This document shows, one piece after another, positions 1 to 64,000 of a stretch of DNA of 64,000 nucleotides. Where the stretch lies: assembly GCF_001469875.2 (NCBI RefSeq), contig NZ_LOPW02000010.1, positions 124,001 through 188,000 on the forward strand. Direction: 5' to 3'. Position numbers and translations under genes: made by a program. The notes beneath the pieces were generated by a model. That model ran no database searches. It was not told the DNA's origin and was given only the letters and a program-made list of their open reading frames with translations. The stretch comes from Haloferax marisrubri. GTDB lineage: Archaea; Halobacteriota; Halobacteria; Halobacteriales; Haloferacaceae. The stretch's first letter is position 1; each line of letters starts with the position of its first letter.

Positions 1-144
1 GATGCCCCGGTCGATGGCGTGGTGGAGCATCTCGATGGAGTCCTCGTCCGAGCGGTCGCCCCACCAGTCGGTCCCGACGACCCACGCACCGAAGCCGACC
101 TCGCTGACTTCGATTCCGGAGGTGCCGAGTTCGCGGTAGTGCAT
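1..144 (-). CDS. Aldo/keto reductase, N-terminal fragment
   Basis: The first 48 codons of a gene that runs off the left edge of the window. The protein starts MHYRELGTSGIEVSEVGFG, the usual opening strand of aldo/keto reductases (RxLGxxGxxVSxxGFG), followed by a tryptophan-rich stretch (WVVGTDWWGD) and an SIEMLHHAIDRGI segment that matches the first helix and the conserved 'AxDxGI' of the fold. These enzymes reduce aldehydes or ketones with NADPH in the cytoplasm. A TATA-like AATAAG lies about 27 bases before the ATG, consistent with a leaderless mRNA. It is divergent from the fructan hydrolase gene. Substrate cannot be told from this fragment. Confidence 0.85.
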   Translation of the reverse strand, partial: MHYRELGTSGIEVSEVGFGAWVVGTDWWGDRSDEDSIEMLHHAIDRGI

Positions 145-299
145 GCCCGGCCCTACGAATTGGGGCGACTTATTGGGTGTGTTTTGTTTTCGTCTCGTGG
201 GAATCCCGACGCGAACGGCGTTCGCGTCCCGCGGTCGCCCTCTGGATGCTGTGTGTATTTGCTCGCTACCGAGTGAATCCGCAGATTCATGCACGGTGA

Positions 300-2501
<2,202 letters not shown>

Positions 2502-2514
2502 CCGCCGCGTCCGT

Positions 2515-3801
2515 TCAGTAGCCGCCGCGGGTGGTGTCGCCGTTTCGCTCCCACCAGGGAGTCGGAAGTTCCTCGCGCGGTAGCGGCAGGTGTCCGTGGT
2601 CGAGCGTGTCGACGAGGTCGGTCTCGTCGCCGTCGAGGGCGACCCGGACGGTCGGCGCGAGCGTGCCACCGAACCGGCGCATCTGCCCTTCGGGAGGGAG
2701 GAGTCCCACGTCGTCGAGGCTCGGCCGGTCGTAGTCGAAGTAGTTGAAGAACGACGAGACGAGCAGGTCGTCGCCGTGGTCGTAGACGAGCCACGAGTAC
2801 GCCTGGAAGGGCGCGCCTTTCGGGTTCGTGAGCACCATCCCGTGGCCGTTCAGGGGTTCGTAGTCGCCCGCGAGGTCGTCGGCGACGAAGCCGTAGAGCG
2901 CGTCGTAGCCCGTCAACTCGGGCGCGAAGGTGTGGACGTGGCTGGAAACGAACAGGTAGTACGTCCCGTCGCGGACGACGAGGTGCGGGCGCTCCAGTTC
3001 CTGATTGACGCAGACGGCGTCGAGAAGCGGCGGCCGGAGTTCGAAGTCGGTCGGGTCGCCGGTCGGCGAGTGGGCGATACCGACGCTGCCGTTGAACTCC
3101 TCCCAGACGGGGTCGTCGCACTCGCCGGCCCCCTCGGGGACGGGCGTGTTCGCCTCGAAGAGGAGGTACGTCTCGCCCGACACGGGGTCCTCGAAGAACC
3201 ACGGGTCGCGGAAGGTGTATATCATCCCGCGCGACTGGTCCTCGCGCTCGTACCAGTCGCCGTCCGGCGTGAGGATGATTCGGTGGTCCCACGACCCTTC
3301 GATGCTGAACCCGGCGTCGTCAGTACGGACGGTACCACCCGTCGCCAGTGCGATACGTTGGGTGTAGGTTAGTTCCTCAGCGCCGTCCTCGCCCGCGGCG
3401 GTGTAGTAGAGATAGACGTCGCCGCCGTCTCCGTCAGGGTCGTACATCGCCGACCCGGCCCACTGCCGCTGACCGAACGCGCCGCCGTCGAAGACGACGC
3501 CGCCGGTGGTCCACTCCTCGCCGTCTCGGGAGTAGAAGTAGCGAATCGTCGCCACGTCGTGGCGCTTGCCCGGGAGGAGGTCCGACGACGACGTCAGCGA
3601 GAAGACGACGCGGTAGCCGTCGATTTCGGCGACGGAGCCGTCGCGGTTCCGGAGGAACCACGTATCCCAGATGTGCAGGTCTTCGTCCAGTCGTTCCTCG
3701 GGGGGGTAGATGACCGGCGCGACGTTCGAATCGTCGCGGCGGAGACGTTCGGCGTGCGCACGCGTCCACGCCGGCGTGTTACCTTCGAATTGTTCACTCA
3801 T
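2515..3801 (-). CDS. GH68 fructansucrase (levansucrase/inulosucrase type)
   Basis: 428 residues, close to other archaeal GH68 proteins. IWDTW at residues 44-48 carries the nucleophile (Asp46); QWAGS at 113-117 matches the family's WSG block; FRDPWFFED at 197-205 carries the transition-state stabiliser (Asp199); NQELERPH at 266-273 carries the acid/base Glu (about 270); YLLFEANTP at 212-220 is also typical. GH68 enzymes split sucrose and transfer fructose to build levan or inulin and short fructans. No signal peptide or anchor is visible, which is common in the archaeal members but leaves the route outside unclear. Product linkage cannot be read from sequence. Starts at an ATG with a TATA-like box 27 bases upstream. 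Confidence 0.93.
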   Translation of the reverse strand: MSEQFEGNTPAWTRAHAERLRRDDSNVAPVIYPPEERLDEDLHIWDTWFLRNRDGSVAEIDGYRVVFSLTSSSDLLPGKRHDVATIRYFYSRDGEEWTTGGVVFDGGAFGQRQWAGSAMYDPDGDGGDVYLYYTAAGEDGAEELTYTQRIALATGGTVRTDDAGFSIEGSWDHRIILTPDGDWYEREDQSRGMIYTFRDPWFFEDPVSGETYLLFEANTPVPEGAGECDDPVWEEFNGSVGIAHSPTGDPTDFELRPPLLDAVCVNQELERPHLVVRDGTYYLFVSSHVHTFAPELTGYDALYGFVADDLAGDYEPLNGHGMVLTNPKGAPFQAYSWLVYDHGDDLLVSSFFNYFDYDRPSLDDVGLLPPEGQMRRFGGTLAPTVRVALDGDETDLVDTLDHGHLPLPREELPTPWWERNGDTTRGGY

Positions 3802-3822
3802 ATTCTAGTTAACTTTGCCGTG

Positions 3823-3831
3823 GAGTATAGG
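3823..3831 (-). promoter_or_regulatory. TATA-like box of the GH68 gene
   Basis: On the minus strand the sequence CCTATACTC sits about 25-30 bases before the ATG at 3801, the spacing expected for a leaderless haloarchaeal transcript. Confidence 0.5.
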
Positions 3832-3968
3832 TGTCACCCTTCGCGTGGTTTTTCGATCCGTTTCGACCCACTCCGAAGTTCGGAACCAGCCAGTATTGCC
3901 CGGAGGAGGCCTGACGCGGGGTTCGCACAACCGAATCCATTTGAATCTCGACGGCTTACGACGGTGCA

Positions 3969-4886
3969 ATGACAAAGGTCCACGTTTCGCTTCCGGAGGA
4001 CGCCGAGGACGGCCTGCGGGCGTTCATCGACGAGGTCGACGGTCGGCTCGCCTCGGACGAAGACACCTGCACGGTCGTTCGGGACACCCTCATCGACCTG
4101 TTCGGCGACCGCGAGGCGTGGGAGCGCTGGCAGAACGGCAAGCCCGTCTCGCCCGCCACCCGGGTCCGACTGCAGGGGTACGACCCCTGTAACGCGACGC
4201 TCGAAGCCGAGTACTACGCCGAGAAAGACGAGGAGAAGTTCAAGCGCTCGAAGCATCTCCAGTGGCTCTGGCGGCAGTTCGACGCGACGCCGATGGCCGA
4301 CAACGTCGCCTTCGCCCTCCGGTTCCGACAGATGCTGGCCAACCACCTCTTCGAGGAGGCGGGCGACAACCTCCGCATCTTCAAGGGCGTCACCTTCTCG
4401 TACGGCCACAACATCTCCGTCGGCGACAACACGGTCATCCACGACGACGTACACCTCGACGACCGCGGGAAACTCACTATCGGCGACCGCGTCTCCATCT
4501 CCGACAGCGCCCACATCTACAGCCACTCCCACGACACCGTCGACCAGACCGAGGTCAGAAACTACCACACGACCATCGGCGACGACGCGCGCGTCACCTA
4601 CGACGCGATGGTGAACGCCGGCGTCTCGGTCGGCGAGAACGCCATCGTCGGGGCTCGGTCGGTCGTGCAGGGCGACGTGCCCGCCCACCACATCGCGGTC
4701 GGTTCCCCCGCGAAGAGCGTGAAAGTAAAGCCCGGCTTCGAGGAGGTCGCCGAACCGCTCGACGCCGGCGGCGAGCGCCGCGCCGACGAGCGCGAGATTC
4801 CCTACGAACTCCCCGACGACATCGAGGCCTTCGACGAGTTCGACCGCGACCTCGACGGACCGGTGGCCTCCCACCGGCGCGAGTAA
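3969..4886 (+). CDS. Hexapeptide-repeat acyltransferase
   Basis: 305 residues. The N-terminal ~130 residues are mostly helical (DLFGDREAWERW, KRSKHLQWLWRQFD) and resemble the cap region of maltose/galactoside O-acetyltransferase relatives. Residues ~140-250 form a left-handed beta-helix with repeated hexapeptides (NISVGDNTVIHDDV, LTIGDRVSISDSAHI, VSVGENAIVGARSVV) and end with VPAHHIAVGSPAKSVK, the classic close of LbH acetyltransferases. His residues at SHSHDT and YHTTIGD are likely acceptor-activating. It would move an acetyl or acyl group from CoA to a sugar or small acceptor. It lies next to, but divergent from, the fructansucrase gene, so a sugar acceptor is plausible. Acceptor unknown. 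Confidence 0.85.
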   Translation: MTKVHVSLPEDAEDGLRAFIDEVDGRLASDEDTCTVVRDTLIDLFGDREAWERWQNGKPVSPATRVRLQGYDPCNATLEAEYYAEKDEEKFKRSKHLQWLWRQFDATPMADNVAFALRFRQMLANHLFEEAGDNLRIFKGVTFSYGHNISVGDNTVIHDDVHLDDRGKLTIGDRVSISDSAHIYSHSHDTVDQTEVRNYHTTIGDDARVTYDAMVNAGVSVGENAIVGARSVVQGDVPAHHIAVGSPAKSVKVKPGFEEVAEPLDAGGERRADEREIPYELPDDIEAFDEFDRDLDGPVASHRRE

Positions 4887-4973
4887 CCCCTTTCGACGCG
4901 AAGCCGCCGTGGCGGCATCGCCCGCGACCACCGCCGAGAGCGTCAGCAGACCCGTTCGACCGAAGAACCGATA

Positions 4974-4983
4974 TAGCATGCTA
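4974..4983. promoter_or_regulatory. Perfect 10-bp palindrome at a TATA-like box
   Basis: TAGCATGCTA follows immediately on GATATAG, a TATA-like element about 27 bases before the ATG at 5001. A palindrome overlapping the core promoter could be an operator; it could also be chance. Confidence 0.35.
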
Positions 4984-5000
4984 ACGTAAGTCAATGTGTG

Positions 5001-5297
5001 ATGGACGTCTGGGGTTGGATCGTCGTCTACGCCCTCGGGTTGACCCTGCTCCAGCTCCTGGTCTATCGGTACCTCGTCAACGGCGGTGAGCCGACGATGG
5101 GTGAGGGGTCCGGTCGGGACTCCGCCCGGACGGACCGCTACGCCCACCCCGAAATCGCGGCGTCGTTCGACGACGGCTCGCAGGCCGGCGTGCAGACGAC
5201 GCCGACGGGCGAGCGCATCTGCCCGAACTGTGGAGTCGAAAACGAGGCCGATACCACCTTCGACCTCTGCTGGAACTGCACCCGGCGGCTCCGGTGA
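5001..5297 (+). CDS. Small membrane-anchored zinc-ribbon protein
   Basis: 98 residues (a GTG three bases earlier is an alternative start). One membrane helix near the N-terminus (WIVVYALGLTLLQLLVYRYLV), a hydrophilic linker of about 45 residues, then a zinc ribbon near the end: CPNCGVENE...LCWNC. The layout matches a family common in haloarchaea in which a soluble zinc finger is tethered to the membrane; no enzymatic role is known to me. The ATG is placed 27 bases after a TATA-like element, supporting a leaderless start. Confidence 0.75.
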   Translation: MDVWGWIVVYALGLTLLQLLVYRYLVNGGEPTMGEGSGRDSARTDRYAHPEIAASFDDGSQAGVQTTPTGERICPNCGVENEADTTFDLCWNCTRRLR

Positions 5298-5347
5298 CGA
5301 CTCGCGGCCGAGCCCGTTTTACCAGCCCTCGACTAACTACGCGTATC

Positions 5348-5527
5348 ATGGCCGACGACGACGAACTCCACGGCGAAATCGACGCGCTGGCCCGCGACAT
5401 CGAGCGGGCGATTCTCGAATTCGACTCGGCCCTCGAACGCCACGCGATGATTCGGCAGACCGCCCGCGAGCCGGTGTTCCGCTCGGAGTCCCCGGAGTTC
5501 GACGACGTACAGAACCTGTTTTTCTGA
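5348..5527 (+). CDS. Small acidic protein of unknown function
   Basis: 59 residues starting MADDDELHGEIDALARDIERAILEF. It is largely one amphipathic, acidic helix with no cysteines and no membrane segment, ending in DDVQNLFF. The ATG is 50 bases after the zinc-ribbon gene, so the two may be co-transcribed. Codon use and acidic composition fit the neighbourhood. I do not recognise the family; the clean start and lack of a competing frame make it likely real. Confidence 0.55.
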   Translation: MADDDELHGEIDALARDIERAILEFDSALERHAMIRQTAREPVFRSESPEFDDVQNLFF

Positions 5528-5579
5528 GTCGGCGAGGCGGACTCTCCTTCGAAGACGGGATTTTGTGCGTCGACCGGGA

Positions 5580-5728
5580 GTGCCGCGAGTGAAACGAGCG
5601 GCACGTTGGCGAGATAGTTTCTCGCCAGAACTGAGCAAACCGACTGTTTGCGAAGGTCGGTCGGTAAACGACCGTAGGGAGTACCGTGAGTGAAACGAAC
5701 GGTACGTCGGTGAGATAGCGTCTCACCG
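5580..5728. repeat. Two copies of a double-hairpin unit with compensating changes
   Basis: Copy A: stem GTGCCG/CGGCAC (5580-5604) followed by TGGCGAGA/TCTCGCCA (5607-5627). Copy B, 101 bases on: GTACCG/CGGTAC (5681-5705) followed by CGGTGAGA/TCTCACCG (5708-5728). Loops are similar (GAGTGAAACGA), and where stem bases differ the partner base differs too. This is what selection for, or a mechanism that preserves, base pairing would leave. Function unknown. Confidence 0.75.
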
Positions 5729-5735
5729 GAAGCGA

Positions 5736-5805
5736 GCCGACCGGGAATTGAACCTCACTCGCAACGCTCCGCGTTGCTCGCTGCTTCAATTCCCTCGGGT
5801 CGCAT
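5736..5805 (-). repeat. Partial copy 1 of the tRNA-Gly 3' end, with inverted half
   Basis: Contains GCCGACCGGGAATTGAACC, identical to the T-arm/acceptor 3' strand of the tRNA-Gly at 6111-6181, in the same orientation. It then continues into an inner stem GCAACGC/GCGTTGC and an inverted TTCAATTCCC, so the whole unit can fold as one long hairpin. Nearly identical to the unit at 5981-6053. Confidence 0.85.
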
Positions 5806-5820
5806 ACACACTCGACAGGG

Positions 5821-5848
5821 ACGAGCAACACGCTTCGCGGTTGCTCGT
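5821..5848. repeat. Perfect hairpin ACGAGCAAC/GTTGCTCGT
   Basis: Nine-base arms separated by a 10-base loop, located between two of the tRNA-Gly end fragments. Part of the palindrome family that fills this intergenic stretch. Confidence 0.6.
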
Positions 5849-5866
5849 CGGTTGTCTCGGTAGAAA

Positions 5867-5955
5867 TGCGCCGACCGGGAATTGAACCTGAGCCAGACGT
5901 TCCTCCTCGCGTTGCTCGTCGGCTGCGACTGGCCGGGTTCAGATTCCCTGCGCAT
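5867..5955 (-). repeat. Partial copy 2 of the tRNA-Gly 3' end, with degenerate inverted half
   Basis: 5867-5888 is an exact copy of the last 22 bases of tRNA-Gly including the discriminator position. Further right, CTGGC...GGGTTCAGATTCCCTGCGCA is a diverged inverted copy of the same sequence, so the unit is a long imperfect hairpin whose loop differs from copies 1 and 3. Confidence 0.8.
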
Positions 5956-5980
5956 TTCGTCTCACTACGTTCGACAGAAA

Positions 5981-6053
5981 TGCGCCGACCGGGAATTGAA
6001 CCTCACTCGCAACGCTCCGCGTTGCTCGCTGCTTCAATTCCCTCGGGTCGCAT
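5981..6053 (-). repeat. Partial copy 3 of the tRNA-Gly 3' end, with inverted half
   Basis: Same unit as at 5736-5805, with the exact 3' 22 bases of tRNA-Gly followed by the GCAACGC/GCGTTGC stem and the inverted TTCAATTCCC. Start-to-start spacing of the successive GCCGACC motifs (5736, 5870, 5984, 6114) is 134, 114 and 130 bases. Confidence 0.85.
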
Positions 6054-6072
6054 CTTTTCACTCCATGGACTC

Positions 6073-6088
6073 GGAGCCTCTCGGCTCC
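6073..6088. terminator. Hairpin downstream of tRNA-Gly
   Basis: GGAGCC-TCTC-GGCTCC, a perfect 6-bp stem with a 4-base loop, 23 bases past the 3' end of tRNA-Gly in the direction of its transcription. No strong T-run follows on the minus strand, so a terminator role is only possible. Confidence 0.3.
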
Positions 6089-6110
6089 TCGTCTGGTTCC
6101 GTTCAGAAGA

Positions 6111-6181
6111 TGCGCCGACCGGGAATTGAACCCGGGCTCCGAGCTTGGGAAGCTCGTGTCCTACCACTGGACCATCGGCGC
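6111..6181 (-). tRNA. tRNA-Gly (anticodon CCC)
   Basis: 71 bases including the discriminator A. Acceptor stem GCGCCGA/TCGGCGC pairs perfectly; D-arm GTCC..GGAC; anticodon stem CGAGC/GCTCG with loop TTCCCAA, giving anticodon CCC (reads GGG); T-arm CGGGT-TCAATTC-CCGGT is standard apart from an end pair. CCA is not encoded. The gene is flanked on its 3' side by three partial copies of its own 3' end and on its 5' side by two partial copies of its own 5' end. A TATA-like AATTTTTG about 145 bases upstream, beyond the 5' copies, is the best promoter candidate I see. Confidence 0.97.
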
Positions 6182-6227
6182 GCTGTGCTCTGCTTGCGCC
6201 CCTGACTCGACCTCGCTCCGCTCGGTC

Positions 6228-6239
6228 GACCATCGGCGC
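6228..6239 (-). repeat. Partial copy of the tRNA-Gly 5' end (12 bases)
   Basis: GACCATCGGCGC, identical to bases 1-12 of tRNA-Gly, 58 bases upstream of the real 5' end and in the same orientation. A hairpin with arms TCGACC/GGTCGA lies between it and the tRNA. Confidence 0.65.
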
Positions 6240-6283
6240 TCACATTCGTTCGCCCCGTGGCTGACTTCACTTCGTTCAGTCAC

Positions 6284-6309
6284 CCATCGGCGCGCTGTGC
6301 TCCGCTTCG
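6284..6309 (-). repeat. Partial copy of the tRNA-Gly 5' end plus its leader
   Basis: Bases 6284-6307 match 6172-6195 with a single difference, covering the first 10 bases of tRNA-Gly and about 14 bases of its upstream leader. It is 112 bases from the original, close to the spacing of the 3'-end copies on the other side. Confidence 0.75.
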
Positions 6310-6431
6310 AACCGCCTTCCGAAGCAAAAATTCGTAGACTGCGGGGGCACTTGAACGTAGCGCTTCACCCCATCACAGGCCCGCGAAAACTGGACGGCCG
6401 TCCATTGTTTTCGCGTGACACGTGACTATTT

Positions 6432-6456
6432 GGGCCCCCGGTTCCAACCGGGGCCC
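6432..6456. promoter_or_regulatory. Inverted repeat abutting the nadE start codon
   Basis: GGGCCCC and GGGGCCC, with an 11-base centre (CGGTTCCAACC) that itself extends the pairing, end exactly one base before the ATG. A TATA-like TGACTATTT at about 6423-6430 would place the transcription start inside or at the end of the repeat. It could be an operator or an RNA hairpin at the ribosome entry site. Confidence 0.6.
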
Positions 6457-7287
6457 ATGACATCCGTCGACGTTCTCTCGGAGGACGCCCCGTTCGACCT
6501 CCTGTTCTCCGACGAGGAACTCGAAGCACACCGCGAACACATCACGACCTTCATCGAAGACACCGTCGAGGCCGCCGGTGCCGACGGGGCCGTCCTCGGC
6601 CTGTCCGGGGGTATCGACTCGACGCTCACCGCCTTCCTCGCCGTCGAGGCGCTCGGGAAAGAGAACCTCCACGGCCTCGTCATGCCGAGCGTGGCGAACG
6701 CCGAAGACATGATGAGCGACGCCGAGGGCGTCGCCGAAATGCTGGGAATCGAGTACGACGTGGTCGAGATTCAGCCCATCGCGGAGACGTTCTTCGACAC
6801 GTTCCCCGAGGCGGCCGACGACCGCATGGCCGCCGGAAACGTCTACGTCCGCACGCGGGCGGTGCTCAACTACTTCGTCGCCAACCACGAGAACCGCATC
6901 GTGCTCGGGACGGGCAACCGCGCCGAGGCGATGACCGGCTACTTCACGAAGTACGGCGACCAGGCGGTCGACTGCAACCCCATCGGGAACCTCTACAAAC
7001 AGCAGGTCCGCCAACTGGCCGCCCACGTCGGCGTCCCGGAGGAACTCGTGTTGCAGACGCCCTCTGCCGAGATGTGGTCCGGTCAGACCGACGAGGGCGA
7101 ACTCGGCCTCACCTACGACGCGCTCGACGCGATTCTCGCGCTCCACGTGGACGGCCCGCTCTCGAAGTCCGCGACGGTCCGCCACCTCGGCGTGACCGAA
7201 GAGCAGGTCGACCGCGTGGTCAGCCTCGTCGAGGGCAGCGCCCACAAGCGGTCGATGCCCCCCGCGCCGTCGGCGCTCGACGTGTAG
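6457..7287 (+). CDS. nadE: NAD synthetase
   Basis: 276 residues, the short ammonia-type NAD synthase without a glutaminase domain. SGGIDS at residues 50-55 is the PPi-binding loop of the N-type ATP pyrophosphatases; later blocks LGTGNRAEAMTGYFTKYGD, CNPIGNLYKQQVRQLA and VLQTPSAEMWSGQTDEGELG are all characteristic. It amidates deamido-NAD to NAD with ATP and ammonia in the cytoplasm, the last step of NAD biosynthesis. The start at 6457 is preferred over an in-frame ATG at 6415 because the promoter and a perfect inverted repeat lie between them. Convergent with the crotonase gene. Confidence 0.97.
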   Translation: MTSVDVLSEDAPFDLLFSDEELEAHREHITTFIEDTVEAAGADGAVLGLSGGIDSTLTAFLAVEALGKENLHGLVMPSVANAEDMMSDAEGVAEMLGIEYDVVEIQPIAETFFDTFPEAADDRMAAGNVYVRTRAVLNYFVANHENRIVLGTGNRAEAMTGYFTKYGDQAVDCNPIGNLYKQQVRQLAAHVGVPEELVLQTPSAEMWSGQTDEGELGLTYDALDAILALHVDGPLSKSATVRHLGVTEEQVDRVVSLVEGSAHKRSMPPAPSALDV

Positions 7288-7320
7288 GCCGCCGCGGGCC
7301 CGCAGTCCCGCCCGCAGAAT

Positions 7321-8016
7321 TCACTTTTCGCGCGACGCCGCGATGTCGTCGACGTTCGCCCGATGAAGCTCCGCGAAGCCGGCGGCTTCCCGTTCGAGTC
7401 GCGCCTCCCGGCCGTCGCGGTCGCGCAGTCGCTCCTTGATGATTCGGAGCGACCGGTGATCGTTGTCGGCCATCGAGCCCGCGACCTCGCGCGGGTCGTC
7501 GACGATTCGGGAGACGAGACCCATCCGAAGGGCTTCGTCGGCGTCGACGACGCGCCCCGAAAGCGAGAATTCGAGGGCGTGGCCCTCGCCGACGACGCGC
7601 GGGAGGCGGACTGTCCCGCCCCACGCGCCGAACAGGCCGAGTCGGACGCCCGGTTCGCCGAGGGTCGCCCGCGGGGTGGCCACCCGCACGTCGCAGGCGA
7701 GCGCGAGTTCGACGCCGCCGCCGCGGGCCGCCCCGTCGATGCCGGCGACCACGACCGATTCGGCGGTTTCGATGGCGTCGGCGACGCGTTGGCCGTGTTT
7801 TGCGAACGCTTCCGGGTCGTCGAGGTCGGCGACGCTGTCGAGGTCCGCGCCGGCGCAGAACGCCGGGCCGTTCCCTCGGAGGAGGACGACCGGCGCGTCG
7901 GCCTCGACGACAGCGGCTTCGAGGGCGTCGAGGTCGGTCGGTCTGAGGGCGTTCCGTCGCGCCGGGCGGTCGATGGTCACGACCCGGAGGTCGCCGTCGT
8001 CCGTCGTCCGTATCAT
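7321..8016 (-). CDS. Enoyl-CoA hydratase/isomerase family (crotonase)
   Basis: 231 residues, slightly short for a crotonase. RPARRNALRPTDLDALEAAV, the oxyanion-hole segment FCAGADLDSVADL, and GIDGAARGGGVELALACDVRVATPRATLGEPGVRLGLFGAWGGTVRLPRVVG are textbook family blocks. Glu near GVELALAC and near ATLGEPGVRLG occupy the catalytic positions, although the second varies between subfamilies. Hydratases add water to 2-enoyl-CoA in fatty-acid oxidation, but the fold also covers isomerases and hydrolases. The thiolase and acyl-CoA synthetase genes elsewhere in the window would fit beta-oxidation but are not in the same operon. Substrate uncertain. Confidence 0.88.
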   Translation of the reverse strand: MIRTTDDGDLRVVTIDRPARRNALRPTDLDALEAAVVEADAPVVLLRGNGPAFCAGADLDSVADLDDPEAFAKHGQRVADAIETAESVVVAGIDGAARGGGVELALACDVRVATPRATLGEPGVRLGLFGAWGGTVRLPRVVGEGHALEFSLSGRVVDADEALRMGLVSRIVDDPREVAGSMADNDHRSLRIIKERLRDRDGREARLEREAAGFAELHRANVDDIAASREK

Positions 8017-8076
8017 ACGCCCGTTGTGCCGTGGTTTTCCAAAGGTCTTTGCCCTCCCAACCGTAAGTCTCGGCCG

Positions 8077-8754
8077 ATGGACGACGCCGTGCGAGCCCGC
8101 GAGGCCGCGCGCGAGGCCCTCTCCGACATCGAGCCCGAGGCCCTCCGCGCGGCGCTGGACGAACGCCTCGACGCCGCCTCCTTGACGCCGGCAGTGCTCA
8201 CGTTCGTGAGCGCGCGGGCCGTCGAACCGAAGGTCGACCTGAACGGGCTGGCCTCCCGCGCGGCCGGAGTGCAACTCATCTACGAGGGCCTCCGGCTCAC
8301 CCGGTCGCTCGCCCACGACGAGCCGTGGTCGCATCTCGACACCCCCGAGGAGGACACCGACGCCGACCTCGACATCCTCGCGGCGGACGTGCTCGTCTCG
8401 CGCGGCTTCTATCTCCTCGCCCGGACCGAGGCCGCCGACCACGCCGTCGAGACGGTCCGCGCCTTCGGCCGCGACCAGACCCGTCGCCGCTCGGTCGCCG
8501 AGTCGGAGCGCCCCGACCTTGACGGCGAACTCGAAGTGAACATCTGCACGCTCGCCGTCGTCGCTGGCACCACGGCCGTCGGCTCGGCCCCGCCGACCGC
8601 GCTCGTGGAGTACGCCGCCGGACTGGCGGACACCCACGACGGCGACTTCCCCCCGGCCGACGAGACCGTCTCCGAGGGCACTGTCGAGCGCATCGCGGCC
8701 CTCTACCGAGGCGGTGGTGGCGACGACGCGGTCACCTCCGCGGCGGACCGCTAA
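8077..8754 (+). CDS. Conserved haloarchaeal protein of unknown function
   Basis: 225 residues beginning MDDAVRAREAAREALSDI, nearly all helical, soluble and acidic. The pattern SRAAGVQLIYEGLRLTRSLAHDEPW ... DADLDILAADVLVSRGFYLLARTEAADHAVETVRAFGRDQT has the helical spacing and the 'vadvLvsrGFylLa' feel of polyprenyl-synthetase-like or DUF7114-type proteins, but the DDxxD metal-binding motifs of active prenyl synthases are absent. A pseudo-enzyme or regulatory role is a guess. Divergent from the crotonase gene and upstream of tRNA-Thr. The ATG at 8077 is preferred because earlier in-frame sequence overlaps the neighbour. Confidence 0.7.
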   Translation: MDDAVRAREAAREALSDIEPEALRAALDERLDAASLTPAVLTFVSARAVEPKVDLNGLASRAAGVQLIYEGLRLTRSLAHDEPWSHLDTPEEDTDADLDILAADVLVSRGFYLLARTEAADHAVETVRAFGRDQTRRRSVAESERPDLDGELEVNICTLAVVAGTTAVGSAPPTALVEYAAGLADTHDGDFPPADETVSEGTVERIAALYRGGGGDDAVTSAADR

Positions 8755-8832
8755 TCGACATACGCTACCACGGTTCCGGGTCGGTTCGAATCGAAACCCC
8801 TAAAGAGTAACCCGGACAACCAAGGAATGCCT

Positions 8833-8904
8833 GCCTGGGTAGCTTAGCGGTAAAGCGCGTCCTTGGTAAGGACGAGACCCCGGGTTCAAATCCCGGCCTA
8901 GGCT
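8833..8904 (+). tRNA. tRNA-Thr (anticodon GGT)
   Basis: 72 bases with discriminator T. Acceptor GCCTGGG/CCTAGGC (one G-U pair), D-arm GCTT/AAGC with AGCGGTA loop, anticodon stem CGTCC/GGACG with loop TTGGTAA (anticodon GGT, reads ACC and ACU), T-arm CCGGG-TTCAAAT-CCCGG. No encoded CCA and no intron. It lies 88 bases before the end of the pectinesterase gene. Confidence 0.97.
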
Positions 8905-8992
8905 CTTCTCGAAATTCAACTGTCGAGAGAGGCGTCTCGTCGCCGAGCGGTTGCTGGATTCCGGTCGAAACTGACCCGCCCCGCTCGCACGC

Positions 8993-10042
8993 TCATTCCT
9001 CCCAGTCCCACCACTCCCCACGACTCTCAGAACCCAACACGTTCGCCTTCGAATACCGCTCAGCCTCGTCCTCGGCCAACACCGTCGTCCACGAAACCCG
9101 CTCGCTTTCCGCACCCGGTCCTCGACTGTCGTACTCCGCGTATTCGACCGTCTGCTCGGCTTCCGGGCGCGACCAGTTGTGCCACCCGTCGGGGAGGACG
9201 TGCGAGTCCATCCGCGTGCGAATAAACGCGGTTCGGGCGTGATTCCGCCACGGGCGGCCCAGATACACCTCGGACACGTCAGAGTCGGCGGTCAGTTCGC
9301 AGTCGAGAAAGACGAATCCGAAGGGCTCGTTCTCCGGCGTGGAGGCCGCCGTCACGTACGAGTCGGCTTTCGAGTGGACGCGGCAGTCCTCGAAGACGGC
9401 GGTCGCACCGCCGAAGACGAAGTCGGTCGTCCCCTCGACGTAGCACTCGGAGAAGTACTGGCGCGCACCTTCGCCGGCGGTGTAGACGGTGTCTTGGTGG
9501 CCGAGGAAGCGACAGTTCTCGAAGACGGCGCGGTCGGCGTCGACGTGGAGCGAAACGGCCTGTCCGACCGGGCCGGCGCTGTTCTCGACGGTCAGGTCGC
9601 GGGCGCGGAAGTCGTTGCCGCGGACCTTCAGCGTGTAAGTGAAGAAGGTGCTGTTGCGCCCGCGGTCGATTTTCTCGAAGTGGTCGTCGTGGGTGATGAC
9701 CGTCTCCTCAGCGCTCTCGCCGACGAGGGTGATGTCGGGGTTCCACGCGTGGACTTCGACTTTCTCGTCGTACACGCCCGCTCGGACGAGGATTCGGATT
9801 CGGTCCGGCGGGAACGACTTCGCGCCGTCGATGGCGGCCTGAATCGTCTCGTAGTCGCCGCTGCCGTCCTTGGCGACGACGTAGTCGTAGTCGCCGGAGT
9901 CGTCGGAACCGCGGGCATTCTCCGGGTCGTCAGACTCGTCAGCGTCGTCGCCGTCGTCAGCGTCCCCGAGAGTTCCGACCGCCCCGGCGGCGACGCCGAG
10001 ACAGCCGACCGCAACTGCGAGAGACGTGAGTAATGCGAGCAT
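8993..10042 (-). CDS. Pectinesterase (CE8 family)
   Basis: 349 residues. A hydrophobic N-terminus (LLTSLAVAVGCLGVAAGAVG) contains a possible lipobox ending at Cys14, then an Asp/Glu-rich linker to ~residue 52, then a right-handed beta-helix. Catalytic blocks: GPVGQAVSL (Gln161), LGHQDTVY (Gln183, Asp184), YVEGTTDFVFGGA (Asp207) and YLGRPW (Arg), so all expected CE8 residues are present. The enzyme removes methyl esters from pectin outside the cell, leaving polygalacturonate for lyases. No pectate lyase or uronate gene is next to it. Together with GH32 and GH68 genes nearby, it points to contact with plant material; its place beside a tRNA gene is typical of acquired DNA. Confidence 0.93.
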   Translation of the reverse strand: MLALLTSLAVAVGCLGVAAGAVGTLGDADDGDDADESDDPENARGSDDSGDYDYVVAKDGSGDYETIQAAIDGAKSFPPDRIRILVRAGVYDEKVEVHAWNPDITLVGESAEETVITHDDHFEKIDRGRNSTFFTYTLKVRGNDFRARDLTVENSAGPVGQAVSLHVDADRAVFENCRFLGHQDTVYTAGEGARQYFSECYVEGTTDFVFGGATAVFEDCRVHSKADSYVTAASTPENEPFGFVFLDCELTADSDVSEVYLGRPWRNHARTAFIRTRMDSHVLPDGWHNWSRPEAEQTVEYAEYDSRGPGAESERVSWTTVLAEDEAERYSKANVLGSESRGEWWDWEE

Positions 10043-10198
10043 GGGTCGTACCTCCCTCCCCGACGCTATACGCTTGGGGGATACCGGTGGAACTCACGGC
10101 GGCGCGGGGTGCGGTTTCACCACGTCACCTCGAATTCGCGCCACACCGTCACGAACGACCACGATAAACATTTACACGCACGCGGTGTCGCCTGAGCC

Positions 10199-11524
10199 AT
10201 GTCACGGTTCTCGATTCGGACCGCCCCGACTCGTCTCCGGTGGGCGCTCTGGGCGCTCTTGGCGACGGGCTTTCTCCTCGTCAGTTTCCACCGCGTGACC
10301 TCGGCGGTTCTCGCCGACGACCTCGCGCGGGCGTTCGACACGACCGGCGCGGAACTCGGCATGCTCCACGCCTCCTTTTTCTACATCTACGCCGGCCTGC
10401 AGTTGCCGGCGGGCATCCTCGTAGACCGCGCGGGGTCGCGCCGGGTCGCCGCCGGCGGCCTGGCCGTGATGGCGTTCGGCGTCTTCGGCTTCGCGCTCGC
10501 GCCGACCTACGGGGTGGCGTTCGCCTCGCGGGCGCTCCTCGGCCTCGGCGGGAGCGTCCTCTACACGGCGACGCTCCGGTTCCTCGCCAACTGGTACCGA
10601 CCGGACGAGTTCGCCACGATGACCGGGTGGACCGTCGCCGCGGCGGGGATGGGCGGCGTGCTCGCGACGACGCCGCTCGCGGTCGCAATCGACGCGGTCG
10701 GCTGGCGGTCTGTCCTCCTCGCGGTCGGCGTCGGCGGCGTCGGCCTCGCGGTCGTGACGTTCTTCGCCGTCCGCGATCGGCCGCGGGACGCCGGGTTCGA
10801 CCCCCTCGACGGCGTCCGTCCGCCCGCCTCGTCGGTCGAACTCGCGACGGTCGTCGAGAACACGAGACGCGTCCTCCGCGAGGGCGAGACGTGGCTGATG
10901 GGGACGATGCTGTTTCTCGTCTTGGGCACGAACTTCACCGTCACCGGCCTGTGGGGCGTGCCCTACATCGCCGACCTCTACGACGTGTCGGTCCGCACGG
11001 CCTCGCTTTTCGTCTTCGTCGGCAACGTCGGCTTCCTCCTCGGGTCGCCCGTGCTCGGGACGCTCTCGGACCGCATCGGCTACCGCACCGAACTCATCGT
11101 CGCCTCCTGTGTCGTCTTCACCCTCGCGTACGGGCTCGTCTTCCTCCTCGTGACGCCGCCGCTGTTGCTCGTCGGCGTCCTGCTGTTCTCGGCGCTGTTC
11201 GTCATGGGCGGGGCCGTCATCGCGTTCACGGTCGCCAAGGAGCGCCACGACGCCACCGCGAGCGCGACCGTCTCGGGCGCGATAAACAGCATGGGTTACT
11301 TCGGCGCGGCGCTGTTCCCGGCGGTGATGGGCCTCGCTCTCGACGCCTACTGGACGGGCGAGACGGTGGCCGGCGCTCGGGTCTACACGCCGACCGGCTA
11401 CCGCGTCGCGTTCGGCATCGCCACCGCCGCGGGGGTCGTCGCGGTGTGCTGTGCGTACCTGCTCCACCGGCGGGAGTCCCGGACCGACGCGGCTCCATCG
11501 GCGACCGCGGAGCCGACCGACTGA
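10199..11524 (+). CDS. MFS transporter
   Basis: 441 residues with about 12 membrane helices. Family marks include GLQLPAGILVDRAGSRRVAAGG after helix 2 (the DRxGxR loop), GLGGSVLYTATLRFLANWY in helix 4-5 and GTLSDRIGYRTELI in the matching loop of the second half. It lacks the nitrate-signature glycine helices of NarK carriers, so I do not assign it to the nitrate pathway. Closest in feel to the organic-anion or sugar-phosphate permease branch. Substrate unknown. A promoter-rich 150 bases separates it from the divergent pectinesterase gene. Confidence 0.85.
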   Translation: MSRFSIRTAPTRLRWALWALLATGFLLVSFHRVTSAVLADDLARAFDTTGAELGMLHASFFYIYAGLQLPAGILVDRAGSRRVAAGGLAVMAFGVFGFALAPTYGVAFASRALLGLGGSVLYTATLRFLANWYRPDEFATMTGWTVAAAGMGGVLATTPLAVAIDAVGWRSVLLAVGVGGVGLAVVTFFAVRDRPRDAGFDPLDGVRPPASSVELATVVENTRRVLREGETWLMGTMLFLVLGTNFTVTGLWGVPYIADLYDVSVRTASLFVFVGNVGFLLGSPVLGTLSDRIGYRTELIVASCVVFTLAYGLVFLLVTPPLLLVGVLLFSALFVMGGAVIAFTVAKERHDATASATVSGAINSMGYFGAALFPAVMGLALDAYWTGETVAGARVYTPTGYRVAFGIATAAGVVAVCCAYLLHRRESRTDAAPSATAEPTD

Positions 11525-11551
11525 GCCGCTCGCTCCCAGTGAGATGTCGTT

Positions 11552-12163
11552 TCAGCCCTCGTACTGCGCCAGCACGAACGGGTACTGGCTCCCCAACTCG
11601 TCGTCCACGACGAACTCGGATTCGACCGCGAACCCGACCGAATCGAGCGTCTCGTAGGTCTCTTCGATGTCGGGGAAGCTCCACCGCATCTCGACGCCGC
11701 TGTCGAGCCAGTCTGGGTTCGACCCGGTCCACGCCTCGCCGCCGACGGTCGAAAGCAGGGTGCCGCCGGGCCGGAGGACGCGGGCGAACTCCGCGAACAC
11801 CTGTTCGTGTTCCGCTACCGGGACGTGGATGACGGAGTAGAAGGCGCAGACGGCGTCGAAGGCGGCCGACCGGACCGGAAGCGCCGTCATATCACCCTGT
11901 GCGAACTCTGCCGCCGGCACGTCTCGGTGGGCGAGGCGCAGTTGCTCGCGGGAGAAGTCGACGCCGACCACGTCGAAGTCGGCCGTGAGGGCGTCTGTCA
12001 CGGGCGTTCCCTGCCCGCAGCCGGCGTCGAGGACCCGCGCGCCCGGGTCGAGGGCGTCGGCGAGTTCGCCGAGCACCGCGGGCGCGTCGTCGCTCCGCTG
12101 GTCGCGGTAGTCGTCGGCGAGGCTATCGTACGCGTCTCTGACGGCGCGTCGTTGGTCTGTCAT
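11552..12163 (-). CDS. Class I SAM-dependent methyltransferase
   Basis: 203 residues. VLDAGCGQGTP at 44-54 is the SAM-binding motif I, followed by VVGVDFSREQL (acidic ribose-binding residue), FAQGDMTALPV, FDAVCAFYSVIHVP and FARVLRPGGTLLSTVGG. The C-terminal part has an aromatic segment (WTGSNPDWL, MRWSFPDIEE) that may shape the substrate pocket. Soluble, cytoplasmic. Substrate (small molecule, quinone-like or other) cannot be told. Convergent with the MFS gene, 27 bases apart. Confidence 0.85.
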   Translation of the reverse strand: MTDQRRAVRDAYDSLADDYRDQRSDDAPAVLGELADALDPGARVLDAGCGQGTPVTDALTADFDVVGVDFSREQLRLAHRDVPAAEFAQGDMTALPVRSAAFDAVCAFYSVIHVPVAEHEQVFAEFARVLRPGGTLLSTVGGEAWTGSNPDWLDSGVEMRWSFPDIEETYETLDSVGFAVESEFVVDDELGSQYPFVLAQYEG

Positions 12164-12308
12164 TCTGGCACTCGGGTGAGTTCGACCGCGCAGTCGCCCG
12201 ATAAGTGTCTTGTCCCGGTCGACCCGCTCGCGGGCTGTCGGTTAGAAACGGAAGCGACGCTGAACACGGAGAATCGGCGGTCGAGACGCCTCGAAAACGG
12301 GGAGCCGC

Positions 12309-12920
12309 TTACCGGAGGTCGCGGACGAACCGCTCCGGTACGTAGTCGACGACGTGGTCGGGTATCGCCGCGACGGCGGTCTCCGCGACGGCGACCATCG
12401 GTTTCCGGAGCAGGACGTAGACGCCGGAGACGGCGACTGCGGCGATGACGAGCGTCTCCGCGAGGCCGTCGAAGGCGAGGACCGGCGGGACGGCAAAGGC
12501 GAGCGTCAGCGCGAGGTCCTCGGGCGCGCCGTCGTAGCGAATCAGGCGCTTCGGGGCGAGCCACCGGCCGTTCCAGTGGTCGTAGACGGCGCGCTCGGAG
12601 GTGCCGAGCCACGGCTTGAGTTCGAGGCCGCCGCCGAGCACGTCGGACGCGGAGTGGAGCGCGGCCGCCGCGAGGAACAGCGCGACGGCGAGCGTCGTGG
12701 TCGTCGGGTTCAGCGCGGCGACCGCTACTGCGGGCACGGCGAGCGCGCTGAAGTACACGGGGAAGTGGAGGGTCTTCCGGTGGCCCGCGTACAGGTCGAA
12801 GTCGGGGAACAGGCCGCCGAGTGCGGCCGCGAGTACCGGGAGCATCCCGGCCTCGGGGACCAGCGCCCACACGGCGGTGCCGAGGACGACACCCGCGAGG
12901 GCGTGAGTGGTGGCCATCAT
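12309..12920 (-). CDS. YdjM-like membrane-bound metal-dependent hydrolase family protein
   Basis: 203 residues with four to five membrane helices. MATTHALAGVVLG at the start, GGLFPDFDLYAGHRKTLHFPVYFSA and ALHSASDVLGGGLELKPW supply the conserved His and Asp residues (TH, PDxD, HRxxxH, HSxxD) of the DUF457/YdjM family, thought to bind a metal in the membrane. Biochemical role not established. A second ATG three bases in is an equal start choice. Confidence 0.8.
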   Translation of the reverse strand: MMATTHALAGVVLGTAVWALVPEAGMLPVLAAALGGLFPDFDLYAGHRKTLHFPVYFSALAVPAVAVAALNPTTTTLAVALFLAAAALHSASDVLGGGLELKPWLGTSERAVYDHWNGRWLAPKRLIRYDGAPEDLALTLAFAVPPVLAFDGLAETLVIAAVAVSGVYVLLRKPMVAVAETAVAAIPDHVVDYVPERFVRDLR

Positions 12921-13018
12921 CGATGGGGCGTATGCAATCTGGAGGAAAAACGATGTCGGTGGTCGTGCTAGCTAGTACCACGGTCGAATTTAGGCCGTTC
13001 AGGCCGTAGCACACCGCA

Positions 13019-13636
13019 ATGATACCCCGTCGAATCGAGCGGGTCGCGGGACGGGCGATTCAGGTCGTCATCTTGTGTATCTTCCTCATCGGTCTCTACA
13101 CGCGGAACCTGAGCGTCGTCGTCAACGCGGTGCTCGCGCTGGGCGCGACGTTCCTCCCCGCGGTGCTCCGCCGCGACTGGCAGATTCGGCTCCACCCGCT
13201 TCTCGGTCTCTGGTTGGCGCTGGCGGTGTTGCTCCACGCTATCGGCATGCTCGGCCCGTACCACTACATCGACTGGTGGGACCACGTCACCCACACGCTC
13301 TCGGCGTCCGTGGTCGCGGCGGTCGGCTACGTCACCGCGCGGGCCGTCGACGAGTACACGGAAGCCGTCTACCTCCCCGACCGCTTCATGTTCGTCTACA
13401 TCCTGCTTTTCACGCTCGCGGCCGGCGTGTTCTGGGAGGTGTTAGAGTTCGGTGCGCGCCTCGCCGCCGAAGCCGTCGGTTCGGAGGCCATCCTCGTCCA
13501 GTACGGACTCGCCGACACCATCGTCGACCTCGTCTTCGACACCGTCGGCGCGGTGCTCGTCGCCCTCTTCGGGACGCCGCCGCTCGCGGACACCATCGAC
13601 TCGGTCATCGAGCGTCTCGAACGGACCCGACCCTGA
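13019..13636 (+). CDS. Polytopic membrane protein, YjdF/DUF2238-like
   Basis: 205 residues with about five membrane helices (VVILCIFLIGLY, VVVNAVLALGATFLPAVL, LGLWLALAVLLHAIGML, YILLFTLAAGVFWEVLEFG, TIVDLVFDTVGAVLVALF). YHYIDWWDHVTHTLSA and VFWEVLEF, and a late LVFDTVGA, are the marks of the family; the WDHVTH and FWEVLE residues may line a polar site in the membrane. No function is known. It is divergent from the YdjM-like gene; the shared 98-base gap holds both promoters. Confidence 0.75.
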   Translation: MIPRRIERVAGRAIQVVILCIFLIGLYTRNLSVVVNAVLALGATFLPAVLRRDWQIRLHPLLGLWLALAVLLHAIGMLGPYHYIDWWDHVTHTLSASVVAAVGYVTARAVDEYTEAVYLPDRFMFVYILLFTLAAGVFWEVLEFGARLAAEAVGSEAILVQYGLADTIVDLVFDTVGAVLVALFGTPPLADTIDSVIERLERTRP

Positions 13637-13677
13637 CGGGGGCCATCTTTTAGCCACCCGGTGTGCATACTACTACC

Positions 13678-14331
13678 ATGAATTTCGTTATCGTTGGGTA
13701 CGGTCGCGTGGGTTCACGCACCGCCCGAGTGCTCCGCGAAGAGGGCCACGACGTGACGGTCGTCGACAACAGCGACAAGAAAGTCGACCGCGCCCGCGAC
13801 GAGGGGTTCGAGGCCGTCCTCGGGGACGGCGGGACCGAGAGCGTCCTCCAGGAGGCCGGAATCGAGCGCGCCGACGCGGTCGGCGGACTCACCGGCGACC
13901 CGAACATCAACTTCGCGGCCTGCATGCTCGGCAAGGAGTACGACTGCCGGACGGTCATGCGAATCAGCGAGGACTACCGCCAGGAGATTTACGAGCGCTA
14001 CGCCGACGACGTGGACGAGATTATCTACCCCGAACGCCTCGGCGCGGCCGGCGCGAAGACGGCCCTCCTCGGCGGCGACTTCAACGCCATCGGCGACCTG
14101 ACCGACCAACTTCGACTGACGACGGTAACCGTCCCCGACGACGCTCCCGTCGTCGGCGAACACGTCGCCAACATCGACCTCGGCGCGGACGGCCGCGTCT
14201 ACGCCCACGGCCGGGAGCGCGAGCCCATGACGATTCCGCTTCCGGGGACGGTCGTCGAGCCCGGCGACCAGCTCGCGCTCCTCACGGAGCGCAACGCGCT
14301 GGAGCGAGTCCGGTCGAAACTGCTCGGCTGA
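13678..14331 (+). CDS. TrkA-type NAD-binding K+ channel/transport regulator
   Basis: 217 residues. A Rossmann RCK-N domain (NFVIVGYGRVGSRTARVL at 2-19, VVDNSDKK, GDGGTESVLQEAGI) is followed by an RCK-C domain from ~residue 140 (VTVPDDAPVVGEHVANIDL ... IPLPGTVVEPGDQLALLTERNALERV). Such subunits sense NAD(H) or nucleotides and gate TrkH-like potassium channels, vital in a high-potassium cytoplasm. No membrane partner is next to it. The start at the second Met of the open frame fits the fold exactly (N-terminal MNFVIVG). Confidence 0.9.
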   Translation: MNFVIVGYGRVGSRTARVLREEGHDVTVVDNSDKKVDRARDEGFEAVLGDGGTESVLQEAGIERADAVGGLTGDPNINFAACMLGKEYDCRTVMRISEDYRQEIYERYADDVDEIIYPERLGAAGAKTALLGGDFNAIGDLTDQLRLTTVTVPDDAPVVGEHVANIDLGADGRVYAHGREREPMTIPLPGTVVEPGDQLALLTERNALERVRSKLLG

Positions 14332-14694
14332 CTCCCGACCCCGAACCGACGCTCTTCTCTTCGCGCTGCCGCTCGTGCCGGTGTCACTTGTGCGGTGTCA
14401 CTTGTGTCGACGCCTGTCGCCGTCGAGACGGCTCTCTGCGGTTGTAGTCTGCCTCGGAAAACAGCGCCGTGGTGGCGGCGCCGCGTTGTCGTACCGGGGG
14501 AACCAGAACGACGATGGTGGTGGTGGTTTTCGTGCCGGGCGCGCCGGTGGGAGGATGGGAACTGAGGCCGAGTGCGCGCCCTATCATCGGGTACGTATGG
14601 GGAACCTTAAATCTGCGTCAGACGGGGGTCACACGCCATCTATGCGCAATATCTGCTGTTATACCGCCGGTAAAACCACCCCGGTTCCCCGCGC
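14332..14694. other. 363-base gap between convergent genes
   Basis: No convincing gene. It holds a 14-bp direct repeat (GTGTCACTTGTGCG at 14381, GTGTCACTTGTGTC at 14395), a short G/T-rich run near 14511-14530, and a TATA-like CCTTAAATC at 14605 that leads into a 19-codon frame (14642-14700) I do not consider coding. Confidence 0.5.
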
Positions 14695-15561
14695 TCAGTA
14701 GACGAGTTTCCCCTCGACGAACTGGCGGACTCGGTCGTCGTCCGGTGACTCGAACACCTCGTCGGTCGGCCCCGATTCGATGCACGTCCCGCCGAGGATG
14801 ACGGCCGTCCGGTCTGACACCCGCCGGGCCTGCTGCATGTCGTGGGTGGCGAGCGCGACGGCGATGCCGCGGTCCCGCGCCGCCCGCATCGCCGACTCGA
14901 TGGCGGCGGTGTTCCGCGGGTCGAGGTTCGAAGTCGGCTCGTCCAGCAGCAACACGTCGGGGTCGGGCGCGAGCGCCCGAGCGATGGCGACGCGCTGGGC
15001 CTCGCCCGCCGACAGCGAGCCGGCGTCGCGGCCGACCTTGTCGAACATCCCGACGGTCCGAAGCGCGTCCTCGACCGTCTCAGACGGCTCTTCGCGGCCG
15101 AACAGCCCTTCGACCGCGTCGCGGACGCGAGCCGACCACGACCGGCGGACTCGGAGCCCGTAGGAGACGTTCTCCTCGACCGTCGTCGAAAACAGGCTCC
15201 GCGTCTGGAACGCCATCCCGACCCGGCGTCTGACCGCCAGCCGGCGGGCCTCGGGGAGGCCCCACACGTCGTCGCCGCCGACCTCGACCGTCCCCTCGTC
15301 GGGACGCTCGAACATGGCGAGCAGTCGGAAGAGCGTCGTCTTCCCCGTCCCCGAGGGGCCGACGACGGCGAGAATCTCGCCCGGTTCGACGGCGAGCGAG
15401 ATGTCTTCCAGCACCGTGCCGTCGCCGAAGCCGTGGCCGAGGCCGCGGGCCGCGAGTCGGGTCTTGCTCCGCCGCGCACCGTTCGACGCCGGGTCGGGTG
15501 CGGTGGTCTCGTCGGGTTCTCCGGAATCGGGTTCATCGGCTCCCGGTCTCTCGGTCGTCAT
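14695..15561 (-). CDS. tupC: Tungstate-type ABC transporter, ATP-binding subunit
   Basis: 288 residues. A disordered acidic N-terminal ~30 residues precedes the ATPase: Walker [10 protein letters not shown] at 68-76, Q-loop in [10 protein letters not shown], signature [15 protein letters not shown] (a variant of LSGGQ), Walker [14 protein letters not shown] and switch His in ATHDMQQA. It powers uptake through the permease encoded just upstream; the stop and start overlap by 4 bases. With the binding protein the set is a TupABC/WtpABC-type oxyanion importer. Haloarchaea use tungsten or molybdenum in pterin enzymes such as the nitrate reductase encoded here. Confidence 0.88.
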
Positions 15562-16256
15562 CGTCCCCTCCCGTTCCGTCCGGGGGTCCGGTCGCGGAAG
15601 CGCGCGCCGAGGGCGTTCACGCCGAGGACGAGCGCGAGCAGGATGGCGCCGAGGGCGATGCCCGTCTCGATGTTCCCCTTCCGCGCCTCGACGGTGATGG
15701 CCGTCGTGAGCGTCCGGGTGAACGACGTGCTGTCCGAGAAGACGATGTTGCCGCCGACGATGAGCACGGAGCCGACCTCGCTGATGGCGCGGCCGTAGGC
15801 GGCCAAGAGCGCCGTGACGATGCCGTAGCGCGCCTCGCGGACGACCAACAGGGCGACGTCGGTCGAGGTGCCGCCGGCGGCGAACGCGGCGTCTCTGAGG
15901 TCCTGCGGGACCGACTGGACCGCCGAAAGCGAGACGCTCACGAGGACGGGGAGCGCGAGGATGGTCTGCGAGAGAATCATCGCCTCGGGGGTGAACAGCA
16001 GTTCGAACGTCCCGAGCGGCCCCGAGCGAGACAGCGCCAAGAGGACGACGAGCCCCACGACGACGCTCGGAAAGCCCATCCCCGTCGAGATGACGGAGGT
16101 GACGACCGACTTCCCGTAGAAGTCGCGGAACCCGACCGCCAGCGAGATTGGCAGGCCGAGCGCGGCGCTCAGCGCGACCGCCGCGGTACTCACGTACAGC
16201 GAGACGGCCGTGATGCTGACGAGGTAGGTGAGGTTCAGGTCGCCGAGGGCGAACAC
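15558..16256 (-). CDS. tupB: Tungstate-type ABC transporter, permease subunit
   Basis: 232 residues with five to six membrane helices. [20 protein letters not shown] is the EAA loop that docks to the ATPase, in the exact form found in TupB permeases (GRAxxEVGAxxxVGGNI). Lies between the binding-protein gene (24-base gap) and the ATPase gene (4-base overlap), all in one operon on the minus strand. Confidence 0.9.
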
Positions 16257-16280
16257 GGGCGGTGGTGGGGTCCGGTCGGA

Positions 16281-17309
16281 CTAAAAGTCCTGGGGGACGT
16301 GCTGTGCCACCCACGACTCGAACTGCGCGTCGGAGACCGACGCCGACGACGAGGCGTTCTCCCCGCCGTCGTAGTTCTCGGGGACGTACTGGCCGAACTG
16401 CGGGTCCTCCGAGAGCGCGTTGGGGAAGAACAACTGCGACCCGTTCGCCGTGTAGTTGCTGATTATCTCCTGTCCCTCGGGGCTCGTGAGGAAGCCGGCG
16501 TAGGCCATCGCCAGCGAGTAGTTCACGTCGGGGTACATCGCGGGGTTGACCGGGATGACGCCGTAGGGGTTCTTCAGGATGGTCGGGCCGCCCTTGAGCG
16601 GGCCCTGCACCTGGATTTCGAGGTCGATGTTGTCCTGCGTCGCGAGGAACGTCCCGCGGTCGGCGAGCGTGTACGCGCCCGACTGGTCGGCCTGCACGAG
16701 CGTGTCGCCCATGCCCTTACCGATTTCGCGGTACCACGTCCCCGACGGCTCGACGTCGGCGGCCTCCCAGATGAGCAGTTCCTTCTTGTTCGTCCCCGAG
16801 TCGTCGCCGCGGGAGACGAACGTCGCCTCGGCGTCCGCGATGGTCGCGAACGCGTCGGCCGCGCTCTCCATCCCCGAGATGCCCGCGGGGTCGTCCGCCG
16901 GCCCGACGACGACGAAGTCGTTGAACATCACGTCGCGGCGGTTGACGCCGTACCCTTCCTGCAGGAACTCGTCTTCCGCGCCGCGAGCGTGGACGAGAAT
17001 CACGTCCGCGTCGCCGTTTCGCGCCGTCTCGATTGCCGCGCCGGTCCCCTGTGAGATGGTTTTCACCCGAGCGTTGAACTTCTCCTCGAACACCGGGTTC
17101 AGGGCGTCGAGCAGTCCCGTGTCGTACGTGCTCGTCGTCGTCGCCAGCGTCAGTTCCTGGGTCGCGCCGCTCGCGCTTTGGCTCCCCTCGGAGCCCCCCG
17201 CGGTCTCGTTGTTCGCCTGCGGGGGATTCGCGTCCCCCGTGCATCCGCTCAGTCCGAGAATCGCACCGACACCGGCAGCCTGTAAGAAGCGCCGTCGCTC
17301 TATCGCCAT
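16281..17309 (-). CDS. tupA: Tungstate-type ABC transporter, binding lipoprotein
   Basis: 342 residues. N-terminus [10 protein letters not shown]...LSGC combines a twin-arginine signal with a lipobox (Cys23), then a Gly/Ser/Asn-rich linker to ~residue 50. The core opens [18 protein letters not shown], and later has [21 protein letters not shown] and [15 protein letters not shown], which are hallmarks of TupA-type tungstate binders (the TTTST and GxGxA segments bind the oxyanion). It works outside the membrane, anchored by a lipid. First gene of the operon. Molybdate is an alternative ligand, but the TTTSTxxTGLLD form favours tungstate. Confidence 0.9.
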
Positions 17310-17329
17310 GCATTGTGGTTCGGCGAACG

Positions 17330-17360
17330 CGGATTAACTGTTTCCCACGTAACGTAACCA
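17330..17360 (-). promoter_or_regulatory. Promoter of the tungstate operon with a tandem ACGTA motif
   Basis: On the minus strand GTTAATCC sits about 28 bases before the tupA ATG. Directly upstream, at 17346-17358, CACGTAACGTAAC holds two touching ACGTA units. That is where an archaeal regulator would touch TFB/TBP, so a metal-oxyanion regulator site is possible. Confidence 0.4.
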
Positions 17361-17449
17361 CAAAACATTTCAATAACGACAAATCGAAACTATTCGAGTC
17401 CGAAACCGGTTGCGTCGGATTCTTTTCGACCCGTCCCGTGGTGACGGAC

Positions 17450-17548
17450 ATGAGTTGGGAGTCGCTTTTCGACCGCGCCGCCGCCTACGAGACGACCGAA
17501 GCCGACATCACCGAGGCGCTTCGCGCCCGCCGAGGCGACGATGCCTGA
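17450..17548 (+). CDS. 32-residue small protein, coupled to the PIN-like gene
   Basis: MSWESLFDRAAAYETTEAD followed by a short acidic helix ending RRGDDA. The stop overlaps the start of the next gene by 8 bases, so translation is likely coupled. Too short to place in a family by eye. A small protein in front of a PIN-like protein resembles an antitoxin-toxin layout, although 32 residues is very short for an antitoxin. A longer in-frame start at 17315 would run through the divergent promoter and is unlikely. Confidence 0.55.
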   Translation: MSWESLFDRAAAYETTEADITEALRARRGDDA

Positions 17549-18017
17549 GACGGAGCCCTCGCCCGCGCGGGTCGTCGCCGACGCCGACGTGCTCGCGGCC
17601 GACCTTCTCGTCGATGGCCCGTCCAGGGCGGCGCTCGACCACCTCCGCCGGCACTCGTGGACGACGCTCGTCGCCAGCGACCCGCTTCTCGACGACGCCG
17701 AGGCGGTCGTCTCCTCGCTCGCGGACGCCGACCTCGCGGCCGACTGGCGCGAGAAAATCGACTCGTGGGCCGAACTCGTCTCCCACCCGGACGGCGACAA
17801 CCCCGCGCTGGCGTCGGCCTACCGCGGTGGCGCGATGCACCTCCTCACGTTCGACGACCGGCTCAGCTCGGCGCAGGCGGGCGCGGCGCTCGGCGGCCGC
17901 TTCCCGGTCAGCGTCCGACACCCGAAGGCGTTCGCGTCGCTGTTCGCGCCGGAGAGTCTCTACGTCGAAGTCGAAGGCGGGTCGTACCCCGGGCCGGACC
18001 GCGACCCGCGGGCGTAG
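17541..18017 (+). CDS. PIN-like domain protein
   Basis: 158 residues. VVADADVLAADLLVDGPSRAALDHLRRH at 11-38 gives the first strand and acidic cluster of a PIN fold, WTTLVASDPLLDDAEAVVSSL the second region, and GGAMHLLTFDDRLSS the late 'LLTxDxxL' strand with paired Asp. PIN proteins are metal-dependent RNases, often VapC toxins. The middle acidic residues are less clear than in active enzymes, so it may be inactive. It overlaps a 32-residue gene upstream. Likely a haloarchaeal PIN-like family of unknown target. Confidence 0.65.
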   Translation: MPETEPSPARVVADADVLAADLLVDGPSRAALDHLRRHSWTTLVASDPLLDDAEAVVSSLADADLAADWREKIDSWAELVSHPDGDNPALASAYRGGAMHLLTFDDRLSSAQAGAALGGRFPVSVRHPKAFASLFAPESLYVEVEGGSYPGPDRDPRA

Positions 18018-18048
18018 TCGCCGCCCGAACCGCCGACCACCCGGCGGG

Positions 18049-18222
18049 TCAGTCGCTGAGCACGCGAGTCACCGCGAAGATGGCGAGGACGGTCACGAGA
18101 CCAAAGCCGAGGGCCACACCGAGTCCCTGCGAGGCGTCGCCGAAGAACACCGCGATGGCGGCGAAGACGGCGATTCCGTAGCCGCTCGCCGCGCCGGCGG
18201 CGACGACGTTCGCTCGGTTCAT
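18049..18222 (-). CDS. 57-residue membrane protein
   Basis: Read by hand on the minus strand: MNRANVVAAGAASGYGIAVF, then AAIAVFFGDASQGLGVALGF and GLVTVLAIFAVTRVLSD, a clean frame with ATG and TGA. Two membrane helices separated by a short GDASQG turn. Codon choice is typical for the window (third-position G/C). Function unknown. It is convergent with the PIN-like gene, 31 bases apart. Confidence 0.7.
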   Translation of the reverse strand: MNRANVVAAGAASGYGIAVFAAIAVFFGDASQGLGVALGFGLVTVLAIFAVTRVLSD

Positions 18223-18440
18223 GCGTCTCCGTACGCGCCCGCGGTCCCTGAGTGTGAACCCCCGCGATTGTGGGGAGTGACGGGGCCGGGGTCGGCTGTC
18301 AATCGGGCGGCGCGCGGGCGGTCGGTACCGCTGGAGGGGCCGGTGACAAGTGGAGGGTACTCGTCGCAGTCGGGGAACATCACGGCTAGTCTGCTACCGC
18401 CGAACGTATCAACCTGTTTGCTCGCGAACCAGTTTCGACG

Positions 18441-18848
18441 TTAGTTCCCGTCGGCGGTGGTCCCGGCGCGCTCGACGGTACAGCCGAGCGATTCGAGTTT
18501 CGTCGCGGCCGCCGCCACGTCGTCCTCCCGGACGAGCACGTGGTCGGTCGAGTACGCCGACAGCGCGAACACCGAGATGTCCTCCTCGGCGAGCGCGCCC
18601 GCGACCCGCGCCAGAAAGCCGACGAGTTCGAACGGCAGGACCATCTCGAAGGTGAGCCGCTTCCAGCCTCGCTCGACTTCGACGGCGGTCGCCTCGTCGA
18701 CGCGCCCCTCCTCGACGACGACGGTCGTCTCGTTCTCGTCTCGAATCGTCGCGAAGGCGTCCGGGTCGCCCCGCTCGGCCTTGACGACCGCGTAGGTCGC
18801 CGCCGAAACGGTCACCGTCCCGCCCTCGAAGAAGTCGCTCGGGTCCAT
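18441..18848 (-). CDS. ACT-domain protein
   Basis: 135 residues. Two ACT-like halves: an N-terminal one (TVSAATYAVVKAERGDPDAF) and a clear C-terminal one from ~residue 65 ([61 protein letters not shown]). This matches the CASTOR/ACT_7 type that binds amino acids. It is a stand-alone sensor with no enzyme domain, probably cytoplasmic, with ligand unknown. Single gene; 98 bases from the pyrophosphatase gene downstream of which it does not lie. Confidence 0.85.
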   Translation of the reverse strand: MDPSDFFEGGTVTVSAATYAVVKAERGDPDAFATIRDENETTVVVEEGRVDEATAVEVERGWKRLTFEMVLPFELVGFLARVAGALAEEDISVFALSAYSTDHVLVREDDVAAAATKLESLGCTVERAGTTADGN

Positions 18849-18946
18849 GCGTCTCGGGGTCGCCCCGGCGGGGTAAACGTAGCGGCCGGTGGCGGTGGTC
18901 GTGGCGGCTTCCGTTCACTCGGTTCGTCCGACGACGTTCGCTTCGC

Positions 18947-19585
18947 TCACTCCGTTCGCTCAGCAAACCACGTCGCGAACTTCGCCAACGCCCGCCCGCG
19001 GTGGGAGATGCCGTTTTTCTCCTCGGCGCTCATCTCCGCGAACGTCGCGCCGTCGTGTTCGAAGATGGGGTCGTAGCCGAAGCCGCCCTCGCCGCGCGGC
19101 GGGACGATGCGGCCGTTGACGCTCCCGGTAAAGAGCTTCACCGGCAGCGCCTCGGTCTCCTCCGCGTCCTGTTCCGCGCCGCGGGCGGCCGCGACGGTCC
19201 GGTCGTCGCGGTCTATCGGGTCCGGACTCGCCTCGAAGGGCTCGCCGTCACAGTACGCGAGGACGCAACGGAACGAGGCCCGCCGGGGTTCGTCGAGCTC
19301 GGCCGCGGCTAGTCGGTGGACCGCCTCGACGCCGAGGGTGTCTTCGACGTACGAGGAGTACGGGCCGGGGAAGCCCTCGAAGCCGTCGATGAAGAGCCCG
19401 GCGTCGTCCACGAGCACCGGTTCGTCGGCGTAGCGGTAGGCCTCGCGCGCGCCGTGGGCCGCGATGGGGCCGAGTTCGGACGCCTGCACCTCGGTGTAGT
19501 CGAAGTCGAGTTGGGTCACGTCGTCGTCGAGGTACGAAAGCGCCTCGCGGACCTTCCCCGCGTTCGTGGTGACGTATCGGAGCAT
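18947..19585 (-). CDS. XTP/dITP pyrophosphatase (RdgB/HAM1 family)
   Basis: 212 residues. TTNAGKVREALSYL at 6-19 is the substrate-binding opening (TxNxxKxxE), followed by DEPVLVDDAGLFIDGFEGFPGPYSSYV, and GEGGFGYDPIFEHDGATFAEMSAEEKNGISHRGRAL near the end, which includes the basic and acidic catalytic residues. It hydrolyses XTP, ITP and dITP to monophosphates so that damaged purines are not incorporated. An insert of ~25 acidic residues (DRDDRTVAAARGAEQDAEETEA) is a halophilic feature. Downstream of the DUF5808-type gene by 54 bases. Confidence 0.93.
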   Translation of the reverse strand: MLRYVTTNAGKVREALSYLDDDVTQLDFDYTEVQASELGPIAAHGAREAYRYADEPVLVDDAGLFIDGFEGFPGPYSSYVEDTLGVEAVHRLAAAELDEPRRASFRCVLAYCDGEPFEASPDPIDRDDRTVAAARGAEQDAEETEALPVKLFTGSVNGRIVPPRGEGGFGYDPIFEHDGATFAEMSAEEKNGISHRGRALAKFATWFAERTE

Positions 19586-19639
19586 GCCCGCCCCTCTGCG
19601 GGCGGACGTGGAAAAGTCGTCGGTGTCGGTCGCTTCGCC

Positions 19640-19918
19640 TCAGTCGACGATGACTTCGACGGGGCCGTCGTCGGCCTCGGCCGCCTCTTCCTTTTCTTCT
19701 GCCTTCTGGCGCTCGTTCCAGAGGAGGCCGCCGGCGACGAGGAGGACGACCCACGACCGCCAGCTCGCGAGGTTCAGCGTGTAGCCGATGCCGAACGGCT
19801 TTTCGACCAGCATGCCCTTGCCGGGCTGCCAGTACGACGAGAGCAGTCGGCCGGCGCTCGGGCGCTCGAAGTTGTACGGGATGCCGAAAAGCGTTCCGCG
19901 CTGCGGTTTGTCTGCCAT
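19640..19918 (-). CDS. DUF5808-like small membrane protein
   Basis: 92 residues. GTLFGIPYNFERPSAGRLLSSYW is a conserved leading block (GxPYNFxxP), then GIGYTLNLASWRSWVVLLVAGGLLW gives one membrane helix, and the tail is charged (NERQKAEEKEEAAEADD). Such proteins are frequent in haloarchaea with no assigned role. It ends the run of genes downstream of kae1-bud32. Confidence 0.75.
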   Translation of the reverse strand: MADKPQRGTLFGIPYNFERPSAGRLLSSYWQPGKGMLVEKPFGIGYTLNLASWRSWVVLLVAGGLLWNERQKAEEKEEAAEADDGPVEVIVD

Positions 19919-19983
19919 GTGAGACGAATACGCCGGCTCGGGATAAATCGTTTTGGCCTTCCGACGAATTCGGCCGCGGCGAC

Positions 19984-21642
19984 CTATCGGTACCGGCCGC
20001 GCGATTCGACCTCTCGCAACCGGGCGATGACCTCCTCGGAGCCGACGGCTTCGTAGCCCGCTTCGAGCGCGTCGATGAGGGGGTCGGCGTCGTCCGCGGT
20101 CCCCTCGACGCTCTGGGCGAACACGTGGAGGTCCATCGCGTGGTCCTCGACGTGACCCGTGTGGAAGCCGAGGCCGAAGTCGATGAGATACACGCGCGGT
20201 TCGCCGTCCGGCCCCGTTCCGACCCGGACGTTCCGCGTGGTCGGGTCGCCATGGACGATACCGGCCCCGTGGAGGCGCGCGAGGTACTCACCGACGACGC
20301 GGACGGACTCGGGGTCCAGTCGCTCCGCGAGGTCCGCGTCGCCGACCCGCTGGAACGTGATGACGCCCTCGACGGGGTCTATGTCCCGAATGACGGGCGT
20401 CCGAACGCCGGCGCGCCGGGCGTCGCTCGTCAGCCGCGACTCGGCTTTGGTTCGCTCGCGGCGGAGTCTGTCGTCCAGTTCCGGGTGGCGGTACGTCTTC
20501 GGCACGCGCCGCTTGACGACCTCGTCCGGACCGATGTCGACGGTCGCCTCGGCCCCGCGAATCGCGCCGTCGTCGGTGTAGGCGCGCGCGACCGACTCGT
20601 CCGCGCCGCGCCACGTCACGTCGACCTGGTCGGGGCGGAAGTTCGGGTCCACGGTCGATTCCTCGACCGCGAGCGTGTCGCCCGCGGCGAGCATCCGCGC
20701 GCCGAGCACCGCTATCATGCCGGCGTTGTCGCGGAGGAAGCGCGGTTCGGGCGCGTGGAACTTCGCGCCGCGCTGGTCGCACATCTCCGCGAGCATCTCT
20801 CGCAGGCGGGCGTTCTGACCCACGCCGCCGCCGAGGACGAGTTCGTCCGTCCCCGTCAGCGACAGGGCGCGTTCGGCCACCTCGGTGAGCATGGCGAAGA
20901 TGGTCTCCTGCAGGCCGGCGCAGATGTCGGGGACGGGCGTGTCCGCGTCCGCCTCGTCCTTCGCGGCGCTCATGATGCCGGAAAACGAGAAGTCCATCCC
21001 CTTGACGACGTACGGCAGTTCGACGTAGTCGCCGTCCTCGGCGGCCGCCTCGACTTTCGGGCCGCCGGGGTGGGTCCAGCCGACGTGGCGGGTGAACTTG
21101 TCGATGGCGTTGCCGACGCCGGTGTCCATCGTCTCGCCGAGGACGCGGTAGCGACCGTTGTGGTAGCCCAGCAGGTGGGCGTTCGCGCCCGAGGCGTTCA
21201 GACAGACCGGCGAGTCGAAACCGGACTGGTAGCGGCCGATTTCGAGGTGCGCGACCATGTGGTTGACGCCCAGCAACGGCACGTCGAGCGTCTGGGCGAC
21301 CGAGCGGGCCGCGGTGCCGACGATGCGGAGACACGGGCCGAGTCCGGGCCCGCGAGAGAAGGCGACGCCGTCCACGACGGGGCCGTCGCCGTCGTGTCGC
21401 TCCGCGGCGTGCGCGAGCGCGGTCTCGACGACCTCGGGGACGGCGGTCCCCATGTGTTCTGCGGCCTCGCGCGGGTGGATGCCGCCGCTGTCGGGCTGGT
21501 AGGGGTCAGATTCGATGAAGACGTGGTCGGCCGAGGGGTCGGGCGTCCGCTCGGTTCCGGAGCGGAGCGCGTCGGGGTCGTCGGTCTCGAAAACCGCGGC
21601 GCTCGCGGCCCACGCTGTACCTTCGATTCCGAGAATGCGCAT
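19984..21642 (-). CDS. Kae1-Bud32 fusion, tRNA t6A synthesis
   Basis: 552 residues joining two KEOPS subunits. Kae1 (~1-325): ILGIEGTAWAASAAV, FSRGPGLGPCLRIV, metal-binding HMVAH (His128, His132), SGANAHLLGYH, FSFSGIMSAAK, LGGGVGQNARLREML and the DNAG metal residue region. Bud32 (~345-552): KRRVPKTYRHPELDDRLRRERTKAE, catalytic HGDPTTRN and LIDFGLG. The complex transfers threonylcarbamoyl to A37 of ANN-decoding tRNAs. The fusion is known in several euryarchaea. It follows rps24e by 33 bases; the ribosomal S27ae gene often found between them is not present here. Confidence 0.96.
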   Translation of the reverse strand: MRILGIEGTAWAASAAVFETDDPDALRSGTERTPDPSADHVFIESDPYQPDSGGIHPREAAEHMGTAVPEVVETALAHAAERHDGDGPVVDGVAFSRGPGLGPCLRIVGTAARSVAQTLDVPLLGVNHMVAHLEIGRYQSGFDSPVCLNASGANAHLLGYHNGRYRVLGETMDTGVGNAIDKFTRHVGWTHPGGPKVEAAAEDGDYVELPYVVKGMDFSFSGIMSAAKDEADADTPVPDICAGLQETIFAMLTEVAERALSLTGTDELVLGGGVGQNARLREMLAEMCDQRGAKFHAPEPRFLRDNAGMIAVLGARMLAAGDTLAVEESTVDPNFRPDQVDVTWRGADESVARAYTDDGAIRGAEATVDIGPDEVVKRRVPKTYRHPELDDRLRRERTKAESRLTSDARRAGVRTPVIRDIDPVEGVITFQRVGDADLAERLDPESVRVVGEYLARLHGAGIVHGDPTTRNVRVGTGPDGEPRVYLIDFGLGFHTGHVEDHAMDLHVFAQSVEGTADDADPLIDALEAGYEAVGSEEVIARLREVESRGRYR

Positions 21643-21675
21643 CGAGTGTGAAGAAACGGCGGTTCGAAGCCGGGA

Positions 21676-21981
21676 CTACGCCTCTTCGGCTTCGACTTCG
21701 GCGTCGGTGATCTTGTTGCGCTCGAGCATGTGGTCCTGCTCGACGTCACGCGCGAATTCGGGGCTCTCGTAGACCTTCGCGTAGCCCGCGGTCTTGCGCA
21801 TGCCGAACTTCGTGTCGAGTTCGTGGACGACGACCTCGTCGGAGTCCTTGTTCAGTTTGGCCGCGAGCGAGTCGCGGACCGACAGACGAGAGGGCGTCGC
21901 TTCCTCGTGGACGATCTCGAATCGAACGTCCGTCCGGTGCAACATGGGGTTCTCCTCCTCGGAGATGATTTCGATATCCAT
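21676..21981 (-). CDS. rps24e: Ribosomal protein S24e
   Basis: 101 residues. MDIEIISEEENPMLHRTDVRFEI, then TPSRLSVRDSLAAKLN and FGMRKTAGYAKVYESPEFARDVEQDHMLERN are the family blocks; the acidic tail (DAEVEAEEA) is halophilic. Part of the small subunit. In an operon-like run with spt4, rpoE and the CoA kinase gene, but with a 68-base gap and a T-rich upstream stretch that may hold its own promoter. Confidence 0.96.
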   Translation of the reverse strand: MDIEIISEEENPMLHRTDVRFEIVHEEATPSRLSVRDSLAAKLNKDSDEVVVHELDTKFGMRKTAGYAKVYESPEFARDVEQDHMLERNKITDAEVEAEEA

Positions 21982-22049
21982 GGTTCAGTTACCAGTAATT
22001 CCCCCCGAAGCAAGTAAAAGGATTTCGAAGGGACGAGCGCGCCCGCGTC

Positions 22050-22589
22050 TCAGGCGTCGATGGGCGCGACCACGGCGTCGAAGTCGCCGTCGAACCGCGC
22101 GAGGAGGTCCCGCATCTCGGTCTTGGTCGCGTCGGTGACGGTGACGCGGACCATTCCCTCGTCGGGTTGGCCGTAGACGACGGTCGAACCGACGGGCGCG
22201 GCGAGCACCGCCGGGAGCGTGGCGAGGTCCTCTTCGCCCTCGACGAGGAGCGTCGTCGGCTCGTCGGCGTCGAGCGCGGCCACGAGCGCCTCCACGAGGT
22301 CGACCGAAAGGGTTCCCGGTTCGTTTTCGACCTCGACGAGGCGGCCGGTCTCGACCGCGCGGCGAATCTCCTCGCCGACGGCCTCGCGCTTCGTCTTGCC
22401 GTCGATGACGGCCACGTCCGGCGGGCGACCGGCGCGGCGGAGATGGAAGGTGACGACGTCGCCGACGGCGACGAGCGGCGCGTCCACGTCCTCGCTGGAT
22501 GCGTCTGCGAGGAGGTCGTCGGCCTCGGTGTACACCGGGCCGAACGGCTCTTTGAACGCCGCGCGAAGCGCCGTCGGCAGGGTGAGCAT
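22050..22589 (-). CDS. GTP-dependent dephospho-CoA kinase (DUF359)
   Basis: 179 residues. GDVVTFHLRRAGRPPDVAVIDGKTKRE contains the DGKTKR block, followed by VENEPGTLS, LLVEGEEDLATLPAVLAAPVGSTVVYGQPDEGMVRVTV, the signature of the archaeal enzyme that phosphorylates dephospho-CoA with GTP as the last step of CoA synthesis. Two bases after spt4 in the same operon, as in many archaea. Confidence 0.93.
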   Translation of the reverse strand: MLTLPTALRAAFKEPFGPVYTEADDLLADASSEDVDAPLVAVGDVVTFHLRRAGRPPDVAVIDGKTKREAVGEEIRRAVETGRLVEVENEPGTLSVDLVEALVAALDADEPTTLLVEGEEDLATLPAVLAAPVGSTVVYGQPDEGMVRVTVTDATKTEMRDLLARFDGDFDAVVAPIDA

Positions 22590-22591
22590 TC

Positions 22592-22789
22592 TCAGCGGAC
22601 CTTCAGCGCGTAGCCACCGGGTTCGGTGACGTTCATCTCGGTGGCGATTTCGCTGTCTTCGGGGTGGGTGATAACGACGTAACCCGCCCAGTCCTCGGTG
22701 AGACTGCTCGACCCGCAGTTCTCACACGTCTGTTTGTCCGGCTCGTTGACGAAGTGGCACTCGCGGCAGGCGAGACGGGGCTTCGCCAT
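22592..22789 (-). CDS. spt4: Transcription elongation factor Spt4 (RpoE'')
   Basis: 65 residues. CRECHFVNEPDKQTCENCGSS is a four-cysteine zinc ribbon (C9, C12, C22, C25), followed by WAGYVVITHPEDSEIA, the strand that binds the Spt5 NGN domain. It works with Spt5 to aid RNA polymerase processivity. Its ATG overlaps the stop of rpoE (TGATG). Confidence 0.96.
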   Translation of the reverse strand: MAKPRLACRECHFVNEPDKQTCENCGSSSLTEDWAGYVVITHPEDSEIATEMNVTEPGGYALKVR

Positions 22790-23361
22790 CAGTTACCCTC
22801 CGCCGAGGCCTCGCTCTGCTGGCGCTTCGATTCGAGCCAGCCGTGCTTGCCGAGCCCCGGCTGTTTGGCCGTGAGGCCGATCTTCGAGTCGCGCGGGTTG
22901 CGCTCGTCGATGCTCTTCGTGACGATGCGAGCGCGAACCTCGTCGTCGACGGCGAGCGTCTGGTTGGACTCGGTCGACGCGAGCTGTTGGTTCTCGCCGT
23001 CGTAGGCGAGGTATTCGTCGGATATCTGCGAGACGTGCAGCAGCCCGTCGACCGGGCCGATGCCGACGAAGGCACCGAACTCGACGACTTCGACTACGAT
23101 GCCGTCGACGACCTCCTGCATGTCGGGGTCGTAGGTGATGGCGTCGAAATCGGCCTCGTAGTAGACGCCGGGGCGGTTGGGCAGCACGGTGCCCTCGCCG
23201 ATGTCGTTGACGTTCACGACGCTCACGACGCTCCCCACGTCTTCGTCCATCCGTCCTTCCAACTTGTCCTGCAACAGTCGCTTGACCCGCTCGGGCGTCA
23301 CGTCGCCCAGGTGTCGGGGTGGGACTTCGACTGTATCTTTGAGTCGTACCCGTTTGTACAT
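22789..23361 (-). CDS. rpoE: RNA polymerase subunit Rpo7 (RpoE')
   Basis: 190 residues. MYKRVRLKDTVEVPPRHLG ... LLQDKLEGRMDEDVGSVVSVVNVNDIGEGTVLPNRPGVYYEADFDAI is the N-terminal RNP-like domain, and GIVVEVVEFGAFVGIGPVDGLLHVSQISDEYLAYD from ~residue 85 is an S1 domain. It forms the stalk with Rpo4 and binds emerging RNA. The start at 23361 is chosen because it gives the family N-terminus; a longer frame would overlap the PIN gene. Confidence 0.96.
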   Translation of the reverse strand: MYKRVRLKDTVEVPPRHLGDVTPERVKRLLQDKLEGRMDEDVGSVVSVVNVNDIGEGTVLPNRPGVYYEADFDAITYDPDMQEVVDGIVVEVVEFGAFVGIGPVDGLLHVSQISDEYLAYDGENQQLASTESNQTLAVDDEVRARIVTKSIDERNPRDSKIGLTAKQPGLGKHGWLESKRQQSEASAEGN

Positions 23362-23368
23362 AGTTTCG

Positions 23369-23758
23369 TTAAGGTTCCGTGATTGCCAGCGTGGCGTGCC
23401 CCCGGATGCCGACGACGGGAATCCCGCAGTCGAGCACCCGGTCACGGAGGGGCTTGTCGTTCGTGACGACGTAGTCGGCCTCGCCCGATTCGGCGAGTTC
23501 GACGACCGCGTCGTCGGCGTACGATTCTTCGGTTTCGACCGCCCGGCACCGGGTCGCCAGGTCCGCGCCCACGCTCGCCGCGACGCCTTCGGTCCCGCTG
23601 CCCGCCGAGAGCTTCTCCAGCTCGTCGAGGACGGCAGTGGGGACCACGAGGTCGGCGTCGGCCGCGAGCAGCCGGTCGAGTTCGTCGAACACGCGGACGT
23701 TGAGTTCGACCGGCATCATGAGCGCGTTCGTGTCCATGACGACTACGGTGGCGGTCAC
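23369..23758 (-). CDS. PIN-domain protein of the eIF2-gamma/Rpo7 operon
   Basis: 129 residues from a GTG one base after the eIF2-gamma stop; an internal ATG at 23737 is an alternative. VVMDTNALMMPVE (Asp9), VVPTAVLDELEKL (Glu), SYADDAVVELA (Asp) and YVVTNDKPLRDR (Asp) give the four acidic residues of an active PIN nuclease. Its fixed position between eif2g and rpoE in archaea suggests a housekeeping RNA-processing role, similar to Fcf1/Utp24-type nucleases, rather than a toxin. Confidence 0.88.
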   Translation of the reverse strand: MTATVVVMDTNALMMPVELNVRVFDELDRLLAADADLVVPTAVLDELEKLSAGSGTEGVAASVGADLATRCRAVETEESYADDAVVELAESGEADYVVTNDKPLRDRVLDCGIPVVGIRGHATLAITEP

Positions 23759-23759
23759 G

Positions 23760-24995
23760 TCACTTGAGCGTCCCGATACCGATGAGCCGCCAGCGGGCGC
23801 CCACGCGGCGGTTGATGGCTATCTTCGCGCCTTCGGCGGCGCAGACGGGGCGCTTGAGCGAGACTTCCGCCTCGCCGCTTCGCGCGCTCGTCACCGCGCC
23901 GACCGTGGTCGCGGTGCCGACGGTGAGCATCAGGGGCTCGCCGGTGGATATCTCGTCGATACCCTCGTCTTCCTCGCCGCCGACGACGCGGTCGAGCAGT
24001 TCCACGTCCATGGTGAACTGCTCGCGCGTCGGCGGGAGCGTGCCGGGCTCGCCGGCGACCTGTCCCGCGAGCGCGTCGCCCTTCGTGAAGCTCGGGTCGA
24101 GACCGGTCCCGACGCCGCAGAGACCGCCGGGGCGGACCTCATCGACCATGTTGCCGCCCGCCTGCAGCGAGCGGACCTCGGTCGTGATGGAGCGCCATTC
24201 GGTCTGGCCCTCCTCGTCGACCTCGCGGCCGGGGCGGAGTTCGAGTTCGTCGCCCTCTTCGAGCTTGCCGGCGACGACGCTGCCGCCGATGACGCCGCCC
24301 ATGAGACCGTCCCAGGTCGTCCCCGGGCGGTTGATGTCGAAACTGCGCGCGACGAACATCCGGCTGTCTTCGGTCTCGTCGCGGTCGGGCGTCGGAATCT
24401 CCTCCTCGATGGCCTCGATGAGGAGGTCGAGATTGACCTCCTGCTGGGCGCTGATGGGGACGATGGGCGCGTCTTCGGCCACCGTTCCCTCCACGAACTC
24501 CTTGATCTGTTCGTAGTTGTCGAGGGCGCGCTCGCGGTCGACGAGGTCGACCTTGTTCTGCGCGATGACGATGTTCTCGATGCCGATGATATCGAGCGCC
24601 ATCAGGTGCTCGGCCGTCTGGGCCTGCGGCACGTCCTCGGTCGCGCTCACGAGCAGGATGGCGCCGTCCATGATGGCGGCACCAGAGAGCATGGTCGCCA
24701 TGAGCGTCTCGTGGCCGGGCGCGTCGACGAACGAGACGGTGCGGCGTACGTCCGTCTCCTCGCCGTCTTCGGTCTCCTCTTCGACCGTGTAACACTCCGG
24801 CGCGTCAACGCCGGGAATCTGACGGAACGTCGCGTCGGCGTACCCGAGTCGGATGGAGATACCGCGCTTCATCTCCTCCGAGTGCTGGTCCGTCCACGAG
24901 CCGGACAACGCTTGGACGAGCGTCGTCTTTCCGTGGTCGACGTGACCGACGAGTCCGATGTTCACCTCCGGTTGTTGTGGGTTTTTCGTCACCAT
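23760..24995 (-). CDS. eif2g: Translation initiation factor aIF2 subunit gamma
   Basis: 411 residues. GTPase motifs: GHVDHGKT (17-24), DAPGH (91-95), NKVD (~148), and switch [11 protein letters not shown]. Domains II and III follow. It binds Met-tRNA and the ribosome. Of the zinc-knuckle cysteines found in many archaeal and eukaryotic homologues, only one is seen near residue 68 (APECY), with acidic residues in place of the rest. The ATG is preceded at 2 bases by AGGAGGT, a Shine-Dalgarno-like run, and a TATA-like element lies at ~25040, so this mRNA probably has a short leader of about 20 bases. Confidence 0.96.
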
Positions 24996-25049
24996 TGACC
25001 TCCTGAGAGTAATCTTGCGTGAACTTGGCTCCGAACGACTGATAAAGGT
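24996..25049 (-). promoter_or_regulatory. Promoter and ribosome-binding site of eif2g
   Basis: Minus strand CTTTATC near 25040-25049 is TATA-like and about 45 bases before the ATG. AGGAGGT ends two bases before the ATG, matching the 16S rRNA tail. This is one of the few genes in the window with a clear Shine-Dalgarno leader. Confidence 0.5.
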
Positions 25050-25232
25050 GCTGTTCTCGGAGCGGCGACGCTGTGGCTGCGTCGGGCGGTCACACACCGC
25101 GCGCGGCGATTCAGCGGCGTCTCCCGGTCCCGGTGACGCTCCGAAAAATGGGTCGTCGTGCCCCCCAGCACGACGGTTCACGAACCGATTCGAGTAACCC
25201 CTCGAACGGCTGTCGGCTCCGGGCTTCGCCGG

Positions 25233-26042
25233 CTATTCGACGCCCTTGACGAGCGAACGGAGTTCCTCGCGGTAGGCGTCGGGCGTGAGGCCGAGGTCGA
25301 TGTCGACCGAGACCTCGATGGCCTCGGTCGGCTCCTTGGTCACGCTGAGTTCGATGTTCTCGCCGGGGTGTGCGCCGCCGGCGACGAGAATCGTCCCGTC
25401 GTGCTCCCAGACGGCGAGCATCCCGCTCACGTCGAACTCCTGGCTCTCGATGGTGAACTCCTTTTCGTCGGTGAACGGGAACGTAATCTCGTCGAAGGCG
25501 ATGGTGGCCCCGTACTCGGTCACGCGCGCCGAGTCTCCGGTATCGACCGTCGTCGTCCGCGTGTCCGTCTGTTCGATGTCCGTGACGTCCACGTCTTCCA
25601 ACTGCCCCTCGTAGTGCTTCTGCGCGTGCTTCTCGACCAAGTCGACGACCGTCCCGCGGACCGTCTCCGGGAGGTTCGACAGGCTCGGGTTGAGCGTCAC
25701 GCGCGTCGCGAAGAACAGGGAGAACTGCCCCTCGGCCTGCCCGAGCGTCTTCTCCTTCAGGGTCTCCGCGAGGTCCATGTCCTCGTAGACGAGCGTCTCG
25801 AACGCCGCGGAGACGCTCGCCGGGCCGACCGACCGCTCGAACGCCGGGTCCAGCGAGTGTCCCCCGATGTACTCCCAGCCGCCTGATTTGAGCGCCCCCT
25901 CCGGTACCTTCGGCGGTGCCCGCGCGGCGCTCGCGGTCGTCCCGGAGCTACAGCCGGCGAGACTCGCGAGGCCCGCGCTGGCCGCGATACCGAGGTACGT
26001 TCTCCGTCTGATACTGTGGGTTTCGTTGTTTTCCCCCTTCAT
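25233..26042 (-). CDS. Twin-arginine lipoprotein (DUF6517-like)
   Basis: 269 residues. IRRRTYLGIAASAGLASLAGC shows the twin-arginine motif and lipobox, so the mature protein starts at a lipidated Cys near residue 31 outside the cell. The body (SLDPAFERSVGPASVSAAFETLVYED ... GQFSLFFATRVTLNPSLSNLP ... EHDGTILVAGGAHPGENIELSV) resembles a haloarchaeal lipoprotein family often labelled DUF6517. Role unknown. Convergence with nothing: it is divergent from the DUF5787-like gene. Confidence 0.78.
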   Translation of the reverse strand: MKGENNETHSIRRRTYLGIAASAGLASLAGCSSGTTASAARAPPKVPEGALKSGGWEYIGGHSLDPAFERSVGPASVSAAFETLVYEDMDLAETLKEKTLGQAEGQFSLFFATRVTLNPSLSNLPETVRGTVVDLVEKHAQKHYEGQLEDVDVTDIEQTDTRTTTVDTGDSARVTEYGATIAFDEITFPFTDEKEFTIESQEFDVSGMLAVWEHDGTILVAGGAHPGENIELSVTKEPTEAIEVSVDIDLGLTPDAYREELRSLVKGVE

Positions 26043-26168
26043 CGGTCAGTACTGCCCCGCTCTGTTTCAAATATGTACCTCCCCGAAAATCAAATGCGAG
26101 AACACCGACACGACTCGTCGGCGGCGTCGGGAGCGACCTTTTTGCCGTTCCGCCTCCGACCGTCTCAC

Positions 26169-27152
26169 GTGCCCGCTCCGGTGTCGTCGCCGTCGGAGTT
26201 CGCCTTCGAACTGGCGCTCTGCGCCCACCTCGAACAGACGACCGACTGGCTCCCCGCGCGCCAACTCGGCGCGTCGGTCGCCTCGCCGGGGAGCCGCATC
26301 ATCGACGTGTGCGCCGTCGTCCCGGGGCCGGGATTCGACGAGCGCGCCCGCATCACCGACCGCGCGATTCCCGCGGCGGCCATCGAGAGCGACGTGGGTG
26401 CCGGAAGCGCCGTCTTCTGGCGCGACGGCTTCGACTGCCACCCGGGGCGCGCCCGGCGCGCCACCGACCGCGCCGTCGAGGTCGGCTTCTTCGAGTCCGA
26501 GCGCCGCCGAAGCAGGGAGTACGTCCGCCGCGCCGCCCGCTATCCGGACGACTGGTTCGCCCGGCTCGTCGGCATCGAGAACAAGCCCGACCTCGGCACT
26601 CCCGGCGACCTGCTCCGACAGCTTCGGCTCGACGTGAGCCTCGCGGTCTTCGACGAAGTGATTCTCACGACTGAGAGCTACGTCACCGGCGCGCACCTCA
26701 ACCGAATCCCCGAGGAAGTCGGCGTCTGGCGCTTCGACCCCGATACCGGCGACCGGGAGGTGGTCCGCGAGGCCCGCCCGCTCTCGCCGCACTCTACCGG
26801 CGTCGAACCCGTCGAGTACCACTCGCTCCACACCGACGTGGCGCTCGTCTCGCCCGCGGAAAAGCGAACTGCGCGCCTCCGACTCGCCGAACGCGCCTAC
26901 GGCAAGGGGTGGCGCGCCTACGACCTGCCGGGCTGTGCCCACGCCCGCGCCGACGCCGACGGCCGCCCCGTCTGCGCCCACTTCGACCGCGTGGTCGACC
27001 CCGGCTCCGAGTGCGGTGCCGACTGCTCGGCGTTCGAGGCGGCCGACCCGCCCGAACTGGACCGCGACGGCCTCCGCGAGTCGCGGACGGGCTGGGTCGC
27101 CGACCCGCCCGGCGCGGTCCGCAGACAGTCGGGACTCGACCGGTACTTCTGA
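26169..27152 (+). CDS. DUF5787-like conserved haloarchaeal protein
   Basis: 327 residues from a GTG; an ATG at 26094 is possible but adds 25 non-conserved residues. FAFELALCAHLEQTTDWLPARQLG and VEVGFFESERRRSREYVRRAARYPDDWFARLVGIENKPDLGTPGDLLRQLRLDVSLAVFDEVIL have the look of a restriction-nuclease-like core (ENKPDLG with ExK spacing, acidic residue in FDEV). A cysteine cluster follows (GCAHARADADGRPVCAHFD...CGADCSAF), which could bind a metal or Fe-S. A nuclease-related role is inference only. Confidence 0.7.
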   Translation: MPAPVSSPSEFAFELALCAHLEQTTDWLPARQLGASVASPGSRIIDVCAVVPGPGFDERARITDRAIPAAAIESDVGAGSAVFWRDGFDCHPGRARRATDRAVEVGFFESERRRSREYVRRAARYPDDWFARLVGIENKPDLGTPGDLLRQLRLDVSLAVFDEVILTTESYVTGAHLNRIPEEVGVWRFDPDTGDREVVREARPLSPHSTGVEPVEYHSLHTDVALVSPAEKRTARLRLAERAYGKGWRAYDLPGCAHARADADGRPVCAHFDRVVDPGSECGADCSAFEAADPPELDRDGLRESRTGWVADPPGAVRRQSGLDRYF

Positions 27153-27176
27153 CTCGCCCTGCCTCCCGCCGAGTCG

Positions 27177-27386
27177 CTACTCGTTCCGCTCGTCGGAGTA
27201 GATCCAGCCGAGCGTCGCGACGACGCCGAAACCGACGACGAACACCGCGCCCTCGACCCAGTTCGGCTCGCCGGACCACGAGGCGACGAGGAACCAGACG
27301 ACTCCGGCGACGACTGCCAGCGGCGTGCTGTATCGGAGCGCCGCGAGGATATCGGTCACGACCGACTCGACGCGCTCCGGTCGCAA
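27177..27386 (-). CDS. Small membrane protein
   Basis: 69 residues, two helices (PLAVVAGVVWFLVASW and GAVFVVGFGVVATLGWIYS) with a basic start (MRPERVESVV) and acidic end. Follows a second small membrane protein gene after 34 bases; the two and the PhnP-like gene are likely co-transcribed. No family recognised. Confidence 0.65.
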   Translation of the reverse strand: MRPERVESVVTDILAALRYSTPLAVVAGVVWFLVASWSGEPNWVEGAVFVVGFGVVATLGWIYSDERNE

Positions 27387-27420
27387 AACCGCACCGGACC
27401 GCCGGGTTCGCTCCCGGGCC

Positions 27421-27633
27421 TCACTCCGCGTCGGCCCGCCGCTCCATGTAGTTCCAGTAGGTGACGAGCGCGACGCCGATGACGGCGACGAAAACGACCT
27501 GGACGACGACGCCGAAGACGTCCAGTTGGCCCGTATCGACGTACGTCAGGACGAAGTTGCCCGCGGCCGCGACGACACCGGCGACCATGAGATACCTGAA
27601 CGCCTTGTCCTCGGCGACGGTTCGCAGTTTCAC
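27421..27633 (-). CDS. Small membrane protein
   Basis: 70 residues, two helices (FRYLMVAGVVAAAGNFVLTYV and DVFGVVVQVVFVAVIGVALVTYW) and a charged tail (NYMERRADAE). Its ATG overlaps the last 4 bases of the PhnP-like gene (ATGA), a sign of coupled translation. Function unknown. Confidence 0.7.
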   Translation of the reverse strand: MKLRTVAEDKAFRYLMVAGVVAAAGNFVLTYVDTGQLDVFGVVVQVVFVAVIGVALVTYWNYMERRADAE

Positions 27634-28454
27634 AGTTCGTACACCTCGCCGTCGACCGCCAGCGGCTCTTCGAACGCCTCGTCGGCGGGGTAGAAGTGCG
27701 CCACGTGGACGAGGCGGGTCTCGTCGGCGTTCAGTTCCTCGCCGAGCGCGATAGCTCCCTCGCGGGTCATGTGCTTCGTGCCGAAGGTCCGTGCGACGCC
27801 GTTTTCGTCGTAGTCGTCGCCGCCGATGGGGTGGTACTCGCAGACCGACGCGGGGACGATAGCCTCGGCGAGAAGCAGGTCGGGGTCACGGAGCACGTCG
27901 CGGGACTCCTCGGGGATGGCGTAGGTGGAATCGCCGGACAGCGAGAGCTTCGCGCCCGTCTCGGGGTCCTCGATGGCGACGCCGTAACAGACCAGCGGCG
28001 GGTGGACGACCGGCACGAACGTCACGTCGAGACCGCAGGCGCGGAACGACTCGAACGGCGTCTGGTCTTCGACCGAGATGCGGTCGAGGTAGTCGAACTT
28101 CGAGCGAATCGCGTCGGCGACGCTCTCGCCCGTGACCGGGTCGGTCTCGTTGGCGGCGTGGACCGCGAGGTCGTCGAGGAGGCGGTAGACGTTCCCGAGG
28201 CCGTCGAGATGGTCGAAGTGGATGTGGGTTACGAGGGCCTCGTCGGGAAGCGGCACGTCCTGCGTGAGAAACTGATGGCGGAAGTCGGGGCTGAAGTCCA
28301 CGAGGAGCGACTCGCCGGTCCGCTCGTTTTGCACGTGGACGGAAAAGCGCGTCCGCTCGATGCCTCGCTCGCGGGCCGCGAGGCAGGTCTCGCAGTCGCA
28401 CCCGACGGTGGGCGTGCCGGTCGTGTCGCCGGTCCCGAGGAGGGTCACGCGCAT
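27630..28454 (-). CDS. PhnP-like metallo-beta-lactamase-fold phosphodiesterase
   Basis: 274 residues from the second Met of the frame. LLGTGDTTGTPTVGCDCETC (5-24) is the PhnP opening with a structural zinc site; THIHFDH (76-82) binds the catalytic metals, with further His/Asp at SLSGDST and VHVAHFY. PhnP hydrolyses cyclic ribose phosphodiesters in phosphonate breakdown, but archaeal relatives stand alone as here, and may act on other cyclic phosphodiesters. Cytoplasmic. First of three overlapping or close genes on this strand. Confidence 0.85.
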   Translation of the reverse strand: MRVTLLGTGDTTGTPTVGCDCETCLAARERGIERTRFSVHVQNERTGESLLVDFSPDFRHQFLTQDVPLPDEALVTHIHFDHLDGLGNVYRLLDDLAVHAANETDPVTGESVADAIRSKFDYLDRISVEDQTPFESFRACGLDVTFVPVVHPPLVCYGVAIEDPETGAKLSLSGDSTYAIPEESRDVLRDPDLLLAEAIVPASVCEYHPIGGDDYDENGVARTFGTKHMTREGAIALGEELNADETRLVHVAHFYPADEAFEEPLAVDGEVYEL

Positions 28455-28504
28455 TGACTCAACCACGGGGGCGGCGAGGTATAAACGTGGCCGACCGCGG
28501 CGAG

Positions 28505-29116
28505 TCAGGACCGGTATATCTGCCGGAACTCGACCACGGGGTGGAACGTCCCCGAGAGCGTCGCCGCTTCGAACTGGAGGTTCGCAGTAACCGTGCGCGG
28601 AACCGCCGAGACGAGGGCCTCGAATTCGACGGACGGCGTTCGTGCTTCACCGCTCCGATTCGGCCACACCTCGTAGGCGAGCATCACTCGCCTCGCTTCC
28701 CCGTCGTCGTAGCCAATTCCTCGGCTGATATCAGCTAACGACTCGACGCCGAGTCGTTCCCGAGCCGTCGCCATCGCCTCGGTTCCTGCGATGGTCCCAC
28801 CGACTCGCGTCACCCACGACGATGCCGGTTCCCGGTCGTATATCGGCTCTTTCGTCGTTCCCGACTCGTTCACGTGTTTGCGATAACCGGTGCGTCGTCG
28901 AATCTCCGCAGTGTCCGGATAGTAGTCGTACTTCGACGAGTCTCGGTAGTCGCGCGAGATTGTAATCGGGTCACCAGAGGCGGGCGCAGGATTCGACTCC
29001 GGTTCGGGAAGGGGTGTCTCGGTGGACGGTTCGAGGTCCGACGTACACCCGGAAAGCGCCGTGAGAACCCCGCCCGCCGCAATCGTGCGAACGAATCGGC
29101 GTCTGCTGGAGGGCAT
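28505..29116 (-). CDS. Twin-arginine lipoprotein of unknown function
   Basis: 203 residues. SSRRRFVRTIAAGGVLTALSGC gives twin-arginine motif and lipobox (Cys24). A Pro/Glu-rich linker leads to a body with no domain I can name (ISRDYRDSSKYDYYPDTAEI, YEVWPNRSGEARTPSVEF). Compared with its neighbours it has more Ser, Thr, Tyr and a lower GC content, which may indicate later arrival. Likely a surface-exposed protein. Confidence 0.65.
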   Translation of the reverse strand: MPSSRRRFVRTIAAGGVLTALSGCTSDLEPSTETPLPEPESNPAPASGDPITISRDYRDSSKYDYYPDTAEIRRRTGYRKHVNESGTTKEPIYDREPASSWVTRVGGTIAGTEAMATARERLGVESLADISRGIGYDDGEARRVMLAYEVWPNRSGEARTPSVEFEALVSAVPRTVTANLQFEAATLSGTFHPVVEFRQIYRS

Positions 29117-29166
29117 CGGCTCGCCGTTTGCGGCCCACTAGTAAATGTTTTGTCAGAAAGGGAGCG

Positions 29167-30585
29167 TTACTGCGCCGCGCCGGCGTCTTTCTGCGTCTCG
29201 CCTTCGTGTTCGTCCGCGTGGTCGTGGTCGTGGTCGTGGTCGTGACCGTCGTCCGAACCCGACCCCGCGACGAGTTCCGACGAGTCGGACATCATGTCGA
29301 GGTTCTTCAGGTTGTCACGCTCTTCGAAGTCGGCGACGGCTTCCAGCAGGTCGTCCTGCGTGAGTTCCATCCGCTCTTCGGTGAGCGCTTCGAGGACGGC
29401 CTCGCGGAGGACGAGTCGGAGGTCGGAGCCGGTGAGGCCCTCCGTCACGTCGGCGATGGCCGAGGGGTCGAACTCGTCGATGTCCATCCGGTTCGTGATG
29501 ACCCGAAGGATGTCGGCGCGCATCCCGCGGTCCGGCTTGGGGAAGTTGACGATTTCGTCGAAGCGCCGCCACGCCGCCGAGTCGAGCTGGTCGGGGTGGT
29601 TGGTCGCGCCGATGAGGATGACCTCGTCACGAATCAGCGAGATGTCGTCGATGCTCTTGAGCAGCGTGTTGACCGCGCGCTTGAGCGCCGCGTGCTCGTC
29701 CGACCGGCGGGTCTTCGCCACCGAGTCGAACTCGTCGATAAAGAGGATACACGGCGACAGCCGCTTTGCCACTTCGAAGGTCTTCTCGACGTTCTTGGCC
29801 GTCTCGCCGAGGTACTGACTCGTAATCATCGAGAGCTTCACCTCGACGAACGGGAGGCCGAGCTCGTGGGCGAGCGCCCGCGAGACGGTGGTCTTGCCGG
29901 TCCCCGGCGGCCCGACGAAGAGGATTTTCCCGATTTCACGGAGGCCGATGTCCGCGAGGTACTCGCGGTGCTCGATGGCCTTCATCAACTTGTGAATCTC
30001 ACCTTCCTGGTCCGTCGTGAGCACGAGGTCGTCGAGGGTCATCTCGATTTCCTCGGGCGCGCGGACCTGCACGAGGTCGAGCATCTCGGCGTCGTCCTCG
30101 TCGTCGAAGTACTCGTCCAGCAGGCTGTCTATCCACACGCGGTCGGCGTGAATCGGCCGGGTCTGTTCTCTCGCGTCCGCGTGGGTCACGTCCACGTCGT
30201 CTCGGTCCTCGACCGACTTCGCGACCGTCGGGTTCGTCACGAGCCGGTCGTAGTCGGCTCGTTTGACGAACCACTCCAGCGCCATCTCGGGTTGCGTCAG
30301 CGAGAGGCGGCCGGAGAAGTCCTCACGTTGGGTGAACATGAGGTCGGAAATCGCGTCCCAGGGGTGTTCGACACCGGTCGCCTTCCGCGCGACGGACTCG
30401 GTCACAACGAGCGGTCGCTCGATGCCGGCCATCGACGAGTCGTCCTCGTCGCCGTCGTCCTCGGCGTCCGCCCAGAAGACGCGTCGATACCGCGGGGGAA
30501 GGTCGTTTTCGTCAAGCGTTCGGTCGTCGGTGTAGAGGTGGGCCGTCAGCAGAAACTCGACAACCTCGAGCGCCCGTTCACTCAT
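29167..30585 (-). CDS. AAA ATPase with His-rich tail
   Basis: 472 residues. N-terminal ~180 residues are a family-specific domain (ERALEVVEFLLTAHLYTDD). The AAA module has Walker A GPPGTGKTT (225-233), Walker B ILFIDEFD (~275-282), sensor 1 GATN and arginine-finger region WRRFDEIVNFP, close to Cdc48/proteasome-activating ATPases. The C-terminus carries four consecutive HD repeats then HADEHEGE (~450-465), a likely metal-binding tail. Start chosen at MSERAL since the longer frame crosses the promoter region. The substrate is unknown; a chaperone or unfoldase role fits the fold. Confidence 0.88.
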   Translation of the reverse strand: MSERALEVVEFLLTAHLYTDDRTLDENDLPPRYRRVFWADAEDDGDEDDSSMAGIERPLVVTESVARKATGVEHPWDAISDLMFTQREDFSGRLSLTQPEMALEWFVKRADYDRLVTNPTVAKSVEDRDDVDVTHADAREQTRPIHADRVWIDSLLDEYFDDEDDAEMLDLVQVRAPEEIEMTLDDLVLTTDQEGEIHKLMKAIEHREYLADIGLREIGKILFVGPPGTGKTTVSRALAHELGLPFVEVKLSMITSQYLGETAKNVEKTFEVAKRLSPCILFIDEFDSVAKTRRSDEHAALKRAVNTLLKSIDDISLIRDEVILIGATNHPDQLDSAAWRRFDEIVNFPKPDRGMRADILRVITNRMDIDEFDPSAIADVTEGLTGSDLRLVLREAVLEALTEERMELTQDDLLEAVADFEERDNLKNLDMMSDSSELVAGSGSDDGHDHDHDHDHADEHEGETQKDAGAAQ

Positions 30586-30934
30586 CCCCCAGAAATTGCC
30601 CGGGGAGACGCATAAGAGCGTCGGAGCGCCGCCGCGTGGTGCGCGCGACCGAACTACCCCGATGGCAAGGAACGCGGCACAGAACCGCGGTGGTCCGTTA
30701 ATTTCTGAAAAACAATTCAAAAACATATCCTAAAACGGACGAATTACGCGATTATATTCCTTCCATACGTTTGTATATTGTCTCTTTATTCAGAATATGT
30801 GGGGAAAATATTGCTTCTTAAACGATTAGGTCTTTATGGTTATCTTCCGCCACTGTGAGCCAAGAAAGTGAAATGATATTCACGAACGGCACGGGATACT
30901 TGCCCGAATGCGGTACATTCGACGCGGACGGTAG
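30586..30934. promoter_or_regulatory. 349-base divergent intergenic region, nitrate reductase promoter
   Basis: No gene. 30700-30850 is strikingly AT-rich compared with the window. It contains the palindrome TATTCAGAATA (30787-30797), followed after six bases by a TATA-like AAAATATT. A leader of about 100 bases would then precede nasA. A second TATA-like TTTATGG lies near 30832. Confidence 0.6.
30787..30797. promoter_or_regulatory. Palindromic motif TATTCNGAATA, nasA promoter
   Basis: TATTCAGAATA, immediately upstream of a TATA-like AAAATATT. The same 11-bp motif with the same spacing to a TATA box is found before nasD (33834-33844). Candidate operator for control of nitrate assimilation. 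Confidence 0.55.
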
Positions 30935-33049
30935 GTGGTGAATCGCGTGGCGAAACAAGTCCCGACGACCTGTATGCGCTGTGCTGTCGGCTGTGGCCAC
31001 GTCCATCTCGGTTCCGACACGGCGTACGGCCTCGACGCGGTCCGGGGGGACCCCTCGCACCCCGTGAACAACGGGCTGGCCTGCGGTCGCGGCATCCGTG
31101 AGTCGGCCGACCCGGACGGGTCGTGGCTCACGCGACCGCTCGTCAGGGAAAACGGCGAACTCCGTCAGACCTCGTGGTCGGACGCGCTCGCGCGCGTCGG
31201 CGACGCCATCACCGACGCGATGGCCGACGACCCCGACGAGGTCGCCGTCCTCGGGAGCGGCCAACAGACGAACGAGGCCGCCTACGCCCTCGGAAAACTC
31301 GCCCGCGGCGGTATCGGCACCCGAAACTACGACGCGAACACGACGCTCTGTATGGCGAGCGCGGTCAAAGCCTACTACCGCGCCTTCGGCAGCGACGCGC
31401 CGCCGCCGACCTACGACGACATCCCCGAGGCGGAGACGCACCTCGTCTGGGGGGCGAACCCGGCCGTCGCCCACCCCGTGATGTTCCGGTGGATTCGCCA
31501 GTCGGCCGACGACGGCGACCTCGTCGTCGTCGACCCCGTCGAGACGAAGACCGCGGGGGTCGCCGACGACCACGTCGCCATCGACCCCGGCGGCGACCTC
31601 GCGTTGGCGCAGGCGGTTCTCGGCCATCTGGTCGAGACCGACCGCGTGGACGAGTCGTTCGTCGCGGAACACACCGAGGGGTTCGACCGAGTCGTCGACG
31701 AACTCCCCCCGGTCGAGGAGGCGGCGTCGGACGCCGGCGTCACCCTCGACGAGGTCGAGAAACTGGCGTCGCTCCTCGACGCGCCCACGCTCGTCTACTG
31801 GGGCATGGGCGTCAACCAGAGCGTTCGCGGCACCGCGACCGCCGGCGCGCTCGTGAACCTCTGTCTCGCTTCCGGGAACCTCGGCCCCGGTTCCGGCCCC
31901 TTCTCGCTCACCGGACAGGCGAACTCGATGGGCACCCGCGTCGTCTCCTCGAAGGGGACGTGGCCCGGCCACCGACCGTTCGAACACCCGGACCACCGCC
32001 GGACCGTCGCCGAGGCGTGGGACGTGCCCGTCTCTCGGCTCCCTGACGACAACGGACCGGGACCGGTCGGCATGTTCGAGTCGTCGCCGTCGGTCGTCTG
32101 GACCGTCGCGACCAACCCGCTCGCCGGGTTCCCGGACGCGACGGCCGCCCGCGAGGTGCTCGAAGACTCCTTCCTCGTCGTGCAGGACGCCTTCCGGTCC
32201 GAGACGGTCGAACTCGCCGACGTGGTGCTCCCCGCGGCGACGTGGGGCGAGTCCGAGGGGACCACGATGAACATGGAGCGGACGGTCTCGCGGGTCCGCC
32301 CGGCCACCGAGACGCCGCCGGGCGTCAGGCAGGACCTCGACATCATCGCCGACGTGGCCGCCCGCGTCGCGCCCGGACTGCTCCCGAGACCGTCCGTCTC
32401 GCCGAGCGACCTGTTCGACGAGTTCGCCGCCCTCACCGAGGGCACCGACGCCGACTGCTCGGGGCTCTCGTACACCCGACTCGACGGCGAGCGCGCCGTC
32501 CGCTGGCCCGCGCCGGACCCGACGAGCGAGGGCGGCTACCGCTACTACGACGCCGGCGACGGGGAGTCGGGTGACCCGACGTGGTCGTTCCCGACGGCGT
32601 CCGGGAAGGCGCAGTTCAGCGCGCTCTCCGGGTCGTCGCTCCCCGAACCCGCCGACGAGTCGTACCCGCTGACGCTCACGACCGGCCGCGAGGCCGACGG
32701 GTACAACACCGGGGTTCGCACGCGGAGCGACACGCCGGACCAGCCGGTCGCCCGCGCGCATCCCGACACTATCGACGCGCACCGCGACGCGGTCGCCGAC
32801 CCCGAGGGCGACCGCCGAACCACCGTCGTCTCCCGTCGGGCGTCGGTCCCGGTGACGCTCGACCCCGACGACGCCGTCCCGCCGGGCCTCGTCTGGCTCT
32901 CTATCCACCATCCTATGACTAACCGACTCACCAGCCCTGCGGTCGACCCGCAGTCGAACGAACCGAACTTCAAGCAGTGCGCTGTCCGCCTCGAACACCC
33001 GGAGACGACCGCCGCGTCCGACAGCCTCGTGGCGGAGGTGAGCGACTGA
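30935..33049 (+). CDS. nasA: Assimilatory nitrate reductase, catalytic subunit
   Basis: 704 residues from a GTG (a second GTG follows directly). TCMRCAVGCG and LACGRG supply Cys13, Cys16, Cys20 and Cys50 for a 4Fe-4S cluster; ANTTLCMASAV near residue 145 carries the likely Mo-ligand Cys; then FSLTGQANSMGTRVV, LADVVLPAATWGESEGTTMNMERTVSRV and, from ~590, the molybdopterin-dinucleotide binding domain (LTLTTGREADGYNTGVRTR). It reduces nitrate to nitrite in the cytoplasm, with ferredoxin as likely electron donor. First gene of the nas cluster, preceded by an AT-rich regulated-looking promoter. No cytochrome or membrane anchor, so assimilatory rather than respiratory. Confidence 0.94.
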   Translation: MVNRVAKQVPTTCMRCAVGCGHVHLGSDTAYGLDAVRGDPSHPVNNGLACGRGIRESADPDGSWLTRPLVRENGELRQTSWSDALARVGDAITDAMADDPDEVAVLGSGQQTNEAAYALGKLARGGIGTRNYDANTTLCMASAVKAYYRAFGSDAPPPTYDDIPEAETHLVWGANPAVAHPVMFRWIRQSADDGDLVVVDPVETKTAGVADDHVAIDPGGDLALAQAVLGHLVETDRVDESFVAEHTEGFDRVVDELPPVEEAASDAGVTLDEVEKLASLLDAPTLVYWGMGVNQSVRGTATAGALVNLCLASGNLGPGSGPFSLTGQANSMGTRVVSSKGTWPGHRPFEHPDHRRTVAEAWDVPVSRLPDDNGPGPVGMFESSPSVVWTVATNPLAGFPDATAAREVLEDSFLVVQDAFRSETVELADVVLPAATWGESEGTTMNMERTVSRVRPATETPPGVRQDLDIIADVAARVAPGLLPRPSVSPSDLFDEFAALTEGTDADCSGLSYTRLDGERAVRWPAPDPTSEGGYRYYDAGDGESGDPTWSFPTASGKAQFSALSGSSLPEPADESYPLTLTTGREADGYNTGVRTRSDTPDQPVARAHPDTIDAHRDAVADPEGDRRTTVVSRRASVPVTLDPDDAVPPGLVWLSIHHPMTNRLTSPAVDPQSNEPNFKQCAVRLEHPETTAASDSLVAEVSD

Positions 33050-33105
33050 TGGCGCTCGTCGCCGCCGGCGGACGGCCTTGCGAACTCGAACGCACCGCCG
33101 CCTGA
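33049..33105 (+). CDS. Possible 18-residue coupling ORF between nasA and mobA
   Basis: The ATG overlaps the nasA stop (TGATG) and the stop ends two bases before the mobA-like ATG. The peptide would be MALVAAGGRPCELERTAA. It may only pass ribosomes from nasA to the next gene, or be a remnant; protein evidence is absent. Confidence 0.25.
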   Translation: MALVAAGGRPCELERTAA

Positions 33106-33107
33106 GA

Positions 33108-33740
33108 ATGGCAGACGCGTCGCACCCCCACCTCGACACCGGCCGCGCGGGCATCATCCTCGCCGGCGGCCGGTCGACCAGATTCGGCGGCATAGACAAG
33201 GCGACGGCCACCGTCGGCGGCCAGCCCATGATTCACCGGGTCGCCGCCTCGCTCGACCCCGTCGTCGACGAACTCATCGTCAACTGCCGCGCCGAACAGC
33301 GCGACTCGCTCGCCGGCGCGCTCTTGGACTTCGACGTCCAGTTCGCGGAGGACCCGCACCCCGACCGAGGCCCCGTCTTCGGCCTCCGAACCGCACTCCG
33401 GGCGACGAGCGCCGAGTACGCGGCCGTCCTCCCGTGCGACATGCCGCTCGTCCCGAGCGGGTTCATCTCACACCTCTTCGGCCGCCTGCAGGGCGGCGCC
33501 GGCGTCGTCCCGAGAGTCTCCGAGACGACCCAACCGCTGCCCGCGGTCATCCACTGCCGCGCCGGCGTGGTCGCCTGCACCGACACCATCCGCGACGGCG
33601 ACGAGCGCCTGCAGGCCGTCATGTCCGCGCTCGACGCCACCGTCCTCGACGACCGCGAAGTGGAGGCTCACGCCGGAACGCACGCGTTTCACAACGTGAA
33701 CTCCTTCGACGACTTGCGCGCGCTCACCGTTCGTCGGTGA
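33108..33740 (+). CDS. Molybdenum cofactor guanylyltransferase (MobA-like)
   Basis: 210 residues. GIILAGGRSTRFGG at 15-28 with Lys31 is the nucleotidyltransferase loop; VLPCDMPLVP carries the metal Asp, and FHNVNSFDDL is the usual C-terminal block. MobA attaches GMP to Mo-molybdopterin to give the bis-MGD cofactor needed by NasA. The place next to nasA matches nasC of Haloferax nitrate gene clusters (established for H. mediterranei). Start MADASH is preferred over an upstream ATG at 33078, which overlaps the possible coupling ORF. Confidence 0.88.
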   Translation: MADASHPHLDTGRAGIILAGGRSTRFGGIDKATATVGGQPMIHRVAASLDPVVDELIVNCRAEQRDSLAGALLDFDVQFAEDPHPDRGPVFGLRTALRATSAEYAAVLPCDMPLVPSGFISHLFGRLQGGAGVVPRVSETTQPLPAVIHCRAGVVACTDTIRDGDERLQAVMSALDATVLDDREVEAHAGTHAFHNVNSFDDLRALTVRR

Positions 33741-33833
33741 ACCGCGTTCGAGGCCCATACCACATTATCTTCCATTACATTAGATTTAGATTGTCGAATA
33801 AACAGTCGATTATCTGCACAGAATACGACCTTA

Positions 33834-33844
33834 TATTCGGAATA
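33834..33844. promoter_or_regulatory. Palindromic motif TATTCNGAATA, nasD promoter
   Basis: TATTCGGAATA, which extends to a 13-bp perfect ATATTC-G-GAATAT, five bases upstream of TTATAAAA. Twin of the nasA motif. Confidence 0.55.
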
Positions 33845-33976
33845 TCTGGTTATAAAATGGACGAATAGTCCGTATGGCGTCGATTTCTACACATTATCAA
33901 CGAATACTCTTATGAACCTCTATCGAGTCGTGTTATCACGAAACATGACCAAGTTCGGAAACAAACGCACACAAAT

Positions 33977-33994
33977 AGTGGACAATTGCCCACT
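33977..33994. promoter_or_regulatory. 18-bp near-perfect palindrome before nasD
   Basis: AGTGG-a-CAATTG-c-CCACT, with one mismatched pair, ending 11 bases before the nasD ATG. It lies in the transcribed leader, so it may act as a hairpin in RNA or as an operator in DNA. Confidence 0.45.
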
Positions 33995-34005
33995 GGTGGT
34001 CGGTA

Positions 34006-35760
34006 ATGGCGAGTAAGAAGGAAGCGTGGAAGTCGGAACTGTACGGCGACGAGGTTCGCGAGAAAATCGAGGAGTTCGCGGAAAAGGGGGTCGACGCCAT
34101 CCCCGAAGACGAGCGCGACAAGTGGTTCACCCGCTTCAAGTTCTGGGGCGTCTTCCAGCAGCGGACGGGCCAGGACTCGTACTTCATGATGCGGCTGACG
34201 AACGCCAACGGCGTCCTCGACCCGGGTCAACTTCGGGCCATCGGTGAGGTTGCGCGCGACTACGCCTCCGGCCCCGTCGAGAACCCCGAGTTCGGCGACG
34301 CGTGGGTCGACCTGACGACCCGCCAGTCGATTCAGCTCCACTGGCTCGAACTCGAAGACATCCCCGAGGTCTGGGAGAAGCTCGAAGCGGCGGGCGTCTC
34401 CTCGCGGTCCGCCGGCGGCGACACCATGCGGAACATCACCGGCTGTCCGGTCGCCGGCCGCGACAAGCACGAACTCGTCGAGTCCCAGCCGCTTCTCGAC
34501 CGCTTCCAGGAGGACCTCCGCGGGAACGACGCCCTGTCGAACATGCCGCGGAAGTTCAACATCAGCGTCACCGGCTGTCGCGAGGGCTGCGCACAGGACT
34601 CGATAAACGACGTGGGGCTCGAACCCGCGAAGAAAGAAATCGACGGCGAGACGGTCACCGGCTTCAACGTCCGCGTCGGCGGCGGCCTCGGCTCTCGAAA
34701 GCCGCGCGTCGCCCGCGACCTCGACATCTTCGTCGCCGACGAGGACCGCGCTTACGAGGTCGTCCGCGGCTTCGTCGAACTCTACCACGAACACGGCAAC
34801 CGCGACGTTCGGGCCCGCGCCCGCAGTCGCTTCTTCGTGGACGAGTGGGGAACGGAGAAGATTCGCGACCTGCTTCAGGAGGAGTACGTCGACTTCGAAC
34901 TCCAGTCTGCGGGCGAGAACATCCGCGACGAGTACACCTACAACGCGGGCCGCCCGGAGTCCGACGGGAAACACGACCACATCGGCGTCCACGAGCAGGC
35001 TAACGGCGACTACTACGTCGGCCTCAGCGTCGCCGTCGGCCGACTCACGGCGTCCGACGCCATCGAACTGGCCGACATCGCCGACGAGTACGGCTCCGGC
35101 GAGGTCCGCCTCACCCGTCGTCAGAACCCGCTTCTGATGGACGTGCCGGAGGAGAAGCTCGACGACCTGCTCGCAGAGCCGCTCCTCGGAAAACACACGC
35201 CCGTCCCGAACCCGTTCCAGCGCGGCACGGTCGCCTGCACCGGCACGGAGTTCTGCTCGCTCGCGCTCACGGAGACGAAGGCCCGGACCGCCCGGATGCT
35301 CCGGTGGCTCCGCGACAACGTGGACGTGCCCGACGACGTGAGCCAACTGAAGATTCACTACTCCGGCTGTACCGCCGACTGCGGGCAGGCGAACACGGCC
35401 GACATCGGCCTGTTCGGCATGCGCGCCCAGAAGGACGGCGAGATGGTCGAGGCCATGGACATCGGCGTCGGCGGCGGCATCGGCGAGGAGCCGTCGTTCG
35501 TCGAGTGGATTCAACAGCGCATCCCGGCGGACGAGGTGCCGGGTGCCATCGCCTCGCTCGTGGAGGCGTTCGCGGAGCGCCGCGAGCCCGGACAGACGTT
35601 CCGCGAGTGGGTCGAAGCCGAGGGGACCGAGGCGGTCACCGAGTACTGCGTCCCCGAGGAGACGGACTTCGAAGCGCCGTACATGCACGACGCGAAGCAG
35701 TCGTGGTACCCGTTCGCCGAGGACGAAGCGCAGTCCGAACAGACGGTCACGAGCGACTGA
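34006..35760 (+). CDS. nasD: Ferredoxin-nitrite reductase
   Basis: 584 residues of the nitrite/sulphite reductase family, with two repeated halves. Siroheme/4Fe-4S region: CTGTEFCSLALTETK and HYSGCTADCGQANTADIGLFG supply the four Cys. The first half has NITGCPVAGRDKHELV and SVTGCREGCAQDSINDVGLE. It reduces nitrite to ammonium with six electrons from ferredoxin in the cytoplasm, completing nitrate assimilation. Sulphite reductase is an alternative reading of the family, but its place next to nasA favours nitrite. Own promoter region with a TATTCNGAATA palindrome; followed two bases later by a small gene. Confidence 0.93.
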   Translation: MASKKEAWKSELYGDEVREKIEEFAEKGVDAIPEDERDKWFTRFKFWGVFQQRTGQDSYFMMRLTNANGVLDPGQLRAIGEVARDYASGPVENPEFGDAWVDLTTRQSIQLHWLELEDIPEVWEKLEAAGVSSRSAGGDTMRNITGCPVAGRDKHELVESQPLLDRFQEDLRGNDALSNMPRKFNISVTGCREGCAQDSINDVGLEPAKKEIDGETVTGFNVRVGGGLGSRKPRVARDLDIFVADEDRAYEVVRGFVELYHEHGNRDVRARARSRFFVDEWGTEKIRDLLQEEYVDFELQSAGENIRDEYTYNAGRPESDGKHDHIGVHEQANGDYYVGLSVAVGRLTASDAIELADIADEYGSGEVRLTRRQNPLLMDVPEEKLDDLLAEPLLGKHTPVPNPFQRGTVACTGTEFCSLALTETKARTARMLRWLRDNVDVPDDVSQLKIHYSGCTADCGQANTADIGLFGMRAQKDGEMVEAMDIGVGGGIGEEPSFVEWIQQRIPADEVPGAIASLVEAFAERREPGQTFREWVEAEGTEAVTEYCVPEETDFEAPYMHDAKQSWYPFAEDEAQSEQTVTSD

Positions 35761-35762
35761 AC

Positions 35763-35942
35763 ATGACCGAACGCATCGCATCCGACGACCCGGCGGACGA
35801 CGCAGACGCCGACGACGTGGCCTTCGAGCACGCCTCGGCGGACGTCGCGCCGGAACTCTTCCCGGCGGAGCCAACGGTTGCCGACGCGGGTACCGGCGGA
35901 ATCCCCGGTCGGCAGGACAGCGACTCCGCCACTCGTTCCTGA
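35763..35942 (+). CDS. Small acidic protein downstream of nasD
   Basis: 59 residues beginning MTERIASDDPADDADADDVA. The ATG follows the nasD stop by two bases, so it is surely in the nasD transcript. The protein is very acidic, has no Cys or helix of membrane type, and ends GGIPGRQDSDSATRS. Not a family I recognise. It might assist nitrite reductase assembly or be a minor halophilic protein. Confidence 0.6.
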   Translation: MTERIASDDPADDADADDVAFEHASADVAPELFPAEPTVADAGTGGIPGRQDSDSATRS

Positions 35943-36072
35943 CGTTCCGAGACTCGGTGCCGTCGTCTCCACTTTCACCGTTTTCTCGGCGTTTTTCGAC
36001 CCGAAGAACAACTCGTTACGACGAATAGTGAGTTCTAAACTATTTATGGTGTTCGAACCCTGATGATGTGCC

Positions 36073-37206
36073 ATGCCAGAGCCAGTCATCGCGGCCGCGT
36101 ACCGCACGCCGTTCGGCAAGGCGGGCGGCGTGTTCGAAGACGTTCGAAGCGAGGACCTCTCGGTCACGCTCATCGACCACATCCTCGACGAACACGACGT
36201 CGACCCCGACGACGTGGAGGACCTGATGTGGGGCGTCGCCCAACAGCGCACCGAACAGGACAACAACGTCGCCCGCGTCATCGCCCTCCTGTCGGAGCTC
36301 GGCGAGGGGACGCCCGCGACGAGCATCAACCGCTGGTGCGCCTCCTCGATGCAGGCTATCATCTCCGCGTCCGACGCCATCGCCGCTGGCAACCGCGAGT
36401 GCATCGTCGCCGGCGGGGTCGAGAGCATGTCCCGCGTGCCGATGGACGGCGACTCCTACCAGCATCTCCATCCGGAACTGAGCGAGCAGTACAACATCTT
36501 CCAACTCCAGATGGGGATGACTGCCGAGAAGGTCGCAAACGAGCACGAGGTCTCCCGCGAGGCCCAAGACGAGTTCGCGTTCCGGAGCCACCAGCGCGCC
36601 GCCGAGGCGACCGACTCGGGTCGCTTCGACGACGAAATCGTCCCGGTCGAGACGGACGACGGCGTCGTCACCGAGGACGAGGGCATCCGCCGCGACACCT
36701 CGATGGAGATTCTCGGCGGTCTCGACCCCGCCTTCTCGGGCGACGGCTCCGTCACCGCCGGTAACTCCTCGCAGATAACCGACGGCGCGGCCGCCGTCCT
36801 CGTCACCAGCCGCGAGTTCGCCGACGAACACGGCCTCGACGTACTCGCCTCGGTCGGCACGAACAACGTCGCCGGCGTCGACCCCACGGTCATGGGCATC
36901 GGCCCGGTCCCGGCCACCCGCGGCCTCCTCGACCGCGCCGGCACCGACATCGACGACTACGGCCTCGTCGAAATCAACGAGGCGTTCGCCAGCCAGTGTG
37001 AGTACTCCCGCCGCGAACTCGGCATCGACGCGGACAAACTCAACGTCAACGGCGGCGCAATCGCGCTCGGCCACCCCCTCGGGGCGTCCGGGGCGCGCCT
37101 GCCGGTGACGCTCATCCACGAGATGCAGAAGCGCGACGTGGACCGCGGCCTCGCGTCGCTCTGCGTCGGCTTCGGTCAGGGCGCGGCAATCGAGTTCAGC
37201 AGGTAG
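36073..37206 (+). CDS. Thiolase (acetyl-CoA acetyltransferase family)
   Basis: 377 residues. NRWCASSMQAI with Cys89 nucleophile, NEAFASQ, GGAIALGHPLGASGAR with His334, and CVGFGQG with Cys364 complete the catalytic set. It condenses or cleaves acyl-CoA (acetoacetyl-CoA formation, or the last step of beta-oxidation). A TATA-like CTATTTATGG 27 bases before the ATG suggests a leaderless mRNA. The last ~7 codons and stop are part of a 94-bp tandem duplication that continues downstream. Direction and chain length of the reaction cannot be told. Confidence 0.93.
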   Translation: MPEPVIAAAYRTPFGKAGGVFEDVRSEDLSVTLIDHILDEHDVDPDDVEDLMWGVAQQRTEQDNNVARVIALLSELGEGTPATSINRWCASSMQAIISASDAIAAGNRECIVAGGVESMSRVPMDGDSYQHLHPELSEQYNIFQLQMGMTAEKVANEHEVSREAQDEFAFRSHQRAAEATDSGRFDDEIVPVETDDGVVTEDEGIRRDTSMEILGGLDPAFSGDGSVTAGNSSQITDGAAAVLVTSREFADEHGLDVLASVGTNNVAGVDPTVMGIGPVPATRGLLDRAGTDIDDYGLVEINEAFASQCEYSRRELGIDADKLNVNGGAIALGHPLGASGARLPVTLIHEMQKRDVDRGLASLCVGFGQGAAIEFSR

Positions 37207-37414
37207 GGCGAGAATTCGGCTGTTTTTTTGGTCCAGATTTTTGCCGAGCGAAGCGAGGGAAAAAGGTGGCAGTGGTGTGGCAATCGAGTTCAGCAGGTAG
37301 GGCGAGAATTCGGCTGTTTTTTTGGTCCAGATTTTTGCCGAGCGAAGCGAGGGAAAAAGGTGGCAGTGGTGTGGCAATCGAGTTCAGCAGGTAGAACGAG
37401 AATTCGGCTGTTTT
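37185..37414 (+). repeat. 94-bp tandem duplication spanning the thiolase 3' end
   Basis: Unit 1 at 37185-37278, unit 2 at 37279-37372, both nearly identical; a partial third unit of ~42 bases starts at 37373. Each unit begins GGCAATCGAGTTCAGCAGG, so the codons for AIEFSR and the stop are repeated. Each contains a T7 run (CTGTTTTTTTGG) and GAGCGAAGCGAG, so terminator-like features are tripled. Recent origin is implied by near identity. Confidence 0.93.
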
Positions 37415-37557
37415 TGTTTTAGTTTTCGAAGCGAAGTCGGTGAGACCGGGTGACGACGCGACGGTCGCCTCCCGCTCGTTTCTCCGCCGCTAACGCTCAC
37501 GAACATACGTGCGCCTTTCGTCACGTTCATACTCCGGAAGTCGAGAGTATCCCGGTG
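37207..37557. other. 351-base gap: repeats and terminators after the thiolase gene
   Basis: Apart from the repeat units, nothing coding is seen. T-runs at ~37222, ~37316 and ~37410 on the plus strand look like serial archaeal terminators. The right-hand half (37430-37557) holds the promoter of the small membrane protein. Confidence 0.6.
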
Positions 37558-37728
37558 ATGAACCTCACGACGACCGTACTGTCGGGGGCGTTCGCGGCGC
37601 TGGCGGCCGCCGGGGCCGCCTCCGCGGGGTTCGTTCCGAGGCCCGACCTCGGCGCGCCCGTCTGGTACGTCCTCGTCGCGCTCACCGTCGGCTACTGGGC
37701 GGTGTTCGTCCGCTGGGCGCGGCGCTGA
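37558..37728 (+). CDS. 56-residue membrane protein
   Basis: Starts MNLTTTVLSGAFAALAAAG; two helices (residues ~5-25 and VWYVLVALTVGYWAVFVRW at 36-53) with a short loop PRPDLGAP. Clean codon use, no known family. Convergent with the antiporter gene. Confidence 0.6.
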   Translation: MNLTTTVLSGAFAALAAAGAASAGFVPRPDLGAPVWYVLVALTVGYWAVFVRWARR

Positions 37729-37778
37729 CCTGTCGGGGACGACGCAAAAAACCGAAATTCAGCGGGCGGCGAGAGCCG

Positions 37779-39686
37779 CTATTCGGGGTTGACTAACTCT
37801 TCTGCGTCCCGGACGGCCTCGCGCTCGCCGATGATGGTGATGCGGTCGCCCTCTTGGAGCGTGTACTCCGCGTTGGGGACCGTCGTGTCGCCGTTCCGCG
37901 AGACGAGGGTGATGAGACAGCCGTCGGGCAGTTCGGGTCCGACCTCGCGGATGGTCCGACCGATGAGCCTCTCGGCGGTGACCTCGACCTCTTGGACGTC
38001 GCCGGAGCGACCGATTTCGCCCATCCAGTTCGACATCGACGGGCGCTCGATGTAGTTGTCGAGCGCCTGCGCCGTGGCGATGGTCGACGAGATGGTCCGG
38101 ACGCCGAGTTCTTCGAACGCCTCGACGTTGTCGGGGTTGTTCGCCCGCGCGAGGACGCTCTCGGGTTCGAACTTCGAGTTCGCCAACTGCGCGACGAGCA
38201 GGTTCACGTCGTCGTCGCCGGTCGCGGCGACCACGAACTTGGCGTTCGCGGCCCCCGCGGAGCGTAAGACGCTCGTGTCGGCTCCGTCGCCGTGATGGAC
38301 GGTAAAGCCCATGTTCCGGGCTGTCTGGACTACTTCTTGGTCCTCCTCGATGAGGACCACGTTCTCTCCGCGGTCTGCGAGGCGTTCGGCGAGCGCACGG
38401 CCCACCTTCCCGCCTCCGATGATGAGTACACGCATTGGGATGACGTCGAGGTATTCTGCGATTTGGCGAGCGAGGCCGGCCTCGAAGACGACGGTCGTCA
38501 GGATGACGAGGAACACCGTGCCGACGAGAATCGAGGCGCTCTGGTTCAGCGCGGCGGCCTGCTGGGCCATCCCTTCGGCCGCGAGCCGCGTCGCCTCCTC
38601 CTGCAGGGCGATAGCGAACAGCGAGGCCACGGACGCGGGGATGATACCGCGCGGGCCGACGAAGCTCATGAAGAGCTTCTCTTCTCTCGTGAAGCGGTCG
38701 CCGCGCGCCGAGACGAAGACCAAGAGCGGCCGAATCACGAGCGCGACGGCGGCGACGACGGCGAGGCCGCCGACGCCGAGGTTCAGGAGGTTCTGGAAGT
38801 CCAACAGCGCCGCGAGGGCGATGAAGACGAACGACAGCACGAGCAGCGTGATGTCGCCCTTGAACGCCGAAATCTCCTCTTCGTACGGCACGTCCGCGTT
38901 GCCGAGGAGGATGCCGGCGGTCGCCACCGCGGCGATGCCGGCCTCCGTGGCGACGTAGTCGGCGGCCGCGTAGGACACGAGCGCGCCGGCGAGGACGAGC
39001 AGGCGCGCGTTCTGCGGCGCGTTGCCCGGCGAGAGGTCGACGTACCGGAGGGCGTAGTACAGCGCCCCGGCGACGATTGCGCCCATGACGACACCGACGC
39101 CGAGGCGCTCGGCGAACAGGACCACGAGGGCGTCGGGGCTACTGACGCCTTCGAGGATGGCCTCGAAGATGACGATGGCGACGATAGCCGCCGTCACGTC
39201 GTTGACGATACCCTCCGTGTCGAGCGCCGCGCCGACTCGGTCGCGGACCGGGACGACTTCGAGAATCGGGGCGATGACCGTTGGCCCGGTCGCGACGAGG
39301 AGCGCGCCCACGAGGAACGACACCGGCCACGGCGCGCCGAGCGCGTAGTGGACGACGACGCCGGTCGCCACGAAGGAGATTATCGCCCCGACGGTGACGA
39401 GGCGGAACGTCGCGGCCGGCGCTTCCCGTAGCTTGTCGATTCGAAGGTGGAACGCGCCCTCGAAAACGATGATAGCGACCGAGAGACCGACGATGGCCTG
39501 TAGTGCGTTCCCGAACGAGTCGGGAGAGATGACGCCGAGGACCTCGGGGCCGAGCAGGATGCCCGACGCGATGAGGAACACGACGCTGGGGACCTGAAAC
39601 CGGTCCGAGAGCACCTGCGAGACCACGCCGATGCCGATTATCGCGGCGACGAGCGGGATGAGGTTGGCCCCTCCTGCTGTGGCCAC
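37779..39686 (-). CDS. Cation/proton antiporter (CPA family) with TrkA regulatory domain
   Basis: 635 residues. Residues ~5-400 hold 12-13 membrane helices with the CPA1 marks GALLVATGPTVIAPIL and DTEGIVNDVTAAIVAI. From 417 an RCK/TrkA-N domain (RVLIIGGGKVGRALAERL, HHGDGADTSVLRSAGA) and then a TrkA-C domain (VTAERLIGRTIREVGPELPDGCLI ... EGDRITIIGERE) follow. It likely trades sodium or potassium for protons with NAD-linked control. The start is a GTG with GGAGG eight bases upstream; an in-frame TAA precedes it directly, so no longer start is possible. Confidence 0.92.
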   Translation of the reverse strand: MATAGGANLIPLVAAIIGIGVVSQVLSDRFQVPSVVFLIASGILLGPEVLGVISPDSFGNALQAIVGLSVAIIVFEGAFHLRIDKLREAPAATFRLVTVGAIISFVATGVVVHYALGAPWPVSFLVGALLVATGPTVIAPILEVVPVRDRVGAALDTEGIVNDVTAAIVAIVIFEAILEGVSSPDALVVLFAERLGVGVVMGAIVAGALYYALRYVDLSPGNAPQNARLLVLAGALVSYAAADYVATEAGIAAVATAGILLGNADVPYEEEISAFKGDITLLVLSFVFIALAALLDFQNLLNLGVGGLAVVAAVALVIRPLLVFVSARGDRFTREEKLFMSFVGPRGIIPASVASLFAIALQEEATRLAAEGMAQQAAALNQSASILVGTVFLVILTTVVFEAGLARQIAEYLDVIPMRVLIIGGGKVGRALAERLADRGENVVLIEEDQEVVQTARNMGFTVHHGDGADTSVLRSAGAANAKFVVAATGDDDVNLLVAQLANSKFEPESVLARANNPDNVEAFEELGVRTISSTIATAQALDNYIERPSMSNWMGEIGRSGDVQEVEVTAERLIGRTIREVGPELPDGCLITLVSRNGDTTVPNAEYTLQEGDRITIIGEREAVRDAEELVNPE

Positions 39687-39704
39687 TTATATCGCCTCCA
39701 TTGA
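39687..39704 (-). promoter_or_regulatory. Leader with four-codon ORF and ribosome-binding site before the antiporter
   Basis: Minus strand ATGGAGGCGATATAAGTG: an ATG GAG GCG ATA TAA mini-frame directly followed in frame by the GTG start. GGAGG gives the Shine-Dalgarno match. A TATA-like GGACTTATC near 39729 would start transcription close to this ATG. Confidence 0.45.
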
Positions 39705-39815
39705 TTCGGTGCATGTGACGACGGAAGATAAGTCCACACATCTCGGGCGGTATTTCCGCGGACTTGGGGGGAGGTTCGGCGAAAAAACGGCTGGAGACGT
39801 TTCGGCTGTCGGATT

Positions 39816-41816
<2,001 letters not shown>

Positions 41817-41972
41817 GCTCTGTTAGTAATGATTCAACATTTAAAACTATGTACGTTCGGTCTGTTGAAAGCCCGCGGTACCGCGGGGAAACGCTGATTT
41901 CGAACCCGAGCGCGGCGCTTTTGGGTCGGCAGCGGTAGTGTCAGCGCGTCGCCCGGGCTGGTTGACTCGGTC

Positions 41973-42029
41973 GGGTTGGCCGGATTGACCGGATTGACCG
42001 AACTGGCCGAACTGACCGAACCCGCCGAC
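41973..42029. repeat. Short tandem repeat, about six 9-bp units
   Basis: GGTTGGCC, GGATTGACC twice, GAACTGGCC, GAACTGACC, GAACCCGCC: consensus GRAYTGRCC. It lies between the acyl-CoA synthetase promoter and the 3' end of the metallo-hydrolase gene, outside any gene. Confidence 0.7.
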
Positions 42030-42038
42030 CGACTCGCG

Positions 42039-42947
42039 TCACTCGTCGTCGCCGATGTAGTCGAGATAGCCGAGCACGCCGCGGGTGTTCAGGCGTTCTT
42101 CGTCGCGGGCCTTCCGCTCGCCCCACACCTCGTCCATCTGGGTGTGCTCGACGAAGTGGTCGATGACGGCCTCGTCGTCGCCGAGTTCGGCGCGCTTCTG
42201 TCGGATGGCCTCGACCCACTCCACGAGGACGCGCTTGTACGCCTCGGCGAGGTCGCCGTCGTAGGGTTTCGGGCCGAAGTGGCCGAAACAGACCGTCTCG
42301 GGGTCGATGTCCTCGATGGTCCGCACGTCGTCGAGCGCCTTCTGGAGGTGGAACTGCGAGGGCGGGGAGGTCTGTCGGAGCGTCCGCGACTTCGGCTCCC
42401 AGATGCCCAGCGCGTCGCCGACGAACAGCACGTCGTCGCCGTCGTCGTGGAACATCACCTGATGCGGCGCGTGGCCGGGCGCGTGGTGGACCGTGAGCGT
42501 CCGGTCGCCGAGGTCGATTTCGTCGCCGTCGGTGAGGCTCTCGACGCGGTCCTCGTCGATTGGGCGCGGTTCGTCGTAGAACTGCCATTGGTCTTCGACG
42601 GCCGCCTTCGTGCCCTCGATGAGCCGCGACGGGTCCACGAGGTGCGGCGCGCCGATTTCGTGGGTCATGACGGTCGCGTCCGGGTAGCGCTCGGCGAGGT
42701 AACCCGCGCCGCCCGCGTGGTCGAGGTGGACGTGCGTCGGCAGGATGTACGCGAGGTCGTCGACGCCGACCTCGTCGAGCATCCCGAAGACGTGCTCTCT
42801 ATCGGCGGCGATGCCGGTGTCGATGAGCGCGGGTTTCTCGGCGTCGACGAGGTAGACCGAGCCGTACTTCTCCACCTCGTACATGCCGCTGTCGACGTAG
42901 TAGAGGTCCGTACTGTCCGGGACGGGTTCGACGTCGCCAATAGCCAT
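42039..42947 (-). CDS. Metallo-beta-lactamase-fold hydrolase
   Basis: 302 residues. THVHLDHAGG at 71-80 binds two metals, with VHHAPGHAPHQVMF, FVGDALGIW and CFGHFGPKPYDG giving the remaining His and Asp. Resembles the glyoxalase II or quorum-lactonase branch; the last ~90 residues are a helical tail (VEWVEAIRQKRAELG). Substrate unknown. Cytoplasmic, no signal. Confidence 0.87.
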   Translation of the reverse strand: MAIGDVEPVPDSTDLYYVDSGMYEVEKYGSVYLVDAEKPALIDTGIAADREHVFGMLDEVGVDDLAYILPTHVHLDHAGGAGYLAERYPDATVMTHEIGAPHLVDPSRLIEGTKAAVEDQWQFYDEPRPIDEDRVESLTDGDEIDLGDRTLTVHHAPGHAPHQVMFHDDGDDVLFVGDALGIWEPKSRTLRQTSPPSQFHLQKALDDVRTIEDIDPETVCFGHFGPKPYDGDLAEAYKRVLVEWVEAIRQKRAELGDDEAVIDHFVEHTQMDEVWGERKARDEERLNTRGVLGYLDYIGDDE

Positions 42948-43030
42948 AGTTGACGGCCGTCTCCGGGCAAGAAAAGCGTTCGGTCGGCCGACCCCCCACG
43001 TTGATTATGGGCGACCGCAAAGCCGTCTCC

Positions 43031-43291
43031 ATGTCCGAACAGGGTGGTGACCCGCTCCCGGACGTCGACATCTCGGACGTCTCGCCGATGGCGTGGCGAC
43101 TGCTCAGAGTCGCCGCCGGCTACAACCAGCGGGCCGTCGAGCGCGCCGTCGACGACCTCATGCAGGCGCACATCTCCATGCTCGAATCCGGGAGCCGCGG
43201 CCTCTCGCGGTCGCGCCGCCGCGCCCTGCTCTCGCTGTACGCCGCGGAACTCGACGACGAACAGGTCCGCACGCTCGTCGACCACTTTTAA
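43031..43291 (+). CDS. XRE-like helix-turn-helix protein
   Basis: 86 residues. MAWRLLRVAAGYNQRAVERAVDDLMQAHISMLESGSRGLSRSRRRALLSLYAAEL fits the XRE/Cro helix pattern (RxxxGYxQ...ISxxESGxRxxS). An upstream ATG at 43007 is in frame, but a TATA-like TTGATTA at ~43001 would set a leaderless start at 43031. Divergent from the metallo-hydrolase, which it might regulate. DNA target unknown. Confidence 0.72.
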   Translation: MSEQGGDPLPDVDISDVSPMAWRLLRVAAGYNQRAVERAVDDLMQAHISMLESGSRGLSRSRRRALLSLYAAELDDEQVRTLVDHF

Positions 43292-43431
43292 ATCGCGTCG
43301 AGACGCGACGCGAAATCTCGCTTCTGTCTGCCGATTTCGACGGGAGGACGGCTGTCGACACCGATATACCGCCATTCGCTACCGTATTGAAAATAATTAA
43401 GTAAGACTATCGTTAGAGATCGCGTGTATCA

Positions 43432-45000
43432 ATGATACGCGGTGTTACAAAGACTGCTCGCGGACGATTCGCCGTCTTCACGCTCGCCCTCGTCGCGTCT
43501 CTCGCGCTGGCCTTCGGGCCGTCGCTTGAGGGGCTTTCGACGCGGGGTCAGTACGCATTAGCGACGATGGTGTTCGCCGGCATCCTCTGGGTGTCCGGCG
43601 CGCTTCCCCTCGCGGTGACGGCGCTGTCGATACCGGTGTTGCTCACGGCCTACGGCGTCTACGGCGATATCGACCCGGCGCTCGCCGGCTTCGCCGACCA
43701 CCTCATCTTCCTCTTCATCGCCGGCTTCATGCTGGCGAACGCGCTCCAGAAGTACAACATCGACCGCCGCATCGCGCTGTGGCTCATGGCCGTCATGGGG
43801 TCGTCGCCGCGGCGGCTCATCCTCGCTATCATGCTCGCCACGGCGTTCCTGTCGATGTGGGTCTCGAACACCGCCACGACGGCGATGATGACGCCCATCG
43901 CGCTCGGCGTCCTCGCGCAGGTGCTCGGCCGCGAGGAGGTCTACGAGGCCGACGCCGACGAGGGAACGTTCTCGAACATGCAGATAGCGACCCTTCTCGG
44001 CACCGCCTACGCCGCGAGCGTCGGCGGGGTCGGCACCCTCATCGGCACGCCACCGAACGCGGTCGTCGCCACTCAACTCAACGCGCTCCTCGGCTACGAC
44101 ATCGGCTTCGCCGAGTGGCTCCTCGTCGGACTCCCAATCGTCGCTATCACCCTTCCCATCGTCTGGTACCTCCTCACGTTCCGCTTCTTCCCGCCCGAGG
44201 TCGACGACGTGGAGGGCGCTCGCGAACAGGCGCGCGAGTACCTCGCCGACGAGGGCGCGCTCTCGACCCGCGGCCGTCGTGTCGCGTACATCTTCGCCGC
44301 CACGGCCGGGCTGTGGGTGCTCGGCGGCCTCGACCTCGCGTTCGAGGGCGTCCTCTCGGACCCGGTGTTCAACACCCTGTTCGGCACCGGCGAGGGCATG
44401 ACGCTCCTCGGCGTCGAGGGCCATCAGGGTCTCCTGTACTACGTGATGGTCGGGATGGTCTCCATCCCGGCGCTCGTCCTCGCGGACACCATGGAGTGGG
44501 ACGAGCTCGTCGACATCGACTGGGGGACGATTCTCCTCTTCGGCGGCGGCATCTCGCTGGCCGACGCGTTCGCCTCCACGGGCGCGACCCGGTGGCTCGC
44601 CGAGGCCGTCTTCGGTTCCTTGACCGGCGCGCCCATCATCCTCGTCGTCGGCGCTATCGTGCTCCTCGTCATCTTCCTCACGGAGATGACCTCGAACACC
44701 GCGACGGCGACCATCATCGTCCCCGTGCTCATCGGCATCGGGAGCGTCTTCGCGGCGACGCTCGGACTCACCGAGGTCTCCGCGGCCGTGTTCCTCGCGG
44801 TCAGCGGGGCCATCGCGGCCTCGTTCGCCTTCGCGTTGCCGGTGGCGACGCCCCCGAACGCCATCGTCTTCGGGAGCGGCCACATCAAGCAGTCTCACAT
44901 GATGCGGGCCGGGACCGTCCTCAACGTCGTGATGACCGGCGTGCTAACCATCCTCATCTGGTTCCTCTTCCAGTTCGTCTGGCCGGCGTTCCTCTGGTAA
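43432..45000 (+). CDS. SLC13/DASS-type anion:sodium symporter
   Basis: 522 residues with about 11-12 membrane helices. The two repeat motifs SMWVSNTATTAMM and TEMTSNTATATIIVP are the SNT signatures that bind sodium and substrate carboxylate; GGVGTLIGTPPN and GVATPPN-like VATPPNAIVFGSG are the associated hairpin loops. It would import dicarboxylates, sulphate or similar anions with sodium. Own promoter with AAATAATTAAG. A 15-residue basic start precedes the first helix. Confidence 0.9.
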   Translation: MIRGVTKTARGRFAVFTLALVASLALAFGPSLEGLSTRGQYALATMVFAGILWVSGALPLAVTALSIPVLLTAYGVYGDIDPALAGFADHLIFLFIAGFMLANALQKYNIDRRIALWLMAVMGSSPRRLILAIMLATAFLSMWVSNTATTAMMTPIALGVLAQVLGREEVYEADADEGTFSNMQIATLLGTAYAASVGGVGTLIGTPPNAVVATQLNALLGYDIGFAEWLLVGLPIVAITLPIVWYLLTFRFFPPEVDDVEGAREQAREYLADEGALSTRGRRVAYIFAATAGLWVLGGLDLAFEGVLSDPVFNTLFGTGEGMTLLGVEGHQGLLYYVMVGMVSIPALVLADTMEWDELVDIDWGTILLFGGGISLADAFASTGATRWLAEAVFGSLTGAPIILVVGAIVLLVIFLTEMTSNTATATIIVPVLIGIGSVFAATLGLTEVSAAVFLAVSGAIAASFAFALPVATPPNAIVFGSGHIKQSHMMRAGTVLNVVMTGVLTILIWFLFQFVWPAFLW

Positions 45001-45177
45001 TCGGTCCGTCGGCTTCCGACCGCCGCGGCCGCTCTCACCGCGGATTCGCGGCGCTCTTTCGACGCGGATTTGCCGCGTTCTTTCGACGCCGTTTCGTCGC
45101 GTTCGGTCGCCGCGTTCTCGCCCCCGACCCTCGGCGATGCGATACGATTTTCCCGCCCGCCCGGAAATCATAGCCCA

Positions 45178-46563
45178 ATGATTGACAGGCAACTGCTCCG
45201 CGACGAACCGGAGCGAGTTCGCGACGCGCTCGCCGCCCGTAACATGGAGGACGTGGACATCGACCGCGTCCTCGACGTGTACGACGAGTGGCGCTCGCTG
45301 AAGGCCGAAGGCGACGACCTCCGCCACGAGCGCAACGAGGTCAGCCAGAAGATCGGCCAGCTGAAACAGGAGGGCAAAGACGAGGAGGCACAGGAGGCCA
45401 TCGACCGCTCGGGCGAACTCAAGACGGAGCTACAGGAGCTCGAAGCCCGCGCCGACGAACTCGAAGCGGAACTCGACGAGGCGCTCATGGAACTGCCGAA
45501 CCTCCCCCACGAGTCGGTCCCCGTCGGGGCCGACGAGGCCGACAACGAGGAGGTCAGCCGCGTCGGCTTCGACGACCTGCGCGACCTCCCCGACGAGGTG
45601 ACGCCGCACTACGACCTCGGCGAGGAACTCGACATCATCGACGAGGGCCGCGCGGCCAAGACCACCGGCTCGGGCTTCTACTTCCTGAAGGGACAGGGCG
45701 CGATGCTCGAACACGCGCTCGTGCAGTTCATGCTCGACGTGCACCGCGAACAGGAGTACGTCGACCTGTTCCCGCCGATTCCGGTCAAGACCACCTCGAT
45801 GGAGGGCACCGGTCAGCTCCCGAAGTTCGCGGAAGACGCCTACCGCATCGGCGGTTCGGAGACCGAGGGCTACGAGGACGACGACCTGTGGCTCTGTCCC
45901 ACCGCCGAGGTCCCGGTCACGAACATGTACCGCGACGAGATTCTGCTGAAGGACGACCTCCCGCTGAAGCACCAGGCGTACACGCCGAACTTCCGGCGCG
46001 AGGCGGGCGAACACGGCACCGAGACCCGCGGCATCGTCCGCGTCCACCAGTTCAACAAGGTCGAACTCGTCAACTTCGTCGAGCCCGAGGAGTCGTACGA
46101 CCGGCTCGAAGCCCTCGTCGACGAGGCCGCCGAAGTGCTCGAACGGCTCGGCCTGCCGTACCGCGTCCTCTCGCTTTGCACCGGCGACCTCACCTTCGCG
46201 TCGGCGAAGACCTACGACCTCGAAGTGTGGGCCCCGGGCACGGAGTCCGAGGACAGCCCCGAGGACCTCGGCGGCCGCTGGCTCGAGGTCTCGTCGGCCT
46301 CGAACTTCGAGGACTTCCAGGCGCGCCGTGCCGGCCTCCGCTACCGCCCCGAGCGCCACGAGTCGGCCGAGTACCTCCACACGCTCAACGCGTCGGGCAC
46401 GGCCGTCGGCCGCGTCATGGTCGCGCTGCTCGAATACTACCAGAACGAGGACGGCACGGTCGACGTGCCCGAACCGCTCCAGCCCTACATGGGCGGCCTC
46501 GAAGTCATCGAGGGCCACGAGCCCGTCGGCGAGGCCGCCGTCGGTGCCGGCAAGAAGGACTGA
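45178..46563 (+). CDS. serS: Seryl-tRNA synthetase
   Basis: 461 residues. The N-terminal arm is a long coiled coil (~28-110) that grips the tRNA variable loop. Class II motif 2 is FRREAGEHGTETRGIVRVHQFNKVE and motif 3 is GLRYRPERHESAEYLHTLNASGTAVGR, with VSSASNFEDFQARR before it. It is the common bacterial-like SerRS, not the rare methanogenic form. A long TTCTC repeat follows 27 bases after the stop. Confidence 0.97.
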   Translation: MIDRQLLRDEPERVRDALAARNMEDVDIDRVLDVYDEWRSLKAEGDDLRHERNEVSQKIGQLKQEGKDEEAQEAIDRSGELKTELQELEARADELEAELDEALMELPNLPHESVPVGADEADNEEVSRVGFDDLRDLPDEVTPHYDLGEELDIIDEGRAAKTTGSGFYFLKGQGAMLEHALVQFMLDVHREQEYVDLFPPIPVKTTSMEGTGQLPKFAEDAYRIGGSETEGYEDDDLWLCPTAEVPVTNMYRDEILLKDDLPLKHQAYTPNFRREAGEHGTETRGIVRVHQFNKVELVNFVEPEESYDRLEALVDEAAEVLERLGLPYRVLSLCTGDLTFASAKTYDLEVWAPGTESEDSPEDLGGRWLEVSSASNFEDFQARRAGLRYRPERHESAEYLHTLNASGTAVGRVMVALLEYYQNEDGTVDVPEPLQPYMGGLEVIEGHEPVGEAAVGAGKKD

Positions 46564-46590
46564 GCGACTGACATACGCCGCGACTGCGAG

Positions 46591-46646
46591 TTTCTCTTCT
46601 CTTCTCTTCTCTTCTCTTCTCTTCTCTTCTCCCCTCTCTCCCGTTT
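46591..46646 (+). repeat. TTCTC pentanucleotide microsatellite and pyrimidine tract
   Basis: About eight TTCTC units (46591-46631), then a further run of C and T to ~46646. Pure pyrimidine on the plus strand. It lies between serS and the convergent NTF2-like gene and may end serS transcripts. Confidence 0.9.
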
Positions 46647-46665
46647 TCCCCGGCGACGCACGCCG

Positions 46666-47016
46666 TCAGTTCGGCGACGACTTGACGAACGTCTTCAGTT
46701 CCGAGAGCTTCCCGTCTCGCGCCCGAAACCGGTCGAGAAAGACGAACAGTTCGTCGCCGTCGCGGTCTTCGAGGTGGCCGCGGACGACGATTTCGTCGTC
46801 GGACTTCGACTGGATGTAGCGCTCGATGACGTGTCGCGTGTCCTTCTGCGGCCGGTCGTCCCGCATGAACTCGACGAACTCCTCGCGCCCCGAGAGCGCC
46901 ATATCGCCGCGGTGCTGGACGAACCCCGGTTCGAGGATGTTCCGAAGCATGTCGTATCCGTGGTGGTCGAGCGCCGTGTAGTACTGCCGGGCCAGATACG
47001 TCGCGTCGGGATGCAC
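46666..47016 (-). CDS. SnoaL/NTF2-like protein
   Basis: 116 residues from a GTG. The pattern [48 protein letters not shown] and [35 protein letters not shown] matches the alpha+beta barrel of NTF2-like proteins (YxAlxxxDxxxLxxll...f..h). These act as small isomerases, hydrolases or dimerisation domains; no clue to ligand. Divergent from tsr3. Confidence 0.78.
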
Positions 47017-47130
47017 ACCCGCTATTCGTCGGCCGGCGGCAAGAATCCGACGCCGGTTTCGCCTCGCGCACGCCTCGCGCACCGACGCCGCGTTCGGGAC
47101 GCTTTTCTCGGCCAGTCGCGTATCGCGGCT

Positions 47131-47628
47131 GTGGACCTGCACGTTCGATACGAGGGCGACGACGACCCGAAGAAGTGCACGGCGAAGAAGCTCGAACGCT
47201 TCGACATGGCCGCCCTCCACGGCTCCGACCGCGAGACTCCCTACGGCGTCGTGCTCAACCCTCACGCCGACAAGGCGCTGTCGCCCGCCGACGCGGACAC
47301 CGGCGCGCTCGTCGCGCTCGACTGCTCGTGGGAGTCGGCCGGCGAGGCCATGTTCTCGCTCCCCGGCGAACACCGCGCGCTCCCGTATCTCGTCGCCGCC
47401 AACCCCGTGAACTTCGGTCGCCCGATGCAACTGACGACGGTCGAGGCGATAGCCGCCGCGCTCGTCATCTTCGGCGAGAAGAAGCGGGCCGAGGACGTGC
47501 TCTCGAAGTTCAACTGGGGCCACACGTTCCTCGAACTCAACGAGGAACCGCTGCGCCGGTACTCGGAGTGCGCGGACTCGACCGAAGTCGTCGAGATTCA
47601 ACAAGAGTACCTCGAACGCGGCGAGTAG
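47131..47628 (+). CDS. 18S/16S rRNA aminocarboxypropyltransferase Tsr3
   Basis: 165 residues from a GTG, with TTTTCTC 27 bases upstream. [41 protein letters not shown] and [33 protein letters not shown] are the conserved Tsr3 (formerly DUF367/RLI-N like) blocks. It transfers an aminocarboxypropyl group from SAM to a modified uridine of small-subunit rRNA. Housekeeping in ribosome maturation. Family length is met; no oddity. Confidence 0.9.
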
Positions 47629-47665
47629 TCCGTGACTGGCACGGCCCGTCCGTCCGGGCCGCGTC

Positions 47666-48454
47666 TCAGAGCCGACTCGACGTCCAGTTGAGCGCGACGG
47701 TCGTCCCGGTCTCGACGCGCTCGGTCGGCGTCACCTGAATCACTCGCGCCCACGTCCCGCCGCTCGGCGCGGTGTAGTTCATCCCGCCGCAGTAACAGTC
47801 GACTTCGAGCGCGGGCTCTTCCTCGTCGTGGCCGTCGTGCGGATAGCCGGTCCGGGACCACGCGCTCCAGTCGATAGTGTCGCCGTCGTGGCGCGCGACG
47901 AGCGTGACTTTCAGCGGTTCTCCGATGGCCGTCGTCCCGTAGTGGATGTCCTCGCGGTCGGTGTCGACGGTGTCGAGCGACTGCGGCGAGTCGGGGAGCA
48001 GGTCGACCTCCGAGAGGTCTTGGGTGTCGTAGGTTTCGGTCGCCTGAACCTCGGCGTCGTCGGGCGCGCGGTACACCTCGGTCGTGAACGGGAGCGACGA
48101 GTCTTCGAGCCGAAAGCCGAGCAAGACCTCGTCCGAGGGGACCGATGTCTCTTCGACCAGCGTCGGGTGTATCTCCTCGGGGTTCTCGACGAAGTCGGCG
48201 GATTCGAGCCCGCTTTCGGTTGTTTCGTCCTCCTGTTCGGTCGTCTCGTTCGCGGTTGTCTCGTTCGCAGTCGTCTCTGCGTCGGTCGTGGTTTGCGTCT
48301 CGGTCGTGGTCTGTGTCCCCGCGTCGGTCGTCCGCGCCGTCGAGCCCGAGGCGTCGGGCGAGCTACATCCTGCGAGACCGGTGAGGCCGGCAACGGCGAC
48401 GCCGAAAATCGATTGGAGGGTTCTTCGACGGGTGTGCGTTGACTCCTTACCCAT
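47666..48454 (-). CDS. Twin-arginine lipoprotein with Thr-rich linker
   Basis: 262 residues. THTRRRTLQSIFGVAVAGLTGLAGC gives a Tat-type signal and lipobox (Cys30). Residues ~31-80 are a Thr/Glu/Asn/Ala repeat (TTTETQTTTDAETTANETTANE), likely a glycosylated stalk. The folded part contains CYCGGMNYTAPSGGTW and a DWSAWSRTGYPHDGHDEEE loop that might bind metal. No family recognised. Cell-surface location is inferred. Confidence 0.7.
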   Translation of the reverse strand: MGKESTHTRRRTLQSIFGVAVAGLTGLAGCSSPDASGSTARTTDAGTQTTTETQTTTDAETTANETTANETTEQEDETTESGLESADFVENPEEIHPTLVEETSVPSDEVLLGFRLEDSSLPFTTEVYRAPDDAEVQATETYDTQDLSEVDLLPDSPQSLDTVDTDREDIHYGTTAIGEPLKVTLVARHDGDTIDWSAWSRTGYPHDGHDEEEPALEVDCYCGGMNYTAPSGGTWARVIQVTPTERVETGTTVALNWTSSRL

Positions 48455-48592
48455 GGCCGTCGGGTGTGGTCCCTCCCCCTTAGAGACCCGCGACGGTTTA
48501 CGTGAAATAACGGACTTAGGACCCTGCTAAACCTCGTTTTTCGGCGGTTCCACATCCGGCGAGGTCGGAGGTCGTTCCCCCGCGCCGTCGAG

Positions 48593-48955
48593 CTACCCCT
48601 TCACCCACGCGCCGACGGCCCCGGCGATGGCGCTGTCGATTGCGAAGATGAGCGTCAACACGACGCCCGCGACGAGGACGCCGACGCCGCCGAGGAGGCC
48701 GCCCAGCGGGCCGCCCGCGAGTCCCACGAGACTCCCGAGCAGGGCCGCGAGGAGCGTCACGACGATACCCGAGATGGACCCCGCGACGAGGCCGTTCCAC
48801 GCGCCGTTACCGAGCGTGCCGCCCGCGAGGTAGCCCGCCGCGAAGCCCCCGAGCAGGCCCGCGCCGATTTGGCCGACGAGCGGGAGCGCGAGTCCCCCGG
48901 TACCGACGACGACGATAACGACGAACCCGACGGCGACCGCCTTCCAGTCAGTCAT
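48593..48955 (-). CDS. Gly-rich membrane protein (DUF5518-like)
   Basis: 120 residues, four helices with repeated small residues (AVGFVVIVVVGTGGLALPLVG, GAGLLGGFAAGYLAGGTLGNGAWNGLVAGSISGIVVTLLAALLG). The pattern GxxGGFxAGYLAGG...GxxxGxxAG is the DUF5518 type, common in haloarchaea. Function unknown. Confidence 0.78.
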   Translation of the reverse strand: MTDWKAVAVGFVVIVVVGTGGLALPLVGQIGAGLLGGFAAGYLAGGTLGNGAWNGLVAGSISGIVVTLLAALLGSLVGLAGGPLGGLLGGVGVLVAGVVLTLIFAIDSAIAGAVGAWVKG

Positions 48956-49168
48956 GGGCCGAAGTAGGTCGCGGGCGGGCAAGAACTTCGTGGCGGTCGC
49001 GAGCGGGGCGGTTCGGCGTTCGCGTTCGCTCGCGTCTCCGCGTCGGCCGCCGCGAACCCCTTCGCTTCCGGTCGAACCGTGCGGGAGACCTGCACGGCGA
49101 ATCCCCCGTTCGAAGCGCCGAGCCCCAAACGGACGCGCTTTTACGGCTCGGCCATGTAGCGGACTGCA

Positions 49169-50146
49169 ATGATTTTCGAGTCTCTCCCGACCACGCCCCG
49201 GTCGGACGAACTCATCGACAAGGCCTTCTCGCGGGCCGCGCGCACGGGGCGAGCGAAGCAGAACAAGTTGGAGGCTCAGCAGTCGATGCTCCAGACGGCG
49301 TCGAACATCCTCTCGGACAACCTCGAGAACGTCGTCGTCGAGTGGCCCGACTTCGAGACGGTCGACCCCTTCTACTACGAACTCGCCGACGCCATCGTCG
49401 ACGTGGACGAGGTCCGAAAGAGCCTCTCGGAAGTGATGTGGGCCTCCCGGCAGGTCGACAACATCGCCCGCGAGTACCAGCCGAAGCTCCGCAAGACCGA
49501 CGCGGACCTCGCGCGCAAGCACCGAAAGCAGGCGTTCGCCCGCATGGCGAGCGTCGTCGAGGAGGTCGAAGACGACCTGCTCCGCATCGGCGAGGCGCGC
49601 GACGCCCTGAAGGACCTCCCCGACATCCGCCCGGACGAACCGGCAATCGTCGTCGCCGGCTACCCGAACGTCGGCAAGTCCTCGTTCGTCAACGACGTGA
49701 CCCGCGCGTCGAACGAAATCGCCCGCTACCCCTTCACGACGAAGGGCGTCCAAATCGGGCACTTCGACCGCGACCGCATCCGCTACCAGATTATCGACAC
49801 GCCGGGACTGCTCGACCGCCCGGAGGACGAGCGCAACGACATCGAGCGGCAGGCCGTGAGCGCCCTCGAACACCTCGCGGACGCCGTCCTCTTCGTCGCC
49901 GACGCCAGCGGCGCGTGCGGCTACCCCATCGAGTCGCAACTCGAACTCCGCGACGCCGTGAAGGCGCGCTTCGAGGAGCGCGACATCCCGGTGCTCACTG
50001 TCTGTAACAAGAGCGACCGCTCGACCGACATGGAGGCCGACCTCTACATGAGTGTCGAGACGGGCGAGAACGTCGAGGCCGTCCTCGACGCCGCGGTCGA
50101 GGCCATCGGGTTCGAACCCGACATCCCGCCGTCGCGCAACGAGTAA
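49169..50146 (+). CDS. NOG1-family GTPase
   Basis: 325 residues. N-terminal ~155 residues are helical (ASNILSDNLENVVVEWPDFETVDPFYYELADAIVDVDEV), as in NOG1. G1 is GYPNVGKSS at 164-172, G3 IDTPGL, G4 NKSD. It helps assemble the large ribosomal subunit. TTTTACGG 27 bases before the ATG is TATA-like. The C-terminal extension of eukaryotic NOG1 is absent, as is normal for archaea. Confidence 0.93.
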   Translation: MIFESLPTTPRSDELIDKAFSRAARTGRAKQNKLEAQQSMLQTASNILSDNLENVVVEWPDFETVDPFYYELADAIVDVDEVRKSLSEVMWASRQVDNIAREYQPKLRKTDADLARKHRKQAFARMASVVEEVEDDLLRIGEARDALKDLPDIRPDEPAIVVAGYPNVGKSSFVNDVTRASNEIARYPFTTKGVQIGHFDRDRIRYQIIDTPGLLDRPEDERNDIERQAVSALEHLADAVLFVADASGACGYPIESQLELRDAVKARFEERDIPVLTVCNKSDRSTDMEADLYMSVETGENVEAVLDAAVEAIGFEPDIPPSRNE

Positions 50147-50282
50147 GCGACGCGGGATTTTTCGGTTCTGTCGTTTTCGTCACGCCGCAACGCCCGGAGA
50201 GCAGCGGCTACGCGGTGAATGCCTGAGAAATGAGGGCGTGGGGTGGGTCGAACCGCGAGTTCGGTCAGCGGGGCGCGGGTGC

Positions 50283-51026
50283 TTACTCGGCTTCGTAGAC
50301 CATCTGGACGGTCGCCGAGACGGTCACGGGGCCGGGCGAGAGTTCGGTCGAACCGGACGAGGCGCGGGCGGCGTCCTCGGCGTAGGCGACCGGGTACGGA
50401 CCGGGCGAGGCGCTGCCGCCGACGGTGGCGGTGTGGACGCCCGTGACGGTCAGGTCGGAGGCGCTGGCGACGGCGTCGGCGTCGGCCTTCGCGGAGTCGA
50501 CGGCGCGGGTCAGGGCCTCCTCGCGGAGTTCGGCGCGCTTCTCGTCGGTGAGCGTGAAGGCGACGCCGCGGATTTCGCTGGCACCGGCACCGACCGCGAG
50601 GTCGATGACTTCACCGGCGCGGTCGGGGGCGACCTCGACGCGGAGGGTGTGGGTGGCGCGGTAGCCGAGGAGGTCGCGTTCCTGGCCGCTGTAGTCATAC
50701 TCGGGGTAGATGTTGAAGCCGGTCGTCTGGATGGCGTCCTCGGCGACACCGGCGTCGGTGAGGGCGGCGCGGACGGCGGCCACGTCGTCGGCGACGGTGC
50801 CGCGGGCCTCGTCGGCCGAGTCGGCGGAGGCCGTCACGGCGATGGAGACCACGGCGAGGTCGGCGTCGGCGGTCACTTCGCCGGTACCGGTCGTGGAGAT
50901 GGTCGTCGCGTTCGTCGCGTCTACGCCGCCGTCGGTCGTCGCCTGCAGGGGTGCCGAGAGACAGCCCGCGAGGAGGACGAGGCCGACGAGGAATATCGGA
51001 GCAATCGTGCGTCGTTGCATACCCAT
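50283..51026 (-). CDS. SIMPL-domain lipoprotein
   Basis: 247 residues (a Met two codons in is an alternative). RRTIAPIFLVGLVLLAGC is a Sec-type lipobox signal. The body TISTTGTGEVTADADLAVVSIAVTASADSADEAR ... LTDAGVAEDAIQTTGFNIYPEYDY ... ALTRAVDSAKADADAVASASDLTVTGVHTATVGG fits the SIMPL/DUF541 family of secreted oligomeric proteins. Role outside the cell unknown. Confidence 0.88.
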   Translation of the reverse strand: MGMQRRTIAPIFLVGLVLLAGCLSAPLQATTDGGVDATNATTISTTGTGEVTADADLAVVSIAVTASADSADEARGTVADDVAAVRAALTDAGVAEDAIQTTGFNIYPEYDYSGQERDLLGYRATHTLRVEVAPDRAGEVIDLAVGAGASEIRGVAFTLTDEKRAELREEALTRAVDSAKADADAVASASDLTVTGVHTATVGGSASPGPYPVAYAEDAARASSGSTELSPGPVTVSATVQMVYEAE

Positions 51027-51112
51027 CGTACGTCGGTTCAGCTATTCAACTCGCGCTAGAGACAAAGAGCGACTGTAGCCTTCGAAACGGGTGACAAAGC
51101 CCCCGCCGCGTG

Positions 51113-52417
51113 CTACTCCACGACGGCGACGTAGCGCACTTCGACGTCGATTTCCGCCGCCGCCCACGGCGACAGCGGTTCGGGGGCGACGGCGTTTACC
51201 CGCCTCGTGAGTTCGCGTTCGACCATCGGCGGGTCGGAGGCCGGGTCGTAGCCGACGGTCACGACGACGCCCTCGGGCTCTTGGAGCGGCCCGCTGTCGT
51301 ACTGCAGTTCCATCGACAGCAGCCGGGCGTCGGTGTCCGAGAGCGCGTCCTCGATGGCGTCGCGCGCGTCGCTCTGGAAGTCGGCGTTCCGGTAGGTCGT
51401 GTAGGTGACCGCGCCGAGGAACGACGAGAGGACGAGCAGGCCGACCCCGATGACGGCGATGCGGAACAGGGCGGCCCGACGGGCCTCGTCGCGGCGAATC
51501 CAGCGTTCCGGCCGGTAGCCCTGCTGCCAGAGGACGCCGATGGCGACGAAGTTGACGGAGAGGATGTTGACGAGGACGAGGATGGCCGAGCCGACGACGG
51601 CCTCGGGCGCGCCCCACGCGACGCCGATGCCGACGACGGCGGTCGGCGGGACCAACGCGGCGGCTATCATGACGCCGACGAGCGCGGTCGAGACGCCGGA
51701 GGAGAGCGAAATCGCGCCCGCAGCCCCCGCGCCGAGCGCGATGACGAGCGACAGCACGTCGGGCGCGAGGCGCTCGTCCACCTCGGGAATCGACAGCACC
51801 TCAGCCGGAGACAGCGGCACCGCCCCGGTCTGTCTGAGCAGGAAGGCGAAGACGGCCGCCGCACCGACCGCGAGGAGGCCGCCGAGCGCCTGCAGGCGAA
51901 CCCCGCGGGCGAACATCTCGTCGTCGTCGACGACGGTGCCGACGCTCGCGGACATCGCGGGGCCGACGAGCGGGGCGATGACCATCGAGCCGACGACCAC
52001 GGCCGGCGAGTCGAGGAGCAGGCCCGCCGTGGCGACGAGCGCCGAGATGACCGTCATGAGCACGTAGGTCGGCACCGACGGCGCGAGGTCGGCGGCCTTC
52101 GAGGCCAGTTCCTCGCGGGCGATGCGGTCGCCGTTCTCGTCGTCTTCCTCGTACTGCTCGCGCAGTTGGTCGAACCGCTTGGACGCGACCGTCTCGGCCG
52201 CGACGACGACGGTGTAGGCGTCGCGCTCGACGCCCGCCTCGCGGAGCCGCGCCAACACCGGCTCGACGGCCTCCTTGGGGACCGGGAAGGTGACGACGGC
52301 GACGAAGCCGCGCCCGGAGGTCTCCTCGGAGACGGCGTAGTCCACGCCCTCCTCGTCGAGCGTCCGCAGGACGGCCTCGCGCTTGCCGGTCGGCACCAAC
52401 ACCTGTACGAGTCGCAC
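51113..52417 (-). CDS. TIGR00341/DUF389 membrane protein
   Basis: 434 residues. N-terminal ~120 residues contain an ACT-like fold (RLVQVLVPTGKREAVLRTLDEEGVDYAVSEET), then about eight helices with VGSMVIAPLVGPAMSASVGT, SSGVSTALVGVMIAAALVPPTAVVGIGVAWG and SVNFVAIGVLW, the classic DUF389 blocks. The C-terminal ~100 residues are soluble. A transport role is suspected for the family but not proven. Confidence 0.88.
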   Translation of the reverse strand: MRLVQVLVPTGKREAVLRTLDEEGVDYAVSEETSGRGFVAVVTFPVPKEAVEPVLARLREAGVERDAYTVVVAAETVASKRFDQLREQYEEDDENGDRIAREELASKAADLAPSVPTYVLMTVISALVATAGLLLDSPAVVVGSMVIAPLVGPAMSASVGTVVDDDEMFARGVRLQALGGLLAVGAAAVFAFLLRQTGAVPLSPAEVLSIPEVDERLAPDVLSLVIALGAGAAGAISLSSGVSTALVGVMIAAALVPPTAVVGIGVAWGAPEAVVGSAILVLVNILSVNFVAIGVLWQQGYRPERWIRRDEARRAALFRIAVIGVGLLVLSSFLGAVTYTTYRNADFQSDARDAIEDALSDTDARLLSMELQYDSGPLQEPEGVVVTVGYDPASDPPMVERELTRRVNAVAPEPLSPWAAAEIDVEVRYVAVVE

Positions 52418-52459
52418 GGCCTCACGTCGGCCCGGGCGGTCAAATAAGCAGGGGCTCGG

Positions 52460-53182
52460 CTACTCGTCGGACTCGTCGTGCAACCGCCGGAGGACGGGCA
52501 TCTCGTCGAGGCGTTCGTCGGGGAGCGCGTCCCAGTCGATGCCTTCCGGGCGCGGATACGGGGTCTCGGTTCGGACCAGCCGCTCGGGGGTGACGACGAG
52601 GTCCATCGGCACGTCGTGGGCGTCCGGCTCGGGCAGGTCGCCGCGGACCTGTCGCTCGTGGACCGTCGTCGCCACGGTCGTCTCCGCGGAGACGGCTCCC
52701 AGCCCTCGCAACACCGCGTATTCGAGGTCGCTGAACCCCTCGCCCTTCCCGACGCGAGCGCCCGCCTCGGAGACGGCGACGGACCCCGAGACGACGAGGT
52801 CGATTGGCGGCAGGGCGTCGGGACCGACTTTGTCGGCGTAGGTCTCGACGTGCGAGACGGTCGGCGCGCTGTCGAGGTGTTCGTCGTCGATGCGCGCGGG
52901 GTCGAGTTCGTAGAAACACTCCTCGTCGCGGAGCCGCGGCACGGCCATGTAGACGGTCTTGCCCTCGCGGAGCGCCCGCCGCCTGACGGGGAGTTGCGGG
53001 GCGTCCGGATTGGCCTTCACCGCGTCGGCGGCGGCCCACTCGGGCGTCGCCGCGAGGCGCTCGGCGGCCGCGCTCGCGTCGGCGAAGTTCGGAATGCGGC
53101 CGTGCGGCGGGAAGGGAAACCGGGCCGCGCCCGACGATTCGAGGTCGTCCCACACCGTCGTTCGGAGCGTCGCTTTGTCCAT
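52460..53182 (-). CDS. 5-formyltetrahydrofolate cyclo-ligase family protein
   Basis: 240 residues. RFPFPPHGRIPNFADA near the start, LREGKTVYMAVPRL, LVVSGSVAVSEAGARVGKGEGFSDLEYAVLRGLG and VVTPERLVRTETPYPRPEGIDW are the MTHFS fold, with the GKGEGFxDxE nucleotide-binding loop. It converts 5-formyl-THF to methenyl-THF with ATP, or works on a related pterin. Start at ATG 53182; earlier in-frame sequence overlaps the regulator gene. Confidence 0.85.
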   Translation of the reverse strand: MDKATLRTTVWDDLESSGAARFPFPPHGRIPNFADASAAAERLAATPEWAAADAVKANPDAPQLPVRRRALREGKTVYMAVPRLRDEECFYELDPARIDDEHLDSAPTVSHVETYADKVGPDALPPIDLVVSGSVAVSEAGARVGKGEGFSDLEYAVLRGLGAVSAETTVATTVHERQVRGDLPEPDAHDVPMDLVVTPERLVRTETPYPRPEGIDWDALPDERLDEMPVLRRLHDESDE

Positions 53183-53273
53183 CGCGTCGCCGTCGCGTAC
53201 TCGCGCCGGGCCAATAGCTCCCGCGTTCGGGCCGCGACCGACTCCCGCCGTCGCGCGGTCGGGGGGTCGGTCG

Positions 53274-53936
53274 CTACGAGAGGTCGGCCGCCGACTGCGA
53301 CAACAGCACCTTCCGTAAGACGGTGTCGGCCCCGCGGCGGACGCGCTCGGAGGCGGCCTGCGGGCTGATTCCGAGTCGGTCTGCCACCTCGTTGAGCGTG
53401 GTCTGCCGGGGGACCTCGAAGTAGCCCTCCGAGACGGCGGTGACGAGCGCCTCCTGTTGCTCGTTCGTGATGTCGAAGTTGTAGACCCCCGACTCACCTT
53501 CTGCGAGGGTGTAGATGCGCTCGACGTGGAAATCGATGGCCTCGTCCTGACAGCGGTTGTGGAACTCGGTCAGCCCCGTGTGGTCGTTGAATCGGAGGCG
53601 GAACACCCACGGGTCGTTGCCGTGGGCTTCGAGAATCGTTGCCTCGCTGTCGGTGAGAATTCGGGTCAGACTCGACGTGGTCTCGCCCCAGTTGACCTTG
53701 TACAGCACGCGGTCGGAGACGCGCGCGACCGCGGTCAGCTCGTCGACGAGCCGATCGTCTCGGACGGCGTATTCGAACGCCTCGAAGTCGGTTCCGTGTG
53801 CCCAGAAAAACGGCATGACCTCACCGCCGGTCGGGACGACGCGCTCCAACTCGATGTGGATGCCGTTCGCCACGGCGGTGACTCTCCCGAGGTCGAAGCT
53901 CTCTGAGTCCATCGTCAACTCGACGATTACGGCCAT
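53274..53936 (-). CDS. Bacterio-opsin-activator (HTH_10) family regulator
   Basis: 220 residues. The first ~150 residues are the Bat-associated input domain (WGETTSSLTRILTDSEATILEAHGNDPWVFRLRFNDHTGLTEFHNRCQDEAIDFHVERIY). The HTH_10 DNA-binding domain is at the end (ITNEQQEALVTAVSEGYFEVPRQTTLNEVADRLGISPQAASERVRRGADTVLRKVL). Such one-component regulators are abundant in haloarchaea; target and signal unknown. Confidence 0.9.
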   Translation of the reverse strand: MAVIVELTMDSESFDLGRVTAVANGIHIELERVVPTGGEVMPFFWAHGTDFEAFEYAVRDDRLVDELTAVARVSDRVLYKVNWGETTSSLTRILTDSEATILEAHGNDPWVFRLRFNDHTGLTEFHNRCQDEAIDFHVERIYTLAEGESGVYNFDITNEQQEALVTAVSEGYFEVPRQTTLNEVADRLGISPQAASERVRRGADTVLRKVLLSQSAADLS

Positions 53937-54417
53937 TACTGGCTGACCTTCAGCCGCCGCCGTATTGAACTCTCTTGTCGAACGACTGCCAAAAACGGGG
54001 TTTGCGGTGGTTCGGAGACGCCGGCATTCACCTCATTTAGCTAGCATTCAGGCCGATTCAACCCGTTCGTGACCGGATTCGGTTCATAACCTGTAACGTA
54101 GGCTTCCGGATGTGGTACTTCAATGGCCGGAGTGTGAAAGCAGAAAGAGAATGCTGACTTGCTAGCTATGCTCTCTCGGGGGACGTAGTTGTGAACACAC
54201 ACAGACATCGACAGCCGTACGCCGTCAAACCGCGTCGTGGTGGCGCAGAGGCGTACGGACGTGTGATTGACTGGTCGCGCTCTCGACGGTACCGGTATCG
54301 GGTGGTGTCCACCGGGTGCCCAGAGCGGGGCCTTCCGGCGACTTGCGGGAGACGCCTTGCCTCGGCGTCTCGCGTCCGTCGCGCGACGCCCGTTCGGATC
54401 CAGCGGGGGTCGCGCCG
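53937..54417. other. 481-base intergenic stretch with low-GC segment
   Basis: No gene I can defend. 54030-54200 has lower GC than its surroundings and is bounded by related inverted sequences TAGCTAGCATTC (~54037) and GAATGCTGACTTGCTAGCTA (~54150-54169). Minus-strand reading frames across it look like non-coding frames (Arg/Ser-rich). Confidence 0.5.
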
Positions 54418-54750
54418 ATGGTAGCCGCGACGTCTCCCCGCCTCGACGAGGCGTTCGACGCCCTCGGGAACGTCCATCGGCGACGGTTGCTGATGGGCCT
54501 TCGCCGACGGCGACGCGCACGCCTCGAAGCGGCAACGCGGGACGCGGCCGTTGGTGGCGGCCGCGACCGCGACCGACTGAAGGTGGAACTGTTCCACGTT
54601 CATCTCCCGAAGCTCGCTGACGCCGGCTTCGTCGAGTGGAACCGTCGTCGCGGTTCCGTCGCGTGCGGCCCTCGATTCGACGAAATCGAGCCGCTGCTGC
54701 GATTCATCGACGAGAACGCGGGCGAGCTATCGGCCAGCGGCTGTGACTGA
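54418..54750 (+). CDS. Winged-helix protein (DUF7344/ArsR-like)
   Basis: 110 residues. SPRLDEAFDALGNVHRRRLLMGLRRRRRARLE and DRLKVELFHVHLPKLADAGFVEWNRRRGSVACGPRFDEIEPLLRFI have the winged-helix pattern (HLPKLADAGFVE followed by a beta wing), matching a haloarchaeal family of small regulators. A basic insert RRRRRARLEAATRDA is unusual. DNA target unknown. The start is the second Met of the open frame. Confidence 0.75.
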   Translation: MVAATSPRLDEAFDALGNVHRRRLLMGLRRRRRARLEAATRDAAVGGGRDRDRLKVELFHVHLPKLADAGFVEWNRRRGSVACGPRFDEIEPLLRFIDENAGELSASGCD

Positions 54751-54889
54751 CGCGACCGCCGCATTCACGCGTCGTCGGCGAGTCGTCGTGGGGGCGACTC
54801 GCTTGGAGACGTGATTTTTTCGACGCCCACGCCCCGAACCGGCGGGTCCGTTCCGCCCATCTTATCTGTCGCGGTGGCGAACCACCGGT

Positions 54890-55507
54890 ATGTTCCAAGA
54901 CCGACCGGACCGCGACGAAATCGTCCTCGTCGGGCGGTCGAACGTGGGGAAGTCCACCCTGATGCGAGAGCTGACGGGTCACAGCAAATTCACGACGGGC
55001 AAGAAGCCCGGCGTCACCCGCAAACCCAACCACTTCGACTGGAACGCGGAGCACTTCATGTTCACCGACCTCCCCGGATTCGGGTTCATGTCCGGGGTCG
55101 ACCGCGACACCCGCGAGGCCATCAAGACCGACGTCGTCCAGTACATCGAGGAGCACGCGGACGACATCCTCGCGGCGGTCCTCGTCGTCGACGGGAAAAG
55201 CGTCATCGACATCATCGACCGCCACACCACCGAAGACTCCATCCCCCACGACGTGGAGATGTTCTTCTTCCTCGACGAACTCGACATCCCGACCGTGGTC
55301 GCGGTCAACAAGATGGACAAGGTCGACGACCGCGACGAACGCCTGAACGACCTCTGTGACCGTCTCGGTCTCTTTCCGCCGTGGAAGCAGTGGCGGAACG
55401 TCATCGCGCCCATCACGGCCAAGCGCGGCGACATCTCGCACCTCGAGGAGGCCCTGCGGTCGCACCTCCACGAACAGGGCCGCGACGACCTGTTCAAGTT
55501 CCTCTGA
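54890..55507 (+). CDS. engB: EngB-type GTPase
   Basis: 205 residues. G1 GRSNVGKST at 15-23, G2 region [12 protein letters not shown]3 DLPGFGF at 60-66, G4 NKMD, G5 ITAKRGD. EngB acts in ribosome assembly in bacteria; the archaeal relatives share the fold. An ATCTTATC TATA-like element lies 27 bases before the ATG. Confidence 0.93.
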
Positions 55508-55561
55508 GCGACGCGGCGACGCGTCGGCTGTTTCGTCCCCGGTTCGGACCGCGGCGGCCCC

Positions 55562-57372
<1,811 letters not shown>

Positions 57373-57656
57373 ACCCTCATATTGTTCGTTTGACGAGAAA
57401 TAGCTAGCTCGAAACGGCTGATTCGGCGCGCTACGGTCGCGGACGCGGCGCTCCGGGGCGAAGTGTGTTCGGGGCGACCGAGCGGCGGGTCGTCAGTAGT
57501 TGGTGGCTCGGATGAAATCTATCATCACAAGGGGCTGAGTGGGGGTAACCTTCGTCATCGCCACCGAGTCGGAGTCCGGGTCGGACGCTCAAGAATCCAC
57601 CCTTTTCGCCCCGCCGAGCGGTGGTCCCGACGGTTCCCCGAAACCCCACACTCGCC

Positions 57657-58907
57657 TCAGTCGTCCCACGCCGCCAGCGCGGCGTGTTCGGCCGCGACCG
57701 CACCGATTTCGTCCGCGTCCAACACCCCGTCCTCGGTGACGACGCCCGAGAGCAGGTCCGCGGGGACGACCTCGAAAAGCGGGTTCTCGGTTCCTATCGC
57801 GGCCTCGCCGTCGTACAGCGCGCCCGCGTCCTCGCCGACGAAGCGGTCGTCGCCGCAAACCTTGTCGCGGGCGCAGACGGCGAACACGGGGGCGTCGGCG
57901 CGGGCGGCCGCGAGCGCCACGGGGAGGCTCCCGACCTTGTTGACGACGCCGCCGGACGCGAGCACCGAGTCGGCCCCGAGGAGGACGGCGTCTGCTCCCC
58001 CGCCCGCGACGAATCCGGGGAGCGCCGCGTCGGTGGTCAGCGTCGCGTCGAGTCCCTCTCGGGCGAGGCTCTCGGCGACGCCGACGCCCTCGCCACCGGG
58101 TCGGGACTCGGAGACGAGGACGACGAATACATCGGCCTCGGCGGCCGCGACGGCTTCGAGTGCCGCGAGGACGGTCCCCGACCGCGAGAGCGTGGCGAGT
58201 CGGTCGAACCCGCGTTCGCGGATGAGTTCGGCGGCGCGGGCGGCCGCCGCGTCGTCGGCTTCGGCGGCGGTGTCGATGGCCGTCTCGGCGCGGCGGCGAA
58301 CCGATTCGGGTTCAGGGTCCGCGTCCGCCATAACGCGGTTGACGCGGTTCTCGACGGCGGCCATGCTCGGGCGCACGTCGCGGAGTCGCCGGGCGACCGA
58401 CGCGACCGCGTCCCGCGAATCCGCCTCGGCGGCGGTGTCGCGCAGGACCTCCAGCGCTCGGAGCGAAATCCACGCCGACCCGTGGGTCTCGTCGGCGGCG
58501 ACGGTCTCGACCGCGGGCGCGACCCGGCGGTAGGCCGTCCACAGTCCGGGGACCGTCTCGCGCTCCCGAATCGCGGTCGGGTGGACCCACTCGACCGCGG
58601 CGAGTTCCTCGTTCGGGTCGATGTCACGGTTCCGCGCGTCGAACAGGAACGGGTGGACGGTCCACTCGCGCCCTCCGTCGGCGACTGAGACGTGTTCTCC
58701 CGCACGGACGAGGTCGGCGTCGGACTCGTGGACGCCGATTTCCTCGGCGAGTTCGCGCCGGACGTCGCGCTCGGCGTCGGCTAGGTCGCCCTCGACGTAG
58801 CCGGAGATGGCGGCCCAGCGGCCCTGATACGTTCCGACCGCCTCGCTCCGGCGGGCGAGGAGGACGCGGCCGCCGTGTCGGAGGAAGACGGTGACGACGT
58901 GTGGCAT
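57657..58907 (-). CDS. NUDIX hydrolase fused to an eIF2B-like domain
   Basis: 416 residues. Residues 1-~150 are NUDIX: HVVTVFLRHGGRVLLARRS, then RELAEEIGV, the well-kept half of the NUDIX box, though the glycine-to-Glu spacing before it is irregular. Residues ~165-416 resemble eIF2B alpha/beta/delta or ribose-1,5-bisphosphate isomerase: VSESRPGGEGVGVAESLAREGL, LLGADSVLASGGVVNKVGSLPVALAAARADAPVFAVCARDK. The isomerase branch works in archaeal nucleoside salvage. Fusion implies that the NUDIX part may make or clear a sugar-nucleotide used by the second part. Start at the second Met (MPHVV). Confidence 0.85.
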   Translation of the reverse strand: MPHVVTVFLRHGGRVLLARRSEAVGTYQGRWAAISGYVEGDLADAERDVRRELAEEIGVHESDADLVRAGEHVSVADGGREWTVHPFLFDARNRDIDPNEELAAVEWVHPTAIRERETVPGLWTAYRRVAPAVETVAADETHGSAWISLRALEVLRDTAAEADSRDAVASVARRLRDVRPSMAAVENRVNRVMADADPEPESVRRRAETAIDTAAEADDAAAARAAELIRERGFDRLATLSRSGTVLAALEAVAAAEADVFVVLVSESRPGGEGVGVAESLAREGLDATLTTDAALPGFVAGGGADAVLLGADSVLASGGVVNKVGSLPVALAAARADAPVFAVCARDKVCGDDRFVGEDAGALYDGEAAIGTENPLFEVVPADLLSGVVTEDGVLDADEIGAVAAEHAALAAWDD

Positions 58908-58967
58908 ATCGTGACTTACGTCAGCGACTGACAAAACGACTATTCAGGCCGGTCGCGTGGTGTCGGT

Positions 58968-59462
58968 ATGCGACTCGCTATCCTGAGCGACACGCACGTT
59001 CCGGGGCGGGCCGACGGGATTCCCCCGTGGGTCCAAAAACGGGTCCGCGAGGCCGACCTCGTGATTCACGCGGGCGACTTCGACTCGCCGGACACGCTCG
59101 ACCGCCTCCGCGACCTCTCGGCGCGGTTCGTCGGCGTTCGCGGGAACATCGACCCGCCGGCAATCGACCTCCCGTTCGTCGAGGTCGCGGAGGTCGAGGG
59201 GGTCACGTTCGTCGTCACCCACGGCACGGGCACGAGAACGGGCTACGAGTCCCGCGTCGCCGACGCGGTCAGGGACGCCGCAGGCAACGGTGCGGTCGGC
59301 GTCGCGGGCCACATCCACGAGGTGGTCGACGAGACGGTCGACGGCGTCCGCGTCCTCAACCCGGGCACCGCGACGGCGGCGAATCCGGGCGACGACGCGA
59401 CGATGATGGTCGGCTCTGTCGTCGACGGCACGCTGTCGGTCGAGGTCGTCCGCGACGACTGA
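58968..59462 (+). CDS. YfcE-type metallophosphoesterase
   Basis: 164 residues. LSDTH (6-10), HAGDFDSPDTL, GVRGNID, VTHGTG and GHIHE supply the di-metal site of the calcineurin-like fold. It is a small cytoplasmic phosphodiesterase of the MJ0936/YfcE family; natural substrate unknown. Divergent from the NUDIX fusion. Confidence 0.9.
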   Translation: MRLAILSDTHVPGRADGIPPWVQKRVREADLVIHAGDFDSPDTLDRLRDLSARFVGVRGNIDPPAIDLPFVEVAEVEGVTFVVTHGTGTRTGYESRVADAVRDAAGNGAVGVAGHIHEVVDETVDGVRVLNPGTATAANPGDDATMMVGSVVDGTLSVEVVRDD

Positions 59463-59623
59463 GTTCGGCGGGTCGCCGACGCACCGCCGCCGCGTCGCCG
59501 CCCCGGAACCGTCTCGTCGGGCGATGCGCCCACCAGCGAGTCGGCCCTCCCCGCCCGCCTGCGATACCGGCCCGGTTCGCCAGCATCCCGTCGTTTTTCA
59601 CCGCCCTCGCCTTCCGGTTCGGT

Positions 59624-60379
59624 ATGGAGCTGTTTCCCGTCCCCGACGTGCCCGAGATTCGCGAGGGCGACGACCTCGCCGCCCTCGTCTCGGAGCGCGT
59701 CGACCTCCGGCCCGACGACGTGGTCTGCGTCGCCTCCACCGTCGTCTCGAAGGCCGAAGGGCGGTTCGCCGACCTCGACGACTTCCCGGCCGGCCCGCGG
59801 GCGCGCGAACTCGCCGCCCGCCTCGCCGAACTGACCGGCGACGAGAAGGACCCGCGGTTCGCGCAGGCGGTCCTCGAAGAGAGCGTCGACCTCGTCATGG
59901 CGGAGCCGTTCCTCCTGACGGAGACGCGGTTCGGCCACGTCGGCGTCAACGCCGGCATCGACCGCTCGAACGTCCCCGACCACGACCTGCTGTTGCTCCC
60001 GAAGCGCCCGAGCGAGTCGGCCGAGCGCATCCGCGCCGGCATCGACGCCGACCGGGTCGTCGTCACCGACACCTGCGGCCGGCCGTTCCGACACGGCCAG
60101 CGCGGCGTCGCCATCGGTTGGGCGGGCCTGAGCGCCTCGCGCGACTGGCGCGGCGAGGCTGATCGCGACGGCCGCGAACTCGGCGTCACCGTCGAGAGCG
60201 TCGTGGACGAACTCGCCGCCGCCGCCAACCTCGTGCAGGGCGAGGGCGACGGCGGCACGCCCGTCGTCGTCGTCCGCGACTTCGAGTGGGGCGACCACGG
60301 CGAAAGCGACGCCCACTTCCGCGACATCGACGGCGACTTCGTGCGACAGGCGCTCCGCGAGTGGCGCTACGACCCCTGA
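59624..60379 (+). CDS. cofE: F420-0:gamma-glutamyl ligase
   Basis: 251 residues. DDLAALVSERVDLRPDDVVCVASTVVSKAEGR, RFAQAVLEESVDLVMAEPFLLTETRFGHVGVNAGIDRSN and VTDTCGRPFRHGQRGVAIGWAG are the CofE blocks. It adds glutamates to F420-0 with GTP. Fifty-two bases before mer, an F420-linked gene, so probably one operon. The ATG start is the first Met after a T-rich stretch. Confidence 0.95.
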   Translation: MELFPVPDVPEIREGDDLAALVSERVDLRPDDVVCVASTVVSKAEGRFADLDDFPAGPRARELAARLAELTGDEKDPRFAQAVLEESVDLVMAEPFLLTETRFGHVGVNAGIDRSNVPDHDLLLLPKRPSESAERIRAGIDADRVVVTDTCGRPFRHGQRGVAIGWAGLSASRDWRGEADRDGRELGVTVESVVDELAAAANLVQGEGDGGTPVVVVRDFEWGDHGESDAHFRDIDGDFVRQALREWRYDP

Positions 60380-60431
60380 CGACTCGCTTCACCATTTCAC
60401 GCTCACATCACGCACACACCACGCTCACACT

Positions 60432-61418
60432 ATGCTCGGACTCGAACTCACCCCGGAACATCCCGTCGACGACCTCGTCGAACTGGGCACGCAGGCGGAA
60501 CGCGAGGGCTACGACTCGCTTTTCGTCTCGTGTCACTACAACAACCGCGACCCCTTCGCGGTCCTCGCGCGGCTCGCGGCCGAGACGGAAGACATCCGCC
60601 TCGGCCCCGGCGTCGCCAACCCTTACGAGCTGCACCCCGTGACGCTCGCCGGCAAGGTGGCGACCGTCGCCGAGGCCTCGGGCGGCCGCGGCCTCCTCGG
60701 TATCGGCCCGGGGGACCCCTCGACGCTCCGCAACCTCGGCCTCGAAGACGAGCGCGGCCTCCGCTCCGTGCTGGAGGCGTTCAAGGTCGCACAGAAGCTC
60801 TGGGACGGCGAGCGCGTCACCCACGACGGCACGTTCGAGGCGACCGACGCCGGCCTCAACTTCGACGTGCCCGGCGAGGTGCCGGTGTACGTCGGGGGCG
60901 AGGGACCGCACATGTGTCGCATGGCCGGCAAGCACGCCGACGGCCTGTTGTTCAACGGCTCGCACCCCGACGACCTCGCGTGGGCCAGAGAACAGGTCGA
61001 TATCGGCGTCGAGGACCGCCCCGACTCGCGCGGCGAGTTCACCCTCGCCGCCTACGCCAGCGTCTCCGTCTCGGAGGACGCGGAGGCGGCTCGCGAGGCC
61101 GCCCGCCCGCCGGTCGCGTTTATCACCGCCGGAGCGGCCCCGCCGGTCCTCGACAGACACGGCATCGACGCCGACCGCGCGAGCGACATCGGCGAGAAGA
61201 TTTCCGCCGGCGCGTTCTCCGAGGCGTTCGGCCTCGTCACGCCGGCGATGATAGACGCCTTCTCGATGGCCGGGACGCCGGACGACGTGGCCGACCAGAT
61301 GGACGCGGTGCTCGAACACGCTGACGGCGTCGTGGTCGGGTCACCGGTCGGCCCCGACCTCGAAGAAGCGATTACTCTCGCTGCGGCGGCCTACCGGTCG
61401 ACGAGCCGACACCGATAA
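60432..61418 (+). CDS. mer: F420-dependent methylenetetrahydromethanopterin reductase (Mer-like)
   Basis: 328 residues of the luciferase-like F420 family. ELGTQAEREGYDSLFVSCHYNNRDPFAVLARLA, RLGPGVANPYELHPVTLAGKVATVAEASGGRGLLGIGPGDPSTLRNLGL and EVPVYVGGEGPHMCRMAGKHADGLLFNG match Mer well. In methanogens it reduces methylene-H4MPT; haloarchaea use folate, so it probably works on methylene-tetrahydrofolate. Its last 47 bases are overlapped by an antisense gene. Confidence 0.93.
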   Translation: MLGLELTPEHPVDDLVELGTQAEREGYDSLFVSCHYNNRDPFAVLARLAAETEDIRLGPGVANPYELHPVTLAGKVATVAEASGGRGLLGIGPGDPSTLRNLGLEDERGLRSVLEAFKVAQKLWDGERVTHDGTFEATDAGLNFDVPGEVPVYVGGEGPHMCRMAGKHADGLLFNGSHPDDLAWAREQVDIGVEDRPDSRGEFTLAAYASVSVSEDAEAAREAARPPVAFITAGAAPPVLDRHGIDADRASDIGEKISAGAFSEAFGLVTPAMIDAFSMAGTPDDVADQMDAVLEHADGVVVGSPVGPDLEEAITLAAAAYRSTSRHR

Positions 61419-61608
61419 TCCCGAGTTCCGCGCCGATTGCGCCGAGGGTGACGTAGGCGAACGCGCCGACGGCGAGGAGGATGAAGATGTTGCCGAAGAG
61501 GAAACTCACCGTCGAGAGCGGGTCGCTCAGCGCCACGTCGGCGAAGGTCACCACCAGTTCGAGGACGCTCGTGAGGAGCGCGATGACGAAGTCCGTGAGT
61601 GTTGCCAT
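61372..61608 (-). CDS. Small membrane protein, antisense overlap with mer
   Basis: 78 residues with two helices (FVIALLTSVLELVVTFADVAL and FLFGNIFILLAVGAFAYVTLGAIGAELGIIGVG). Its C-terminal ~15 codons are antisense to the end of mer. No known family. The hydrophobic pattern and TAA stop in good context make it likely real. Confidence 0.65.
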   Translation of the reverse strand: MATLTDFVIALLTSVLELVVTFADVALSDPLSTVSFLFGNIFILLAVGAFAYVTLGAIGAELGIIGVGSSTGRPPQRE

Positions 61609-61761
61609 GCGCGACTCTCGGGATTCGGGGGTATTGATTGTGTGGGTTTCGCACGGCGCTCACCCGTCCGGTGGAACTCGCCTCGCCCCCCTGTTCGCGG
61701 CGGTCGTCCACCGCGCCGCTCGGTCGGCACCGATAAGGACCGCGCCCACGGACGCTGAGTC

Positions 61762-62019
61762 ATGCCGAACCGCTCGCTCGACGACTTCGCCGGCGGCGAC
61801 GACGGCGCTGCCGACGAACCGACGGCTGTCGACGGCGCTGACGACTCACCCGATGCCGGCGACACCAATGCCAGCGACGCCGACGACCGCGACGTGAGTA
61901 CGCTCGCCACCTATCGGTGGACACCCGAGGCCGCGGCGTGCCCGCAGTGCGGAGAGTCGGTCCAAAAGCGGTGGCTTGACGGCGACGAGTACGTCTGTCT
62001 GGACTGCAAGGACTGGTAG
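61762..62019 (+). CDS. Small zinc-ribbon protein
   Basis: 85 residues. The first ~45 are acidic and disordered (DDFAGGDDGAADEPTAVDGADDSPD), and the end is a zinc ribbon (ACPQCGESVQKRWLDGDEYVCLDCKDW) with four Cys. A DUF7573-like haloarchaeal family of unknown role. Lies alone between mer and mutL. Confidence 0.78.
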   Translation: MPNRSLDDFAGGDDGAADEPTAVDGADDSPDAGDTNASDADDRDVSTLATYRWTPEAAACPQCGESVQKRWLDGDEYVCLDCKDW

Positions 62020-62141
62020 CGGCCGGCCGCGAAATTCTCGTCACTATCTGGTAACTACCCCTGTCTGAGCCACCGCACCACTTCGCACGACTCAGTCGGG
62101 GTGGCTCGGCAACGTTGCTCCCGCTGAGGCCTCCCCGAGAC

Positions 62142-63833
62142 CTACCCGAGCCGACCGCTTCGTCGGCCGAATCCGCGGACGAACGTCTCCTCGTCAATAG
62201 AGAGGACTGTCGGCCGGCCGTGCGGACAGGTGTAGGGCGTCTCGCACGAGCCGAGTCGCTCGACTAACCGCGCGGCCTCGTCGTCTCCGAGGTCGTCGCC
62301 GGCTTTTATCGACGGGTGGCACGCGAGGTCTTTGAGCAGTTCGTCTCGGGGGTCTGCGTCGTCGCCGGCGGCGAGGTCGGCCACCACGTCGGCGAGGGCG
62401 TCCGGGGCGAACGGCCTGCCGAGCGGCGCGGGCACGGCTTCGACGCGGTAGGTGTCGTTCCCGCCCCCGTCGCCGAACTCGGCGACGCGGAACCCCAGTT
62501 CCTCGATGAGGTCGCGGTTCGCATCGAGGAGCGCCGCGTCGGTCGGCGACAGCGAGACGGTCGCGGGCGGGTCGACGGAGACCGCGTCGATACCCGCCGA
62601 CTCGACAGCCTCGCGGAGTCGCTCGTAGTTGATGCGCTCGTGGGCCGCGTGCTGGTCGACGACGAGGAGTTCGTCGTCGGCCTCACAGAGCAGGTACAGG
62701 TCGCGGAAGCGCCCGATGACGCGGAGGTCGTCGAACACCGACGCGGCCTCGACGGGCGCGAGCGAGCTATCGAGGTCCATCGCCACCTCGCCGCTCCGGC
62801 GGAGGTCGACCGTCGAGAGCGCGTCACGTACGCTCGATTCGACCGCCTCGGCGACCGCGTCGGCGTCTCTGAAGCCAACCTCGTCCTTCGCGGGGTGGAC
62901 GTTGTGGTCGACCCACGCGGGCGGCAGGCGGAGTCGAACGACGCCGACCGGTTCGCGCCCGTCGGGCAGGAGCGTCCCGTAGCCGTCGGCGACCGCCCGG
63001 CGGAGCCGCGAGTCGGCGAGGGCGCGGCCGTTGACCGAGACGTGGACGTGGTCCCGTCGGGAGCGCGTCACCTCCGGGTGGCAGAGCGCGCCGTCGACTT
63101 CGACCGTGGCCGTCTCGCCGGCGGCCGAGACCTCCCGTGACGAGTCGAACGTCGAGGCGTGACTCGCGGCGTCGCGGCCGTACACCGCCAAGAGCGCGTC
63201 GGCGAAGCGGCCGGTCCCGGGCGTCGCGAGCGTCTCGCGGCCGTCGTGTCGCAGGACGAACCGCGCGTCCGGGCGCGTGAGCGCGTAGCGCGTGACGACC
63301 GCCGAGACGCGGGCGAACTCGGCTTTCGGAGACGCGAGCGACTTCTTCCGCGCCGGGCGGTCGGAAAACAGGCCGGTCACTTCGACGGTCGTCCCGCGCG
63401 CCCGACCCGCGGGCGAGACGGTCTTCTCGCGCTCGCCGTCCGTGGTCCGCTCGTCGCCGTCGACGACGACTCGCGTCCCCCGCGGGCCGCCGTCGTTCGT
63501 CGTCAGTTCGAGGCGGGCGGCGGCCGCGGCGATGCTCGGCAGCGCCTCGCCCCGGAAGCCGAGCGTCTCGACCGTTTCGAGGTCGTCGGCCGCCGAGAGT
63601 TTGCTCGTCGCGTGTCGCTCGACCGCGAGCGCGGCGTCCGATTCTGCCATCCCGCGACCGTCGTCGGCGACGCGGATTCGCTCGGTTCCGTCGCCGTCGA
63701 CCTCGATTTCGACGGTCTCAGCGTCGGCATCGAGGGCGTTTTCGACCAGTTCGACCACGACGCTCGCTGGGCGAGCGACGACCTCGCCGGCGGCGATTTT
63801 CGAGCGCGTCTCCGGGTCGAGTCGGCGAATCAT
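62142..63833 (-). CDS. mutL: DNA mismatch repair protein MutL
   Basis: 563 residues. GHKL ATPase: LVENALDADA, VADDGRGM, GFRGEALPSIAAAA and the later VNGRAL region. C-terminal part: DQHAAHERINYERL fits the DQHAx2Ex4E endonuclease motif, and ACHPSIKAGDDL and CPHGRPTVL fit the zinc-linked ACH and CPHGRP blocks, so it should nick DNA like MutL of organisms without MutH. The stop of mutS overlaps its ATG by 3 bases. Confidence 0.96.
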   Translation of the reverse strand: MIRRLDPETRSKIAAGEVVARPASVVVELVENALDADAETVEIEVDGDGTERIRVADDGRGMAESDAALAVERHATSKLSAADDLETVETLGFRGEALPSIAAAAARLELTTNDGGPRGTRVVVDGDERTTDGEREKTVSPAGRARGTTVEVTGLFSDRPARKKSLASPKAEFARVSAVVTRYALTRPDARFVLRHDGRETLATPGTGRFADALLAVYGRDAASHASTFDSSREVSAAGETATVEVDGALCHPEVTRSRRDHVHVSVNGRALADSRLRRAVADGYGTLLPDGREPVGVVRLRLPPAWVDHNVHPAKDEVGFRDADAVAEAVESSVRDALSTVDLRRSGEVAMDLDSSLAPVEAASVFDDLRVIGRFRDLYLLCEADDELLVVDQHAAHERINYERLREAVESAGIDAVSVDPPATVSLSPTDAALLDANRDLIEELGFRVAEFGDGGGNDTYRVEAVPAPLGRPFAPDALADVVADLAAGDDADPRDELLKDLACHPSIKAGDDLGDDEAARLVERLGSCETPYTCPHGRPTVLSIDEETFVRGFGRRSGRLG

Positions 63834-64000
63834 TCGAGCTTTCCTTTGAGGTCGGAGAGGAGATTCAGCGCCTCCAACGGCGTGGTGTCCACGAGGTCGG
63901 CCTCGCGGAGCGCCTCGGCGACGGCTTCGAGTTCGGGGGTCGGTTCGGCCGCCGCGGCCGTTGCGTTCGTCGCGGTCGTCGCGGTTGCCGCGGTTCCCTG
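63830..64000 (-). CDS. mutS: MutS, C-terminal fragment
   Basis: The last 56 codons of a gene that enters from the right edge. The end PLEALNLLSDLKGKLE is the usual MutS tail, after an Ala/Thr-rich linker (TAATATTATNATAAAAEPTPELEAV). The TGA overlaps the mutL start (ATGA), so the two are translated together. The ATPase domain lies outside the window. Confidence 0.88.
   Translation of the reverse strand, partial: QGTAATATTATNATAAAAEPTPELEAVAEALREADLVDTTPLEALNLLSDLKGKLE

Follow-up and report, generated by a model that had tools for sequence, protein, structure and literature searches.

Predicted structured trailers repeating the tRNA's own 3' end downstream of haloarchaeal tRNA genes, with the tRNA-Gly(CCC) locus of Haloferax marisrubri as a rich example

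Haloferax volcanii is reported to contain tRNA-like elements (t-elements) that are processed by tRNase Z; in a t-element, acceptor stem and T-arm have to be stacked on each other. Terminators in the same species have hairpins upstream of RNA 3' ends, with T-stretches driving termination, according to the available part of PMC7237163. For Haloferax gibbonsii LR2-5, 11 partial tRNAs ("remnants") were recorded, several of them directly adjoining the full gene, in the portion of PMC7921747 that was accessible.

The tRNA-Gly(CCC) gene of Haloferax marisrubri lies in a 64-kb window, which is the whole stretch of DNA that was analysed. The features of the locus are given here in their order along the minus strand, "echo" denoting a copy of the tRNA 3' end in direct orientation:

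6319-6367, minus strand: conserved upstream non-coding block, probable promoter, containing GAATTTTTG (6325-6333); 15 Haloferax loci
6284-6307, minus strand: leader, second 5'-end copy with the leader-tRNA junction (24 nt, 96%)
6257-6283, minus strand: leader hairpin GTGACTGAACGAAGTGAAGTCAGCCAC
6230-6239, minus strand: leader, first 5'-end copy (GCGCCGATGG)
6207-6229, minus strand: leader hairpin TCGACCGAGCGGAGCGAGGTCGA, with tandem G.A and GNA loop
6111-6181, minus strand: tRNA-Gly(CCC) gene (ARAGORN; Rfam RF00005, 70.3 bits)
6046-6110, minus strand: trailer module X, the first spacer, which contains hairpin GAGGAGCCGAGAGGCTCC; the module's final bases are shared with the inverted copy
6033-6056, minus strand: first inverted copy of the tRNA 3' end, 79% complementary to 6107-6130 over 24 nt
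6003-6032, minus strand: hairpin A (GCAGCGAGCAACGCGGAGCGTTGCGAGTGA), with tandem G.A mismatch and GNA loop
5981-6002, minus strand: first echo, 22/22
5951-5980, minus strand: trailer module Z (TTTCTGTCGAACGTAGTGAGACGAAATGCG)
5936-5958, minus strand: second inverted copy (GAAATGCGCAGGGAATCTGAACC)
5891-5935, minus strand: hairpin E
5867-5888, minus strand: second echo, 22/22
5798-5866, minus strand: trailer module Y
5785-5803, minus strand: third inverted copy
5755-5784, minus strand: hairpin A, second copy
about 5733-5754, minus strand: third echo, 20/22

The last 22 nt of the tRNA are GGTTCAATTCCCGGTCGGCGCA, and the three copies of them that the initial annotation had placed on the 3' side were located there at spacings of 130, 114 and 134. 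Its two copies of the 5' end were also found: the first 10 nt of the gene recur at 6230-6239 and 6284-6293, 58 and 112 bases off, the farther copy continuing as a 24-nt match (96%) to the leader-tRNA junction. The statement that each end is copied only to its own side holds for the direct copies; it overlooked that the downstream array alternates direct, inverted and direct copies, with a hairpin at every turn; the three inverted stretches in it are partial copies, at 6033-6051, 5936-5958 and 5785-5803. When the window was scanned for exact direct repeats of at least 16 nt lying 40-450 bp apart, this locus and only two other cases were returned, a 94-bp tandem repeat at 37185-37397 that is unrelated to it and a single 16-mer made of G and C only; such repeats are thus so rare that the copies around tRNA-Gly(CCC) are not chance. 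Nor are they an assembly artefact, since comparison with relatives, proposed earlier as a check, finds the same anatomy in most Haloferax genomes, and other haloarchaea whose genomes are complete or in a single contig have it too. The TATA-like element pointed out earlier falls inside the block conserved in 15 Haloferax loci, and because the upstream copies sit between that block and the tRNA, the suggested extra 5' ends are to be expected in the transcript if the block is the promoter.

Echoes were then counted with a fixed criterion, the 20 bases at a tRNA's own 3' end recurring within 400 bp downstream with at most 5 mismatches. The H. marisrubri genome has 49 tRNA matches, and 51 tRNA calls with flanks were tested; 28 of these 51 echo their own 3' end, 14 of them exactly, so the pattern, for which a search at other tRNAs had been proposed, is not peculiar to one locus. 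The corresponding figures are 15 of 32 tRNAs in a second Haloferax genome and 16 of 30 in a genome of another haloarchaeal family, while ends of other tRNAs, sought as a control in the same flanks of the three genomes, were found in 35 of 2348, 13 of 870 and 46 of 742 cases. No tRNA in these three genomes has its own 3' end upstream (the genome under study was checked in either orientation), and no own-3'-end echo was seen among 32 tRNAs of a non-haloarchaeal member of the phylum. The window's other tRNA, tRNA-Thr(GGT) at 8833-8905, has no echo; a Haloferax relative has one at 77 bp. The 5S rRNA gene, wanted for comparison, gave no match in this draft assembly, probably because of an assembly gap.

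A signature that combines an inverted T-arm with a direct one (GATTTGAA N20-50 TTCAAATC) is present in 114 of 147 haloarchaeal genomes, the reversed control matching in 0; 25 of 26 sampled matches lie 33-271 bp past a same-strand tRNA, whose own tail comes directly after them. In a phylum-wide sample, a slightly wider signature matched 42 of 43 Halobacteriales genomes and, with 1-2 matches each, 20 of 204 others, these 20 being counted by signature match alone and the reversed control of this wider form matching five genomes. When 84,980 species of bacteria and archaea were scanned, at least 119 stretches with the signature were found. The 80 matches listed are haloarchaeal, one being titled only "Euryarchaeota archaeon"; among the matches listed, 78 of 84 units lie downstream of a same-strand tRNA at a median of 65 bp, 52 units have a perfect copy of their own tRNA's tail, and 3 of the 6 exceptions to tRNA linkage are within 30 bases of a locus edge. 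Within the 3.9 Mb genome, hairpins of the A type occur nine times, and all nine are tRNA trailers. The feature is order- or class-wide, with the tRNA-Gly(CCC) locus as one rich example, and roughly half of haloarchaeal tRNA genes have at least one downstream hairpin ending in a copy of their own 3' tail. In the genomes searched the anatomy is confined to haloarchaea, and within them to the sense strand on the 3' side of tRNA genes. The 5' echo rises above background only at tRNA-Gly(CCC) and a few other tRNAs and was rejected as a general rule; copying of the 3' and 5' ends had been taken as equal halves of one phenomenon, an idea that finds no support.

Each unit consists, in order, of an inverted T-arm, a hairpin of 20-60 nt and a direct copy of the tRNA that begins in the T-loop and extends to its mature 3' end. 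The echo starts sharply at G52-G53-T54 and stops at the mature 3' end or one base past it; its T-arm part is nearly invariant and its acceptor part drifts. Many echoes are followed by TTTCT or CTTCT, often with 8-9 nt of acceptor sequence between the stem and the T-tract. This order bears on the possibility that the echoes are decayed tandem tRNA duplicates, that is, pseudogenes. Spacings of about 60-150 resemble those of tandem tRNAs, yet an inverted T-arm and hairpin consistently stand in place of the 5' part, the copy sets in abruptly at the T-loop, its tail is in many cases perfect where a decaying copy would decay evenly, and no spacer intermediates with recognisable D- and anticodon arms were seen; we therefore regard decayed duplicates as highly improbable. 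A circularly permuted tRNA was rejected because the full tRNA is present and the 3' copies lie downstream of it.

The hairpin stems are built of 2-bp steps with tandem sheared G.A mismatches and often close on a GNA loop. Compared with shuffled sequences, the units have a median fold z-score of -4.5, 98% of them below -2. Two small alignments, their units picked by length and drawn from different genera and different tRNAs, have 97.4% and 88.5% of cells paired and double changes in 6 and 11 pairs; the covariation score was reached by 0 of 500 shuffles and lies above all slid versions too. Invariant 5'-GA/5'-GA steps break up the stems in the alignments. Downstream of tRNAs, 47 GA hairpins are in the sense and 10 in the antisense orientation, the next-best sense dinucleotide reaching 10, and none was found downstream of tRNAs in the control genome. 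General intergenic hairpins in the window show no dinucleotide-specific excess and GA is not their top class, so the motif claim rests on the tRNA flanks. Covarying hairpins together with strand-specific tandem G.A mismatches point to RNA, and since double-stranded DNA gives no reason for a strand bias, we take the GA hairpins to be RNA structure; palindrome-correcting DNA processes could be another source of the paired changes.

At the tRNA-Gly(CCC) array, a search of Rfam gave only the tRNA above the gathering threshold and no family of such trailers. Canonical kink-turns and bulge-helix-bulge motifs were dismissed, their bulges being a misfit as judged by eye. Elsewhere in the window, the plus strand at 5576-5743 has a pair of related repeats of 67 nt (79%), separated by 101 bp, in which GA-type hairpins lie at 5580-5604 and 5681-5705; they are on the strand of a convergent small ORF ending at 5528 and are possibly that ORF's own 3' structures. 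A tandem repeat at 37185-37420, with about 2.5 copies of a 94-bp unit, holds GCCGAGCGAAGCGAGGG and has no tRNA nearby.

At the orthologous tRNA-Gly loci of other Haloferax, the modules X.A, Z.E and Y.A occur singly or in different combinations, having been gained or lost between species, and the module borders are always copies of a tRNA end. Close trailer copies number 0-3 depending on the species, and the leader has 0-3 units of 5'-end copy plus hairpin between the fixed promoter block and the tRNA (15 Haloferax loci); copy numbers that differ between species support the earlier proposal that short segments were repeatedly duplicated around the gene. Identical 26-nt hairpin cores stand behind different tRNAs of the genome under study, and in other genera the copies match the local acceptor sequence. 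These data bear on the chief rival explanation, a neutral duplication system in which replication slippage or template switching at hairpins, along with gene conversion in polyploid haloarchaea, yields a functionless array. It would account for copy number and module order differing between close species, for the agreement of the copies with the tRNA of their own lineage, which indicates concerted change, for the erosion of the acceptor part of the echo and for those genomes of the order in which the signature has no match, and repeat-mediated deletion is known in Haloquadratum (PMC3119063). The conserved strand-specific mismatches speak against it: the GA/GA mismatch is non-complementary and invariant, whereas copying or palindrome correction would yield GA opposite TC. 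The units, moreover, remain tied to tRNA genes, and the same hairpins appear at different tRNAs. On balance a purely neutral origin seems unlikely to us, though it is an alternative to be taken seriously.

Integration leaves direct copies of tRNA 3' ends on the 3' side, as described in the accessible parts of PMC9897764 and PMC7921747, and the echoes might on that basis be scars of mobile elements, the attR sites left at tRNA 3' ends once an element has been deleted. Authentic cases are available for comparison at tRNA-Leu(TAG) in two Haloferax genomes, where an integrated element has its far repeat 8-10 kb away. These attR repeats begin in the anticodon stem-loop region and run to the 3' end, with no inverted T-arm hairpin before them; the echoes begin at G52-T54, in the T-loop, and were for this reason rejected as att scars, so that the initial annotation was right to doubt att sites as the explanation. 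In one of the two genomes the echo array is intact just beyond attR; in the other the sequence beyond attR differs, and an exact echo was not found there. A search of the contig carrying tRNA-Gly(CCC) returned no integrase match, as the annotation had also remarked. Carriage of the unit by viruses or plasmids was likewise discounted, with the unit found in one viral contig of 2.9 million and blastn of the tRNA-Gly(CCC) array giving no plasmid match. Deletion scars are accordingly a very improbable source of the echoes.

The same two tRNA-Leu(TAG) loci are informative about whether echoes act as decoys, attachment sites that would draw integrases away from the real tRNA. The copies do include the 3' half of typical att cores, but they are without the anticodon part of the tRNA-Leu att cores, and the integrases targeted the tRNA rather than an echo, even though the locus has an echo in other species, as does the displaced array in one of the two genomes. 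A decoy role would also leave the hairpin and its conserved mismatches unexplained, and we consider it just as improbable as deletion scars. The tRNA-Leu(TAG) elements bring their own trailer, a simple hairpin and T-run, in place of the array. As integration can thus replace the array, and about half of the tRNAs are without a trailer, the trailer is not essential.

The reading that we prefer, and to which we give about an even chance of being correct, is that the units are structured pre-tRNA trailers, under selection as RNA and probably serving to contain or terminate read-through, in arrays that change by duplication and deletion at the tRNA-end copies. The trailer is presumably transcribed and would act as RNA, as its conserved pairing and strand-specific G.A mismatches suggest. 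Transcription would run past the tRNA into the trailer array, which would fold into closed hairpins ending in a second tRNA end, often with a pyrimidine tract, and termination or 3' trimming would gain further chances. Because the echo would be locked by its inverted partner, it could not compete with the real tRNA fold or the real 3' end. The likeliest task of such trailers would be to intercept transcripts that run on beyond the weak T-tract of GC-rich tRNA genes; the immediate T-run does not differ in length between echo-bearing and echo-free tRNAs (p = 0.71, 0.26, 0.38), and these similar T-runs leave a simple model of compensation for weak terminators unsupported. Arrays may grow by duplication of a segment comprising tRNA end and trailer and shrink by recombination between copies, with selection preserving the ability to fold into hairpins; at tRNA-Gly(CCC) the leader would have expanded in similar fashion to the trailer.

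Pairings with the tRNA itself have also been considered. Concentric acceptor stems, formed by the echo's acceptor strand and the tRNA 5' strand, were rejected: mismatches keep that pairing in 12 cases and break it in 50. This drift of the acceptor part without kept pairing also counts against the preferred reading. A self-referring RNA switch, in which the inverted T-arm would pair with the T-arm of either the tRNA or the echo and so control folding and maturation of the tRNA, strikes us as improbable; if true, it would mean widespread cis control of individual tRNA levels in haloarchaea.

If structured trailers of the preferred kind exist, about half of the tRNA genes in an archaeal class have an unrecognised, predicted precursor element that repeats the gene's own tail, with a bearing on the termination and trimming of tRNA transcripts in archaea. 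Ladders in which tandem sheared G.A steps are combined with GNA loops would be a recurrent natural RNA motif, and the countable arrays offer a system in which duplication and loss can be followed in polyploid archaea. Annotators should be aware that echoes may pass for tRNA fragments or for the scars of integration.

The trailer feature seems to be undescribed, in a literature of which older subscription papers were little covered, and the closest statement found is the remark on adjacent remnants in PMC7921747. Some of the H. gibbonsii LR2-5 remnants are probably echoes of the kind described here; the accessible part of that paper treats remnants mainly alongside integrated elements and does not give the hairpin, the inverted arm, the class-wide pattern, the strand rule or a function. 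The H. volcanii terminator hairpins, in the available part of PMC7237163, are described with no tRNA-end copies, tandem G.A motif or tie to tRNA genes. Att scars (attL/attR) and echoes are alike in that the tRNA 3' end recurs downstream in direct orientation, and differ in length, start point, distance and flanking structure. The echo was rejected as a t-element as well: a T-arm with a 5-bp stem beside an acceptor stem is not what the copies have, five T-stem pairs occurring in only 8 of 86 of them. Both t-elements and the predicted trailer RNA are tRNA-derived structures in a precursor RNA, but the echo is without the 5' T-stem strand, and its T-loop is paired into a stem.
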